A stretch of DNA of 64,000 nt from Candidatus Termititenax sp. (GTDB lineage Bacteria; Margulisbacteria; Riflemargulisbacteria; GWF2-35-9; DYQY01). The notes beneath the pieces were generated by a model, which saw only the letters and a list, made by a program, of their open reading frames with translations, ran no database searches and was not told where the DNA came from. The translations under genes and the position numbers were made by a program. The DNA lies in the NCBI GenBank assembly GCA_020719045.1, contig DYQY01000004.1, positions 88,447 through 152,446 on the forward strand. Reading direction: 5' to 3'. Shown in pieces: positions 1-64,000 of the stretch (the stretch's first letter is position 1; the number at the start of each line of letters is the position of its first letter).

Positions 1-753
1 TGTTGAGTGGTTAATACTCATTGTATTAGTATTAATATCTAAAAAAGACTTTATTAATGATAATGACTCCCTAATTTGACCAATTACAGCATCATACTTA
101 GAATTAATCTGTTTAATCATATCTGCTTTATCCTTATCTAATAACACATCATTTTCCATTACTATACTAAGACTTTTTTGTCTTAATTCTTCCAGTAAAG
201 GTATTCTATCTGATAAACGTTTTGCAAAAGATGTAGCCTCTTTTCTTACTGAACTAGCATCTTTTGTAGAAGAAATCAACCTCGTAACTCTTTCACTTAT
301 TACCGTCCTTGACATCGTAATAGCTGCTTCATTCAAAAAAGAAACTTTTTCATCTAATTTAACAGTATCCTTAGTTAATCCTTCTTCACTGTGAGCTAAA
401 CAGACTTTAGGCTCATTAAAAGTAAGATTATTTTCTATTGCGTCTAAAATACCAATTTTTCTAAGTGCACTTCTTACAATATCAGAAGAACAACTCGTCA
501 ATATCACTATATTGGAATCCAAACGTTTGATTTCTTTCTTAACTAGTCCTAAATGTGCTTCCATTTCACTAATTACATTTGCATTAGAGTCACTAACTTC
601 ATTAATTAGAACATTAATACGCTCTGCTAATACTGCTTCTTCTTCTCTTAGAATAGATAAATAAACAAAATGTTTATTTATCATATAAAAATTAGTATTG
701 GCTAAAATAGATAATTCAAATTTTGTCTTAATTGCTACTAGTTTATACTGCAT
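1..753 (-). CDS. Partial hypothetical protein, C-terminus beyond the window edge
   Basis: Absent from the ORF track because no stop lies inside the window. Minus-strand reading from ATG at 753 is open to base 1 (MQYKLVAIKTKFELSILANTNFYMINKHFVYLSILREEEAVLAERINVLINEV...). Helical, no recognised family. Confidence 0.75.
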   Translation of the reverse strand, partial: MQYKLVAIKTKFELSILANTNFYMINKHFVYLSILREEEAVLAERINVLINEVSDSNANVISEMEAHLGLVKKEIKRLDSNIVILTSCSSDIVRSALRKIGILDAIENNLTFNEPKVCLAHSEEGLTKDTVKLDEKVSFLNEAAITMSRTVISERVTRLISSTKDASSVRKEATSFAKRLSDRIPLLEELRQKSLSIVMENDVLLDKDKADMIKQINSKYDAVIGQIRESLSLIKSFLDINTNTMSINHST

Positions 754-827
754 CGCCAACTCCTTGAATTTAAGCTTTCATAAAAGTTATCGTAACTTAA
801 TCTGAAAAGTAGCAACAATTTTAAATA

Positions 828-1001
828 CTATACATCGTCTTTTTCTGGTTTATATTTAGTAATCCTTAATGAGTCCACAATATCAAGCAATCGCTTCTCT
901 ACTGCATCAAGTTTTGTATGCTTCGTTGTTTTTGGTAATTCCTTCATCTTAATTTGTTCATTTATATAAGAATAAAAATTTCCATCATTACTATTCAACA
1001 T
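828..1001 (-). CDS. Small hypothetical protein (57 aa)
   Basis: Hand translation: MLNSNDGNFYSYINEQIKMKELPKTTKHTKLDAVEKRLLDIVDSLRITKYKPEKDDV*. Its ATG overlaps the 3' end of the 991..1302 ORF (translational-coupling geometry). Confidence 0.6.
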   Translation of the reverse strand: MLNSNDGNFYSYINEQIKMKELPKTTKHTKLDAVEKRLLDIVDSLRITKYKPEKDDV

Positions 1002-1302
1002 TTTCTTCTCCTAACCTTAACTTTCTAAATAATTGTCTAATTTTTCTTTCAGCTGCCAATATATCATAAGTATCTTCAGCAATTTCACTAAAGTCTTCCA
1101 GTATTTCTACGGTGTCTTTCTTTCTTCTTTTAATTTCAGTGTTTGTGCTACTCATTGCAGATTCAACAGGAATACCTGATAAATGGTTATGCAATACTTT
1201 TTGAAAGTTACTACCAGCAATTAATTGTTCATTCTTAACAACTTGATTTTGCTTATTGATGTTATTTAAATTTGCTTCAAATCTTTCGGAGAAAACCTGC
1301 AT
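991..1302 (-). CDS. Small hypothetical protein (103 aa)
   Basis: ORF with an upstream AAGGAGTAT-like SD; in a same-strand series of small ORFs. Confidence 0.65.
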   Translation of the reverse strand: MQVFSERFEANLNNINKQNQVVKNEQLIAGSNFQKVLHNHLSGIPVESAMSSTNTEIKRRKKDTVEILEDFSEIAEDTYDILAAERKIRQLFRKLRLGEENVE

Positions 1303-1408
1303 ATATACTCCTTACACAACACTTTATGTATTAATATATGCCCAATATTTATATACTTAAACATTAATTAGAAAAAATAAATATCATCTGTGAAAGAATG
1401 AAAAACTT

Positions 1409-1723
1409 CTACAAAAATAGAAGCGCTTTTAGTGTATCAACTACAACCGGATCTTGAGACAAATCTATTGAATGGTTCTCTAGTATACTATTAAACACCT
1501 CTTTAACAATAGGATTATCCTCTACATTCTGATCAAAACCAAAAGGGTCAGAAGAATAACCAATAAGGAGATCATCATCACAACAAGAAGCTGATTCTAC
1601 ATTCATATTCGTATCATATATATTATTTTGAAATGATAATGATATCTCATCTATAATGTCTTTTTCATTATTAGCGACACTTAAATTCATGCCCTGCGTA
1701 TTTGTTATGTTAATGTCTGACAT
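1409..1723 (-). CDS. Small acidic hypothetical protein (104 aa)
   Basis: ORF preceded by an AAGGAGAG SD; acidic, no family recognised. Confidence 0.65.
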   Translation of the reverse strand: MSDINITNTQGMNLSVANNEKDIIDEISLSFQNNIYDTNMNVESASCCDDDLLIGYSSDPFGFDQNVEDNPIVKEVFNSILENHSIDLSQDPVVVDTLKALLFL

Positions 1724-1914
1724 ATACTCTCCTTATACTTGTCCAAAAAACAAAGAAAAACAATTTTCATCTATTTTATTATATATAACGTTTTAACAAA
1801 CCATAAACTTGTACCTATATTTCTTAATATAAATAAAATAATCTAAAATAAAATGTTTAACTTGATATTTTTCGGGCATAACAATAAACAAGATAAATGA
1901 CAGGGGGGATTAGG

Positions 1915-2055
1915 ATGAAAGAATCAAAAACAGAAAGGTTTGACTATTTAATGAACAGCTTATTAAATGAGGACGCTGAGGTTAAAATGGAACTATCAAA
2001 AGAAGAAGAAGACTTCTTTTCAAGTATAGATTTAACTGAAGTGCTATTTATCTAA
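1915..2055 (+). CDS. Small acidic ORF (46 aa)
   Basis: Hand translation: MKESKTERFDYLMNSLLNEDAEVKMELSKEEEDFFSSIDLTEVLFI*. G-rich SD-like tract (AGGGGGGATTAGG) immediately upstream. Below the ORF-track length cutoff. Confidence 0.55.
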   Translation: MKESKTERFDYLMNSLLNEDAEVKMELSKEEEDFFSSIDLTEVLFI

Positions 2056-2062
2056 TTATAAA

Positions 2063-3355
2063 CTAAGAAAAAACACGTTTAAAAATCATATCTACATTCT
2101 TTTTGTAGATATTAAGATCAAAAACGTCATCGATTTCTTGCTCAGTTAAATTATTAGTTACTTTGCTATCAACTTTGATAACATCTCGAAACTTCAAACC
2201 ATTGTCCCTCGCCTTCATGGCATTTGCTTGAACAATTTGATATGCATCTTCTCTAGTAATCCCCTTATTCACCATAGTTAATAGTAATCGCTGAGAACAT
2301 ACTACTCCACCTAACAAGTCTAAATTCTTAGCTAAACTGTCCTCGTGTACTACCAAGTTCTCTAATACTGATTTAAGTGTAACAAGCATATGATCCATCA
2401 GCATGGTACTATCAGGGAAAATTATTCTCTCTGTTGAAGAATGCGAAATATCGCGCTCATGCCATAAACAAATATTTTCCATACTAACTAACATATTTCC
2501 ACGAATAACTCTTGCAAGACCTGTTAACTTCTCGCAGGTAATTGGATTACGCTTATGTGGCATCGCAGAACTACCCTTTTGGCCTTTTTTGAAACCTTCT
2601 TCCAGTTCATTGAACTCTGTCTTCTGTGAAGCACGAATCTCGGTTGCAATTTTTTCTATTGTTCCAGCCATCACAGCTAAAACAGACATAAACATGGCAT
2701 GCCTATCTCTCTGAATTATTTGAGTAGAAATATTTACCTGTTTAAGTCCTAGCTTCTTACAAACATATTCCTCAACATAAGGATCTATATTGGAATAATT
2801 TCCAACAGCCCCAGAAATCTGACCAACAGCAACTTCCTTAATTGCTGACTCAAATCTTCTAATATTCCTTCCAAACTCATCATACCAAAGAGCAAACTTT
2901 AAACCCAATGTCATTGGTTCAGCATGTACACCATGAGTTCTGCCCATCATCATAGAATCCTTATATTTATAAGCTAAGTCCTTTAATACAGGCAGTAGCT
3001 CCTTCATGTCCTGCAATATTATTTCAGCAGATTGTTTGATTAACACAGAAAATGCAGTATCAACTACATCAGAAGAAGTTAGTCCAAGATGTACATATCT
3101 TGATTCAGGACCAATATATTCAGCAACACAGGTAGTAAATGCAATTACATCGTGATTTGTAATCAGCTCTATCTCATTAATTCTCTCAACATTAATATCA
3201 GCCTTTTTTTTAATAATCTTTAAAGCTTCAGTTGGTATATTTCCTAATTTGTTATGAGCCTCACATGCAACTATCTCTACATCCAACCAAACTCTGAACT
3301 TATTTTCAAGAGACCAAATATCCTGCATAATTTTTCTCGAATATCTTTCAATCAT
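2063..3355 (-). CDS. purB: Adenylosuccinate lyase
   Basis: Fumarase/ASL superfamily signature GSSAMPHKRNPI; full-length architecture. Confidence 0.97.
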   Translation of the reverse strand: MIERYSRKIMQDIWSLENKFRVWLDVEIVACEAHNKLGNIPTEALKIIKKKADINVERINEIELITNHDVIAFTTCVAEYIGPESRYVHLGLTSSDVVDTAFSVLIKQSAEIILQDMKELLPVLKDLAYKYKDSMMMGRTHGVHAEPMTLGLKFALWYDEFGRNIRRFESAIKEVAVGQISGAVGNYSNIDPYVEEYVCKKLGLKQVNISTQIIQRDRHAMFMSVLAVMAGTIEKIATEIRASQKTEFNELEEGFKKGQKGSSAMPHKRNPITCEKLTGLARVIRGNMLVSMENICLWHERDISHSSTERIIFPDSTMLMDHMLVTLKSVLENLVVHEDSLAKNLDLLGGVVCSQRLLLTMVNKGITREDAYQIVQANAMKARDNGLKFRDVIKVDSKVTNNLTEQEIDDVFDLNIYKKNVDMIFKRVFS

Positions 3356-3375
3356 CTTTATCTCCTTCTATTCTT

Positions 3376-4419
3376 CTATAGTTTATCTGACTTAATTAGC
3401 TTCATCAACTCATCTACTAATGAATCGAATGGAACTGTCTTTATTTTATTTCCTCTTTCAAAAATCATACCTGCCTCTTTTGTACCACAAATACCATAAT
3501 CAGCATCCTCAGCTTCGCCTGGACCATTAACAATACAGCCCATAACCGCAACTTTCAAATGTCTTTTAACATCTTTGACTCGCTTATCAACTTCTGTTAC
3601 AAGCTTCTCTAAGTCTATCTCAGTTCTACCACAAGTTGGACAAGAAATAATCTCAACTCCCTCTTTAAGTAGTCCTAAAGAACGCAAAAGAACTTTAACT
3701 GGTTTAATCTCTTTTACTGGCTCACCGGTCAATGACATTCTTACAGTATCACCTAACCCGTCTACCAGTAATGCTCCGATTCCAGCTGATGATTTAATAA
3801 GCCCTGCCTCACCAAACCCAGATTCAGTAATACCAATATGTAGTGAATAATTATATTTCTTAGCAAAAAGCCTATTCATTTTAACAGTTGAAATAATGTC
3901 GGAAGATTTTAAAGATATAACAAGTTCTTGAAAATCTCTACTCTCGAAAAAGGAAATATACTCTTCTAAAACTTTCAAGGATAAACTTACCTTATCGTCG
4001 CTCTTACCAATAGAACCGTGGTTAACTCCTATCCTTATTGGAACAGAATACTCTTTAGCCTTAGTTATTATCTCTGTAAGCTTATCTTCCCCACCCATAT
4101 TCCCAGGGTTAATCCTAATCTTAGCTATACCTGACTCAATCGCTCCAATAGCTAACTTATAGTCAAAATGGATATCAGCAACAAGTGGAACCGGACTTGC
4201 CTTTACAATATCTGAAACGCAGTCAAGTGAACGCTTATCTGGAACAGCAATTCTAACTATTTCCGCTCCGGCTTTCTGCAGGTCTTTTATTTGATTAATT
4301 GTCTTAGCGACATCATAGGTAAAAGTATTAGTCATTGATTGAATAACTACCTTATTCTGTCCACCTATTTGAACGTTACCTACTTTAACTGCTTTTGTAT
4401 TTTCTCGTATAAACATCAC
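3376..4419 (-). CDS. ispG: 4-hydroxy-3-methylbut-2-enyl-diphosphate synthase
   Basis: GcpE family; SMTNT near N-terminus, NPGN motif, SCPTCGRTEID and CIVNGPGEA cluster motifs. Confidence 0.97.
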   Translation of the reverse strand: MMFIRENTKAVKVGNVQIGGQNKVVIQSMTNTFTYDVAKTINQIKDLQKAGAEIVRIAVPDKRSLDCVSDIVKASPVPLVADIHFDYKLAIGAIESGIAKIRINPGNMGGEDKLTEIITKAKEYSVPIRIGVNHGSIGKSDDKVSLSLKVLEEYISFFESRDFQELVISLKSSDIISTVKMNRLFAKKYNYSLHIGITESGFGEAGLIKSSAGIGALLVDGLGDTVRMSLTGEPVKEIKPVKVLLRSLGLLKEGVEIISCPTCGRTEIDLEKLVTEVDKRVKDVKRHLKVAVMGCIVNGPGEAEDADYGICGTKEAGMIFERGNKIKTVPFDSLVDELMKLIKSDKL

Positions 4420-5960
4420 ATTTTCTCTGGAGCACTTACTCCTAATAAATCCAAACCTGTAGCTAATACTTTCTTTATTGCAGAAATTATAGCTAGTCTA
4501 TTTGCTGATAATTTTTTGTCATCTGAAATCACTTTGCATTGATGATAAAAAGAATGAAACATATTTGCTAATTCCATTAAATACGTTGCAATTCGATGTG
4601 GTTCTCTGTTTTGGACAGCAATCATTAGCTCATCCTCAAAATGGACAAGATATCTCATTAAACTATGTTCTATCTCTTCTACTACGATATCTTCATCAAG
4701 TTCTGCCTTAATTTGAGATGTATTCAAAATACTACAAATCCTAGCATGCGCATATTGAACATAAAAAACTGGATTATCTGATGTCTGCTTCTTTGCTAAC
4801 TCTAAATCAAAATCAAGGGCTGTATCTGCTTGCTTAGAAACCAAAAAGAACCTACCAGCGTCACAACCGATGTCTTCTATTACTTCTTCAAGTGTAATCA
4901 TTTCACCTGTTCTCTTACTCATTCTTACTTCTTCGCCATTTCTAAAAAGCGAAACAAGCTGACCAAGCAAAACTTCCAGCTCGACCTTGTCACCAAACAA
5001 AGAAAATAAGGCTGCTTTAACGCGTTTAATGTACCCATGATGGTCTGCGCCCCATATATTAATTAAATGATTGTATCCCCTATCCACTTTATTCTTATGA
5101 TATGCGATATCAGCAGCAAAATAAGTATAACTACCATCTGCTTTAATAAGTACCCTATCTTTATCATCGCCAAAGTCAGTTGAACGAAAAAATAATGCAC
5201 CCTCTTGCTCATAAGTAAGTCCTTTTTCTTTCATCACAGAAACAGCTGAATTAACAAAACCATTCTCGTGAAGTTCTTTCTTTTCACTAAACCATCTATC
5301 GAAAGTAACCTTAAATTTCCTCAAAATATCTGTCTGTTGCAGAAGAACAGCTTGGATTGGATCGGCTTCTTTTACTAAGTCCTTAACATATTCACCAGCA
5401 TACCCATCCTCAGGTAATGGCAGATTGTTTCTTCTTGCTTCAATCGATAGTAGCAAATTTGCTATCTGATTACCTGCATCATTAATATAAAACTCAGTAT
5501 CCACATCATAACCAACGTGCACCAAAATCCTTTTTAAGGTATCACCCATTGCAGCCCAACGACCATGTCCAATATGCAAAGGTCCTGTTGGATTTGCAGA
5601 AACATACTCTAAAAGGACTTTTTTATTACTTTCAACTAACTTTAAACTAAACCCATCATTACCAATATATTCAAAACAATAATTTGATTTTAGTTTAAAA
5701 TTAATAAACCCTCTTAAGGCAAATATCTCGAAGGCTCCACTCATTTTCTCTTCGAAAATCTTTACTATTTCAGGAGTTATCTGATCAGCAATAATCATTG
5801 GGGACAATTTCAGTGTTGCTGATAACTTAAAAGAGATATTTGTAGCATAATCTGCAATTTTCTTATCTTTAGGTATTTCAACTATCCATCCAGTTGCTTC
5901 ATAACCTTTTTGGACAATATACTCGCTAATTACTGCCTGAATTCTATCTATTATTCTCAA
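4416..5960 (-). CDS. argS: Arginyl-tRNA synthetase
   Basis: Class I HIGH motif in SANPTGPLHIGHGRWAAMGD; MSKRTG; DALR-type C-terminus. Confidence 0.97.
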   Translation of the reverse strand: MRIIDRIQAVISEYIVQKGYEATGWIVEIPKDKKIADYATNISFKLSATLKLSPMIIADQITPEIVKIFEEKMSGAFEIFALRGFINFKLKSNYCFEYIGNDGFSLKLVESNKKVLLEYVSANPTGPLHIGHGRWAAMGDTLKRILVHVGYDVDTEFYINDAGNQIANLLLSIEARRNNLPLPEDGYAGEYVKDLVKEADPIQAVLLQQTDILRKFKVTFDRWFSEKKELHENGFVNSAVSVMKEKGLTYEQEGALFFRSTDFGDDKDRVLIKADGSYTYFAADIAYHKNKVDRGYNHLINIWGADHHGYIKRVKAALFSLFGDKVELEVLLGQLVSLFRNGEEVRMSKRTGEMITLEEVIEDIGCDAGRFFLVSKQADTALDFDLELAKKQTSDNPVFYVQYAHARICSILNTSQIKAELDEDIVVEEIEHSLMRYLVHFEDELMIAVQNREPHRIATYLMELANMFHSFYHQCKVISDDKKLSANRLAIISAIKKVLATGLDLLGVSAPEKM

Positions 5961-5981
5961 AGTTACTCCTTATTAAATAAA

Positions 5982-7265
5982 TTATTTTGGACTTAGACTA
6001 TGTATATCATCAAAACTATGAGACGAAAAGTCAACAGATTTTTTCTCTATTGTAATAACAGGAGACGCAACGACCTCTGATTGTTTGATTATATTTCCTT
6101 CTTTAATACAATCAAAACTTTCACGAAGCTTATACAAATAAGCTAATAAATTGCCTCTTGTAAGACCTACCTCTGGGTTAACCATACTTGCATCAATAAC
6201 CCCTAAATTCGCAAGTTTATTTGCATGCACATAAAACAAATCTCTTTTAGATAAATCCACAAAATCATATTCAATCATCTTCTTATTACTAGTAACTATC
6301 TTGCTAATTACAGTTAGAGCCTCTCGCCTACTAATAATATTTTCAGGAATAAACTTTTCTTGTGATTGAATTAATCCTTTAGAATGAAAGGAAAATAAAT
6401 ACTTTCTAAGTTCTGAATCAGAAATATTTGAAAAAAAATCAGCCTTTGTTACAACTTTATCTTCCAAAAATTCTTCAGTCTTTGGATAATCTGCAACGCT
6501 TAAAAGCCTACCCCATTTATCCTGTAATACAACATCCAAATCATAAAAAGCATACTTTCTTACTATCCTTATGCTATGTGTCTTCTTCCCTGAATACTTT
6601 CCATCCAATGTAATTATGAAATCATTAATACCATATTTGGGAATATCTAAAGATTTAATAAACATACCATCAGAACGCAAGGATATCTCATCTCCGCCGA
6701 AATACACTTTACCATTATCTAAATAATAGCCCTTCACAGTAATATTCTTCCTTGTAGTCTCTAGCTCACCTTTAGGATAAACCATACTAAACAATTCAGC
6801 TTCACTTGAATCAACACCAAGGTCAAACCCATAAGTCAAGCCAACCATTATTCCCTGGGCCTGCTTAACATAAGGAGAAAAAGCACCTAAACTGTAGCTA
6901 AGCTGAAGATACGGAGCAACTTTATCACCCACAGCCTCTATGCCGACCTCTAAGTCAGATAAATCAATCCGAAAAACCATTCCAGCATAAAGAGACTGCT
7001 TAGTATAATTTGCCAACACATCACTAACTCCAAAAATATAGGCTGATGATAATAAATCCTGATACTTATAATTAAAGCCTATTCCTATAGAATAACCATT
7101 TGCCCCACCCAACAATAAATCAGTAGAAAAAGAATTAAGACCATCTAGATACAAATGTCTAGCAAATCCTACTGAAAAAAAATCATCAGAATTACACACC
7201 TTTGCAGAATAATCAAAAGCAAAAATTACCGAAATAAATAAAAAGAATAAAACAATATTTTTCAT
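5982..7265 (-). CDS. Secreted barrel-like protein with C-terminal S-layer-homology-like segments
   Basis: Signal peptide (MKNIVLFFLFISVIFAF); N-terminal aromatic/glycine alternating strands; C-terminal SLH-like (ISRREALTVISKIV..., NKLANLGVIDASMVNPEVGLTRGNLLAYLYKL). Confidence 0.65.
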   Translation of the reverse strand: MKNIVLFFLFISVIFAFDYSAKVCNSDDFFSVGFARHLYLDGLNSFSTDLLLGGANGYSIGIGFNYKYQDLLSSAYIFGVSDVLANYTKQSLYAGMVFRIDLSDLEVGIEAVGDKVAPYLQLSYSLGAFSPYVKQAQGIMVGLTYGFDLGVDSSEAELFSMVYPKGELETTRKNITVKGYYLDNGKVYFGGDEISLRSDGMFIKSLDIPKYGINDFIITLDGKYSGKKTHSIRIVRKYAFYDLDVVLQDKWGRLLSVADYPKTEEFLEDKVVTKADFFSNISDSELRKYLFSFHSKGLIQSQEKFIPENIISRREALTVISKIVTSNKKMIEYDFVDLSKRDLFYVHANKLANLGVIDASMVNPEVGLTRGNLLAYLYKLRESFDCIKEGNIIKQSEVVASPVITIEKKSVDFSSHSFDDIHSLSPK

Positions 7266-7308
7266 GTCGAATAATTATAGCAATAAAGAGAAATTGAAAA
7301 AATGATAA

Positions 7309-8400
7309 TTATTTAAAAATATCAAAGCCTTTATCAAATAACTTCTTTGCGTCTTCAACCAATGTGACCTTACCATTAACCCCACCTTTGGTCTTGCTAC
7401 CAAGCAAAACAACTAATAGTCGCTTACCATTACGTTTTGCTGTTGCAACTATATTAAAACCTGACATAGATAAAAAACCAGTTTTAAGGCCATCTGCTCC
7501 ATCATATTTTCCAACCAGAATATTTGTATTATTTCTTGTAGTAGTTTTATATCTATACTTTCTACCTTCAACTAAATTATCTTTTAGTGGATAGGTAAAA
7601 GAAGTCATAGAATGAACTTCCTTAAGCAACTTACTATTCTGGTTAATATACAAATTACAAAAATCAGCAAATTGCCTAGCGGTTATTCTATTAAACCCAC
7701 TCATGCCAGATGGTTCTTCAACATGAAGCTGATTAAAACCATACTTAGATAACAAATCATTAATCGTTCTAGCATAGTTATCTTTTCCGCCAAATAGTTT
7801 ATTAACAAACAGATACGCTGCGTCGTTTGCTGAAACAATTGCTAAGCCTTGGATTAACTGTCTATATGTTACTCTTTGACCTTGCTCTAAATGCATTGTA
7901 GTAGCATCTACTGGCATATTTCCAAGCCACTCTTCTTTTTCTATATCTACGTACTCGTCTAAATCTATCTCGCCACGATCAACCTTCTGCATAACTAAAT
8001 ACAACAAAAAAACTTTAGACAATGAAGCAGCTGTCCAATATCTGTCCGCGTTCTTTTCATACAAAACTTCACCAGAATCACAATCAATCATAATGGCAAT
8101 ATCTGTCTTTATCTTGGTTTTGACTTTTCGCAAACCAGAAAAGTTTCCTTCAGCACTGTCATCAAAATGAGACATTACATTCTTTTTATCAGGAACTTCT
8201 TTTACAACAGCTTCTTGTTCTGGGAAATTTGGTATATGTTCAAGAAAAACAGTAATCTGATTATCACAAGTTGAGACTTGAACACTTAGACTAACAGAAA
8301 CATTGCTAGTTTCCACAATCGGCATTTCTGCTTCTTGAAGGATGTTAGGTGTTATTGAAAAAGCTAAGCTAATTAATAAAAAAAATACTACTTTCTTCAA
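7309..8400 (-). CDS. D-alanyl-D-alanine carboxypeptidase (S11 / PBP5-6 family)
   Basis: SxxK (ASLSKVF), SxN (VSANDAA), KTG (LKTGFLSMSGFN); signal peptide. Confidence 0.93.
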   Translation of the reverse strand: MKKVVFFLLISLAFSITPNILQEAEMPIVETSNVSVSLSVQVSTCDNQITVFLEHIPNFPEQEAVVKEVPDKKNVMSHFDDSAEGNFSGLRKVKTKIKTDIAIMIDCDSGEVLYEKNADRYWTAASLSKVFLLYLVMQKVDRGEIDLDEYVDIEKEEWLGNMPVDATTMHLEQGQRVTYRQLIQGLAIVSANDAAYLFVNKLFGGKDNYARTINDLLSKYGFNQLHVEEPSGMSGFNRITARQFADFCNLYINQNSKLLKEVHSMTSFTYPLKDNLVEGRKYRYKTTTRNNTNILVGKYDGADGLKTGFLSMSGFNIVATAKRNGKRLLVVLLGSKTKGGVNGKVTLVEDAKKLFDKGFDIFK

Positions 8401-8831
8401 TTAAGCAAACTCTCGACTATTTCTTTTACTAACTGGCTATCAACAGGTAAGCCTTTTTTCATAACTCCACCCATTACTTTGCCTGTTTCCTTTTTGCTGG
8501 TTGCACCAACTTCTGCAATAACCTCTTTAACTAACTTAATTGTTTCTTCTTTAGTAAGTTTCTTTGGTAAATATCTTGATACTACTTCTAACTCAGACTT
8601 AAGCTCCTCTGCTGCTTCAACTCTATTATTATCTTCGGATAATTTTAAAGCATCTTTAAGATTCTTTTCATATGTACTAAGTATCTTAAGCACCTCTTCA
8701 TCGGAAATCTCACCCCTAGCATCAACTGTCATTATTTTGGACTTCATCATCCTTAAAACTTCTAATGTCTTAGAATCTTTTGCTTTCATTGCTGTTTTCA
8801 TATCTTCTGAAATTGTTAAATAAATACCCAC
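8397..8831 (-). CDS. yqeY: GatB/YqeY domain protein
   Basis: YqeY family pattern: MKAKDSKTLEVLRMMKSKI, YLPKKLTKEET, GKVMGGVMKK. Confidence 0.92.
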   Translation of the reverse strand: MGIYLTISEDMKTAMKAKDSKTLEVLRMMKSKIMTVDARGEISDEEVLKILSTYEKNLKDALKLSEDNNRVEAAEELKSELEVVSRYLPKKLTKEETIKLVKEVIAEVGATSKKETGKVMGGVMKKGLPVDSQLVKEIVESLLN

Positions 8832-8842
8832 TATATTTCTCC

Positions 8843-8870
8843 TTTACTTTTTTCTTGATAAAAAAGTAAA
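8843..8870. repeat. Perfect 11-bp inverted repeat TTTACTTTTTT-cttgat-AAAAAAGTAAA
   Basis: Arms read directly at 8843-8853 and 8860-8870; just upstream of yqeY and next to the island-boundary repeat. Confidence 0.8.
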
Positions 8871-8990
8871 CAAAAAATCAAGAGCCTCCAACTCGCTTCG
8901 TGACTTTTGGGTAATTTTTTGCGCACCCCTTAATGCGGGGAGCCAAATGCTTAAAAATTACTACAAAGGCATCTTGCTCAAGTGGAGTCT
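8860..8990 (+). repeat. Left copy of diverged inverted repeat bounding the R-M island
   Basis: AAATCAAGAG...CGTGACTTTTGGGTAATTTT...CGCACCC...AAAATTACTACAAAGgCATCTTGcTCAAG matches the reverse complement of 13043-13195. Confidence 0.8.
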
Positions 8991-9076
8991 CAACTTAATG
9001 TTCAAGATTTTTCAGATGTTATTGTAAAGTTTAGCAAAAAGGATGGCAATAGATAAAACGCTTTATGTTAAGGGGC

Positions 9077-9460
9077 TTACTCTTTAATAAAACCTATACG
9101 ATTCTTATTATTTTCTAGTGGTGGTTCCATTAACTGCTTAATTGCTTCAAAAACAACAGCTATTTCTTTATCATGCTGATTATATTTTTCTTCAAGTTCA
9201 TTTAACTTCTTATATATTTTTATATTAGAGGAAACAACCTTTCTCATTTCAACAAAAGCACGCATTATCTGAATATTCACAGCTACTGCTTCCCTACTTC
9301 TCAATATTCCAGACAACATTGCTATGCCTTGTTCCGTAAAAACCCTTGGCACTTTTCTAGTTCCACCATAACTTGAAGTTCCAAAATGGAACATCAAATC
9401 TTTAAATTCTATGGATGTAAGACTAAACATGAAGTCCTCAGGGAACCTATATATGTTCCT
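9077..9460 (-). pseudogene. 5'-truncated ORF6N-domain protein remnant
   Basis: In-frame sequence upstream of the listed ATG reads RNIYRFPEDFMFSLTSIEFKDLMFHFGTSSYGG...FTEQGIAMLSGILRSREAVAVNIQIMRAFV. This is the ORF6N family core, but a TGA in frame right before homology removes the N-terminus. Confidence 0.8.
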
Positions 9461-10700
9461 TGAAACATCTCAAATCTATTTTTATCACTTATTAAGTGTT
9501 TCATAGCTTCAACTGAAAGTGTTTCTGAATAAATCTTAATAAGAACATCTATTTTGTCTTTAATTATTTCATCTATAATATGAACTAATTTAGTAATTTT
9601 ATCGAAATCAATGTTGAAATTTAAGTTAATTTGTTTCTTCTCTAAATCCGAAATTATATAGGATTTTAGTTCTGATATATCATGATTAAAAGCATCTAAC
9701 TCTACATCAACTCCTAACGATGAAAATTTATTCTTGTGCTCAAGCAATACTTGCTCAACAAAAAATTCACGAAAAAAAGATAAAGACATATTAACAGATT
9801 CATTCAACTGTTTATATGTCTCGCTAAATAATATTTTATAAGAATCAATTAATTGCTCTGCTTCACCTACTATTTTTTGTCCACAAAAAACACAATTGGG
9901 ATGATCTTCTTTTAATAAAGAAGTCCCTTTTTCTAAAAAAAACATTCCTTCATAACTTTTTTTATTAAAATTACCTAATATATGTGTTTTTATTTTCCCT
10001 TGCTCCACCTCAATAGTCCGAGAAAGGTCATCATATCTAATTTTATTAATTATATTTAATTTATCTTTTAAAGAATTCAATAGATCCTTAATAACTAGTT
10101 GATTGCCTATCGCTTGTAATTTTTTATCTATTTCAATAATTTGCTTATCAATATCTCTTTTTTCAGTATACCCTCTGAATTCTTTAAAATTAATAACATC
10201 CTTATTAAATGCACTATTGTATTGATTTGTGATTTCAGTCCTTTTCTTTTTATTTTCATCAAGCGCTTCTTTTGCTTGACTATAACTCATCTCAAGTTCA
10301 ATTCCTTTATCTCCAAGTATTATTGAAACTATCTTTTCTTGTTTGTTAGTGTCTAAAGACTCCTCACTATAAATATTCTCACTAATGTACTTATTATCAA
10401 AAATACAAACATCTTTTTTGTGATTCCATGAACCACTTTCAAAAACATAATTAATCAAATCATCCTTAATAACTACTTTTTGTTCAGTTGTGAATTAAAA
10501 GTCTTTCTACCAATAATGAAATCACTATTCCCTGTACTTAATGACCTAAATATTGATACTAACGTACTTTTGCCATGTGTATTTTTCCCAAAAATAAAAG
10601 TATATTTTTTAAAAGATAACTCACTTAAACCAGAAGAAAAACTAACAAATCTGCCAACATTTTTGATATTTAATATTTTTTCTATCAACTTCGACTCCAA
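9409..10700 (-). pseudogene. Frameshifted, C-terminally truncated AAA_13-type (RloC/PrrC-like) ATPase
   Basis: ORF 10473..10700 has Walker A (FIFGKNTHGKSTL). Reading through in the -1 frame at a 5-A run continues ...NSQLNK/VVIKDDLINYVFESGSWNHKKDVCIFDNKYI. The second ORF has CxxC (HPNCVFCGQKI) but no Walker B and ends out of frame inside the ORF6N remnant. Confidence 0.75.
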
Positions 10701-10733
10701 AGATTATCAACTCTTAATTACAAAATGTAATTG

Positions 10734-11432
10734 CTACTCAAATTGAGACCAATACGATTCCTCAATAAAAATCATATTTTTATTAGATTTAACTACCCAA
10801 GAAACAAAATCCCGAAAATCATCCTCGTTTAATCCAACTATCTTAGTAATTCCTTCAAGTTCCATCCATTTATGCTGTCCATTATTAGCATTTAATCTAT
10901 ACCATTTAATTATTTCAGTATTATTTCTAATAGCAGAACTTGAACTATTCTCAGTGTTGCTTCTATTCTTTACTTGAAGCAACTGTCCTCGCTCATTACA
11001 GAAATCTACCGCCCTAATTGATGCTCCCCAGCAACAATACCAACCATATGGTCTCAATTTAATACTCAAATACTCCTCTAATAACTGTCCCAAAATATTT
11101 TCAGCTGACATCGAAAGCCTATGAGCATATTTAATTATTTCTAAATCCATATTTGTTACCTTAGGCAATCTTTCAACTAAAATAAAATCAATTAAAGAAT
11201 CTGGGATTGTACCTATTGGATTACTTCTTCTCAGTGATGGTCTGTTTAAATAACCTTTAAAATATTTTTTAAGCCACTTCTTAATTTCTTTCTCATCAGG
11301 CATCTTATTGCAGTCTTGCTTTATCCAAGTTGTAAAAACAACCTCAGCTTCATGACACCACTCATATCCAGCTTCTCCAATTTCTTCCAAATACGTTCTT
11401 GCTAATTTGATATAATGTTGATGTGTGAGCAT
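10734..11432 (-). CDS. Type II restriction endonuclease, SinI family (predicted GGWCC)
   Basis: RE_SinI-like pattern: AENILGQLLEEYLSIKLRPYGWYCCWGASIRAVDFC...LLQVKNRSNTENSSSSAIRNNTEIIKWYR; adjacent to an m5C MTase. Confidence 0.82.
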   Translation of the reverse strand: MLTHQHYIKLARTYLEEIGEAGYEWCHEAEVVFTTWIKQDCNKMPDEKEIKKWLKKYFKGYLNRPSLRRSNPIGTIPDSLIDFILVERLPKVTNMDLEIIKYAHRLSMSAENILGQLLEEYLSIKLRPYGWYCCWGASIRAVDFCNERGQLLQVKNRSNTENSSSSAIRNNTEIIKWYRLNANNGQHKWMELEGITKIVGLNEDDFRDFVSWVVKSNKNMIFIEESYWSQFE

Positions 11433-11472
11433 ACTCTAAATATTACATCATCTATAACAAAAAGTGAAATTG

Positions 11473-12828
11473 CTATATAAAATCTAAATGACTAGTATTC
11501 TTATATCTAGAATAATTAAATTCAGGATATTCTTTTATACCTTCACCATTTAATAACTTCACCACATGTTTTCCAATAGCATAACCAAGGCTTACTGGAA
11601 CGGCATTTCCAATCTGTTTATATTTATCTATCAAAGTGCCACAAACTATCCAATCATCCGGAAATTCTTGAACTCTCTTATATTCCTGCACACTAAGTGG
11701 TCTATCCTCTTTTGGATGAGCTAAATCTGTAGCAGGCATAGCTGGATGAGTAACAAGAGTAGGAGAAGGCTCATCCCAGTCTAACCTTCTTAAAAACCCA
11801 GTCTTTCCTCCACCTGCATAATAAGATGCTCCTAATGCTTTCTTCTGTTTTTCTACTGGTAAATTCTTCCAATTTTCTCCTGACTTAAGCAATCTATAAT
11901 AAACTAATCTCTTCTCAGGAAATGCAATATATTCATGATTAGCTGTTTTTAAATCCTTTACTACACTTTTAAATGTATTCCATTTTAGCAATCCAAATTC
12001 GCCTTTTTCAGAATGAGTTGGCTCAAGAAATGGAACTATTTTGCCATCTCTTGAACAAATCATAACAACTCTTTCCCTTTTTTGAGGAGAACCGAAATTA
12101 GCTGAATTATATAAATTAAAAGAAACCCCATATCCTGCTTCTTTTAATAAAGACAAAATGTATCTTAATGCTCCACCTTTTTGTTCATCAAGTGATAAAG
12201 GAGAAAAGGCAGTACCTCTTTCAGAATGGGGTCTGTGCAACATTGGAGCAGACAACAGCCCCCTTACGTTTTCAATAACTGCAAATTTAGGATTTAGACC
12301 AATTATCCTTTCAATAAAAGTAAGAAAAACATTACCACGTTCGTCATTAAAACCATGCCGATTCCCAGCTGTACTAAATGCCTGACAAGGTGGGCCTCCT
12401 AAAATTACATCAATTTCTTGATTATCAGTTAATCCTGCATATTCTCGAATATCACCTACAGAATACTCACTAATATTACCAATTAATCCAATGTCTGGAT
12501 TATTCGCAAGGATTGTTTGTCTGCAACGTTTATCTATTTCTGATGCTAAACGAACAGAAATGCCTGCTTTCTCTATACCAATATCAAGCCCCATTGCTCC
12601 TGAAAAAAAACTCAATGCTACTATCTCAGACTTCTTGTTATCAGTGAACTTTCTGTCAGATACTAAGCTATTTTTAAATTCATTTTTAGGTAAAGTATTT
12701 TGAAATGCAACCCAAGTACTCCCAACTTTCTTGCCAGGAAGAGATCCTTCTCTTAATAACGTTCTAATATGTTGTTCTGATTTATCATTTTTCTTTGATA
12801 TTTCTTCAACCGAATATAAATTCATCAT
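11473..12828 (-). CDS. DNA (cytosine-5) methyltransferase with N-terminal HTH (SinI-type partner)
   Basis: m5C motifs: FFSGAMGLDIGIEKAG (I), GGPPCQAFSTAG (IV), ENVRG (VI), QKRERVVMI (VIII), KQIGNAVP (X). N-terminus SVEEISKKNDKSEQHIRTLLREGSLPGKKVGSTW is excisionase/MerR-like HTH. Confidence 0.96.
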   Translation of the reverse strand: MMNLYSVEEISKKNDKSEQHIRTLLREGSLPGKKVGSTWVAFQNTLPKNEFKNSLVSDRKFTDNKKSEIVALSFFSGAMGLDIGIEKAGISVRLASEIDKRCRQTILANNPDIGLIGNISEYSVGDIREYAGLTDNQEIDVILGGPPCQAFSTAGNRHGFNDERGNVFLTFIERIIGLNPKFAVIENVRGLLSAPMLHRPHSERGTAFSPLSLDEQKGGALRYILSLLKEAGYGVSFNLYNSANFGSPQKRERVVMICSRDGKIVPFLEPTHSEKGEFGLLKWNTFKSVVKDLKTANHEYIAFPEKRLVYYRLLKSGENWKNLPVEKQKKALGASYYAGGGKTGFLRRLDWDEPSPTLVTHPAMPATDLAHPKEDRPLSVQEYKRVQEFPDDWIVCGTLIDKYKQIGNAVPVSLGYAIGKHVVKLLNGEGIKEYPEFNYSRYKNTSHLDFI

Positions 12829-12849
12829 AGGTACCTTTATTTTATTTCT

Positions 12850-12863
12850 TATACGAAAGTATA
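12850..12863. promoter_or_regulatory. Inverted repeat TATAC-GAAA-GTATA upstream of the methyltransferase start
   Basis: 5-bp arms read directly, ~20-35 bp upstream of the MTase ATG, overlapping the likely promoter. Confidence 0.45.
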
Positions 12864-13015
12864 TAATAGGTTCCTTTAGATTTCAAGAAAACATTTTGGG
12901 GGTAATTATGTTATGAATATACTATCTAGCATAATAAATATAATCATCTTTCACAAGAACATTTTCTATTCCGCTACATTAAAAGTGACCGAACAACTGT
13001 TTGAAAGGATATAAA

Positions 13016-13034
13016 ATTGCAGAAATTCTGCAAT
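13016..13034. repeat. Perfect palindrome ATTGCAGAA-A-TTCTGCAAT
   Basis: 9-bp arms with a single central base; intergenic, inside the right island boundary. Confidence 0.75.
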
Positions 13035-13042
13035 CATTTTTC

Positions 13043-13195
13043 CGAGTACGGAACTTGAACAAGATGACTTTGTAGTAATTTTAGGAGCATGCCCACATAC
13101 GCTTGAATAATATTTTTCCATTCAACCAATGGGTGCGATTAAAATTACCCAAAAGTCACGCAGTGAATTGTAGCACTCTTGATTTTTTTGCTTCG
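13043..13195 (-). repeat. Right copy of diverged inverted repeat bounding the R-M island
   Basis: Reverse complement contains AAATCAAGAG, CGTGACTTTTGGGTAATTTT, CGCACCC and AAAATTACTACAAAGtCATCTTGtTCAAG in the same order as 8860-8990. Confidence 0.8.
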
Positions 13196-13244
13196 TTTGG
13201 ACTTGTACTGAGCATGTCGAAGTATCAAGGCAAAAATGAAGAGA

Positions 13245-15284
13245 TTAGTTCATGCCTTCGCTACCTATAAACAAACTTGGTCGTTTATACATTTCATCAA
13301 ACACTGTTTGATACTCATTACTATCTTGTTTCTCAACAACTTCTTCAGCAATCTTTCTTGCCTCATGAATCATCTTTTCATCTTTAATGAGGTTAGCAAC
13401 CAGCATGGTAGGTAACCCGCTTTGTTTCGCTCCAAAATAATCCCCTGGTCCTCTTAATTCCAAGTCTACCTCTGCTAATTCAAACCCATTAGTTGTAGCA
13501 ACTAGTGCACCAATTCTCTTCTGAGATACCTCTGTTTTTGAAGTACTAATTAAATAACAAAAAGATGCTTTATTACTTCTACCAATACGTCCTCTAAGCT
13601 GATGTAATTGTGATAGCCCAAACCTTTCCGCATGCTCAATCACCATGATAGTAGCATCAGGCACGTCCACCCCAACCTCAATAACCGTTGTTGCAACAAG
13701 GATATCTATCTTCTTATCCCTAAAGTCCTTCATTACCTTATCTTTTTCTTCTTGTTTCATCTTCCCATGAAGAAGCCCTACATTTCTGTTTGGAAAATAA
13801 TTAGCTTTAATAAACTCAGAGCCTTCTGTTGCTGCTTTTAAGTCAATCTTTTCGCTCTCCTCTACTAATGGAAAAACCCAATATGCTTGATTACCCTTAG
13901 ATAGCTCTTCTTCAATTTTAATTAAAAGTGGCTTACTGATTTTCCTTAACCAATCAGTTTGTATCGGCGTTCTTCCAGGTGGCATCTCATCCAAAATTGA
14001 CTTATCTAAATCTCCATACAAGGTAAGCGTTAAAGTACGGGGAATCGGCGTTGCTGTAATGACCAACAAGTCAGCTTCTCCCCTTTTGGACTTTTGGCGA
14101 AGCGCTGACCTTTGCAGTACTCCAAACCTGTGTTGCTCATCAATAATTGCTAGGCCTAGGTTAGCAAACTCAACTTTATCCTGAATCAAAGCATGCGTAC
14201 CAACGACTACTTGCGCTGAACCATTGGCAACTAGATATTGTCTTCTATCCTTGCTCTTTGCAGTAATACTACCAACCAGAAGTTCTACCCTTACACCTAA
14301 TGGTTGCAAATAGCGAATCATCTTTTGGTAGTGCTGATAAGCAAGAATCTCGGTTGGAGCCATGATTGCAACTTGATAGTCATTCTCAACTGCTAAGAGA
14401 ATTGAAGACATAGCAACTTCTGTTTTACCAGAACCAACATCACCCTGCACCATCCGATTCATCGGTCTTAAGGAATTCATATCCTTCCTAACTTCTGCCA
14501 TAACACGCTCTTGTGCTCCAGTTAATCTATATGGAAGCGAATCGAAATATTGCTTACTTAGAGTATTCTTGAGCTCAAAAAATATTCCCTCTTCTTTGTC
14601 TCTGTCTTTTTTGCGATTCAACATTAGAGCTAACTGTAAATAAAAAATATCTTCAAAAATTAGTCGACGCTTAGCTGATAAGTAATTATCTCTATCCTTT
14701 GGGTAATGATAGTACCAAATCGCATGGCTTAATGTCATTAAGGAGTACTTCTCCCGTAATTCAAGAGGAAGTGGGTCTAGTAAAGTTTTCAGCTCTTGCT
14801 TTAGACACTTTTCTACAATCATTCTAACTTGTTTTTGATATACGCCTTTGGTTAAAGAGTAAATGGGGATAATCTTGTCTACATTATCTTCGGTAACCAA
14901 CTCATGGTCACTTACCTTCATAGTTTTCCGTCTTGAAATAGGATCTATTTCTATTTTCCCAGAAATAAGAACCTTCATACCAGACTTAAAGGCTTTTAGT
15001 AAAAAAGGCTGGTTAAACCAAGTTGCCTGCATCTCTCCTGTACTATCATCCATAAGAACATTCAGGATATGATACTTACCTTTTTTGTATTCAGTAACTC
15101 TGGAAATCCTACCAATGGCAAAAGTATCTTCACCTGGCACAAGATGATAAATCTTCTTTATGTTCCTTCTGTCTTGATACGATACTGGGAAAAAAGATAA
15201 AACATCTTTTGCTGTGAATAGACCTAACTTTTCTATTTTTTTTGCTAAAGAAGGACCGACACCTTTAACATACTGAATATCCAT
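13245..15284 (-). CDS. recG: ATP-dependent DNA helicase RecG
   Basis: MVQGDVGSGKTEVA, DEQHRFGV, ITATPIPRTL, GRIGRSNKASFCYL; C-terminal RecG wedge organisation. Confidence 0.97.
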   Translation of the reverse strand: MDIQYVKGVGPSLAKKIEKLGLFTAKDVLSFFPVSYQDRRNIKKIYHLVPGEDTFAIGRISRVTEYKKGKYHILNVLMDDSTGEMQATWFNQPFLLKAFKSGMKVLISGKIEIDPISRRKTMKVSDHELVTEDNVDKIIPIYSLTKGVYQKQVRMIVEKCLKQELKTLLDPLPLELREKYSLMTLSHAIWYYHYPKDRDNYLSAKRRLIFEDIFYLQLALMLNRKKDRDKEEGIFFELKNTLSKQYFDSLPYRLTGAQERVMAEVRKDMNSLRPMNRMVQGDVGSGKTEVAMSSILLAVENDYQVAIMAPTEILAYQHYQKMIRYLQPLGVRVELLVGSITAKSKDRRQYLVANGSAQVVVGTHALIQDKVEFANLGLAIIDEQHRFGVLQRSALRQKSKRGEADLLVITATPIPRTLTLTLYGDLDKSILDEMPPGRTPIQTDWLRKISKPLLIKIEEELSKGNQAYWVFPLVEESEKIDLKAATEGSEFIKANYFPNRNVGLLHGKMKQEEKDKVMKDFRDKKIDILVATTVIEVGVDVPDATIMVIEHAERFGLSQLHQLRGRIGRSNKASFCYLISTSKTEVSQKRIGALVATTNGFELAEVDLELRGPGDYFGAKQSGLPTMLVANLIKDEKMIHEARKIAEEVVEKQDSNEYQTVFDEMYKRPSLFIGSEGMN

Positions 15285-15292
15285 TCAAGCGT

Positions 15293-15853
15293 CTAGGATT
15301 CTTCTACTTGCTCTAACCCTAACACATCACTCAAAATATGAGTAAGTTCTTCAGAAAGCACCTTTGGGACTTTAATTGTAAGAAACTCTTCAGCTTCAGC
15401 AGCTTTATCTTTGGCAATCCAATCAGTATTCTTAAGTATGTACTTAAGAGCACTTCTATTAACTTTCCTACTTACTCGCTTTGCTTCATCTTCGATAGTT
15501 TTTTTCATATTCTTAACTATCTCGTTTTCCTGAGACTTATCTCGGATTCCTTGAAGAGCTTTCTCTTCTACTTTCTTATCAATCTCTACTTTTTTATCTT
15601 CTTTATTCTTTGTATCTGCTACTTGCTGGGACACTACTTGTCCAGCTTGTGCTATTTGACCAGGCTGTGGTGCTTGGTTAGCTACAGGTTGCTGTTGTGG
15701 GATTGGTGCTTGCTGTACATTAGGCATTTGTTGATTAGGCATCATAGGCTGAGTCTGGTCTACTGGTCTATTTTGAACTGAACTTGGCTGAATAACTCCT
15801 GGTTTTGGAGCCATACTTGGCATTTGTGGGGCACCTGAAATGGGATTTACCAA
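15293..15853 (-). CDS. Pro/Gln-rich hypothetical protein with charged helical C-terminus
   Basis: Low-complexity N-terminus (PNQQMPNVQQAPIPQQQPVANQ...), K/E-rich helix, C-terminal conserved-looking segment; same strand as recG with a short gap. Confidence 0.65.
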   Translation of the reverse strand: MVNPISGAPQMPSMAPKPGVIQPSSVQNRPVDQTQPMMPNQQMPNVQQAPIPQQQPVANQAPQPGQIAQAGQVVSQQVADTKNKEDKKVEIDKKVEEKALQGIRDKSQENEIVKNMKKTIEDEAKRVSRKVNRSALKYILKNTDWIAKDKAAEAEEFLTIKVPKVLSEELTHILSDVLGLEQVEES

Positions 15854-15917
15854 TTACATCACCTATACTTTCCTAATTAATACTTTTAAATATTATACAT
15901 TAATTACTTAAATAATA

Positions 15918-15949
15918 AAGAAAGGGGAACAAAACAGTCCCCCTTTCTT
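15918..15949 (-). terminator. Rho-independent terminator of the 15977..16549 gene
   Basis: AAGAAAGGGG...CCCCTTTCTT hairpin followed on the minus strand by TTTATTATTT. Confidence 0.75.
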
Positions 15950-15976
15950 GAAATCTCAAACACTCAAACTCTTAAA

Positions 15977-16549
15977 CTATATACCTACTGCTAATCCAGC
16001 TCTGAAGTAAAGACCATTACGATTAACATTGCTCATATCAAAAGAACCGCCAATAACTTGTTTGTTAACTTCTGTTTGACCATCAACCAACTTAAAAAGC
16101 ATTCCAGCTTGACCAAAATATGAAACAAGTGGGATTAACTCTTTCTGATAATGGATAAATGCCCCACCATAGATACTTCCAGGTAGTGCTACTGTCTGCG
16201 TACCATTGTCACCTGTAAGTAAATCTACAAGCAATGTTCCACCAACATTACAATCCATGATTGAAAAAGGAAGTTTTGCTTGCATCTCAAACGCTGTTGC
16301 TTTCATTTTAGCTGTACCTGAAAATGAAACACCACCAATAGTACCTGTACCTGTAACATCAGCATCACCAAGCATATGCAAATAAAATGTAGTGTCTACC
16401 AAAGGAATTAATGGGAAATTTAAACCAAGACCTAACCCACCCTGTTTTGCAAACGCAGAATACGTTCCCTCTACTCTTAATAAAGAAAAGGACATCGATG
16501 TCATTAACAAAACCGCAACCATTAACCCAACTACTCTAAACTTTTTCAT
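15977..16549 (-). CDS. Hypothetical secreted beta-barrel-like protein
   Basis: AGGAGGTAAAG SD before MKKFRVVGLMVAVLLMTSMSFS signal peptide (start trimmed from the ORF-track Met); strand-rich GLGLNFPLIPLVDTTFYLHMLG. Confidence 0.65.
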   Translation of the reverse strand: MKKFRVVGLMVAVLLMTSMSFSLLRVEGTYSAFAKQGGLGLGLNFPLIPLVDTTFYLHMLGDADVTGTGTIGGVSFSGTAKMKATAFEMQAKLPFSIMDCNVGGTLLVDLLTGDNGTQTVALPGSIYGGAFIHYQKELIPLVSYFGQAGMLFKLVDGQTEVNKQVIGGSFDMSNVNRNGLYFRAGLAVGI

Positions 16550-16641
16550 CTTTACCTCCTTATTTTTTGGTTTCACCCAATTAACTCTATTATACCAATA
16601 AATAAGAAATGATTAATAGTAAATAGCTTAAATCTCATTTG

Positions 16642-16670
16642 TTGCAATATTCATGGCTCTCTGCTATCAT
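16642..16670 (+). promoter_or_regulatory. Sigma70-type promoter for rpsT
   Basis: TTGCAA - 17 nt - TATCAT. Confidence 0.6.
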
Positions 16671-16723
16671 ACAATTTGCTTTTAAAATAACTAATTAATA
16701 TATTTAATACAGGAGAGGTACAC

Positions 16724-16987
16724 ATGGCTAACAGTAAATCAGCAATTAAAAGAATAGAAGTAGCGCAAAGAAACAAAGAGAGAAATGCTTCACAAGAATC
16801 TAGAATGAAATCAAGCATTAATAAAGCAATTACTGCTATTACTGCAAAAGACGAAAAAAGCGCTGAGATTCTAAAGAATACTATTAAGGTTGTAGATACC
16901 GTTGCAACCAAAGGCATTATTCATAAGAATAAAGCTAACAGAATCAAATCAAGATTAACAAAAAAGCTAAACAAAACAGCTGAATAG
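16724..16987 (+). CDS. rpsT: 30S ribosomal protein S20
   Basis: MANSKSAIKRIEVAQRNKERNASQESRMKSSINKAI...GIIHKNKANRIKSRLTKKLN; GGAGAGG SD. Confidence 0.96.
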   Translation: MANSKSAIKRIEVAQRNKERNASQESRMKSSINKAITAITAKDEKSAEILKNTIKVVDTVATKGIIHKNKANRIKSRLTKKLNKTAE

Positions 16988-17041
16988 CTCACTCCGTTAG
17001 CAGACGAATAGTGAATGGTGAAAAGTGAATAGAAAAAAATT

Positions 17042-17067
17042 AAAAGGCCTCTAATGAAGTCTTTTTT
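17042..17067. terminator. Probable bidirectional terminator between convergent rpsT and the WYL regulator gene
   Basis: AAAAGGCCTC-taat-GAAGTCTTTTTT imperfect hairpin with A and T tracts. Confidence 0.5.
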
Positions 17068-18004
17068 AATACATGCCAATCATATTTAATAAATCTTTTC
17101 TCATCCTTCGCCTAATCTCTATTGGCTCAAGAATCTCAGCTTGCGCACCAAACGACAAAAGCCAACGATAAGTTCCTTCTGTATCATTTGAAGTAAAGCT
17201 TAATAATGCCCTACCTTTATCATCTATCATTATCTCCGAAGATTGACCAAAGACTTTCTCTGACACAATACCAGATAACTCTTTAGCAAACCTAACGACA
17301 ACTTTAAGTTTTTGCTGTGAAATATTTTCTGAAACTGTATTATTTTGAACCACAGCAAATCCTGTCTTTAACACTCGTAACTCTACGATTTTATCTAATG
17401 CATATTTTGCTTCTTCATTTTTTTCATTCAAGGCAATCAAGAACCATTCACCAAAAATAAATGTAAGCCTTAATGGTTTAACGCTTAACTTTACAGACTT
17501 CTTGTTTGAAAGATGTGCTAAATGAACAATACTTAGAATCTTTCTATCTTCTATGGCAGAAGCAATAGTGCGTAACCTAGCAAAATATCTCTTATCCACA
17601 TCAATCTTGTCAGCAAGCTTTAAATCCATAGAAAATGTAGAAGAACTCAAGTCAACTTTATCATCTAAAATAGAAGAGAATTTCTTAAAAGCCGACTCAA
17701 TGATTGTGTAATAAGGGGTATCTTTATAGTTCTCAAGCACAACTCTACCAAGCAACAAGGAAACAATATCACCCTCGGTTAAGGAAATATCCTCAAGCTT
17801 AAATTCCTTACTATAATAATACCCATTCTTGCTCTTGGAGTACCTTAACGGTGCGCTAAAAGATTTCTTCATAAAATCAATATCTCTTAAGATTGTTCTG
17901 TCGGATACATTAAAAAAATGTTGCAATGTCTGACAGTTCGGAAAAGTATTCGCCCTTACAAGTTTATCTATTTCTAATATTCTAAGGTAAGATTCATTAA
18001 CCAT
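17066..18004 (-). CDS. WYL-domain HTH transcriptional regulator
   Basis: N-terminal HTH (FNVSDRTILRDIDFMKK) and WYL-type body (PLRLTFIFGEWFLIALNEKNEEAKYALDKI). Confidence 0.85.
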   Translation of the reverse strand: MVNESYLRILEIDKLVRANTFPNCQTLQHFFNVSDRTILRDIDFMKKSFSAPLRYSKSKNGYYYSKEFKLEDISLTEGDIVSLLLGRVVLENYKDTPYYTIIESAFKKFSSILDDKVDLSSSTFSMDLKLADKIDVDKRYFARLRTIASAIEDRKILSIVHLAHLSNKKSVKLSVKPLRLTFIFGEWFLIALNEKNEEAKYALDKIVELRVLKTGFAVVQNNTVSENISQQKLKVVVRFAKELSGIVSEKVFGQSSEIMIDDKGRALLSFTSNDTEGTYRWLLSFGAQAEILEPIEIRRRMRKDLLNMIGMY

Positions 18005-19506
18005 TACATCTTAAATACTACACTAAACTGATTCCTAATGTCATCATATGAGAAACTAAAATCTAAACAATTATAAAATGGTAACCGAAAAGTATACTTT
18101 CTCTGATAATAATCACCAGACCATTTCTTTCTGGCATCAAACTCAAACAGAAAATAAGGCAACTTTGCTTTCATTCCATACAATAAATTATTTTCCCTAC
18201 TAATTTCATATAAATCATGACTAAACGGTGAAGAACCGTCAAAAAACAACATGAACTCTGAACCTACATGAAAATCAAAAATAGAATATGGAACTGTAAT
18301 CTTAACAGTATCCCATATCCTTGAGTGACTCCTATCACTATAATAACTTGATAGTCCAGCAAGCTCGTTACCAACACCAAACACTCCAAAACCTAAGTTA
18401 GTAAGCACCTTGGCTTCAACCTGCCTTCTCCAGTCAGAGGTTACAACTCCTGTGCTATATGTTAGCTCGTTTAAGTATGCATACTCATAACTTGCTTTTA
18501 AGGTGTTATTTGAATCTAATTTCGAAACACTCTCAATCGTAATCCTTGGAACCTGATCAACAAACCAATTATTTATAAGCTCCTTTTGATACCACTTAAC
18601 TTTAATCTTTAAACTATCAGACAAAAGTTTATCTTTATCAAAAAGATACCAAAACAAATAACCACTTTTTTCTTCTGTTTGGAAAAAATCGTATGAATAC
18701 TCTGCTCCACCTTGAAGTAACTTTGGATTATAGTAAAAAGAAGCGTTAAGTAAATTTTTAGGCCCCAATATAACAAAATGGTCTACCCCTACTTTAGGAC
18801 CAAGCTTCTCCAAATATCCTAAAAATAAAGACCCACTATTCATGCTATCCATATAGTAAGGTATTCGTTCTTTAACATAATTACCTTCTGCTTCATTACT
18901 TCCAATCTCAGGAATAAACTCACTAACCTTGTTATACTGATGTCCTCCCATAAAATAAGCTGGCAAATAAAAAATAGGAATATTGTAAATATAAAAAATA
19001 GAATTAAAAACCACCATAAAGCCAAGCTTAGGATACATTACCATCTGTCCACTGGAAATATAAAAAACAGGAGGATCACCATCGCAAGCAGTGACTCTTA
19101 CATTATCTAGATGATACTCATTCTTTACAGTACGAAGCTTCTCTCCTTTAATGTTATATTTCTCAAAAAACATTAAAACATTATTGGCAGTAAGCATCTT
19201 TGTCTTATTATTTAGCTCAAGGTTCTTTCCTTGTATCTCTTGCCCATTATACAGTATTGAAAAATCATTATAAAAATTAAAAACATCTTTATCTATAGAG
19301 TATTCTACTAAGTCGCTATTAAACTTATATACAAAGCTACTAATTTGTACGTTTTTAGAAAGGATTAATATCTGCTCATCTGCACTTAGTCTGAAAGCAT
19401 CAGCAGTAACATAAACAGCATTTTCATTAACAGTATCTATTACCTGACTACAAAAACTAATCACTGAAAATAACAGAACAATAACTAGCTTTAACTTACT
19501 GCTCAT
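18004..19506 (-). CDS. LptD/OstA-like outer-membrane LPS-assembly-type protein
   Basis: OstA-like N-terminal repeat region, then PIFYLPAYFMGG and barrel-like C-terminus. Confidence 0.75.
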   Translation of the reverse strand: MSSKLKLVIVLLFSVISFCSQVIDTVNENAVYVTADAFRLSADEQILILSKNVQISSFVYKFNSDLVEYSIDKDVFNFYNDFSILYNGQEIQGKNLELNNKTKMLTANNVLMFFEKYNIKGEKLRTVKNEYHLDNVRVTACDGDPPVFYISSGQMVMYPKLGFMVVFNSIFYIYNIPIFYLPAYFMGGHQYNKVSEFIPEIGSNEAEGNYVKERIPYYMDSMNSGSLFLGYLEKLGPKVGVDHFVILGPKNLLNASFYYNPKLLQGGAEYSYDFFQTEEKSGYLFWYLFDKDKLLSDSLKIKVKWYQKELINNWFVDQVPRITIESVSKLDSNNTLKASYEYAYLNELTYSTGVVTSDWRRQVEAKVLTNLGFGVFGVGNELAGLSSYYSDRSHSRIWDTVKITVPYSIFDFHVGSEFMLFFDGSSPFSHDLYEISRENNLLYGMKAKLPYFLFEFDARKKWSGDYYQRKYTFRLPFYNCLDFSFSYDDIRNQFSVVFKM

Positions 19507-20842
19507 CAGCCGTTGTCTCTTTAGACCTAAACTTAGTGATATCTTTTTGAAATACTAACTGACATTTACCTGTAGGACCGTTTCTATGCTTTGCAATAAT
19601 AATGTCCGTTAAACTGTTTGGTCCAGCATTCTGATGGTCATAAAAATCTTCTCTATGAATAAATACGACTAAGTCAGCGGTCTGCTCGATTTCTCCAGAC
19701 TCTCTCAAATCGCTTAATTTAGGAGTTTTATCATTTCTCTGCTCAATGGATCTACTAAGCTGAGAAAGTGCCATTACTGGAACTTTAAGCTCTCTTGCAA
19801 TTGCTTTCACTTGCCGTGCTATCTCTGATATCTCCTGAGTTCTATTTTCCGAATTCTTCTTACTACCATGCATTAACTGAAGGTAGTCAATAACAACCAA
19901 ATCTAAGCCTCTCTCCGCTTGTATTCTTCTTGCCTTAGCTCTTATCTCTAACGCTGTCATAGATGGCGAATCATCAATATATATCTTTGCTTCATCTAAT
20001 TTCCCTAAAGAACGCATCAGTTTCTTCCAATCATTATCCTGAAGGTTCCCTGTTTTAAGCTTATTAGAGTCTATCTGAGCGTGGGCACATAACATACGAC
20101 TTACAAGCGACTCTTTAGACATTTCTAAACTGAATATTCCAACGCTCTTGCCTTGCTTAACAGCTGCATCCATCACAAAGTTTAATGCTAGTGCTGTTTT
20201 TCCCATACTTGGTCTTGCAGCTAAAATTATCAAATCCGAAGGCTGGAAACCAGAAGTAATTCTATCTAAATCAACAAAACCTGAAGATAATCCTAAAAGA
20301 CTAATCTCATTATTATACATAGCCTCTATCTCATCCATTACTGTTCCTAGGATATTCCCAATGTGAGTAAAGCCCTTTTTCATCCTCTTATCAGCAACCT
20401 TGAATATCTGCTGTTCTGCGGAGTCCAAAATATCACTAACCTCTAAAGATTCAGAAAAAGCCTGCTCAACTATGTTTGAACCAGTTGTAATTAGGTTTCT
20501 AAGTACTGCCTTTTCCTCAACAATCTTTGCATAATATTCAATATTTGCTGATGTACTAACCACATCAACCAAATCTGTTAAGTAAGTCATTCCCCCTACA
20601 CGTTCTAAATCATTACTAGTTCTTAGCTTTTCACTTAGGGTAACTAAATCTACTGGTTCTGCTTTAGTAATCAAATCTATCATTGTTTGATAGATTATTT
20701 GGTGAGCATTCTTGTAAAAATAATCAGGCATTAGTATCTCTAACACTCTTTGGATTGCTTCTGAATCTATTAATATTGCCCCTAAAACTGACTGTTCAGC
20801 ATCAATATTCTGCGGTGGTATCTTTTTTTCTAGTTCTGCCAT
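19496..20842 (-). CDS. dnaB: Replicative DNA helicase
   Basis: PPQNIDAEQSVLGAIL; AARPSMGKTALALN; VVIDYLQLM; LSQLSRSIEQR. Confidence 0.98.
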   Translation of the reverse strand: MAELEKKIPPQNIDAEQSVLGAILIDSEAIQRVLEILMPDYFYKNAHQIIYQTMIDLITKAEPVDLVTLSEKLRTSNDLERVGGMTYLTDLVDVVSTSANIEYYAKIVEEKAVLRNLITTGSNIVEQAFSESLEVSDILDSAEQQIFKVADKRMKKGFTHIGNILGTVMDEIEAMYNNEISLLGLSSGFVDLDRITSGFQPSDLIILAARPSMGKTALALNFVMDAAVKQGKSVGIFSLEMSKESLVSRMLCAHAQIDSNKLKTGNLQDNDWKKLMRSLGKLDEAKIYIDDSPSMTALEIRAKARRIQAERGLDLVVIDYLQLMHGSKKNSENRTQEISEIARQVKAIARELKVPVMALSQLSRSIEQRNDKTPKLSDLRESGEIEQTADLVVFIHREDFYDHQNAGPNSLTDIIIAKHRNGPTGKCQLVFQKDITKFRSKETTADEQ

Positions 20843-20886
20843 CTATTCCTCCGATAAAGTTATTATACCTAAGTAACGGGTTTTGT

Positions 20887-21702
20887 TTAAGTCGCTTTAA
20901 TGAAATATCTCTTTAGCTGGTCTGTATGAATCTCTATTTTATCTCCAACAGGATGATTCTTTAGTTTATTCTTAACTGTTTTAACTGCCAATTCTGAACT
21001 ATTACAATCACGACTAATATGAGCTAAAAACACATGTTTGGTTCTACTAACATCTACTAACTCGTATAAATAATCAGCAGTTTGCTCATTTGATAAGTGC
21101 CCTTGGTCGCTAATAATTCTATTCTTTAAAAAAAATGGTCTATCAGATGAGGCCTGCATATCTATATCGTAATTTGCTTCTATAAAATACACATCATTGT
21201 TACTGTGAAACTTCTTCATGTTGTCAGTTAAATGACCAAGGTCAGTCATAAACGACATCCTATGTCCATTTGATTCAAAAACAAAACCAATATGCTCACC
21301 AGTATCATCATATCCTTCACCTTTACCAATATGAGGAAGTCGACAATAACTAACTTTCAAATCAACAATAGTTTCTTCTTTAATGCCGTTCATCACTTTA
21401 ATTCTGTTATCGAATTTTGATAAACCAGGATATTTCTTCATTAATACTGTCTTAGTAGCAGCTCTGGTATAAACATCCGCATTATGATTCTTCATGAAAA
21501 CTAGAAGTCCCTGAACATGGTCAGCATGAGCGTGTGTTATATATACCCTATCAATATCTTCAATCTTAACTTTAAAAAGGTTTAGACTATCTACAATTTT
21601 TTTATAAGAAACACCTACATCAACTAAGACTTTCACATTGGCTGTTTCAACTAAGGTACAATTTCCAGAACTACCACTAAATAAAGGAATATAAGAAAAA
21701 AT
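20887..21702 (-). CDS. MBL-fold metallohydrolase (YycJ-like); 5' extension with possible non-canonical start
   Basis: THAHADHVQG. In-frame upstream extension encodes LFSGSSGNCTLVETANVK, the family N-terminus, but no ATG/GTG/TTG lies before the in-frame TGA. Confidence 0.8.
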   Translation of the reverse strand: MFSYIPLFSGSSGNCTLVETANVKVLVDVGVSYKKIVDSLNLFKVKIEDIDRVYITHAHADHVQGLLVFMKNHNADVYTRAATKTVLMKKYPGLSKFDNRIKVMNGIKEETIVDLKVSYCRLPHIGKGEGYDDTGEHIGFVFESNGHRMSFMTDLGHLTDNMKKFHSNNDVYFIEANYDIDMQASSDRPFFLKNRIISDQGHLSNEQTADYLYELVDVSRTKHVFLAHISRDCNSSELAVKTVKNKLKNHPVGDKIEIHTDQLKRYFIKAT

Positions 21703-21704
21703 AA

Positions 21705-22487
21705 TTAATCACCTTTCCTAACATAAAACTTTTGAATACCAGTAAAAGTTTCTCCTGGAGATAATCTTGTCATTGGCCAAACTAATTCAGCTTCCAAATA
21801 AGTATCATTTTTGTAAACTTCAATATTACACCTATGAGGGAACTCTGTTTGCAATTGCTTTTCAGATAAAATAATTTCTTTAATTAAGGTTAGCTTTCCT
21901 AAGCTACACTCAAGAACATTATCATCAGAAATTGCACCTAATTTAAAATCTAATCCTTGCTTAGGTGTTACAGTATATTTATTATTAATACTTAAGTTAT
22001 TTGTTGCAACCAAACTATCCAGCGTTATGTTTTCTGGGTAATCAAACACCTTAACTTCTGTTGCACTGAAAGTAACTGACAACTCATGAACTGGCAGTTG
22101 TGAAATATTCCACAAACCCCACTCAACAGGACTAGAAGATGTATTAGAAAAAGAATTTTCTACAATTAACTCTTCATCAATAAAATAAATGGTTCTAGAC
22201 AAAACAATACCATTCCAAGAAGGAGAAGTAATTTCTAACTTTATATCTGTCTTGGAGAAACTCCATGCCAAGCTATCAAACTCTTTAACTGGTGGCCATC
22301 CGCCCCATTTTGCCTGAGGAGCCAACCAAAGAAAATCGCCACCATAGTTAGTCCATCCACTATCTGTAGGCTTATTTGATGAATAAAATAACGGAATATC
22401 TTGATAGTATACCTGCTCTATCCTTCCACCATGTGTAGGATTCACAACAACTTTCAATTTACCTTTTTCTAAGAAAAGCTGACTCAC
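21705..22487 (-). CDS. DUF4380 / aldose-epimerase-like protein
   Basis: HGGRIEQVYYQ..., GGDFLWLAPQAKWGGWPP, SRTIYFIDEELIVENSF. Confidence 0.75.
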   Translation of the reverse strand: MSQLFLEKGKLKVVVNPTHGGRIEQVYYQDIPLFYSSNKPTDSGWTNYGGDFLWLAPQAKWGGWPPVKEFDSLAWSFSKTDIKLEITSPSWNGIVLSRTIYFIDEELIVENSFSNTSSSPVEWGLWNISQLPVHELSVTFSATEVKVFDYPENITLDSLVATNNLSINNKYTVTPKQGLDFKLGAISDDNVLECSLGKLTLIKEIILSEKQLQTEFPHRCNIEVYKNDTYLEAELVWPMTRLSPGETFTGIQKFYVRKGD

Positions 22488-25400
22488 TTACTTATATTTA
22501 CGGTTCTTTTTATCTTTTCTACGCTTATAAAGATAAAAAACAACTGCAGTAAGAATAATAAGTAAAACAATCCATTTCCATGGAATACCAAAACCTTTTT
22601 GTAGTGATGAGTACATCTTAGGATCAAAATCCAGTAATGAAACTATTAAGAATTTTCTAGTCTTATTTTTCTCATCATATTCAACTACAACACTATCCTT
22701 AACTTTTACAGGAGCTAATGTCATTGGACTATACACTGTTCCTAAATCAACCATCCCTCTGTATCTGCCTGAATGATTTGTTGTTTCAGTTAATCTTACC
22801 TTCACTGGATAGTAGTTATCACCAAGAGGATAAACTAAAACTTTTGAATCAAAAATATCTAACTTAGTAGGATCTGCATCTTTTCCTAATACCTCAACAT
22901 ATACTTTCTTGAACTGAATATTATCATCCTTACCAATCTCTGCTACGTAACCTGGATCATGGAATAACTTAACTGTTTGAACTAGGGTTGGACGCTTCTT
23001 CCCAACTCGATAGTTTTTGTTCTTTAAGTATACTTTATTAATCTTACATGTTTTATCTAATTTACCAGCACTATCTATTAAGAATTGGATATTTCTAACT
23101 TTATTAAAATCAAAATCATCTGTCACATCAACATACTGTTGCTGATCAGCACTCCAACCTTTCCACCAAGACCTATCTCTAATTTTATCCTTCTGCACCA
23201 ACTTCATTTCCACGTCAGAACCTAATCCTTCTGCAGCTGACCATTCATAAACTCCAGCACCTTTTTCTGAATTCCATGCTGCATATCCATTAAGTACAGC
23301 TTTATTACCTGACTCATCCTCGATATCAACCCTTAGCTCACCTGGGTTATTATCTAATTGCATTTCTACAATTAAATCTTCTTTATCTGACCAGTCAGCA
23401 TAACGTCCATTAAGTCCCCAAGCTCCGAAGTATGGATAGTCATCACCACGATATCTCTTATACACATCTAAGTGCTTCTTACCTTTTCCAGCAACTTTAA
23501 GCATATATGATTTATCAGCAGCTTCTGAACCAGCAATCCACCAAATAACTGGATATTTGTCATCAATACTACCATCAGCAAAATCGTCGATTATATGAAT
23601 TAAGTCAAATAATCCAACTTCAAATTGGGCAGCTTTAGCTTTTTCTACAGGAGGAACAATCTTAACCTTACTTCCCCACGCAGCACCTAAAATATCCTCA
23701 TCCTTATATGTATTTAAGTCAGTGCTAAATGCACCTCTATATATTCCTGTATTTGCCCCTGTTTCCTCTAAAACAACAATAATCGACTTATCGTTAACAA
23801 CCGCATCATTACTATAAAGCTCTACATTAATCTTATCTCTACTGTTTTTATCTCCGTCTCTCCCTTTAACTTCTAGATAAACTTTCTGAGTTGTAATTAA
23901 ATTCTTAAGCTCATACTTATACAGTTGGTCTCTGAACAATTTTACATACTCAATATTTTTTGGGTTGGTTCTGCCAATGTGTTTATTGCCTCTTATTAGA
24001 TACATATCGTCAATCTCAACAACAGAATCAGCCTTTTCACCACCACCAATACTAAGCTCTACATTAAGAATATCTCCTAATTTAAACTTACTAGTAACAT
24101 CAACATAGTTCTCTACAGTTGTATCGTATGATTTCCAGAATCTTCTATCTTTAATAGGTCTTGTATCTATAGCCCTATCGGATACTGCTCTACCAGACTG
24201 ATAATTAGAACTCCAACGATACCAACCAGGACCCTTATTATAATTGTACGGATTATAAGAATTTAGAACTGCTGTTTGTCTATTAGAGTCCTCAATGTCA
24301 ACTTGAATGTCCCCAATATTTCCTGGTAAATATATCCAAAAAACGAATTCAGTCTTATCGTTCCATTTTTTCAAATCCCCACTAAGACCCCATTTACCAA
24401 GATATGGATAATCTTTACTAAAATATGTTTTTCTTATCTGCAGTGAATTTGGTCCAGAAACACTTCTCTTATTTGAAATCATTAATTCATAAGATTTAGT
24501 TCTGCCGTATTCCTTAACAATAAAAGGAATAGTGTATGCTTTATTCCAATCGTTTGGACCTACGGAGGTTAATTGTGGATACTTTTTACCATCAATATAG
24601 TTTTCAATCTGCACAAATGTTCCATCAAGCGTAAAATCGATACCATCTTCTGCATATTTCTCAAAAGCTGAAAATTCAACGCTCTTTGGAGTACTCTGAG
24701 CAACAGAATCACCTTGTTCAATATTGTATCTATTAATAATGTTAATATTTCCATCACTCTTTAATGAGCCAGTAAACTTATGAGTTGTTTGGTCTGATGA
24801 CCATCTTAAATACCATGTATTATTATCTTTCCAAAGGAAATAACCAAGCTTTTTTCCTGCTGGATATATAGGTCTGCCATCTGTTGGATCGATATTATCC
24901 ACCCACCAAGAATCAGGATTAATACCAGCAGCAATATCATCAAAATTATCTAGAAGAATCTTTAAGTCAAACTCTCCTATTTTAAGTTGCTTCACAAAAC
25001 CTTTTCTTACATCAGAAAAAACCTTGATTGTACTACCAGCACTTGCACCAATAATCCTATGAGCAAAATCTGAATAAACACCAATCTTCAAATGTCCTCT
25101 ATATATACCAGAATTTATATCAGTCTCAATAAGCTCTAAATCCATGTCCTCACAACCTGGATGCTTATCGCTTGTCTCTATTCTTATTTTAAATCTATCT
25201 ATTGTTTCTTTTGAGGCATCTTTGCCTGTTACTTGAATATATACATTGTCTTTATTTAACAACGATTTATCGGCGATAACTTTAGTAAACTCTTTATCAT
25301 TATAAAATGCTATATCAGCTATTGATTTAGGTTTATTAAAAGCATAATAATAGTTATCTTTCTTTAATGTAAGATTATCAATAATTAACTCTGAGTTGTC

Positions 25401-28400
25401 TTTATTTCCACCATTAATACAAAACATTATATTCTTAATGTTTGCTAGATTAATCTCTTTTGTTCGCTCTACATTTCTTCCTTTGTCAAAAGACCAACCC
25501 TTCCACCAGTTTCTATACCTTATAGAAAAAGGTTGAAGTAAATTAGCATTTACGTCCACGCCGAGCAAGTTATTAGACTTCCATTTATACCAACCTGCAC
25601 CCTTTTCTCTGCTCCAAGGATTATATCCATTTAAAATAACTACTGTTCCATCTTCATCCTGAATATCAACCCTTATTGTTCCAATATCATTTTTCAAATA
25701 AACATCAAATTCAAACTCGTCAAACTGAGTCCAGTCCTTATGTTCTTCATTAAAAACTACTGCTCCAGCATATGGATATCCTTTACCAATATAATTTTTA
25801 TTAATCTTAAGCGCGTAATTTGAATTATAAGCAATACTACTGCTCATTTGATATTTATAAGTTCCTGTTTCACCAATATTTCTTAACACTAATGGAGCAC
25901 CAAAAGAACTTAATGCATCAACACCGATTTTAAATGCTTCAAGGTCATATACACCGTTTCTTTTAATATCAAATATTACGTATTCTCCATCAACAGTAAA
26001 ATCTATTCCATCTTGTCCATTACGTTCCTGAAAACTAAAATCTACTGACCTCTCAAGCTTTTTAAACTGATCTGTATTCTCTGTATCAGAATTACCAGCA
26101 TAAGTAACCTTCCCATCAGTAAGTATCATTCCATGATAAATCTCACCATTATCTCCTGCTAGAAAACGAATATGCCACTTAGTATCTTTCCAAATATATA
26201 TCCCAGCGTCTTTTCCTACATTAAATGCGGGCTTACCGGAACTTGGAAAAATCGAATCTGTCCACCAAGCCATTGGATTTGCATCGTCATATGCTCCATT
26301 TTCGAAGTCTTCTACAATCATAGGAATTACAAGCTTACCAATCATGTATGTTTTATTTATCTTTGGTTGATGATCAATAATAACCTTAATTTCCTTACCA
26401 ACAGAAGCTGCAATTACCTTACCAGCCTTACTACCATCAAGTCCTATACTGAAACTTCCAGTGTACACACCTGTCTTATTACCAGTCTCAGCCACTTTAA
26501 CAATTATAGGGTCTGCACCTTTCTGATTAGATTCCACTCGCACATAGAAGAAATCCCTTCGTTTTGGATTTTTATCTTTTCCAACCGCTTTTACGTAAAC
26601 AGTGTCAACCATTATAGGTTCGTCTTTTACTTTATAATTAAATGCAGAATCTAAATACAAATCGAAATCAATAATGTTTGGCTTAGTATTGTCATGTGTA
26701 TAAAAATTCTTAATCATTCCAGCAAAATGTGCTAAACCAAACCAAGCCCATGTACTACTAAAATAATCCATTTGAGCATTCCATTCAGAGTGATCAAAAA
26801 CTGTCCAATAACCACCCTCTTTACTCTTACTGTACCAACCATCACCATCTTTGTATGGAGTACCAATCTCTACACGAGAATCAACCTTTTCAGCTGGAAC
26901 GTGCTTAGCTAAATTAGCTGGCGTTTCCTTTGCTAACTGATCATCAGGGATAACATACTGTCTTTTACTAAAACCATCTGCCTCTGGTGTTATTAATGGA
27001 GTAAGTAACTTTTCAACTATTTTAAAAGTCTTAGGGTTTGGGTCAGACAAATAGGATGACCAGAAATAAGACAAATAAACACCATACTGAGCACAATTAG
27101 CCCTTGAACTAAATGAATTTTGTACATAAGAATCATTTGGTTTTGGCTCATAATTTGACTCATATAAAGCATAAGAACCATCATGCCAAAATACTGAAGC
27201 AATTTTCTTGGCTTCATCATAGTTAGTTGTTTTATCCCAATTTCCCCTACCGTCATTCATTCTGTATGTTAGAAAATTGTAAGGACCTAGATTGCTGTTT
27301 TTTCTTAAATAGTCTCTTGCCCTGTCATCACTATACCAATCATAATCAACAGCTATACGCCATAATCCTCTAAAAGCATCAGTACCAAACTCTGGCTCTC
27401 TTCTACTCTGACCGTCCCTTAATTTACCATCCTTATCAACATTAACCCAGTCTGGTAAAAGGTTTGCTTTTGCCCAACGCTGTCTTTTCTTTGTATTCTG
27501 ATTATGGTTTTCACCTTTCTTATCAACCCAATCCTTAAGTGGCATTACTGACGATTCATGAAATACCCTGTATGTTGAATCAACAACATCTTGCCAATTG
27601 TGTTCAGGATCAAAATCATCAAAGATTCTATAAGTAAAAGGTGAAAGATATCCTGGCTCAATATCCTTTATATTATCTCCACCAGCAAAGTAACGCTCTC
27701 CATTATTTATAAATGTCTCTTTTTTCCAGATATCCTTAATAATATCTCTAGCATTCTGCTCATAGTCTAAAAACCTATCGCCCTTTTTGCTGCCCCACAG
27801 TTTATGAGCAAATATCAAACTTAACGCAATATCTTCATCTGCATCTGATGCAGCATCATATCCATCTCTCCATGGTTCATTTGGATTATTCTCTTTGGAT
27901 GGAGGTTGCCATCTATAATAGATAATTCCATCTTCCTTCACCCCATCGCCATCTCGGTCTGCTATTGTAGGTGCCCATCTCCAAGCAAACAAATTATCTT
28001 TATCAAGACCTAACTGGCTCATTGATTTCCATCCATTGTCAGGATGGTTAATATCTTTCCAAAAATAAACATACTCTAGCTGACTATGCTGAAGGTTCTT
28101 CTTAGTCCAAGCCCACACTTTGTCGAAAGTTTTCTTGTCTTTCATCCAAATAGCTCTTAATAATGCATAAGAAGAGGATTCACTTACAACTAATAACTCA
28201 AATGGCTTTTTAGGGTCTGACCAATTAATGTCTGCAATACCGTCCCTATCAACATCTCCAGAATCCATAAAAGCATAAGGAGCGCCATCATCACCAATCA
28301 TCTTTGGGTGTGTAAACTTACCAGACCACCAATCTGCATCAAAATTTTCATGAGTAATATAATGGTTCCAAACAGACTCTAATATACCCTTGGAAGCTTT

Positions 28401-28550
28401 TTGATAATCAGAAATCTTACCACTTACATTTTTATTTCCAGCGCATCCTCGTAATAACAAAATAATTATAATTACTACTGCGACAAAACCTAAAAAATAA
28501 AATAAATTTCTTCTTAATTTTGATTGATTGTTATATTGTTTTTTCAGCAT
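22488..28550 (-). CDS. Giant (2020 aa) GH8-like glycoside hydrolase with repeated modules and C-terminal membrane anchor
   Basis: N-terminal TM/lipoprotein-like segment; GH8-like region (SESSSYALLRAIW, LFAWRWAPTIADRDGDGVKEDG, ASDADEDIALSLIFAHKLWG); four ETGxxxGxYxGxF modules plus DDF..WW modules; C-terminal TM with basic tail (VLLIILTAVVFYLYKRRKDKKNRK). Confidence 0.8.
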   Translation of the reverse strand: MLKKQYNNQSKLRRNLFYFLGFVAVVIIIILLLRGCAGNKNVSGKISDYQKASKGILESVWNHYITHENFDADWWSGKFTHPKMIGDDGAPYAFMDSGDVDRDGIADINWSDPKKPFELLVVSESSSYALLRAIWMKDKKTFDKVWAWTKKNLQHSQLEYVYFWKDINHPDNGWKSMSQLGLDKDNLFAWRWAPTIADRDGDGVKEDGIIYYRWQPPSKENNPNEPWRDGYDAASDADEDIALSLIFAHKLWGSKKGDRFLDYEQNARDIIKDIWKKETFINNGERYFAGGDNIKDIEPGYLSPFTYRIFDDFDPEHNWQDVVDSTYRVFHESSVMPLKDWVDKKGENHNQNTKKRQRWAKANLLPDWVNVDKDGKLRDGQSRREPEFGTDAFRGLWRIAVDYDWYSDDRARDYLRKNSNLGPYNFLTYRMNDGRGNWDKTTNYDEAKKIASVFWHDGSYALYESNYEPKPNDSYVQNSFSSRANCAQYGVYLSYFWSSYLSDPNPKTFKIVEKLLTPLITPEADGFSKRQYVIPDDQLAKETPANLAKHVPAEKVDSRVEIGTPYKDGDGWYSKSKEGGYWTVFDHSEWNAQMDYFSSTWAWFGLAHFAGMIKNFYTHDNTKPNIIDFDLYLDSAFNYKVKDEPIMVDTVYVKAVGKDKNPKRRDFFYVRVESNQKGADPIIVKVAETGNKTGVYTGSFSIGLDGSKAGKVIAASVGKEIKVIIDHQPKINKTYMIGKLVIPMIVEDFENGAYDDANPMAWWTDSIFPSSGKPAFNVGKDAGIYIWKDTKWHIRFLAGDNGEIYHGMILTDGKVTYAGNSDTENTDQFKKLERSVDFSFQERNGQDGIDFTVDGEYVIFDIKRNGVYDLEAFKIGVDALSSFGAPLVLRNIGETGTYKYQMSSSIAYNSNYALKINKNYIGKGYPYAGAVVFNEEHKDWTQFDEFEFDVYLKNDIGTIRVDIQDEDGTVVILNGYNPWSREKGAGWYKWKSNNLLGVDVNANLLQPFSIRYRNWWKGWSFDKGRNVERTKEINLANIKNIMFCINGGNKDNSELIIDNLTLKKDNYYYAFNKPKSIADIAFYNDKEFTKVIADKSLLNKDNVYIQVTGKDASKETIDRFKIRIETSDKHPGCEDMDLELIETDINSGIYRGHLKIGVYSDFAHRIIGASAGSTIKVFSDVRKGFVKQLKIGEFDLKILLDNFDDIAAGINPDSWWVDNIDPTDGRPIYPAGKKLGYFLWKDNNTWYLRWSSDQTTHKFTGSLKSDGNINIINRYNIEQGDSVAQSTPKSVEFSAFEKYAEDGIDFTLDGTFVQIENYIDGKKYPQLTSVGPNDWNKAYTIPFIVKEYGRTKSYELMISNKRSVSGPNSLQIRKTYFSKDYPYLGKWGLSGDLKKWNDKTEFVFWIYLPGNIGDIQVDIEDSNRQTAVLNSYNPYNYNKGPGWYRWSSNYQSGRAVSDRAIDTRPIKDRRFWKSYDTTVENYVDVTSKFKLGDILNVELSIGGGEKADSVVEIDDMYLIRGNKHIGRTNPKNIEYVKLFRDQLYKYELKNLITTQKVYLEVKGRDGDKNSRDKINVELYSNDAVVNDKSIIVVLEETGANTGIYRGAFSTDLNTYKDEDILGAAWGSKVKIVPPVEKAKAAQFEVGLFDLIHIIDDFADGSIDDKYPVIWWIAGSEAADKSYMLKVAGKGKKHLDVYKRYRGDDYPYFGAWGLNGRYADWSDKEDLIVEMQLDNNPGELRVDIEDESGNKAVLNGYAAWNSEKGAGVYEWSAAEGLGSDVEMKLVQKDKIRDRSWWKGWSADQQQYVDVTDDFDFNKVRNIQFLIDSAGKLDKTCKINKVYLKNKNYRVGKKRPTLVQTVKLFHDPGYVAEIGKDDNIQFKKVYVEVLGKDADPTKLDIFDSKVLVYPLGDNYYPVKVRLTETTNHSGRYRGMVDLGTVYSPMTLAPVKVKDSVVVEYDEKNKTRKFLIVSLLDFDPKMYSSLQKGFGIPWKWIVLLIILTAVVFYLYKRRKDKKNRKYK

Positions 28551-28600
28551 ATCTCTATATTATGCACATCAACAGAAATATAGTCAATTTGGTCTTTTGA

Positions 28601-30409
28601 CTAGCCTTTTACGGCGCCAGCAGTAAGACCTTTTACGATATGTTTCTGTAGCAAGAAAAACAACACTAAAACTGGAAGGGTTGCTATAGTAGCAGCAGCC
28701 ATCATTAGGTCGTATCTGTTTTGATAATTTCCAACAAACAGTCTAATTCCTATTGGAATAGTTAGAGTGTCTGAATCGGTTAAAATCCATGCAAACATTA
28801 GCTCATCCCATGCTTGAAGGAAAATATAAATACCAGTAGCAACAATACCAGGCACCGCTAATGGCAAGGTAATTTTATAGAAAACCTGAAAAGCATTACA
28901 TCCATCTACTCTAGCTGACTCTTCTAGTTCAACAGGAATAGAAGCAAAAAAACTTCTTAATATCCAAATAGAAAAAGGAACAAAAAAAGCAGTATAGATA
29001 AACGTTAAACCACCATGTGTGCCTTGAACCGAAACACCAGTAACATCACTAACCCATTTGAACATAATGAATATTGGGATTAAATACATTATCTGAGGAA
29101 TCATTTGTGTAGCTAATATCGATACACCAAAAGCCTTATTTCCAGGGAAATTAAATCTAACTAAAGCATAAGATGCTAAAGTAGCTAAAATCATAGCAAA
29201 AAGCATTGTAAAGCCTGAAATAATAATACTATTCTTTAAATATAGTCCAAAATCTATATTCTTCCAAAGGTCAGCATAATTCTCTACCATTACTAGTCTA
29301 TGACCAAGTGGAAGCTGGAAAGAATCATATGGCTTTCCTTTTAAGTCTTTTATAAAAGATACTCTACCATAAGATGACCCTAGTATAACCTCATCACCAT
29401 TTGCAATAATTCTAGTTACCTCACTACTAGAATAGTCAGATTTAGGATCTACAACAACCCCATCCTTTAATTCTCTAACTAAATGATAAGCCTCAATATC
29501 AACTTTACCTGTATTCAAATTAGCTACTTTTAATCCTGTTGGACTAACAATGTATACGGTTTCACCTTTAATGATAATATCTTCAAATAAACTAACACCA
29601 AAATCCTTTACATCAAGAACGGCTTGCTTATCAGTATCTATAAAATATATCCCATTCTGAACTAATAGTAATAGATTATTACCCTTAACCTGCTTAACCT
29701 CTTGAACACCTGCTGGTAGATAATTATCACCTAAATCTATCCTTTTCTCCTCAACAAATGTTTGCTTATTTAGAACTAACAAGTACCTGTTTGTATTAAC
29801 ATATAACTTATCACCTATTATTTGAATATTGCGAATAAAACTATCACTATTAGTTTCTAGCTTAACTTTTCTTGCTAAGGATAAATCATTTTTATTATAA
29901 ACATATATTCTATTCATACCTTTAAGTTCTATTGAGTAAACGACAACATCATCGTAGGCAACTATAGATGTTTTACCTAAACGATTAGTGTCTACTCCTG
30001 TAACTGGACTAGATGCTTCTTTTTTAATCTCTAATGTTCTTCTGTCTATTTTATATAGACCCTTAGTCGAATTTGCAAAATAGATAAAATCGCTATCTAA
30101 AAAATAACTTACGTCTCTTCCATTAACCTTTAACTTATTTAGCGATTTCTTTGTATCAGCATCATAGACAGCAATCCCACCATCTTGAGAAAAAACATAG
30201 AAATCCTTTCCAGCAAGCTCCATGCCAATAACATCGTTTTTTGCTCTACTGAATCCAACTTTTCCACTTAAAATATCATTATTATTTTTAAAAGAAGAAA
30301 ACATCATCCAAAATATCGGAAATGAATTTATAATCAAAAAAGCAAACATTATTACAAGAAAAACGTTTCTTAAGATTCTCTCTTTTTGATAATAATTAAC
30401 AAAAGCCAT
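28601..30409 (-). CDS. Sugar ABC transporter permease (MalG type) with large beta-propeller-like insertion
   Basis: C-terminal MalG/BPD_transp_1 fold with EAA loop (ELEESARVDGCNAFQVFYKITLPLAVPGI); N-terminal TM; ~330-aa intervening strand-repeat region. Confidence 0.9.
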   Translation of the reverse strand: MAFVNYYQKERILRNVFLVIMFAFLIINSFPIFWMMFSSFKNNNDILSGKVGFSRAKNDVIGMELAGKDFYVFSQDGGIAVYDADTKKSLNKLKVNGRDVSYFLDSDFIYFANSTKGLYKIDRRTLEIKKEASSPVTGVDTNRLGKTSIVAYDDVVVYSIELKGMNRIYVYNKNDLSLARKVKLETNSDSFIRNIQIIGDKLYVNTNRYLLVLNKQTFVEEKRIDLGDNYLPAGVQEVKQVKGNNLLLLVQNGIYFIDTDKQAVLDVKDFGVSLFEDIIIKGETVYIVSPTGLKVANLNTGKVDIEAYHLVRELKDGVVVDPKSDYSSSEVTRIIANGDEVILGSSYGRVSFIKDLKGKPYDSFQLPLGHRLVMVENYADLWKNIDFGLYLKNSIIISGFTMLFAMILATLASYALVRFNFPGNKAFGVSILATQMIPQIMYLIPIFIMFKWVSDVTGVSVQGTHGGLTFIYTAFFVPFSIWILRSFFASIPVELEESARVDGCNAFQVFYKITLPLAVPGIVATGIYIFLQAWDELMFAWILTDSDTLTIPIGIRLFVGNYQNRYDLMMAAATIATLPVLVLFFLLQKHIVKGLTAGAVKG

Positions 30410-31368
30410 TAAAAAATCTCCTCTGTCTTTTTATAGTGTTTGTACCAAAAATTAACAACTATAATCATCACCAATAGTAATAATACTGACGTCGCTGCAC
30501 CAGCTCCAAAATCCCATCTCATAAACGAGTTACGGAAAATATTTGTCATCATTAAATCGCCCCACTTACCAGGGAATCCAGCACCATTACCAAACATCAT
30601 AATTACAATATTAAAAGAATATGTATTATAAATCATTCCAAATAACACTAAAATCATCCATACTGGACTAAGCATTGGCCATGTTATCTTCCAGAAAGTT
30701 TTCCACTTACCAGCACCATCAATCTTGGCTGCATCATATAAAGACTGAGGAACATTTTGTATGCCTGCAAGTAACATCAACATTGAAAATGGCCAAAATC
30801 TCCATATAGTAGGAATAATAATTGCCCATATTGAGTTAACTCCTACCAACCAAAATGGCTTTTCAGCAAGAAGATGCAACCAGTCAACAAGAATAATATT
30901 GATAATACCTATCGTCTGTTGGAACATAAATCCCCACAAAATACCTGTAACATAAGTTGGAACTATCCAAGAAAACATAAACAAGGTTCTTACAAGTCCT
31001 CTACCTTTAAATTCAATACTAAGCATCAAAGCTACAACCATACCAACTGCTGTTTGCCCAATTGTAACTAAGAAGGAATAAATGATTGTATTTCTTACTG
31101 CATCATAGATACCAATTCTCATTGGACTTGATGGGTTAAACATAACGTCATAAAAATTACCAAAACCAATAAAAGGAGCACCCAAATATTGATTAAGAGT
31201 AAAATTATTTAATCTTAAAAAAGACATATACAATCCCTGAACGATTGGGAAGAAATGCATTAGAACCATAGCTATAGCTGTTGGCAATACAAAGTAATAT
31301 GCTATTTTATACTTATGATAGTAATACTTTGTTTTTTCTAAAAAAGTCATTTCACTTATATTAACCAT
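30409..31368 (-). CDS. Sugar ABC transporter permease (MalF/UgpA type)
   Basis: Six-TM permease with EAA loop (SLYDAAKIDGAGKWKTFWKITWPMLSP). Confidence 0.93.
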   Translation of the reverse strand: MVNISEMTFLEKTKYYYHKYKIAYYFVLPTAIAMVLMHFFPIVQGLYMSFLRLNNFTLNQYLGAPFIGFGNFYDVMFNPSSPMRIGIYDAVRNTIIYSFLVTIGQTAVGMVVALMLSIEFKGRGLVRTLFMFSWIVPTYVTGILWGFMFQQTIGIINIILVDWLHLLAEKPFWLVGVNSIWAIIIPTIWRFWPFSMLMLLAGIQNVPQSLYDAAKIDGAGKWKTFWKITWPMLSPVWMILVLFGMIYNTYSFNIVIMMFGNGAGFPGKWGDLMMTNIFRNSFMRWDFGAGAATSVLLLLVMIIVVNFWYKHYKKTEEIF

Positions 31369-31375
31369 TATCTAG

Positions 31376-32728
31376 CTATCTATTCATAAGCAATACTTTA
31401 TCAACTTCGATTGCTGCTTTCTTTAATACATCATCATAAATAACATCTGTAGTAAATTTATCTTTGTTATTTAATACATATTCCCACATAATACCAAACC
31501 TTCTGTTAAGTGGTTGCTCAATTTGTGCCCACTCTGGGATACAAGGATATGCACGACCATACTTAACTGCTTCTCTATAAACTGATCTTCTTACATCTTG
31601 AGTAAAATATGGATCATCAAAAGCCTCCATTGCTGATGGCAAGAATCCACTTCTCTTTGAGTATTCAACTTGAGCTTTTTTACCAACTAAATACTTGATT
31701 ACTTCCCATGCTTCATCCTTATTCTTGGAGTTCTTAAACACTGAAAGGTTGCTACCACCTACGAAAGTGACCTTTCCTTTTGGACCTTCTGGATAAGGAA
31801 CAATATCAAATCTTTTTGCAACATATGTATTTGCAGCTCCACCTTGCTCTTCTGGAGTTGTTAGAGCTCTTAACTCATTTGAACCAGTAAATATAATTGC
31901 ATATTCACCATTGTTAAAAGCATTTTCTACTTGAGAAGTATTTTGCTCTAAACAAGATGCTGGGACATAACCTTTGATTACTAAATTAACTAAATATGAT
32001 AACCCGCTTGCTGCTTCATTTGAATAAAGAGCACATTCTTTATTGCCTTCCTTTAAGAAGTCTCCACCAGCCATCCAAATCCATGGCGCTAAGTTATGAA
32101 CAACATTCCAGTCGTTCTTACCAGTAATACCAAGTGGGTATACTTTCTTTCCATCAATTGTTAAATTTGCTTTGTTAATCTTATCTAATGTGTTTTGGAA
32201 TGATTCCCAAGTAGCTAAATCATTTTTCGTTAAACCTAATCTATTAAAAACGTCTGTTCTATAGTACATAGCTCTTGCATCTACAAACCATGGAATAGAA
32301 GTTACTGCATTTGAACCATCTATGCCAGAATACTTCCAAGAAGATGGTAGAAAATATGAAGAACCACCAAGCTCAGATACTTTACTTGTTAAATCAGCTA
32401 AAGCGCCCATGCCAGTAACTGCTCCAACCCATGTCGTACCAAGCTGTAATATGTCTGGACCTTCGCCTGACATTGTAGCGATTGTAATTCTTTGCCACGC
32501 TGAACCCCAATCTAAAGAGGTAATTTGAACTTTAATATCAGGATTTTCTTTATGGAAGTCTTCTAAAACATCAGATAAGTCATTAATTGGCTCAAGCGAG
32601 TTAGGCATTACCCACATAGTAACAACTGTTTGACCACTTTTTTGTTCTTTAGCTCCGCAACCTGAAATTAATATTGAAAACGAAACGAGAATTACTGAAA
32701 TTAATATGGACGAAAAAATTTTATTCAT
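31376..32728 (-). CDS. Extracellular solute-binding protein family 1 (sugar-binding lipoprotein)
   Basis: Lipobox ILISGC; SBP_bac_1 features. AGGTGG SD supports the MNKIF start rather than the ORF-track Met. Confidence 0.93.
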   Translation of the reverse strand: MNKIFSSILISVILVSFSILISGCGAKEQKSGQTVVTMWVMPNSLEPINDLSDVLEDFHKENPDIKVQITSLDWGSAWQRITIATMSGEGPDILQLGTTWVGAVTGMGALADLTSKVSELGGSSYFLPSSWKYSGIDGSNAVTSIPWFVDARAMYYRTDVFNRLGLTKNDLATWESFQNTLDKINKANLTIDGKKVYPLGITGKNDWNVVHNLAPWIWMAGGDFLKEGNKECALYSNEAASGLSYLVNLVIKGYVPASCLEQNTSQVENAFNNGEYAIIFTGSNELRALTTPEEQGGAANTYVAKRFDIVPYPEGPKGKVTFVGGSNLSVFKNSKNKDEAWEVIKYLVGKKAQVEYSKRSGFLPSAMEAFDDPYFTQDVRRSVYREAVKYGRAYPCIPEWAQIEQPLNRRFGIMWEYVLNNKDKFTTDVIYDDVLKKAAIEVDKVLLMNR

Positions 32729-32762
32729 AATTGGTACCACCTCTTAGTTTTTTTCAGGCGTC

Positions 32763-32791
32763 ATCATAGCATTGGGCTTGGTCCCTGTCAA
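32763..32791 (-). promoter_or_regulatory. Near-consensus sigma70 promoter driving the glycan ABC/GH8 operon
   Basis: Minus strand TTGACA - 17 nt - TATGAT. Confidence 0.8.
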
Positions 32792-32815
32792 TTTAATGAT
32801 TACGTTTTAATGAAA

Positions 32816-32846
32816 GAAAAATGACGTCAATATGACGCCATTTTTC
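32816..32846 (-). terminator. Rho-independent terminator of the UDPGP-family gene
   Basis: GAAAAATGGCGTCA-tat-TGACGTCATTTTTC hairpin (one mismatch) plus T-rich tail. Confidence 0.75.
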
Positions 32847-32880
32847 TAATATTTTATTGAATACAAAAAAACAAAAATAA

Positions 32881-34521
32881 CTAATCTTCTGGCAATAAGT
32901 TTTCAATAGAAAGTGGTTGCCACTTGCCATCCTTTAACATCATTCCATAATCCTTAACTAAAACACTATGCAACCCTTGATTTAATTGAGTTGCCAACTC
33001 TCTATACTCTTCAGGATAATTTGCATTATCTAACCCTATTCCACTGGTCATTAATAACTCGGTGTACATTTTTGCAGCTAAAAATCTTGCATCTTTATTA
33101 ACCGCAATGAACATAGGGTTAGCCATCATACCAATAACTTCCCAAGTAACTTGTTCAGCTTGAACGTACGTCCCTGCATCTTTTTTCTGCACACTAACTC
33201 TCATTGGAAGATTATCTGCAATGTTATCTATATTCGTTATAATCCACTCCAAATCAAACACACCAGTTGCACAATTAAAAAGTATTGGATGACCTTTTTC
33301 ATCTAGTTCCTTAATTTTTTCTTCTTTGACAGCAACACCAATGTCACCACAATTATATTTACCAAACTGATCTTTAATTAAAACGCCACCCTTAACATCC
33401 GCTTTAGTCTTAAAAGAAAAATCAAAAGCACCATTTTTACCAGTAATTGCAAGAGCTGCAACAGAAGCTGGATCATACATATTTGCCATATTATCGATAT
33501 TTCCTAAATAATAATAACGGACTCCTGACTTATATAAAGAAGTAAATACATCTTTTAAAACCTCAAAATTATGACCATGTCCTCTTGGCATTGGAATAAG
33601 GCCATGTTTTTTACCAGTAGCAGTAGTAAACACATCTGCTGGCCTACCTCCTGCAGTAATTGCAGCTAATAATGGCTGAGAACCAGTAAGAAAAATATCT
33701 TTTAAACTTACATCACCTAATGCTTCTAACAAGTCTTTCAATAAAGGACTATTTTGATATTCCTCTAATTTGCTTTGAATAATCTCATGATTTAAAACAC
33801 TATCCATTTGAAACATTTTAACAACATCCTGCGATGTAGTACCTTCATGAGTTCTCATATACTGAAGGGCTCTAATTAATAAAGCTCTTATTTTAATCTC
33901 CATAATATCAAAACCTTTAGAACCATCAGGATTAATATAAGCTTCAGTTAATCCTTTTGGAATTTCATTATAGGTTGAAGCGCTCTCTATTTGATTACGA
34001 TATAACTCATATAAAGCAGGATATCCACCACTATTCTTTTTCTTATCAACGTAGCTACTTGCTGAACCACCATTCAACATCCCATAGCCAACATATGGAA
34101 ATAGTTCATTACCAATCTTTGTAAGTGCATCAAAACTAAAAATAGCGTTTCCAGCTTCATCGATCTCAGCAAAATCTCTAAGCTCAATATTAATACCCTT
34201 AGAATCAAATAACGCTTGAGCCGTTGCTAAGCCAACAATAATATTAGAACCTTCTTTAATCTCAATTACAGACTCTCCATCAATACCTGGAATTTCTTTA
34301 GCCTCTATTGGCTCATATCCATCATACTTCCCTGCATTAAATGCATCTATTGTTCTTTTTGTTAAGCTTGGATCTATATTTACAGACTTCATCTTCGCAT
34401 CTAATTCTGGTGAAAAAACGAAACCACTATCTGCTACCACTTTATTCCTCATATTCTCTATACTCCCTTCAGGTTTATGTTTTAGTATAGAATTATCGTA
34501 ACTTAATTGTACTTTTCCCAA
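32881..34521 (-). CDS. UTP--hexose-1-phosphate uridylyltransferase (UDPGP family)
   Basis: IPMPRGHGHNFEVL, YYLGNIDNMANMYDP, CATGVFDLEW. Listed start is a TTG; an internal ATG near 34452 is an alternative. Confidence 0.8.
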   Translation of the reverse strand: MGKVQLSYDNSILKHKPEGSIENMRNKVVADSGFVFSPELDAKMKSVNIDPSLTKRTIDAFNAGKYDGYEPIEAKEIPGIDGESVIEIKEGSNIIVGLATAQALFDSKGINIELRDFAEIDEAGNAIFSFDALTKIGNELFPYVGYGMLNGGSASSYVDKKKNSGGYPALYELYRNQIESASTYNEIPKGLTEAYINPDGSKGFDIMEIKIRALLIRALQYMRTHEGTTSQDVVKMFQMDSVLNHEIIQSKLEEYQNSPLLKDLLEALGDVSLKDIFLTGSQPLLAAITAGGRPADVFTTATGKKHGLIPMPRGHGHNFEVLKDVFTSLYKSGVRYYYLGNIDNMANMYDPASVAALAITGKNGAFDFSFKTKADVKGGVLIKDQFGKYNCGDIGVAVKEEKIKELDEKGHPILFNCATGVFDLEWIITNIDNIADNLPMRVSVQKKDAGTYVQAEQVTWEVIGMMANPMFIAVNKDARFLAAKMYTELLMTSGIGLDNANYPEEYRELATQLNQGLHSVLVKDYGMMLKDGKWQPLSIENLLPED

Positions 34522-34572
34522 TAATATTAAATTGAAATAATCTGTTGCTTTAAGAATAACAGGAAAATTTTA

Positions 34573-35607
34573 CTATCTCAAGTAAGACATCATATGGCCA
34601 TCGCGAGTCTGTTGTCTTAGCTTCTCTAAAGCTTTAGCTTCTATTTGTCTAATACGCTCTCTAGTTACATTATATACTTGCCCTACTTCTTCGAGCGTTC
34701 TTGGCATCCCATCATGTAATCCAAACCTTAGTCTAAGAACCATCTGCTCTCTTTCAGTTAGAAATGTCTGAAGAACGGTTTCTAAATCTTCCCTTAAAAG
34801 GTCAGATAATACTCGTTCCTCTGGGTTCTTTTCAACTTCACTCTCTACAATATCAGACAGACTATTACTATCATCATCACCAATTGGAGTCTCAAGTGAT
34901 ATTGGCAACTGAGCTATTTTAGCTAATTCTTGTACCTTAGTTAAAGATAACTCGCTAAACTCTGCAAGTTCTTCGTCAGTTGGTTTCCGTTTATGCTCTT
35001 GCATAAACATTTTAGATATCTTTTTCAATTTATTTAGAGTTTCAACAACATGAACAGGAAGTCTAATTGATCTAGACTGGTCAGCTATTGCTCTTGTGAT
35101 TGCTTGCCTAATCCACCAGGTAGCATAAGTTGAAAACTTATAACCTTTTGTATAGTCATACTTATCAACTGCCTTCATAAGACCAATATTGCCTTCTTGA
35201 ATAAGGTCTAAAAATGATAAGCCTCTACCATTGTATCTTTTAGCGATACTAACAACTAAACGCAAATTAGATCTTATCAGAATCTTCCTTGCTTCATCAT
35301 CATTGTTCTCCTGAATTCTTTGGGCAATATCAAACTCCTCGGCTGTGGTTAATAGTTTGATTCTTCCAATTTCCTTAAGGTACATCTTAATTGAGTCATA
35401 CTTTGTACCCTTATTACTATCTTCCTCAAGTACAATATTTTCCTCTATATCTACTTCTATCTCAACATCATCAAGCTCTTGAGGGTCTACATCATCAGTA
35501 GCCTCTGCATCATTGGTTATTTCAGCAAGATCAACATGAGTATCTTTTAATATTTCTAAAATATCATTTGGGGAATCAATTGATTCGAATAAAACTTCTG
35601 TATTCAT
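34573..35607 (-). CDS. rpoD: RNA polymerase primary sigma factor
   Basis: [58 protein letters not shown]; region 4 [18 protein letters not shown]. Confidence 0.98.
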
Positions 35608-37322
35608 TTATTTTTGACCAACTCCGACAGTTGCTGATTTAGCAACATAAGTTTATCAAAATCGCCAGTTTTTTCAAGTTCAATTATCTGTTTCTTAAGT
35701 TCAAGCACCTTTTCCCTGTTATTTCTTTTTTTCAATGAATCAACTGCTTCTTGCAAAAATAATGATGGGTTAGAAAAATTAATCTTCATACAAAGACTAA
35801 CCAGCTTCTGGTCAGTAACTAAATCGCATAAATACTGAACATCTTTCTCAGGATTATTCAAAATTAAGGTAAATATTTTCTTATGGTCTATATCCAGAAA
35901 GTCCTCCACAGAAAATTTTCCAAGAAATTCACCTCTAAGCGATGTATGACTAAGAAGGATTGATAAAACGTCTTCCTCTAACTTAAAAAACTTATCTTTT
36001 GAACCTTTATCTTGTTTATAATCCTTCTTTTTTGACACGGATATAGTGTTATAGGTAAAAAAGAAACTTTTAACTTGATCCAAATCAACAGCTAATTTAT
36101 TGGAAATAACTGAAATATACTCATTCTTAATAATGTCATTCTCAAAATGCACTATGGATTTTAATTCCTTTAGAACTCTTGATTTATCCTCTACTGCCAT
36201 CTTCTTAACATCTGTACTATGTCCATGAATTAAAATAGAATGATCAATCAAAAACTCTTTATAAGTTATTGCATCTATCATTTGTTTTTTAAAGCTATCT
36301 AACCCATACTTTTTTATAAACTCATCTGGGTCCTTACTATCTTTTAAGTTTATAACCTTTACTTCTACCTCTGGATCTTGTAAAACATCATTAACCCTAA
36401 ACATTGCATTCTTGCCTGCATCATCATTATCAAAACACATATACAAAACCTTTGCAAAACGCTTCACCAAATTAAACTGTTGAGGAGTTACAGCAGTGCC
36501 TAAAACAGCTGATACATTTTTTATGCCAGCCTGGAAAAGACTAATCGCATCCATATATCCTTCAACTAAAACTAACTGGTCGCTATTTTCTCTAATATAT
36601 TTTTTTGCCATATTGAGGCCATACAGCACATTACTCTTATGATAAAACCTTGTTTCAGGAGAATTAACATACTTTGCTCCCTCACCAGCAATAATCCTGC
36701 CACCAAAACCTAATGTTCTTCCCTGTAAATCTATTATCGGGAACATGAACCTCTTATAAAACCTATCTTTAACTTTACCCTGCGACTCAATTCCAATTCC
36801 AATATCTATAAAATCAGCATCTTTAGAATCCTCGCTACTTAACATCTCATCACAATAAACCTTAGAAGCAAAACCTAACTGAAAAGCTTCAATTGTTTCA
36901 TTATCGAGCTTCCTATCTTTCACAAAATTTTTGGCTTCATCACTAGCTAATTGTTTATGGTAAGCATCCTTGATCTTACTAAGCAAAGCAAAGCCATTTT
37001 CTCTATCATCTTTTTCGAAATTATTTATCTGATCATCATTTATCTCTACTCCAGCTTTTTCAGCTAGCAACCTGACTGTATCAATAAAACTAAGCCCATC
37101 CACTTTCATCAAAAATGAAAACACATTGCCACCAGCGCCACAACCAAAACAGTGAAATATTTTCTTATCAGGACTAACTACAAAAGAAGGAGTTTTCTCG
37201 TTGTGAAAAGGACAAAGACCCAAAAAATTTAAGCCTCTTTTACGTAGCTTAACGTATTGGCCTATAATTTCAACAATGTCAGCTCTTTCCTTAATTAACT
37301 CTATTGAATTTTCATCAACCAT
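35604..37322 (-). CDS. dnaG: DNA primase
   Basis: Zn finger [11 protein letters not shown]...[29 protein letters not shown]. Confidence 0.98.
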
Positions 37323-37328
37323 AAAGGA

Positions 37329-38414
37329 TTAGTCTTTTAACTTTTTAACAATAGCCAAAATATACTCTGTTGCTTTTACCATGTCAGATATTTTTATCTC
37401 TTCATCACAAGTATGAACTTTACTCATTCCTGTGCTTATAACAACCGTAGGAATACCACTCTTATTGAAAACATTTGCATCACTACCACCGCCAGTTGAT
37501 TTCTCGACGTGCTTAACGCCAATGCTTTGAGAAGCTTTTTTGCAAATCTTTAGAAGTTCCTTTTCGCCTGAAAGATCAAATGAAATATAATCCTTCTTGG
37601 CTTCAAAATCTACCTTAGCTCCATATTTTTGACATTCCTTTTTAAAAGTACTCTTTATATCCTCAAGATGCTTCTTTACCTTCTGCTTTGACAGACTACG
37701 AACCTCGCCCTTAATAAGCACCCTATCAGGAACAATATTTGTGGCGCTTCCACCTTCTATTATTCCAATATTAGCAACAGTTTCATCATCAATTCTTCCA
37801 ATTTTACAATTTGCTATAACTTTCGAAACTGCAACAATAGCATTTACACCCTTTTCAGGCTCAATCCCAGCATGTGCACTTTTACCAATTACCTCAGCTT
37901 TAAAACTATAATGAGTTGGAGCCTTAATAACAACAGTACCTATATCCCCACTAGTATCAAGAACAAAACCATAATCAACCTGAATTTGTTGTAGCTCTTT
38001 TGCTCCTTTTAACCCTTGTTCTTCTTCTACAGTAAAAATTATTACTATTGATGGACTAGAAATCTCTTTCTCTTTGATTACAAATAACATTTCCAAAATT
38101 TCTGCTATTCCTGACTTATCATCACCACCAAGGATTGTATCTCCACTTGAGCTGATTCTGTCTCCCTTAATCACAGGAACAATACCTTTCCCGGGGATAA
38201 CAGTATCCATATGTGCAGAAAACAAAACAGAAGGACCAGTAACTTTGCCATGATAAATAGCGTAAATATTGCCCTTCTTGTCTAAAGCAACATCTAAACC
38301 AAGCTCACAAAGTACATTCTGCAGATACTTTCTAACTTTTTTTTCATTCCCAGACTCACTATCTATTTTCACTAAATCAATAAAAGTATTAACTAGTCTC
38401 TTAGAGTTAACCAT
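37329..38414 (-). CDS. M20 family peptidase (PepT-like)
   Basis: SAHMDTVIPG; GGDDKSG; EEEQGLKGA. Confidence 0.9.
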   Translation of the reverse strand: MVNSKRLVNTFIDLVKIDSESGNEKKVRKYLQNVLCELGLDVALDKKGNIYAIYHGKVTGPSVLFSAHMDTVIPGKGIVPVIKGDRISSSGDTILGGDDKSGIAEILEMLFVIKEKEISSPSIVIIFTVEEEQGLKGAKELQQIQVDYGFVLDTSGDIGTVVIKAPTHYSFKAEVIGKSAHAGIEPEKGVNAIVAVSKVIANCKIGRIDDETVANIGIIEGGSATNIVPDRVLIKGEVRSLSKQKVKKHLEDIKSTFKKECQKYGAKVDFEAKKDYISFDLSGEKELLKICKKASQSIGVKHVEKSTGGGSDANVFNKSGIPTVVISTGMSKVHTCDEEIKISDMVKATEYILAIVKKLKD

Positions 38415-38437
38415 AAAAACCTCTCTTTTTATAGTTT

Positions 38438-38470
38438 AAAGCTAAAAGCTAAAAGCCTAAAGCTAAAAAA
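38438..38470. repeat. Short degenerate tandem repeat (AAGCTAAA)n
   Basis: AAAGCTAAAAGCTAAAAGCCTAAAGCTAAAA read directly upstream of the M20 peptidase gene. Confidence 0.7.
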
Positions 38471-38616
38471 CCACTAAATTCTATCTTGATAAATAATACC
38501 ATAATCATTAGTTATGTTTAATCTGTATTATTTATTCATAATCAATTCCAAAGATGATAACTGTTGTGATAAAATAGTTTTGCAACAAAGACGACACAAT
38601 AGTGAGGGGAACTAAT

Positions 38617-41097
38617 ATGGAAAATAATTATAAGGAACGACTTTCAGACATTCTTTCAAGAAAAGAAACACAAGTTAGACCTATTGAAGAAGCTTTTAAA
38701 CATAATCTTACCAATAAGATTGTTAAAGATGAATACAATTCAACACCAAGAGATATTTATAATGCACTTAGTTACACCATTATGGATCAACTTGCAGAAG
38801 GTTGGCTTGAGACGCAGAGACAACACCATTATCACGACGCAAAGAGAGTTTACTATCTTTCAATGGAATTCTTAATTGGCAGACTTTTGAAAACTAATAT
38901 CAACAATCTACACGTTGACTGCCAAGTTCAAGCTCTTCTTTCTAAGCTAAACTTTGACTTCAATACAATTGAAGACATGGAAGAAGATGCAGGATTAGGA
39001 AATGGTGGACTTGGAAGACTAGCTGCCTGCTTCTTAGAATCTATGGCAACTTTAGGGATACCTTCCTTTGGATACGGTATTAGATATGATTATGGCTTAT
39101 TCAAACAAGATATTGAAAATGGATGGCAAATAGAAAAACCTGACAAGTGGCTTGAAAACGGATACCCATGGGAAATCCAAAGAGCTGAAAAATACTCTAT
39201 TAATTTTTACGGTCACGTTGAAAAAAGTATAGATACAGATGGAAAAGAAATTTCCGTTTGGAAAAACTACAATAAAGTTTTTGCAGTTCCTTATGATATA
39301 CCTGTTCCAGGATTTAGCAATAAAACTGTAAACACCTTAAGATTATGGTCTGCCAAAACAGATGACGAATTTAAATTACAAATCTTTAACAATGGTGACT
39401 TTATTAATGCCTATGAAGAAAAACTTCAAGATGAAAACATTACTAAAATTCTGTATCCAAATGACAATGTATATGCGGGATTAGAGCTTCGATTAAAGCA
39501 AGAATACTTTTTCTGTGCTGCTTCACTACAAGACATTATGAGAAGATTCAAGGAGAATCCGTCACATGACTTTAAAAACATACCAAACAAGATAGTTATT
39601 CAGCTTAATGATACACATCCGGCAATAGCTATACCTGAACTAATTAGAATACTTGTTGATGAAGAAAATCTTAACTTTGATGAAGCATGGGATATTACAA
39701 AACATACTTTTGCTTATACAAACCATACATTACTTCCTGAAGCCTTAGAAAAATGGCCTGAAAGAATGTTTTCCTATATGCTTCCAAGACATCTAGAAAT
39801 CATTTATTTAATTAACACAAAGCTTATGGAAGATTTACAGATTAAGTTTGGTCCTGACATGGGAAGAATGCAAAGAATGTCGATTATTGAAGAAGGTAGA
39901 GACAAAATGGTTAGAATGGCTTACTTAGCTGTGGCTAGCTCCTTCTCTGTAAACGGAGTATCAGAGCTCCATAGTGAGTTAATTAAAAAGGAACTACTTC
40001 CTGATTTCTACCAGCTTTATCCTGAAAAATTCAAAAACAAAACTAATGGTATTACACCACGAAGATGGTTATATAAGTGTAACAATAGATTATCTGAACT
40101 AATTACATCTAAAATTGGCACAGGATGGATTACAAATCTTAATGAACTTAAAAAACTATCCTCGCTAAAAGATAAAGATAGACTGATTGAAGGTTGGGAA
40201 ATTATAAAAAACAACAACAAAAAGGATCTTTCTAACTGGCTAGAAAAGAAGTACGGTTTTAGCTTTGACCATAATTCCATGGTAGATGTTCAAACAAAAA
40301 GAATCCACGAATATAAAAGACAACTATTGAACGTAATGCATGTTATTCATTTGTATTTAAAACTTAAAAACAATCCAGACATGCCTTTTGCTCCTCGAAC
40401 AGTTTTAATTGGTGGTAAAGCAGCACCAGCATACCATGTTGCGAAACTATACATTAAGCTTATTAATAATGTAGCCAACGTTATCAATAATGACCCAAAA
40501 GTAAATGCTAAGTTAAAGCTATTCTTTATACCAAACTACAATGTAACTGTTGCTGAAAAGATAATGCCCGCTGCTGACCTTTCTGAACAAATATCTACTG
40601 CAGGAAAAGAAGCCTCAGGAACTGGTAACATGAAATTTGCTCTTAATGGCGCATTAACTATTGGAACTCTAGATGGAGCAAACGTTGAAATTAAAGAAGA
40701 AGTTGGGGACGAGAATATTTACATTTTTGGTCTCACTGCTGAAGAGGTTACTAATCTTAGAGAAGAAGGTTATGACCCTAAAAAATACATAAATGAATAC
40801 GAGCCACTTCAGGAAGTACTTGAGCTAATTAGAAACGGTTTCTTCAGCCCTGAACAACATGACTTGTTCTACCCAATTTATTCTAACTTAATTAACCATG
40901 ATCCATACATGATTATGGCAGACTTCAAATCTTATGTTGAATGTCAGGAACAAGTATCAAAAGACTTCCTTAATAGAGAGTTATGGTTAAAGAAGTCTAT
41001 TGCAAATGTTGCTAATGTAGGTAAATTCTCTAGTGATAGAACAATTGCTGAATATAATTGGGATATCTGGAAAGCAACTCCTGTTGAAATAAAATAA
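38617..41097 (+). CDS. glgP: Glycogen/starch phosphorylase
   Basis: EDAGLGNGGLGRLAACFLES; PLP motif EASGTGNMKFALNGALTIGTLDGANVEI. Start placed at MENNYKER after a GAGGGGAA SD. Confidence 0.97.
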   Translation: MENNYKERLSDILSRKETQVRPIEEAFKHNLTNKIVKDEYNSTPRDIYNALSYTIMDQLAEGWLETQRQHHYHDAKRVYYLSMEFLIGRLLKTNINNLHVDCQVQALLSKLNFDFNTIEDMEEDAGLGNGGLGRLAACFLESMATLGIPSFGYGIRYDYGLFKQDIENGWQIEKPDKWLENGYPWEIQRAEKYSINFYGHVEKSIDTDGKEISVWKNYNKVFAVPYDIPVPGFSNKTVNTLRLWSAKTDDEFKLQIFNNGDFINAYEEKLQDENITKILYPNDNVYAGLELRLKQEYFFCAASLQDIMRRFKENPSHDFKNIPNKIVIQLNDTHPAIAIPELIRILVDEENLNFDEAWDITKHTFAYTNHTLLPEALEKWPERMFSYMLPRHLEIIYLINTKLMEDLQIKFGPDMGRMQRMSIIEEGRDKMVRMAYLAVASSFSVNGVSELHSELIKKELLPDFYQLYPEKFKNKTNGITPRRWLYKCNNRLSELITSKIGTGWITNLNELKKLSSLKDKDRLIEGWEIIKNNNKKDLSNWLEKKYGFSFDHNSMVDVQTKRIHEYKRQLLNVMHVIHLYLKLKNNPDMPFAPRTVLIGGKAAPAYHVAKLYIKLINNVANVINNDPKVNAKLKLFFIPNYNVTVAEKIMPAADLSEQISTAGKEASGTGNMKFALNGALTIGTLDGANVEIKEEVGDENIYIFGLTAEEVTNLREEGYDPKKYINEYEPLQEVLELIRNGFFSPEQHDLFYPIYSNLINHDPYMIMADFKSYVECQEQVSKDFLNRELWLKKSIANVANVGKFSSDRTIAEYNWDIWKATPVEIK

Positions 41098-41107
41098 ATA
41101 TAACCAA

Positions 41108-42394
41108 GTGTATAGAAATCTTAATTGGATAATTATTGTTTCTTTTACACTTGGTTTGTTTACTGCTTTCTATATAAGAGTATCCATCCCAGCGCAAAAG
41201 CCTCCTCAAAAGCCTATTGTAATAAAGCAAGCTCCAAACATTGAAATCAAAAAACCAGAACTTGATCAAGCTATTAATTCAATATTAAATAAATATGGAG
41301 TTACAGGTTGTTCACTTATAGTAATAAAAAATAGAAATAACTTTTATCACTATAACTATGGAGTAGCTAATCTAAATACTAAAGAAAAAATGACTAGCAA
41401 TCATGCAATTAGAATTGCATCAATAAGTAAACTAATTACTGCAATATTGTTTCTAGATTCCATTGAAAATAACACTAACATTATTAATACACCTGTCTCA
41501 AAACTAATAAATATTCCTTTTGAAAACCCATACTTTAAAGACAAAATCATAACCCCAAAAGAATTACTCACTCATACCTCAAGCTTTGCTCCAAACAGTT
41601 ATTTAGCTGATTACTTCCTAAAAAACAGCTATAGAAACAAAAGCCTTGAACTATCGAGCCTTATTTCAAGCACAGGAAATTATTATCAAAGCAGCTATTG
41701 GAATAGCGTCTATCCGCCAGGCCAAATATTCAATTATTCAGGATTTAACTTCATACTAGTTGCTGCCATAATAGAAAAAATAACCAACCAGAGATTTAAT
41801 CTTCTTTCGCACACAAAACTAATAAATGAACTTGAAATGAAGAATACCCACCTATCAACATCCTTGCCTTTCAATGAAACCAAATATGCTATTGGCTACG
41901 AATTTATCGAGGATATACCAACAAGGTCTATTAACGACAATAACTTCTACCTAAGTATACCTAATACTAACTATGTTCCAGGCTTAAACCCCACTATACA
42001 CGCTCCACAATCAGGCTTTCGCTCAAACGCAGAAGATCTTTCTAAAGTAATGCTAATGCTACTAAATAAAGGAACATATAATAACAAACGTATTTTAAAT
42101 GAAAAAAGTATTGAACTAATTGAAACACCTACCTTCAATGTTACACAAACCATGCAAAGAGGAATTGGGTCAGAAATCAACCTTGGATTCATCCCAGGGG
42201 TAAAAATGGTCGGACATACAGGGAATGCCTACGGAATAATCACTCACCTCTTCTATAACCGTGAAGAAGACTTTGGAATAGTTTTCATTATCAATGGACA
42301 TCAAAAGAAAGCCTATTTTGGTGGAGACCACTTTTTAATTGAAAAAGAAATAGATTCTACTATTTACGAACAGCTAATTAAAAAAGCTCTATAG
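41108..42394 (+). CDS. Serine hydrolase, class C beta-lactamase-like
   Basis: SxxK (IASISKLIT), YxG (FNYSGFNF), HTG (GHTGNAYG); N-terminal TM. Confidence 0.88.
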   Translation: MYRNLNWIIIVSFTLGLFTAFYIRVSIPAQKPPQKPIVIKQAPNIEIKKPELDQAINSILNKYGVTGCSLIVIKNRNNFYHYNYGVANLNTKEKMTSNHAIRIASISKLITAILFLDSIENNTNIINTPVSKLINIPFENPYFKDKIITPKELLTHTSSFAPNSYLADYFLKNSYRNKSLELSSLISSTGNYYQSSYWNSVYPPGQIFNYSGFNFILVAAIIEKITNQRFNLLSHTKLINELEMKNTHLSTSLPFNETKYAIGYEFIEDIPTRSINDNNFYLSIPNTNYVPGLNPTIHAPQSGFRSNAEDLSKVMLMLLNKGTYNNKRILNEKSIELIETPTFNVTQTMQRGIGSEINLGFIPGVKMVGHTGNAYGIITHLFYNREEDFGIVFIINGHQKKAYFGGDHFLIEKEIDSTIYEQLIKKAL

Positions 42395-44896
42395 TTTCTC
42401 TATTGAAGATTTTATTTGTTTATTTATGTCTTCTACTGACTTATTTTTTGGACTTATTCTATCTCCAATAGTTAGTGTTAACTTATGACCAAACCTAAGA
42501 AAGAAGCTTCCACGAGGGAAAACATTATATGCGCCATCAATCTTCATTGTTAAAACATCCTTATTAAACTTGCTTGCTAAATATGCTGCACCATCCTTAA
42601 ATTCTCCTAAGTTACCATCTCTTGTCCTTGTGCCTTCTGGAAAAATAAGTAGCGCACCATTTTGTCTTAAAATATCAGCCCCAGACTTAAGTGCAGGAAA
42701 AATATTTGCTCCTCTATCAACAAAAATAATATGGGACCAAGGGAAAATATATTTTAAAAAAGTAAGCTCTTTTTTGCTTATCATAAATATATTTTTTCTA
42801 ACTTTTCTTGGCAATGAAGCAAGCACAAGAATGGCATCTAAATTAGATTGATGATTGCAAACCAATATGCAATTCTTTGCATCTTTTAATTTTTCTTTAT
42901 TCATCACCCTATATCCAAAGAATAAACTAGCCTTAAGTTTAATTAGTTTAATTAATAAATACACCACTGGATTAAGGAAATTATATTTATTTGTTCTTAT
43001 TTTCCCTAAAAACAACTCATCCTCTCTACTATCGACCTCACTAACCTCTGGTAAAAGACTTACATATTTAACTAACTCCAAAACAGATGAAATAGACATA
43101 AATTTATCCATATCTATTTTAACTTTAAAATTCTTCTCTAATTCCATAACAAATTGAATTTTACTTAGAGAATCAAGGCCAAGATCATCTAAGCTTAAAT
43201 CTAAATATAAATTTTCTATCCCGAACTTCTTAATAATAAACTTTATCAATTGATCTTCTCTTTCATTGGATGGCTGTATGTTATATTGGGAAACAAAATT
43301 CATATCACCAGAACGTTGATACTTTCCTTGTTTAAGATTAGCAATCACCTCTCTAATCATCACCTTCTTTGTGGACGTTCTAGGTAATGGCTCGAATGAT
43401 AATGAAAAGTCAGCGACTCTCATATAGTCTGGCAAAAGATTGTTTAATCTATTCACCTCTGCCTTTATCTGTTGATATGCAGCTCCAGAAACATGTTCTG
43501 GAACGATTACAGCATTAACAATAATGTTATGATTTTTCTCATCACCGAATACCGCAACCTCATTTATTAATTCTGAGGTGATGAATAAATCTTCTATTTC
43601 TTCAGGGAAAACATTCTTACCAGAATCAAGCACAATAATATTTTTTGTTCTTCCAGTAATACGAAGACTACCCTTATTATCAATCAAGCCAATATCTCCC
43701 GAATTGAACCAACCATCGCTATCAAAAACTTCAGAATTAGCTTTTTCGTTATTTAAATATCCCATCATCACAGAAATACCTTTTATCCAGATCTCCCCAA
43801 TGCCTCGTGCATCTTTATTTCTAATTTCTATAAAGTTACCCTTAATAGGTGTTCCAACACAACCAACAGTATTTTCGTGCACTTTATTAGCAACGGCAAC
43901 AGCAGTTGTTTCTGTTAATCCATAACCCTCTAATATAGTAAATCCCATATTATGATAAGCCTTAAAGTATTTCGGCTTTAGAGAAGCTCCCCCACTAACA
44001 AAGAATTTAAGTTGCTCACCAAAAACTTTATGGATAGGCTTAAAAATCACCTTAGGAATAATACCTAGCCCTGCAAGTTTAAAAACATGAGAGTATGCAA
44101 CCATAAACTTTAAAATCTTATATTTAACTGCGGATTGATTCTTTGCTTTATTTAAAATGCTATCAAAAAATAACTCCCATAATTTAGGAACACCAGGAAA
44201 TATAGTAATAGGATAAATTTCTAAAGACTTGATTATATCTGGACCTTTTAACGAAGGTTGAACAACTGTACTGGAACCATTTATTATAAAACCTAAAAAA
44301 GTAGTGATAAGTCCAAAAACATGATAAAGAGGCAATATGGCTAATACTACATCAGGGGCATCTAGCAATCCCATGTGCTCAATACTAGCATAACAAGTAT
44401 TAACAATGTTATTATGCGAAAGCATCACGATCTTTGGATCACCTGTCGTTCCTGAAGTAAACAACATCGCAGCACATTCTTCTTTATTCAATTTTGGGGC
44501 AATATATTTACTACTGTCAGACATTGCATCATCAAGTTCAACTGAAATGAACTCAACCTGTTTATCTGATTTATACTCCATATCATCTGAAACAAATGCA
44601 TATTTACAATCTATCCTAGCAAGCATTTTCTGATGATGTTCAATACTTAAATGATTATCTAAAGCTACAACAACTGCACCTGAATAAGCAATACTAAGAT
44701 ATGTAATCATCCATTCACGGCTATTGGATGCAATCAAAGCAACTGGATCTTTTGTTTGTATACCAAGTGATTGAATATAGGATGCTCTTTGTTTTATAAG
44801 TTCATAAGCACTGGCATAAGTAATATCAGGTTGAAGATAAATATTGCGAGAGAATTTTATAAAATATTTGTCTATATATTCTGGCAAAGTGTACAT
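42389..44896 (-). CDS. Trifunctional AMP-dependent acyl synthetase - acyl carrier - PlsC acyltransferase fusion
   Basis: FTSGTTGDPKIVMLSHNN; carrier segment DDLGLDSLSKIQFVMELE; NHQSNLDA...FPEGTRTRDGNLGEFKDGAAYLA. Confidence 0.93.
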   Translation of the reverse strand: MYTLPEYIDKYFIKFSRNIYLQPDITYASAYELIKQRASYIQSLGIQTKDPVALIASNSREWMITYLSIAYSGAVVVALDNHLSIEHHQKMLARIDCKYAFVSDDMEYKSDKQVEFISVELDDAMSDSSKYIAPKLNKEECAAMLFTSGTTGDPKIVMLSHNNIVNTCYASIEHMGLLDAPDVVLAILPLYHVFGLITTFLGFIINGSSTVVQPSLKGPDIIKSLEIYPITIFPGVPKLWELFFDSILNKAKNQSAVKYKILKFMVAYSHVFKLAGLGIIPKVIFKPIHKVFGEQLKFFVSGGASLKPKYFKAYHNMGFTILEGYGLTETTAVAVANKVHENTVGCVGTPIKGNFIEIRNKDARGIGEIWIKGISVMMGYLNNEKANSEVFDSDGWFNSGDIGLIDNKGSLRITGRTKNIIVLDSGKNVFPEEIEDLFITSELINEVAVFGDEKNHNIIVNAVIVPEHVSGAAYQQIKAEVNRLNNLLPDYMRVADFSLSFEPLPRTSTKKVMIREVIANLKQGKYQRSGDMNFVSQYNIQPSNEREDQLIKFIIKKFGIENLYLDLSLDDLGLDSLSKIQFVMELEKNFKVKIDMDKFMSISSVLELVKYVSLLPEVSEVDSREDELFLGKIRTNKYNFLNPVVYLLIKLIKLKASLFFGYRVMNKEKLKDAKNCILVCNHQSNLDAILVLASLPRKVRKNIFMISKKELTFLKYIFPWSHIIFVDRGANIFPALKSGADILRQNGALLIFPEGTRTRDGNLGEFKDGAAYLASKFNKDVLTMKIDGAYNVFPRGSFFLRFGHKLTLTIGDRISPKNKSVEDINKQIKSSIEKL

Positions 44897-44930
44897 CTTT
44901 TAATTATATTTACAAAAGAATCTTGGTCAA

Positions 44931-45080
44931 TGGCTCAAGAGGCTAAAAGGTCAAAAGGACAAGAGGTAAATAGCTAATTCGTCGCTGTTTATTTGTTTAT
45001 TTGTTGATGTGTTTATTTGAAAAACCCTTAAACTCATCACTTCTCACTTCTCTCACAATTCACGATTTACGATTTACCAT
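44931..45080. repeat. Low-complexity intergenic dispersed repeat
   Basis: GGCTAAAAGGTCAAAAGGACAAGAGGTAAATAG...TCACTTCTCACTTCTCTCACAATTCACGATTTACGATTTACCATTTACCATTCAC; resembles 46700-46850 and 16988-17030. Confidence 0.7.
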
Positions 45081-45803
45081 TTACCATTCACTGCTTACTA
45101 TTTTGAAACTTGGCTCTCTTTGAAATGGCCAGACCCTAAATATTGACTCCGTTTCTGTTGAAAGAACATCAGCAACATAGAAAGTGTCACGAGGAACTCT
45201 TCTTATGCTAACGCCTTTCTTTTCTGCAAATTTTTTAACTCTTGTAGCCGAAGGCATACCATATGCGTTTACACTTTCTGTGGTTATTACCATTTCTATT
45301 TCAGACAGCTCTGGTTGATTTAATAAAAAGGAAATTACTTTCTTAAATTGAATGAAGACTGTACCAGCTCTGCCTCTATCATCAATTTCTCTAAAATAGT
45401 CTGGCTTATCCTTATCCTCTACAGATGTGGTTGGCTTTAAATGTGCATGTCCAATTATTACTTTATCGCCTCTTCTTGCTTTAATGGCAACGCCTGAACA
45501 CACGCGATGAGATGGAGCATATATTGCACATTGACTATTTTCATCCACTTCCCACAAAACAAGTTCACCAATCTCAGCAAAAACAATATATCCAAGATCC
45601 TTGTCTTTAATCGCTTCTAAATTGTCTTGACTTAGTAATACTGTCCCTTCTTTTAATAAGTCTACTATTGTTATTTTGCCTGGTAATTTAATTCCCTTTT
45701 CAAAAACCATCTCTTCCAGTAAAAGAAAAATAGCGTTATTAGTTTTCAGTAAAGTTTTTTTACTCTCTTCTTGTGATAAACAACTAACTACCTTCCAAAA
45801 CAC
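45081..45803 (-). CDS. Hypothetical protein (240 aa)
   Basis: Long ORF paired with 45808..46683; no family confidently recognised. Confidence 0.7.
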   Translation of the reverse strand: MFWKVVSCLSQEESKKTLLKTNNAIFLLLEEMVFEKGIKLPGKITIVDLLKEGTVLLSQDNLEAIKDKDLGYIVFAEIGELVLWEVDENSQCAIYAPSHRVCSGVAIKARRGDKVIIGHAHLKPTTSVEDKDKPDYFREIDDRGRAGTVFIQFKKVISFLLNQPELSEIEMVITTESVNAYGMPSATRVKKFAEKKGVSIRRVPRDTFYVADVLSTETESIFRVWPFQREPSFKIVSSEW

Positions 45804-45807
45804 TATT

Positions 45808-46683
45808 TTACTCCAATGCTATGGTTTGAGCTCTTTTACCTAAAAATATCTCGCCAGTATGAATATTAAAAGTAAAAACTTGACCACGCTTTATTAAATC
45901 TGTGGTTCCTCCTTGAATGTTTCTAGCACTTGTGCCAACAATATCTCCATTTGTATAAAAGGTTATTAAATCATGCTTCTTAAAGGCAATACCTTTTATG
46001 GCTAATTCTCTACTTGGTTTAATACTGATAAGCTGACCTTCTATATCAAAATTATAACGAGCATCAGGGGGGATAACTATTTCTGTTTGTTCTGAATCTA
46101 TTAGAGTACATTGAAATTCTCTAGCATAAGTACAAGACCTTAATTTCCCGTTAGGATGAAAGGTAACAGATGAACCGGCATTTGCCATGAAACTTCCTAC
46201 TTGTATTGATCTGGCCAACCTGATTCTGAAAAGACTCCCATTTCTTAATTGAACTGATAATGAATGAACTGTATCTCTTCCTAATCTAATAGGTATATGG
46301 GCAGAACTTCCTGAAGGCAATTGCACTGATGATAAGCTTCCATCTTCTTCACACTTTAACACAGTGCCAGTTGGAACATTTCTGCCACCGATAATCATAG
46401 GTTCAGAAATTGCAGTTCTTTGAATCATACCGTTTCCATGAAGGAACGTTCTTAGTTTCTTACTTAAAGGAAATAAAAAACCACAAACTTCTCTTATATT
46501 CTCAGAACAAGGGATGCCTTGTATTACGGTGGGGCTGGTTAATAAAACTTCATAACATCCATCGGGCATATCAAGCAGAATTGCATCCGCTGGTAATTCA
46601 AACATCATCGCTTTAGAACTATTGTGTTCCGCCATCGCAACAATGCTGTCTCTCATTCCATCACTTACTATCTTACAAAACAT
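45808..46683 (-). CDS. Hypothetical protein with short beta repeats
   Basis: Repeated G-x-x-F/V-x-x-NG-x-L/I pattern (VTFHPNGKLRSCTY; LITFYTNGDIVGTS). Confidence 0.7.
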   Translation of the reverse strand: MFCKIVSDGMRDSIVAMAEHNSSKAMMFELPADAILLDMPDGCYEVLLTSPTVIQGIPCSENIREVCGFLFPLSKKLRTFLHGNGMIQRTAISEPMIIGGRNVPTGTVLKCEEDGSLSSVQLPSGSSAHIPIRLGRDTVHSLSVQLRNGSLFRIRLARSIQVGSFMANAGSSVTFHPNGKLRSCTYAREFQCTLIDSEQTEIVIPPDARYNFDIEGQLISIKPSRELAIKGIAFKKHDLITFYTNGDIVGTSARNIQGGTTDLIKRGQVFTFNIHTGEIFLGKRAQTIALE

Positions 46684-46699
46684 TATCTAGCTCCCTTTC

Positions 46700-46850
46700 A
46701 AAGACTAAGCTCACTGCGTTCGCAGGACAAGAGATAAAAAGGCTAAAAGTTGAAAGCCTTTCCTTTTCGTTTCATCCTTCTACCTTTTCCTCCATTCACT
46801 CTTCACTTCTCACGTCTCACGATTCATGGTTCACGATTTCCATCCCTCCA
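46700..46850. repeat. Low-complexity intergenic dispersed repeat, second copy
   Basis: GCTCACTGCGTTCGCAGGACAAGAGATAAAAAGGCTAAAAG...CATTCACTCTTCACTTCTCACGTCTCACGATTCATGGTTCACGATTT. Confidence 0.7.
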
Positions 46851-46972
46851 TACATCCATACCTCTAAACTATCGTAACTCAAAGTAAAAAGTTGCAGGTA
46901 TTTTAAGAGGCAAATTTTCTAGTTAATTGGTTTTGGGTTGATGAAATTAATTGGTTCGGTTTTTTTCTGAAA

Positions 46973-47208
46973 TCATTGATTGTTCAAATATTTTTCAGCA
47001 ATACTTATTGCCATAAGTGCATCTGATTTGCTAATCCTATCACCATGGGGATATCTTCCAAATTGGGAAAGATCATTTACTTTAAACTTGTATCTGGTCG
47101 TTCAGGTAATTTAGAAGCCAATATCAGTAAATCATGAACATATGGAAAATCTACGCCAGCTTCCAGTAATTGTGCTTTCATCCATTTCTCAACAGCTTGC
47201 TGATTACT
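46973..47208 (-). pseudogene. HEPN-domain protein remnant (5'-truncated, frameshifted)
   Basis: Minus frames: SNQQAVEKWMKAQLLEAGVDFPYVHDLLILASKLPERPDTSLK* then, after a frameshift, DLSQFGRYPHGDRISKSDALMAISIAEKYLNNQ*. Confidence 0.75.
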
Positions 47209-47905
47209 TTAAAAAAGGTAAATAAAATTTCTTGAAAAAATACCAGCTACTCTGCAATGCTTGTTTCTTAAGTGATTTAGAAGAAAATGTACTGCCACCA
47301 CCTAAATGAATAAGCACAATACCTGGATGATAGTAATTCTTGTATCCTTTTCTAACTATCGTTTTACTTAGGTCAATGTCTTCATTGTAAAAAAAATAAT
47401 TTTCATCAAACCCACCAACCTCTAAATAAAGCTTCTTCCTTATTAGCATTGCTGCACCCGACAAAAAACTAACAACTCTTGGTTCCTTGCCTAAATATTT
47501 ATACCTTCCTAAAACACTCCCATAATACTGAACAGACCTGTCCTGATTAAGTAAACGAGGCCCAAGTATACCTATGTCCTTATTGCTCTCATAAAAACGA
47601 ACTAGTGGACTTAAAACATCAGTATTAATAACAGTGTCTGAATTAAGCAGAAACAAGTATTCTCCTAACGCTTCTTTTGCTCCTTGATTATTTGCTTTAG
47701 CAAAACCAACATTTTCCTCATTATCTATAAAGCTAATATTGGAATAGTTGTCCATGAACTCATCTTTATCAAACTTATTAGATGAAGCATTATCAACAAC
47801 AATAACTTCAAAACTTACAGCCTTGTTATACTCATAAAATGAATCCAAGCAAGTCTTTATAAGTTCAGGTGTATTGTAATGGACAATAATTACAGAAACT
47901 TTCAT
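47204..47905 (-). CDS. Glycosyltransferase family 2
   Basis: MKVSVIIVHYNTPELIKTCLDSF, VVDNASSN, LLNSDTVI, FFYNEDIDLSKTIVRKGYK. Confidence 0.93.
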   Translation of the reverse strand: MKVSVIIVHYNTPELIKTCLDSFYEYNKAVSFEVIVVDNASSNKFDKDEFMDNYSNISFIDNEENVGFAKANNQGAKEALGEYLFLLNSDTVINTDVLSPLVRFYESNKDIGILGPRLLNQDRSVQYYGSVLGRYKYLGKEPRVVSFLSGAAMLIRKKLYLEVGGFDENYFFYNEDIDLSKTIVRKGYKNYYHPGIVLIHLGGGSTFSSKSLKKQALQSSWYFFKKFYLPFLK

Positions 47906-48891
47906 GCGTCTTTTAACCTCTCCAGAAAACATTCTATTCGAATCTTTGTTCTCATGTCCAATTCTCCAGGAGCATCCCCCTCAATAGTTAAAACTGGAAC
48001 ACTTAATCTGCTCTTAAGAATAACATCATCTAACTGTCGATGGCAAAAAGCTTGCGCATAATGAATAATACCTTTTAGGTTCCGAAGCTTTATTTGCTTC
48101 TCTATCTCTACGATTCTTCCTTCAAGGTCATAAGGATAATTAAAGTTACTATACTCTTGAACAATATCCTCACTCTCACTTAGCATCGCAAAATCATTTT
48201 CTACTTCAAAATAAGATACTACAGTTGACTGTGATTCCAAGTAGCTAAAAAGATTACTAACAATAGTTGGCACTCCAACATAACCTATCTGAATTTTACT
48301 TAACTGCGGTTCACTTATTTCCGATAAACTAATTAAATCTTCCACCCTCTTAGCGTAACTTGCTAGGTTACTTCCAAAATCTGAAGAAGCTACCATTAAC
48401 TTCTGAAAGTCAGAAACATTAATATTATTCTTGGTATAAAAAAGCTTGTCAAGGACTACTAGCCTTTTTCTGATGACATCTAATTCCGCTTTAGCTTCCA
48501 TAGCTTGAGCATAACTAACTCCGAAATACTCTCCTAATTTATCTAACTCATAACGCAGTTTAAACGCATCTCTTCCAGCCGGATAGGCAAAAGCAACAAC
48601 GCTTAAGTTCGGAATAAAGTGTCTATACAAATTGATAAGGCCGTGGTTATTGCTACAATCACCTTCTGTAACAGCAATTAATGTATCAATCTCGCTTTGA
48701 TGCGTAACAACCGCACCCATTAACCCCTTAATCCAACTACAAGTATTTCGCGGAACACCATGCTTCTCTCCAGATTTTATGAAATCCTTGGAATCACCAA
48801 CGATAAAAAGATTATTCAAATCTACTGGAATATCACCAGCCGCCCAAATATACTCTTGAGGGATAGTGGTTGTAAAGGCTACTTTCCTCAT
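47902..48891 (-). CDS. 2-hydroxyacyl-CoA dehydratase D-component-like protein
   Basis: Family organisation with CSWIKG, CSNNHG, IHYAQAFCHRQLDD, VLTIEGDAPGELDMRTKIRIECF. Confidence 0.82.
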   Translation of the reverse strand: MRKVAFTTTIPQEYIWAAGDIPVDLNNLFIVGDSKDFIKSGEKHGVPRNTCSWIKGLMGAVVTHQSEIDTLIAVTEGDCSNNHGLINLYRHFIPNLSVVAFAYPAGRDAFKLRYELDKLGEYFGVSYAQAMEAKAELDVIRKRLVVLDKLFYTKNNINVSDFQKLMVASSDFGSNLASYAKRVEDLISLSEISEPQLSKIQIGYVGVPTIVSNLFSYLESQSTVVSYFEVENDFAMLSESEDIVQEYSNFNYPYDLEGRIVEIEKQIKLRNLKGIIHYAQAFCHRQLDDVILKSRLSVPVLTIEGDAPGELDMRTKIRIECFLERLKDA

Positions 48892-49490
48892 AAACTCTTC
48901 TTTAAGTAATTATAGTTTCTAAGAATCTTATCTACATACAATTGGGTACCAACAGTAAACGGAGCACCTGCACTTCGTTTAATAGCATTTATCCCTTGGA
49001 CATAAGAAGCCAATGCATAATTAAGATTACCTTTCCAAATAACCAAATATTCCTTCATCATTCTCGCTTGAGCTCTCGCTCCATCGTCTATACAGGTTGG
49101 GTCTGATATACCATAAGCATCAAAATTAAATGGCATAAACTGACAGATGCCTCTCGCTCCAGAAACAGAAATCGCGTGTCTATCAAACCTTGATTCTTGT
49201 GCTTGTTGAGCTGTTAAAAGCAAAGGATCAACATTAAATTCTTGACCATATTTGATGTTAGCCTCAGCTATCTGAAGAACATCTGTTATAGGCACATTTT
49301 TATTGTAGTCCATAATATAAGTTACTATCTTTTGCTGAAGGTTCGATGATACAATCTCTATTTGATAACTAGTATCATAGGGTAAATACTGGTCATACTC
49401 ACTCTGTCTTATTCCATTTGGTGGTTCATTAACATTATTTAATATAGTAAACAAACTTACAAAAAGTATTAAAATAGTAGACCAAGTCAT
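48888..49490 (-). CDS. Lytic transglycosylase (SLT domain)
   Basis: GQEFNVDPLLLTAQQAQESRFDRHAISVSGARGICQFMPFN; N-terminal hydrophobic segment. Confidence 0.88.
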   Translation of the reverse strand: MTWSTILILFVSLFTILNNVNEPPNGIRQSEYDQYLPYDTSYQIEIVSSNLQQKIVTYIMDYNKNVPITDVLQIAEANIKYGQEFNVDPLLLTAQQAQESRFDRHAISVSGARGICQFMPFNFDAYGISDPTCIDDGARAQARMMKEYLVIWKGNLNYALASYVQGINAIKRSAGAPFTVGTQLYVDKILRNYNYLKKSL

Positions 49491-49493
49491 TAT

Positions 49494-51227
49494 CTATCCC
49501 TTTATTTTTTCTACAAGGAACTGTTTTACTTTTTCAACAGTTAACTCTACTTTTTCATCACCATTCCTAAAACTAAGTTCTACGATCCCTTCTATAGCTC
49601 TTTTACCAATTATTACTCTATATGGAGCACCAATTAAATCTGCATCATTTAATTTAACACCTAGTCGCTCATCCCTATCGTCATATAGCACATCTATGCC
49701 TTTTGCTAATAATTCACTATAAATATCATCGGCCAACTTAACTTGCTCTTCTTTATTCCCGTTTACTGGTAAAACAATAACCTCGAATGGAGCGATACTT
49801 ATTGGCCATAAAGGTCCATTGTCATCATGATACTGCTCAATTGCAGCCATTGCTGTTCTGCCAACACCTATTCCATAACAACCCATAATAAATGGCTGCA
49901 CTTTACCTTGCTGGTCTAAAAATGTAGCATTCATAGACTGAGAATATTTTGTTCCTAGCTTAAATATATGCCCTACTTCTATACCACGTTCTTTCTTATA
50001 AGTTCCTTTAAAGCATGACAAACAAACATCACCTACATTAACAGTTTTAACATCTGCAACCAAGCTATCATCAATAACATAGTCTCTGCCAACATTTGCA
50101 TTCTTTATATGATAGTCCTTTTCATTGGCACCAATAACAGCATTGGTTATCCCAATAATTGAATCATCAATAATTATTTGTACGTCACTTGCTTTAGAAG
50201 AAAATCCCATAAAACCAGGAACAGTCTTAAATACACTAATTATCTCTTCTTCAGAAGCAGGCTCTATCCCTAGAGCATCAAGTCTATTTATAAGCTTAAC
50301 ATCGTTAACTTCATAATCACCACGTATGTATACCATAGCATATTTAGTTTGAACCTTTTCTGGTGCTACTTCTTTATCATATTTATAGGCTACAACTTTT
50401 ATTGTTTTTTCAACACCTACATTTAAAAAACTAGCAACATCCTCGATTGCTTTAATATCAGGAGTATGAACTTTTTCTACCTCTAAACTATCATCACTTT
50501 TATTCGTAACCTTAGTACTAGCTTTCTCAATATTTGCAGCATGATCGCAGGAGGAACAATAAAGTATTTCATCTTCACCTGTTTCTGCGACAATCATAAA
50601 CTCTTGAGATGAATTACCACCTATAGCTCCAGAATCCGCACTTACTACTCTATGATTAAGACCACATCTTCCAAAAATATTACTATATGCCTCATACATG
50701 CCCTTATAAGTAAGGTCTAAACTTTGCTCATCAGCATGAAAGCTATAGGCATCTTTCATGGAAAACTCTCTTGCTCTCATAAGTCCAAACCTTGGTCTTA
50801 TTTCATCACGAAACTTATTCTGAATCTGATAGAAATTAATAGGTAACTGTTTGTAACTTTTTAAATCATCACTTACTAAATCTACAATAACCTCTTCGTG
50901 AGTAGGACCATAACAAAAATCACGACCTGCCCTATCTTTTATTCTAAGTAGCTCTTTACCATACTTAAACCATCTACCACTTTTTTGCCACAACTCAGCA
51001 GGTACCATAGAAGGCATCAATACTTCTACTGCATCCTTCTTATTCATCTCTTCTCTAATGATTCTTTCAACTTTACGAATAACTCTTAACCCTAATGGCA
51101 AATAATCATAAACTCCCGTAGCTATCTTCTTAATATAACCACCTCTCAAAGCTATTGCTTGGCTTGGAATCTCTGCATCTGCAGGATTTTCTCTAAATGT
51201 CGGAATGTAATATTTGCTATATTTCAC
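49494..51227 (-). CDS. proS: Prolyl-tRNA synthetase
   Basis: Class II motifs; GPTHEEVIVDLV; REFSMKDAYSFH; YbaK-like insertion; GCYGIGVGRTAMA. Confidence 0.98.
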   Translation of the reverse strand: MKYSKYYIPTFRENPADAEIPSQAIALRGGYIKKIATGVYDYLPLGLRVIRKVERIIREEMNKKDAVEVLMPSMVPAELWQKSGRWFKYGKELLRIKDRAGRDFCYGPTHEEVIVDLVSDDLKSYKQLPINFYQIQNKFRDEIRPRFGLMRAREFSMKDAYSFHADEQSLDLTYKGMYEAYSNIFGRCGLNHRVVSADSGAIGGNSSQEFMIVAETGEDEILYCSSCDHAANIEKASTKVTNKSDDSLEVEKVHTPDIKAIEDVASFLNVGVEKTIKVVAYKYDKEVAPEKVQTKYAMVYIRGDYEVNDVKLINRLDALGIEPASEEEIISVFKTVPGFMGFSSKASDVQIIIDDSIIGITNAVIGANEKDYHIKNANVGRDYVIDDSLVADVKTVNVGDVCLSCFKGTYKKERGIEVGHIFKLGTKYSQSMNATFLDQQGKVQPFIMGCYGIGVGRTAMAAIEQYHDDNGPLWPISIAPFEVIVLPVNGNKEEQVKLADDIYSELLAKGIDVLYDDRDERLGVKLNDADLIGAPYRVIIGKRAIEGIVELSFRNGDEKVELTVEKVKQFLVEKIKG

Positions 51228-51229
51228 GT

Positions 51230-53149
51230 CTACTCCTTAAGTAAATTTAGTTTACCGCCAGCAAGTATTTGCTCTATTTCCCTATCTGAAAAACCAGCTA
51301 GTAATTCATACTTAGAACCTGTAGAACTCTCCATTACTACGATATCTTTCTTTATCTGCTCTCTAATGTTGTTAAAAGAAAAAACTTCCTCAACATTTAG
51401 CTTATCATAATCACTCTCTTGTTTAAAAACTAAAGGAATAATACCAAAGTTTATTAAGTTAGCACGATGAATTCTTTCAATAGACTTTACCACAACTACT
51501 TTAACACCAAGATACATAGGACAAATAGCAGCATGTTCTCTTGAGGAGCCTTGTCCGTAGCTTAGACCGGTAATAATTAAATTATCATAACCTTCTGATT
51601 TGTTCGCTTTACATTTATCAGCAAACTTTGGCTCAACATCATTAAAAACTGCTTGAGAGTACTTATCTATATTTGAACGGAACTTCAAGAATCTTCCAGC
51701 AGGCATAATATGGTCAGTTGTTATTTTATCTCCTACCTTAACTACTGCCTTTACCGTTATACTTTCAGCCAACTCTTTACTTATTGGAGGAGGACCAATA
51801 TTTGGACCCTTTAGTATCTCAACGCTGTTTCTTTGCTTTTCAGGCAAAGGATTAACAACTAATGAGTTGTTTACCAAAAACTTTGATGGCTGCTTGTAAT
51901 TCACTGTTTCTTTAAAAAACTCTGATGGGTCAGTAATTTTTCCTGTTAAGGCACAAGCAACTGCTGTTTCTGGACTCACTAAGTAAATACCAGCACTGTT
52001 TGTACCACTTCTGCCATAAAAATTACGATTATTCGTTCTAATACTTACTGCATCAGTTGCAGGAGATTGCCCCATACCGATACAAAAACCACAGCTCGAT
52101 TCCAAAACTCTTCCACCAGCTTCAACGATATTTTTCATGAGACCATTTTCAATCATCATTTCAAATACTTGCTTAGAGCCAGGAGCCACACCAAAGGATA
52201 CCTCCGTTGAAACCTGTTTACCTTTTAACAAAGTTGCAACTGTATACAAGTCCTTATACGAACTGTTTGTACAACTTCCTATTAATGCTTGATCAACCTT
52301 CATACCAGCGACCTCAGAAACCTCTTTAACATTATCTGGGGAATGAGGCAAAGCAATCATCGGCTTAAGAGAAGAAAGATTAATTACCAATTCTTTATCG
52401 TATACAGCGTCTTTATCTGCAATTAATTCTACCCAATCCTGTTCTCTGCCCTGCGCTCTTAAAAATTCTTTGGTTATTTCATCTGATGGGAAAATAGAAG
52501 TAGTTACGCCTAACTCAGCGCCCATATTGGTTATTGTTGCTCTTTCTGGCACAGACAAAGTCTTAACACCTGAGCCTGTATACTCAACGATGTATCCTAC
52601 ATTACCTTTTGTGGTAAGTATCTGTAATAACTTCAAAATTAAGTCTTTGGCAGTAACAAAAGGTGACAGGGTTCCTGTAAGTTCAACCTTCAGAACCTTT
52701 GGTCTAGGAACATAAAATGCTCCACCAGCTAAAGCAGTTGCAATGTCTAAACCACCTGCCCCAATAGCAATCATCCCTATTCCGCCGCCTGTTGGTGTGT
52801 GTGAGTCGGAACCCAAAAGAGTCTTGCCTGGCTTACCAAATGTCTCTAAATGTACTTGATGACAAATACCATTTCCAGCCTTAGAAAAGTACAAACCATA
52901 CTTCATCGCAATAGACTGCAAGTATCTGTGGTCATCGGCATTCTCAAACCCATCCTGGATAGTATTGTGGTCTATATAGCTAACAGAAAGTTCTGTAGCA
53001 ATTGTTTTTCTTCCAATAGCTTCAAACTCCAAATAAGCCATTGTGCCTGTAGCATCTTGGGTTAAAGTTTGGTCAATCTTAATCCCTATTTCTTGTTCTC
53101 CGGTATCATCGACAATATGTTTACTAATAATCTTTTCAACTAAATTCAT
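51230..53149 (-). CDS. Aconitate hydratase
   Basis: LLGSDSHTPTGGGIGM, IGSCTNSSY, CGFCIGMGQSP, YGQGSSREHAA. Confidence 0.95.
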   Translation of the reverse strand: MNLVEKIISKHIVDDTGEQEIGIKIDQTLTQDATGTMAYLEFEAIGRKTIATELSVSYIDHNTIQDGFENADDHRYLQSIAMKYGLYFSKAGNGICHQVHLETFGKPGKTLLGSDSHTPTGGGIGMIAIGAGGLDIATALAGGAFYVPRPKVLKVELTGTLSPFVTAKDLILKLLQILTTKGNVGYIVEYTGSGVKTLSVPERATITNMGAELGVTTSIFPSDEITKEFLRAQGREQDWVELIADKDAVYDKELVINLSSLKPMIALPHSPDNVKEVSEVAGMKVDQALIGSCTNSSYKDLYTVATLLKGKQVSTEVSFGVAPGSKQVFEMMIENGLMKNIVEAGGRVLESSCGFCIGMGQSPATDAVSIRTNNRNFYGRSGTNSAGIYLVSPETAVACALTGKITDPSEFFKETVNYKQPSKFLVNNSLVVNPLPEKQRNSVEILKGPNIGPPPISKELAESITVKAVVKVGDKITTDHIMPAGRFLKFRSNIDKYSQAVFNDVEPKFADKCKANKSEGYDNLIITGLSYGQGSSREHAAICPMYLGVKVVVVKSIERIHRANLINFGIIPLVFKQESDYDKLNVEEVFSFNNIREQIKKDIVVMESSTGSKYELLAGFSDREIEQILAGGKLNLLKE

Positions 53150-53153
53150 CTTA

Positions 53154-54962
53154 CTAATCTACCTCGTTTGCAAATTCATCAAAATTAAAATCAATAGCAA
53201 GTATACCAATAATATGATCTGAATCATCAAAGATTGGCGTCGAAACGGTCATAGTTAAATTACCAGTTACCTTGGACATATATATCTCAGCAATATGTGT
53301 TTGCCCATCTTTCATTGGCTCTATAAACCACTCTCTATCAGAAAAGTCTTCATCAAGCATTTTTTCTTCATAGGCTTTTTGATCACACAGCTGCGTAATA
53401 TTCTTACCTATCTTTTTACCATCAATGTTTGTTATAGAAATAAGCTTCATTGCTATGTCTTTTTGTGCAAGCTCATTCAAAATAGGTTCAAAGTCGCTTG
53501 GTATAAGTGATTTAACTTCTGGCATCATTGATGTTTCTTCAATAATTTTCTCTGCTCGCTGAGATATCCTCTCCCTTAGTTCAATATATGTTGTATGAAC
53601 TAGCTCTGGGAAATAGTGTCTTACGGCTTTTTCCATTTCTTGATCAGAAATAGAAGTAATTCTTCCATGGTTATATTCTTCAACAATCCAATCATACACT
53701 TTAATAACCTTAGGATGCTTTTTAGTAAAACCTAAACTCTGAGCTTTTGGATAATTTTTAAAAATCCAGTGGATAACTCCTGCTGTTCCTGTTTTATCCG
53801 TTATACTAACTCCTGGTGCTCTATTTAAAAGAGAAACAGTATCGAAGACGTTGTAAATCTCTTCATTCTTAACCATTCCATCTGCGTGTATACCAGCCTT
53901 AGTTGTATTAAAATCATCACCTATAAAAGGATAATTTCTTGGGAATACATGTCCCAATTCTTTCTCGAAATATTCCTTTAATTCTGTAATAACCGTTGTG
54001 TCTATTCCCATATTATTTCCATATAAGCTTAGGTACTCGAAAATCATACCTTCAGTTGGACAGTTACCAGTTCTCTCTCCTAGACCAAACAACGCACAAT
54101 TTGCGCCTGCTACACCGTGTAACCATGCTTCTGTTGTATTTACTAAAACCTTATGAAAATCATTGTGTCCATGCCATTCTAGCCACTCTGAAGGAACTCC
54201 AGCATCATGCCTAAACGCATGACAAATCTTAGCAACGCCTCTTGGCGCAGTTGCTCCTGGATATGGGACACCATAACCCATCGTATCACAAAGCCTAATC
54301 TTAACTGGCATACCAGCTTGTTTGGACATTTCCATTAATTTTTGAGCAAGAGGTATAGAAAAACCATACAAGTCTGCTCTGGTAATATCTTCAAAATGAC
54401 ATCTTGGAATAATTCCATTTTCTAAAGAATGAGCAACAATATCAACATAGAAGTCGAAAGCTTGCTTCCTGTCCATTTTAAGCTTCATGTAAATATGATA
54501 GTCAGAAACACTTGTCAAAATACCTGTTTCTTTTAAATTAAAAGGCTTAAGCAACTCAAAATCACTTTTCTGTGCTCTTATCCAACCAGTAACCTCTGGA
54601 AACCTTAACCCAAGCTCAAGAACCTTCTCTAATGCTAACTTGTCTTTCTCAGAGTACATGAAAAACTCAGACTGCCTGATAATCCCTTTGTCTCCACTTA
54701 GCTTACTAAGCAAAACATAAATATCTACAATTTGTTTAACAGTAAAAGGCTCACGAGCCTGTTGTCCATCACGAAATGTTGTATCAGATATAAATACTTG
54801 AGTAGGGACATCGTAAGCAATAAGATGGTCATCAAAAACAATCTTTGGCACTTCTGTATAAGGGAAAATATCTCTATACAGCTCAGGCTCGGTCCTGTTC
54901 ACTAATGAGTAATCATTCTGTGTCTTTCTTAAGAAGTTATTATTTCCTTTTTCAAACTGCAT
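53154..54962 (-). CDS. Re-citrate synthase / homocitrate synthase-like enzyme with C-terminal Cache/PDC-like domain
   Basis: HMGL-like TIM barrel (ISDTTFRDGQQAREPFTVKQ, WHGHNDFHKVLVNTTEAWLHGV, FGLGERTGNCPTEG). C-term SDREWFIEPMKDGQTHIAEIYMSKVTGNLTMTVSTPIFDDSDHIIGILAIDFNFDEFA is Cache-like. Confidence 0.85.
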   Translation of the reverse strand: MQFEKGNNNFLRKTQNDYSLVNRTEPELYRDIFPYTEVPKIVFDDHLIAYDVPTQVFISDTTFRDGQQAREPFTVKQIVDIYVLLSKLSGDKGIIRQSEFFMYSEKDKLALEKVLELGLRFPEVTGWIRAQKSDFELLKPFNLKETGILTSVSDYHIYMKLKMDRKQAFDFYVDIVAHSLENGIIPRCHFEDITRADLYGFSIPLAQKLMEMSKQAGMPVKIRLCDTMGYGVPYPGATAPRGVAKICHAFRHDAGVPSEWLEWHGHNDFHKVLVNTTEAWLHGVAGANCALFGLGERTGNCPTEGMIFEYLSLYGNNMGIDTTVITELKEYFEKELGHVFPRNYPFIGDDFNTTKAGIHADGMVKNEEIYNVFDTVSLLNRAPGVSITDKTGTAGVIHWIFKNYPKAQSLGFTKKHPKVIKVYDWIVEEYNHGRITSISDQEMEKAVRHYFPELVHTTYIELRERISQRAEKIIEETSMMPEVKSLIPSDFEPILNELAQKDIAMKLISITNIDGKKIGKNITQLCDQKAYEEKMLDEDFSDREWFIEPMKDGQTHIAEIYMSKVTGNLTMTVSTPIFDDSDHIIGILAIDFNFDEFANEVD

Positions 54963-55080
54963 AATCCGCCTCCACTACTTACAAATTAAGTTCAATCATT
55001 TTATCGTATTTGCTTGCTTTTCACAATAAAAGCATTTGTAAAGACGATTTACGCCCCCCACCCCCTCAACACATACGTCC

Positions 55081-55110
55081 TTGAACGATTGAACTAGAAA
55101 ACGTTATAAT
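55081..55110 (+). promoter_or_regulatory. Promoter with -10 six nt from ATG (leaderless candidate)
   Basis: TTGAAC - 18 nt - TATAAT, then ACTGAT-ATG. Confidence 0.65.
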
Positions 55111-55116
55111 ACTGAT

Positions 55117-55467
55117 ATGAATTTCAAAATAGCTACACTTGAAAAAACACTAGCTTTCTTAGAGCTTTGTGAGCTTTTAGGTGACCCTTATGATTCTATG
55201 GTTAAATTCGCAGTTGATGTTGAACAAGAAACTATCGTTTTTGGTGGAGAAATGCATGCTGATGCAGAGCAAGTCCTATTGGAGCAAGAGTCTAACCAAA
55301 AAGACATTTGGGGAGCCAATCTTTATCCAGAAAGAAACCGTTCAGATTGGCTAGAATACACTTCCCTTATCAATATCCGTCCTACACAAGATAATTTTAG
55401 TATGGAAATTTCCTCTGATGAAATAAAAAACAAAATCAATTCTATTGTTAATAAAGTAGTAAAATAA
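55117..55467 (+). CDS. DUF5674-like protein
   Basis: MVKFAVDVEQETIVFGGEMHADAEQVLLEQESNQKDIWGANLYP...SLINIRPTQ resembles DUF5674. Confidence 0.75.
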   Translation: MNFKIATLEKTLAFLELCELLGDPYDSMVKFAVDVEQETIVFGGEMHADAEQVLLEQESNQKDIWGANLYPERNRSDWLEYTSLINIRPTQDNFSMEISSDEIKNKINSIVNKVVK

Positions 55468-55468
55468 C

Positions 55469-55798
55469 ATGTTACACAAGACACTTACTCAAGGAAAATG
55501 GGATACATATTCAACGATGCAACAGATACTTTCTATTGGAGCAGAAGTTGGAAGAGCAAAGAACGCTATTGCTAAAGATGATCAAAAAGAAACCAGCAAT
55601 TCATACCTTAGAGGAATAGAACTGCTAGAACTAACTGCTGGAGATAAAAAATGGAAAAGTAAGCTTAAAGAAATACTCTACCTTAAAGAATATTTGGCTT
55701 GGCTCTGGATAACTCAAAATACTAATAAAGATATTTGCTACACATTGTATCGCACTCTGTTAGACATAAGTCCTACGACTTATAAGATAAAAATCTAA
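55469..55798 (+). CDS. Hypothetical protein
   Basis: Short ORF in operon between the DUF5674 and recO genes. Confidence 0.7.
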   Translation: MLHKTLTQGKWDTYSTMQQILSIGAEVGRAKNAIAKDDQKETSNSYLRGIELLELTAGDKKWKSKLKEILYLKEYLAWLWITQNTNKDICYTLYRTLLDISPTTYKIKI

Positions 55799-55802
55799 TC
55801 AA

Positions 55803-56327
55803 ATGATTCAAACATTAACAGCTTTCAATCTAAAAACCATTCCCTATTCGGAAAGCAGTTTAATAGTACAAGTTTTCTCAAAAGAACATGGCAAACAATC
55901 ACTGATTGCTAAAGGTGTTAAAAAATCTAAAAATGGCAATCTTGGCAAACTAAATACTTTCTCACTGAATAAATATCACGTTAGAAAAAGTAGCGAACAA
56001 TCCCTTAGAACTATCATTATTATTGAAACAATTAAAACCTATGATGAACTTCAGTCTGACTACAATAAGCTAGAGATTGCTTACGAAGCCTTTTGGACAA
56101 TCAATTCAATTATTCAAGATAATCAGGTATCTGAAGAGCTGTTTACGCTTACAGAGGCTACTCTAAATCAAATAGAAAAAGCATCCACTGAAGAACTTTT
56201 GACTATACTTCCTGAATTCAAGAAAAAAATTCTTATTTGCGAAGGGGTCTTGAATCCAAAAGATAAACACCTTAATATTGATAATATTTTAAAGAATTAT
56301 ATAGGCAAACAAATGGTTAAACTATGA
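55803..56327 (+). CDS. recO: DNA repair protein RecO
   Basis: RecO N-terminal OB fold: NLKTIPYSESSLIVQVFSKEHGKQSLIAKGVKKSK. Confidence 0.88.
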   Translation: MIQTLTAFNLKTIPYSESSLIVQVFSKEHGKQSLIAKGVKKSKNGNLGKLNTFSLNKYHVRKSSEQSLRTIIIIETIKTYDELQSDYNKLEIAYEAFWTINSIIQDNQVSEELFTLTEATLNQIEKASTEELLTILPEFKKKILICEGVLNPKDKHLNIDNILKNYIGKQMVKL

Positions 56328-57481
56328 ATATAGCTTTCTTTTCTGACACATACTTACCTCAAATTAATGGAGTAGTAACTTCTATGGAAATTTTCCGTCA
56401 AACACTAGAGGAAAAAGGTCACAATGTTTATATTTTTTGCCCTCAAACTTCTTTTGGACAAAAAAAAGCTGACCCTAGCTATGTCTTTAGATTTAAGTCT
56501 GCCAAACTATTTTTTCAACCAGAATACAGATTATCTTGGCCATACTCAAGAGCGCTAAGTAAATTCAAGTCATTAAATATCGATATTATTCATACACATA
56601 CACCTTTTACAATGGGTATGCTTGCAGTTTTTCTAGCCCAAATGTACAAAAAACCACTAGTTCACACTTACCACACTCTATTTATGGAGTATATTCACTA
56701 CCTGCCTATCCCTTCTGACTATGCAAAGAACTTTGTAACCTGGGCGAGTAAATCCTTTTGCAACCAGAACCACTTAGTAATAGTACCATCCAGACACATC
56801 AAGGATGAGATTACTGAATATAATGTTGTATCACCTATTGAAATAATCCCAACGGGAATAAACCTCACTGACTATCATAAAATTACGACTGAAGATGCAA
56901 AAGAAAAATATAATTTAGATACAGACAAGTATTTCTATCTTGTAACTATCTCGAGAATGGCAAAAGAAAAAAATATTTCCTTCCTTTTAGATGCCTTTAA
57001 ATTATTAAAAGAAAAACACAGTAATTTAAAACTAATCATGATTGGTGACGGGCCAGAAAGAGAACATCAAGAAGAAAAAGCTAAAGAGCTTGGAATATTT
57101 GACGATATAATTATGACTGGGTACATTGAACGTTCTCTAATCTTCCCTATCCTTAAACTCTCTAAAATATTTATCTTTGCATCCAAAACCGAAACGCAGG
57201 GACTTGTTCTTCTTGAAGCAATGTCCATGAAAATTCCATGTGTAGCAATAGACTCAATGGGTGTATCAGACGTTATGGAAAATAATCAAGGTGGGTTTTT
57301 ATGTAATGATGACCTACATGAATATGCAAATACTGTTTCAACCCTAATTACAGACACCAATCTCTATGCTGAAAAACAAGAAGATGCCTACCAAAGAGCA
57401 ACTCATCTATCCGCAAACAAAATGACGAAAAAACTAATCGAGGCATACGAAAACCTAATTGCAACGAATGACCTCCAATAA
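56324..57481 (+). CDS. Glycosyltransferase family 4
   Basis: MNIAFFSDTYLPQINGVVTSMEIF, HTHTPFTMG, HTYHTLFMEYIHYLP, ETQGLVLLEAMSMKIP. Confidence 0.95.
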   Translation: MNIAFFSDTYLPQINGVVTSMEIFRQTLEEKGHNVYIFCPQTSFGQKKADPSYVFRFKSAKLFFQPEYRLSWPYSRALSKFKSLNIDIIHTHTPFTMGMLAVFLAQMYKKPLVHTYHTLFMEYIHYLPIPSDYAKNFVTWASKSFCNQNHLVIVPSRHIKDEITEYNVVSPIEIIPTGINLTDYHKITTEDAKEKYNLDTDKYFYLVTISRMAKEKNISFLLDAFKLLKEKHSNLKLIMIGDGPEREHQEEKAKELGIFDDIIMTGYIERSLIFPILKLSKIFIFASKTETQGLVLLEAMSMKIPCVAIDSMGVSDVMENNQGGFLCNDDLHEYANTVSTLITDTNLYAEKQEDAYQRATHLSANKMTKKLIEAYENLIATNDLQ

Positions 57482-58130
57482 TTTTCAGCTAAGCTCTAAA
57501 TGTCCACTCTCTTGCCTTAACTGTTCAATAGATAACCAGCATAGCAAAGAACAGATAATTACCAAAATATACTCTTCAAAAAAAAACAGCTTAAATATGT
57601 TCTTTAACTTAACAATAGATAACAAAGACCTTCCAGATATTATAAAAGTAATTAAAGAAAAAGAGCAAAAATTTGGATTATTTTATAATGGTCTAAGTAA
57701 CGAAGAATACCTACAATATAACCCTGACTATATTTTATTCCCACTCTTCTCTACAGTTGCAGAAACCCATGATTTATATACAGGCAAGAAAACCTTTTAT
57801 AGAACTATATCGTTCCTAAATTCCTTACCTAGAAAAATAAAAAAATCAATTATTTTCTTTGTTACTAAAGATAACATTTCAGAAACAACTGAACTCTCAA
57901 GCTTGATGTATTCCTTAAAAACAAAAGCACATATTCAGCCAATATCGTTTTATAGTCAGGATGATTTTGATAAAGAAACGCTATTATATTTACAAAGGAT
58001 TGCTAATCAAAAAAACATATCTCTCTTAGGAGTTGCTAATAAAAAGGCACATTGCATAAATTGGATACAAACAACCAATATTTATCATACTATTTATGAC
58101 AAAATCCGCTATTATTTCTTAAAATTTTGA
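57459..58130 (+). CDS. Small protein with radical-SAM-like CxxxCxxC motif
   Basis: N-terminal LSSKCPLSCLNCSID; 223 aa, rest weakly reminiscent of a shortened radical SAM barrel. Confidence 0.6.
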   Translation: MQRMTSNNFQLSSKCPLSCLNCSIDNQHSKEQIITKIYSSKKNSLNMFFNLTIDNKDLPDIIKVIKEKEQKFGLFYNGLSNEEYLQYNPDYILFPLFSTVAETHDLYTGKKTFYRTISFLNSLPRKIKKSIIFFVTKDNISETTELSSLMYSLKTKAHIQPISFYSQDDFDKETLLYLQRIANQKNISLLGVANKKAHCINWIQTTNIYHTIYDKIRYYFLKF

Positions 58131-58154
58131 ATATGCTAAAAAATATATTATAAT
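58127..58154 (+). promoter_or_regulatory. Promoter with -10 six nt from ATG (leaderless candidate)
   Basis: TTGAAT - 16 nt - TATAAT, then AAGAAT-ATG. Confidence 0.55.
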
Positions 58155-58160
58155 AAGAAT

Positions 58161-59213
58161 ATGATACGAAAACTTAAATTATCATTATTAATTCTACTAG
58201 TCCCAATGATTTTTGCTACTGAAATTTGGTTTACTGTTGATAAAAGTCAGATTGAGGAAATAACCAAAATAACCAAAGAATTTTTCCCTAACGATGAAGT
58301 GAAGTTTTTCTATTGGGATACTGGGCTTAAAGAAATGTCGAAACTAATAAAATCAGGCAAAAAACCAAATGTGCTTTTAACTGGACATACCTTTGTTCCA
58401 TACATTGCCAATATCGACTCACGGTTCGACCATGTTGAGCCTCTATTTTTAGACATCAGAGCATTATACATTTGGGGGTCTCCTGACGTAACACCTGTTA
58501 ATAGATGGCGTGATGTATTGTTTTATGCTCAAAGCCACCCAGACTTTATTGCTTTTCCTCGCACCTGGAGCTCAAATAAATTATATAACTTCTTATCTTT
58601 TTTCAATGACCAGCTTCCATTCTGGATAAGTCAGACCCCTTTCTCTTCGCAGAATATGATTTACACAGTGAAACTAATCTATAAATTAATGGATAACTAC
58701 CCAATGCTCTTTAAAGATAATCCTGAAGAGTCTTTCCTTAAAAAAGAAAACCAATCTATTATTTCTGGAATCTGGATGTTGAATTTACTGAAAAAACAAA
58801 ATGCTACTTTCTCTGTGTTTGACGTCCCAGCATCTCAAAATGGAGTAAGAGGATTTAAGGGTGCATTTGTTGGAATTTACTTTAAAAATGATACCGAAAC
58901 AAAAGCTATTACAGAAAAACTTAGATCTTTTGAGTTCCAAAGTAAAGCTTGGAAAACTATAAATTTACTTCCAACAAACTCAAAGCTAAAAAATTATTTA
59001 CAAACAGCAGATGCTCAACTAAGTAAACTATATGAAATAGCTGACTACTCACCTTGGGCAACCTCTATTGAACCAAAGAAACTTGAAGAAAGAACCAATG
59101 TCCTAAACTTCCTAATAGATAATAAAACTAATTATCAAGCTCTTGATGAAAAAAATATGAATAAATTTTTCAATAATAGTTTATATTTTAAGTTCATGAG
59201 GCTTCTTCACTAG
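58161..59213 (+). CDS. Solitary extracellular solute-binding-like protein
   Basis: Signal peptide (LKLSLLILLVPMIFATEIWF) and SBP_bac_1-like layout; no adjacent permease. Confidence 0.7.
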   Translation: MIRKLKLSLLILLVPMIFATEIWFTVDKSQIEEITKITKEFFPNDEVKFFYWDTGLKEMSKLIKSGKKPNVLLTGHTFVPYIANIDSRFDHVEPLFLDIRALYIWGSPDVTPVNRWRDVLFYAQSHPDFIAFPRTWSSNKLYNFLSFFNDQLPFWISQTPFSSQNMIYTVKLIYKLMDNYPMLFKDNPEESFLKKENQSIISGIWMLNLLKKQNATFSVFDVPASQNGVRGFKGAFVGIYFKNDTETKAITEKLRSFEFQSKAWKTINLLPTNSKLKNYLQTADAQLSKLYEIADYSPWATSIEPKKLEERTNVLNFLIDNKTNYQALDEKNMNKFFNNSLYFKFMRLLH

Positions 59214-59214
59214 A

Positions 59215-59754
59215 ATGACCCTTTCTGAAAAAGACAAAAAAGACCTTTTAGGGATAGCTAGGCTATCTATTCTCTCAAAATTTTATCCCTTAAATAGCCC
59301 AACTGATTTCTATGATAAACAATCTTTGAGTACTAAACTTGGTGCTTTTGTAACACTACATAAAGCTGGCAATCTCCGTGGCTGTATTGGACAAATGAAT
59401 AGTGATACACCACTGTATAAAACTATCGAGAATATGGCCAAGCAAGCAGCATTTAATGACCATCGGTTCTCGCCATTACGAGAAGAAGAACTTGCAAATA
59501 TTCAAATTGAAATTAGCATATTGTCTCCTTTTGAAAAAATATCCTACGAAGAGGTAGAGATCGGCAAACACGGGTTACTTCTTAAGTACAACTACATGTC
59601 TGGAGTTTTCCTGCCTCATGTTCCAGTAGAACAAGGTTGGAACAAGGAACAATATATTGAGCATCTTTTTCAAAAAACTGGTGTTCCTTTTACGGAAAGC
59701 ACCTTGCATGATGCTGAGCTATTTGGCTTTACAGCCACTGTTTTTAGTGAATAA
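59215..59754 (+). CDS. AMMECR1-domain protein (AmmeMemoRadiSam protein A-like)
   Basis: GAFVTLHKAGNLRGCIGQMNSDTPLYKTIENMAKQAAFNDHRFSPLREEEL. Confidence 0.93.
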   Translation: MTLSEKDKKDLLGIARLSILSKFYPLNSPTDFYDKQSLSTKLGAFVTLHKAGNLRGCIGQMNSDTPLYKTIENMAKQAAFNDHRFSPLREEELANIQIEISILSPFEKISYEEVEIGKHGLLLKYNYMSGVFLPHVPVEQGWNKEQYIEHLFQKTGVPFTESTLHDAELFGFTATVFSE

Positions 59755-59767
59755 TTCACCCTTCCGT

Positions 59768-59812
59768 CAGGCTTTGCCTGCCACCTTCCCTTGAAAAGGG
59801 AAGGATTTTCTT
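59768..59812. terminator. Tandem hairpins: CAGGCtttGCCTG and CCTTCCC-ttgaaaa-GGGAAGG
   Basis: Both stems perfect by eye; located between the convergent AMMECR1 gene and hsdR. Confidence 0.7.
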
Positions 59813-59842
59813 ATAACATAAAGAATTTATCAGGACAATACA

Positions 59843-62800
59843 TTATGATTTCGTGAATTCCATTGCTAATAATTCGCTTTGTTCAAGTACTCTGTCTGCT
59901 TCTATTCTGGCAAGGTCAGGAGGATAACCGTATCTCATAAGTATCTTTTTAACTGTAAGTCGTAGCTTTGCTCTAACATCGTCTCTTTTTTCCCAATCAA
60001 CAGTAGCATTTTTACGAATAACATCCACTATTACATGGATTAGTTCTTTCATTTTATTATCTTCAAGAAATTTTGTTGATTCGTTTTCTGATAAGATAGA
60101 ATAAAAGGCGTATTCTTCAGGGGTTAGACCTACTTCCTCTGCCTTTTTATCTTCCAGTTTCATTTCACGAGCAATGTCGGATAATTCTTTAATAACCTGA
60201 GCTGTATCTATTTGATTATTGTGATATCTCTTAACAATATTTTCTAACATTTCACTGAACCTTTTAGCTTGTATCATGTTTTTTCTTTTTCTTGTTTTTA
60301 TTTCTTCGTTTAATAGTTTTTTAAGTAATTCAAAGGCAATATTTTTTTGTTCTAAATTTTTTACTTCTAATAAGAAATCCTCAGATAAAATATCTAGTGA
60401 AGGAGCTTTTATTCCAACAGCATCAAAGATATCTATTATTCCATCACTACTTAGAGCTTCTTCAACTATTTGCTTAATAGCTGTTTCAACTTCTTTATCT
60501 GTTTTCCAGCCACTTTGAGTGTATTTACCTATTCTTGCTTTTACTGCCTGAAAGAATGCTACATGGTCACGTATTAGCTCAGCTTCAAAACTTGGAATTG
60601 CCATTGCGTAAAGTTTAGATAAAGCTGTAACTTCTGCAACAAATCTATTTTGTAATTTTTCATCTTGTAAAATAAAGTTAGTAGCACCCAAAAGAATCTT
60701 TAATTTTTCATTACTTTCAGCTTTAAAGTAATTTTGATAATTAAAACTGTGAAACATTTGTTCTACTGTTTCAAATTTTGATTTCATGCCTGCGATAACC
60801 TCTGCTATATCAATTACTGGATTACCTTCTCCACCACTTTGGATATAAACAGCCATAGCATTCCGAAGGTCTTGCCCAATTCCAATATAATCAACAATTA
60901 GTCCACCTGGCTTATCCCTATAAACACGATTAACCCTAGCAATTGCCTGCATTAGATTAGCGCCTTGCATCTTCTTATCTAGGTACATTGTGTGAAGACA
61001 TGGAACATCAAAACCAGTTAGCCACATTGACTGAACAATTACCATTTTTAAGGAATCCGAAGGGTCTTTTAACCTTAAAGCTAATTTTTTTCTATCTTCC
61101 TTGCTTGTATGGTGTGGTTGAAAGCTCTCTGGGTCATCACTTGAACTAGTCATAACAACCTTTAATGCGCCCTTGGAAAGATCTTTGTTGTGCCATTCAG
61201 GTCTAAGTTTAATTATCTCTGAATATAGATTTACAGCAATTTGTCTGGTCATACATACAATCATTGCTTTACCTTCAAATACTTGTTGTCTAGCTTCAAA
61301 GTGTTCAATGATGTCTTTGGAAATATCTCTAAGTCTGTCAGGATGACCAACTATTGCATCTATTTGAGAATTCTTCTTTTTAGCTTTTTCTTTTTGTTCT
61401 TCTGTTGCCCCTTCTATTTCATCTATTGCATAGTCAATTTGCTTCACTGCTTCTTGATTCATTCTAATTTTTACTAGCCTTGATTCATAACTAATCGGAA
61501 CTGTTGCTCCATCATCAACTGATTGTTTAATATCATAGATATCAATCTCGTTACCAAAAACTGCTCTAGTTGACCTATCTTCTTTTTCTATTGGTGTTCC
61601 TGTAAAGCCTATAAATGATGCGTTTGGTAAGGCATCTCTGAGATACTTGGCGTTACCGTATCTGATTTCTGAACCGTCATCTGTCTCAAACGTTCTGGCT
61701 TTGAAACCATACTGGCTACGATGTGCTTCATCAGCAACAACTACAATATTTGTTCTTTCTGATAATGTTTCATAAATATTGCCTTCTGTGGGGAAAAACT
61801 TTTGGATAGTAGTAAAAACAATTCCACCACCTAAAACCTTTAATAGTTCTTTTAAATGTTCTCTGTTTTCCGCTTGTACAGGGGTTTGTCTTAATAATCC
61901 CTTACAATTACCAAAAGTAGTAAAGAGCTGGTCATCTAAATCGTTTCTGTCAGTTAAAATAACAATTGTTGGATTTTTCATTTCTGGTTCAATAACGATT
62001 TTGCCTGTGTAGTAAACCATAGAAAGAGATTTACCAGAACCTTGTGTGTGCCAAATTACTCCAATTTTACGATTACCTTGTGTTTCATGAGTTGCTTTGA
62101 GTGTTTCTGTTACTGCTTTTTCAACTGCATAATATTGATGATAGGCGGCAATCTTTTTACTCTTAGTAATAGTGACTAGTCCTGTTTTATGGTCTTTGAT
62201 TTCTTCGTTTTCAAAAACAGTGTTAAATCTAATTAGCTTTAGTAATACTTCTTTTTTAAAAAGTTGTTCCGCCATTATTTGCATTTCAGGCAAAATCCCG
62301 TTTTCTTTTTTCTCAGGTGATTTCCAAGCAAGATACCTGCTAAAGGGTGCTGATACAGAAGATACTCTGGCATCGATACCGTCAGAAATTACACAAAGCG
62401 AGTTGTAGTAAAAGATGCTTGGGATAGCTTGTTTATAGTTACGAATCTGGGTATGGGCTCTTTCTAAAGTTGCTTTTTCATCTGTTGCGTTTTTAAGTTC
62501 TATGACTACAAGAGGTAACCCATTCACAAACACAACTACATCTAATCTTTTTTCATTATTATTTTCTTTAATAACTAACTGGTTTACTACCAAAAAGCTG
62601 TTTTTATTAATATCCTCAATATCAATTATTTTTACATTGAGTCCTTTAGTATTACCATTATTAAAATATTCAACAGTAACTCCGTCTGTTAGCATATTGT
62701 GGAACTTTTCATTATTTAGCATTAAGTCTATTGAACCTAGTTTAAGGATATGTTGATAGGCTTCATGTCTGGCTGATTCTGGTAGCTCTGGATTAAGCCT

Positions 62801-62971
62801 TTTTAATGATTCTCTAAGTTCTACCTCTAGAACAACAGAATCAAAACCCTCTCTTTTAGGATTAGTGGAATATGGGGCGATATCTGGACCGTAATAGTAG
62901 GTATAGCCTTGTTTTACAAGAAGGTCTATAAGTGTTTGCTCAATGTGTTGTTCGGTTAGGTTAATGTGCAT
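59843..62971 (-). CDS. hsdR: Type I restriction endonuclease subunit R
   Basis: PD-(D/E)xK region (LPLVVIELKNATDE), WHTQGSGKSLSMVYY, VVADEAHRSQYG, FTGTPI, ARVNRVYRDKPGGLIVDYIG. Confidence 0.97.
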   Translation of the reverse strand: MHINLTEQHIEQTLIDLLVKQGYTYYYGPDIAPYSTNPKREGFDSVVLEVELRESLKRLNPELPESARHEAYQHILKLGSIDLMLNNEKFHNMLTDGVTVEYFNNGNTKGLNVKIIDIEDINKNSFLVVNQLVIKENNNEKRLDVVVFVNGLPLVVIELKNATDEKATLERAHTQIRNYKQAIPSIFYYNSLCVISDGIDARVSSVSAPFSRYLAWKSPEKKENGILPEMQIMAEQLFKKEVLLKLIRFNTVFENEEIKDHKTGLVTITKSKKIAAYHQYYAVEKAVTETLKATHETQGNRKIGVIWHTQGSGKSLSMVYYTGKIVIEPEMKNPTIVILTDRNDLDDQLFTTFGNCKGLLRQTPVQAENREHLKELLKVLGGGIVFTTIQKFFPTEGNIYETLSERTNIVVVADEAHRSQYGFKARTFETDDGSEIRYGNAKYLRDALPNASFIGFTGTPIEKEDRSTRAVFGNEIDIYDIKQSVDDGATVPISYESRLVKIRMNQEAVKQIDYAIDEIEGATEEQKEKAKKKNSQIDAIVGHPDRLRDISKDIIEHFEARQQVFEGKAMIVCMTRQIAVNLYSEIIKLRPEWHNKDLSKGALKVVMTSSSDDPESFQPHHTSKEDRKKLALRLKDPSDSLKMVIVQSMWLTGFDVPCLHTMYLDKKMQGANLMQAIARVNRVYRDKPGGLIVDYIGIGQDLRNAMAVYIQSGGEGNPVIDIAEVIAGMKSKFETVEQMFHSFNYQNYFKAESNEKLKILLGATNFILQDEKLQNRFVAEVTALSKLYAMAIPSFEAELIRDHVAFFQAVKARIGKYTQSGWKTDKEVETAIKQIVEEALSSDGIIDIFDAVGIKAPSLDILSEDFLLEVKNLEQKNIAFELLKKLLNEEIKTRKRKNMIQAKRFSEMLENIVKRYHNNQIDTAQVIKELSDIAREMKLEDKKAEEVGLTPEEYAFYSILSENESTKFLEDNKMKELIHVIVDVIRKNATVDWEKRDDVRAKLRLTVKKILMRYGYPPDLARIEADRVLEQSELLAMEFTKS
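62939..62959. repeat. Direct repeat copy 1: CTCAATGTGTTGTTCGGTTAG
   Basis: Encodes LTEQHIE inside the hsdR N-terminus; identical to 63913-63933. Confidence 0.9.
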
Positions 62972-62974
62972 AAA

Positions 62975-63586
62975 TTATTGCAACATTTTAGCAATAAAAA
63001 GCCCAAGAAGTAACCAAATTATATTGGATACAATATTTCCCATCAATATATCAATAAAGAAATGTTTAATTTTATCTATAGCACTTTTCTTTTTAAGTTT
63101 ATGAATTTTATTTTCATCTATAGATTTTAATATCTCCCAACCAATAGATACTGCCTCTCCAAAAGCATCTAGGCTTTTTAAAGGATCAACTCCAACATTT
63201 TCTAGTTCAAGCTTTCTTGCTTCCTGTACTTTACCTCTAAACTTTTCTTTTTTAGCTATAAACTCAGCTTCTGACATGTTTAAACCAAAAGAACGTAAAT
63301 CTTTAGATTGAAAAATAACATCAATTTCACCTTTCATCTTTGCCCAAAGAAGCTTATAGCAATCTAAAGATATTCTCTGCATATGAGCAGTAGCTTTCTT
63401 TAAATTATCTTCCCTTTGAGCTTGTGATATATCGTTATTATATGTCTGGGCAATATGAGAAAAAGTATTTTCTATTTCAATTAAAATTTGCTGGGGTTTA
63501 TCAGCTAAATATGCAACTAAATCACTATATGCAGGAAGAAAGTATTCTTTATAAATTCTAAAGAAATGTGAATAGTCTAAGCTCAA
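62975..63586 (-). CDS. Hypothetical protein, coiled helices and C-terminal TM
   Basis: C-terminus IDILMGNIVSNIIWLLLGLFIAKMLQ; lies immediately upstream of hsdR. Confidence 0.75.
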   Translation of the reverse strand: MSLDYSHFFRIYKEYFLPAYSDLVAYLADKPQQILIEIENTFSHIAQTYNNDISQAQREDNLKKATAHMQRISLDCYKLLWAKMKGEIDVIFQSKDLRSFGLNMSEAEFIAKKEKFRGKVQEARKLELENVGVDPLKSLDAFGEAVSIGWEILKSIDENKIHKLKKKSAIDKIKHFFIDILMGNIVSNIIWLLLGLFIAKMLQ

Positions 63587-63593
63587 GTGAAGA

Positions 63594-63818
63594 TTATTCC
63601 TTTAAAGCGTGTTGAAAAATAGTTTCTATGTCTCCATAATCAGAAATAGGAATAACGTTTCCTCTGGAAGATACAATACTATTTATCAAACTAATAACAT
63701 TAGGTTTTCTTTTGCTAAAAACCATATCATCAATTTCTTTTTTGCTTAAATTACTTGGATTTTTTTTATATTTATCTCTGAAGATAAAACCTAATTTCAC
63801 TGTATTTACTCCACTCAT
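63594..63818 (-). CDS. Hypothetical small protein (74 aa)
   Basis: ORF 8 bp upstream of 62975..63586, same strand; has a candidate promoter upstream. Confidence 0.6.
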   Translation of the reverse strand: MSGVNTVKLGFIFRDKYKKNPSNLSKKEIDDMVFSKRKPNVISLINSIVSSRGNVIPISDYGDIETIFQHALKE

Positions 63819-63857
63819 TTTTTATCTACTGTACACAAAAAATGTTCAATTAATAAG

Positions 63858-63887
63858 ATATTATCATTTTTATTAACATTTTGTAAA
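63858..63887 (-). promoter_or_regulatory. Candidate sigma70 promoter for the two-ORF insert and hsdR
   Basis: Minus strand TTTACA - 18 nt - TAATAT. Confidence 0.5.
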
Positions 63888-63912
63888 CTTTTTAACTTAA
63901 ATAGTTTACTTA

Positions 63913-63933
63913 CTCAATGTGTTGTTCGGTTAG
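63913..63933. repeat. Direct repeat copy 2: CTCAATGTGTTGTTCGGTTAG
   Basis: In a minus-strand mini-ORF (63912-63942) MTNLTEQHIE* that mimics the hsdR N-terminus (MHINLTEQHIEQ). Confidence 0.9.
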
Positions 63934-63956
63934 ATTAGTCATAGTTTAATGAAAAA

Positions 63957-63979
63957 CCCTGTGGCAAGACCACAGGGTA
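63957..63979 (-). terminator. Rho-independent terminator for a gene beyond the right edge
   Basis: ACCCTGTGG-tcttg-CCACAGGGT with trailing TTTTT on the minus strand. Confidence 0.8.
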
Positions 63980-64000
63980 TCTAAAGCAATCTTAACTGAA

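Follow-up and report, generated by a model that had tools for sequence, protein, structure and literature searches.

A predicted seven-bladed β-propeller in the first periplasmic loop of a MalG-type permease, shared by two phyla and reduced by entire blades, or absent, in some of their lineages

A MalG-type permease encoded in the window (the whole stretch of 64,000 nucleotides that was analysed, from a genome of the phylum Candidatus Margulisiibacteriota) carries an insert of 331 amino acids that is predicted to be a complete seven-bladed β-propeller. This propeller is old and conserved across two phyla, and in some lineages it has been trimmed or lost by whole blades. With a probability of roughly 0.5, it would act above the translocation gate, where it engages the sugar-loaded solute-binding protein (SBP) or the β-glycan oligosaccharide that this protein carries. 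In type-I sugar importers, specificity is usually credited to the soluble binding protein and to pore-lining residues; a conserved propeller within the permease would be a third element beside these. The relatives, which have seven or four blades or none, are a ready deletion series for the function of a large periplasmic permease domain, and may also bear on the MalG insert of Thermotoga, which has been without explanation since 2008.

The protein was assigned, on its sequence and gene context, to the type-I (CUT1) ABC importer permeases of the MalG type: it has a BPD_transp_1 domain and an EAA loop, and its gene stands in an SBP-MalF-MalG operon (Table 1). The Pfam domain matches at residues 407–595 with 63.7 bits against a cut-off of 26.4, the NCBIfam MalG match covers residues 389–602, and the PDB matches of the core are MalG, SugB and related permeases. 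The cut-off of the NCBIfam maltose MalG equivalog was missed (128 bits vs 261), and the permease is therefore not named a maltose transporter. Its substrates are probably β-linked gluco- and manno-oligosaccharides, judging from the neighbouring enzymes. The cluster runs in the order SBP, MalF, MalG, GH8 protein and mutarotase-like protein, all on the minus strand, and the host genome has one copy of the insert-bearing malG. A MalK candidate is found on another contig of the host genome (G000:C27:53727-54794, 51% identity to the MalK of a Fibrobacteria operon), and such a stand-alone MalK probably powers the importer. The N-terminus of the GH8 protein resembles a lipobox (LLLRGC), its domains are long and repeated, and its C-terminus has a TM segment with a basic tail; the protein may be an unusual surface enzyme anchored at both ends. 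An antisense open frame of 160 aa within its gene (26172-26654, plus strand) is probably spurious.

Table 1. Positions in the window of the permease gene, its parts and the neighbouring genes; AF2, AlphaFold2.
Feature	Position	Strand	Residues or length	Basis
MalG-type permease gene with inserted β-propeller	28601..30409	-	602 aa	ORF list, Pfam, NCBIfam
N-terminal tail and TM1 (about 11-38, peak 16-34)	30275..30409	-	1-45	hydropathy
Insert, predicted soluble β-propeller in first periplasmic (P1) loop	29282..30274	-	46-376	alignment, profile, AF2
Blade 1, invariant D76-G77	30128..30232	-	60-94	AF2 strands; conservation
Blade 2	30014..30109	-	101-132	AF2; conservation
Blade 3	29861..29971	-	147-183	AF2; conservation
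Blade 4, absent from short form	29735..29836	-	192-225	AF2; alignment; short-form model
Blade 5, absent from short form	29606..29707	-	235-268	AF2; alignment; short-form model
Blade 6, absent from short form	29489..29581	-	277-307	AF2; alignment; short-form model
Blade 7, GSSxGR motif	29351..29434	-	326-353	AF2; conservation
Permease core	28604..29281	-	377-602	Pfam, NCBIfam, hydropathy
EAA loop, LEESARVDGCNAFQVFYKITL	28865..28927	-	~495-515	sequence
MalF-type permease, no large P2 domain; malG directly 3′	30409..31368	-	319 aa	ORF, Pfam, NCBIfam
Extracellular solute-binding protein (SBP_bac_1/8)	31376..32740	-		Pfam
GH8-containing surface protein, next operon gene after malG	22488..28550	-	2020 aa	Pfam
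Weakly mutarotase-like protein, last gene of cluster	21705..22487	-		NCBIfam

The EAA loop of MalG is the cytoplasmic contact to the ATPase. Because this loop, at about residues 494–516, must be cytoplasmic, and because the N-terminus ahead of TM1 is positive (KER..R), the insert is placed on the extracytoplasmic side, as the P1 loop. Hydropathy gives no membrane segment within residues 46–376, and the core helices follow after it. A sequence-only reading of this DNA had described a propeller-like insert of ~330 aa with six to seven strand-rich repeats, set between TM1 and TM2 and facing away from the cytoplasm. All of this agrees with the present results, including the lack of a hydrophobic helix in the insert and its aligned length. 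The coordinates given there, 29260-30259, correspond to residues 51–383; the alignment sets the insert at 46–376, with the modelled blades spanning 60–353.

An AF2 run with 29 natural relatives yielded an insert model of 28 strands forming seven four-stranded blades, with pLDDT mostly at 80–93 and a structural domain at residues ~60–365; the segments that had been quoted as repeats fall inside predicted strands. The permease core was modelled at low confidence (pLDDT about 40–75), so that the model gives no orientation of the propeller toward the gate. In Foldseek, the insert model matched propellers of WD40 proteins, of BamB and of the designed Tako8 at E values down to 5e-15, and a viral fold library gave generic WD40/propeller matches only. 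In profile searches, the top matches were propellers from the sensors of hybrid two-component systems in Bacteroides (HTCS; 3ott at E 3.5e-34, 4a2l at 5e-28), with WD40 proteins far behind (1e-4). Among 21 inserts searched with Pfam at E≤0.01, the PorZ N-propeller was matched by 16, PQQ_2 by 11 and Reg_prop by five; the insert of the window itself has only sub-threshold PQQ_2 and DUF5074 matches, and its Reg_prop repeats are not above the cut-off. The closest sequence kin are the Reg_prop/HTCS and PorZ propellers and not WD40 proteins, which sharpens the earlier label of WD40/PQQ-like. Within the Margulisbacteria inserts, the polar residues D76 and D140 are invariant or nearly so. Mean conservation of blades 1, 2, 3 and 7 is clearly higher than that of blades 5 and 6, and slightly or not at all higher than that of blade 4, whose value is close to those of blades 1 and 3.

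In the phylum Margulisiibacteriota (WOR-1/Saganbacteria, Marinamargulisbacteria), 75 genomes were searched, with counts tallied from the search tables. A full-length insert-bearing malG was found in 29 of these, a short form (~480 aa) without blades 4–6 in six, and an insert-less MalG (~290 aa) in ten; the genes of G189 and G191 are fragmentary, that of G006 is cut at a contig end, and that of G033 is frameshifted. In the last case (L039, 1945-3393) the frameshift splits malG after residue ~480, by an assembly error or as a pseudogene. The block missing from the short form corresponds exactly to blades 4–6 in the alignment, and AF2 models this form with four blades, each complete with four strands (pLDDT 70 on average and mostly 75–90 in the propeller). 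Relatives encoded in a single ORF recur in independent assemblies (insert 18–71% identity, core 64–95%), and the insert is therefore neither a chance product nor an assembly artefact. Outside the genus, identity to this protein is 18–43% for the insert and 64–85% for the core, and the cores of the seven-, four- and zero-blade relatives are about 70% identical. A homologous propeller occurs at the same site, with shared flanks, in Fibrobacterota, where the Margulisbacteria insert profile matches at E 1e-26 to 5e-6. The Fibrobacterota forms of 612–670 aa share their operons with genes for MalK and a GH1 β-glucosidase, and those of 724–742 aa carry ~140 additional aa behind blade 2. This added segment (L088-L096, residues ~125–265) lies between blades 2 and 3 and contains a conserved LFRWCLAE motif. 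A duplication of the propeller within the host genome was rejected, as the insert profile matches the MalG locus only. A phage or plasmid origin was likewise discarded: plasmid matches were to cores only, none of them insert-bearing, and PHROGs gave nothing significant.

Trees of the core only, with the insert excluded, bear on how the different forms arose. The short and insert-less Margulisbacteria forms make up one well-supported clade (99/99 and 100/99), whose sister is, with weak support, a pair of full-insert forms; the insert-less L036 falls among the short forms. Since the short and insert-less forms nest among full ones, they look like losses. Blades 4–6 are alignable between Fibrobacterota and Margulisbacteria, and the simplest history is therefore one in which the short form descends from a seven-blade state and both the short and the absent forms are losses. 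A single clade of all insert-bearing cores, without Thermus and Endomicrobia, was borderline in the AU test (p 0.049), which bears on a possible loss of the propeller in these two as well. Loss of the SBP as the cause of propeller loss was rejected: the SBP gene adjoins malG in some lineages and lies elsewhere in others, and is present in 16/16 genomes tested.

Large inserts at this position are not without precedent. In Thermotogales, MalG1 and MalG2 (TM1202, TM1836) have a hydrophilic insert of ~500 aa between TM1 and TM2 with no assigned function, in a region that was called unique and said to be in no other MalG (Noll et al. 2008, PMC2246101). The idea that the architecture has no precedent in MalG therefore goes too far, although the Thermotogales insert was not recognised as a propeller. 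Both systems are sugar importers with a MalG homologue of this kind, in operons without malK. The insert described here is shorter (331 vs ~500 aa), the likeness drawn here is one of position and hydrophilic character, and the Thermotogales MalF has a P2 domain whereas this MalF has none. The E. coli MalFGK2 transporter is also a type-I importer with a periplasmic loop at the SBP interface, but its large domain, which is not a propeller, is in MalF (P2, ~180 aa, TM3-TM4) rather than in MalG. The Bacteroides HTCS sensors (3ott, 4a2l, 3v9f; Pfam Reg_prop) share periplasmic seven-bladed propellers and are the best profile matches; they combine two propellers with Y_Y_Y and a histidine kinase, while here a single propeller sits inside a permease. 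Close insert-less comparisons are a GH1-linked carbohydrate permease of Thermus (L136), with the same SBP-MalF-MalG order, and an Endomicrobia MalG (L076), with cores ~62–67% identical; in both, TM1 is followed by a short loop and then the core. No earlier description of a MalG propeller or of its distribution was found in the open-access literature searched. New here are the propeller identity, the wider spread of the TM1-TM2 insert architecture and the natural blade-deletion series.

Presumably located on the outer face beside the substrate gate, the propeller could serve as an accessory receptor that meets the loaded SBP, or the protruding end of the oligosaccharide that the SBP holds. The effect would be more productive docking, or selection of the long β-linked glucan or mannan oligosaccharides that are freed by surface enzymes. 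The evidence that makes this the most likely role includes the site in P1, the contact of E. coli MalE with MalG P1 and MalF P2 (Daus 2007, as cited in PMC3150292), the lack of P2 in MalF, and the glycan-binding relatives of the propeller. It would be an improvement and not an essential part, and lineages could therefore trim whole blades (from seven to four) or lose it altogether. In line with this, the four- and zero-blade forms with intact cores point to dispensability, and the lost blades 4–6 average lower conservation than the kept ones. A sugar setting is provided by adjoining genes for GH8, GH26-CBM9, GH1 or carbohydrate-binding-like secreted proteins. On the other side, SBPs are present in genomes with and without a propeller, so the propeller is not needed for SBP dependence, and the many full-propeller lineages without an adjacent SBP gene weaken an argument from tight co-evolution.

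In a rather unlikely rival reading, the propeller would receive the glycan directly, binding free oligo- or polysaccharide in the periplasm without the SBP and so concentrating substrate at the permease, in the manner of HTCS sensing or capture. Its nearest sequence kin are the oligosaccharide-sensing HTCS and PorZ propellers (in the HTCS-type sensor BT4663, disaccharides are bound on the propeller entry faces; PMC5121618), and glycosidases and carbohydrate-binding domains are found in the operons; however, the low conservation of the insert outside the genus speaks against it, and propellers of this class also mediate protein contacts. A bolder and unlikely extension would be a permease-integrated selectivity device, in which the propeller senses long β-glycan oligosaccharides, free or SBP-held, and controls the gate, tuned by blade deletions from seven to four to zero.

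The gene neighbourhoods bear on a further possibility, in which the propeller would be a platform where a partner in the envelope docks (such as the neighbouring GH8 enzyme, a porin of the outer membrane or peptidoglycan), coupling uptake to surface digestion. A GH8 gene follows malG in the host's order, and large ORFs reading as outer-membrane proteins follow the Fibrobacteria operons. Across the relatives, however, conservation of the GH8 neighbour is largely limited to the host's own order and class, so that insert and GH8 do not go together in general. GH26 genes (with CBM9) follow malG in the short/insert-less clade and in two full-insert lineages, and other lineages have a secreted neighbour of ~225 aa with weak glycan-binding similarity. 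Because the neighbours vary between GH8, GH26, GH1 or none, the propeller tracks no single enzyme; it stays while the enzyme changes, and the seven-, four- and zero-blade forms all occur in GH26 operons. A dock for GH8 as the general role, which the sequence-only reading had suggested, was rejected on these grounds, and the broader docking platform is quite improbable. Least probable is a role as structural spacer, or as a nearly neutral passenger that inertia has preserved, with no binding function; this would fit the fast divergence and the repeated trimming or loss but not the frame that has stayed intact in Fibrobacterota and in the phylum's 29 full-length genes, nor the (nearly) invariant D76 and D140.

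Engagement of the loaded SBP or its sugar remains the preferred reading. Apart from the question of role, it is worth noting that in the short/insert-less clade (L056, L057, L064-L074) GH26 genes stand on both sides of MalF-MalG, with no adjacent SBP gene; in the genomes tested, the SBP is encoded at another place. In a WOR-1 genome (L048, 275-3418), a secreted protein of 1047 aa that reads as a cellulase-type glycosidase is encoded upstream of a GH8 gene and MalF-MalG.
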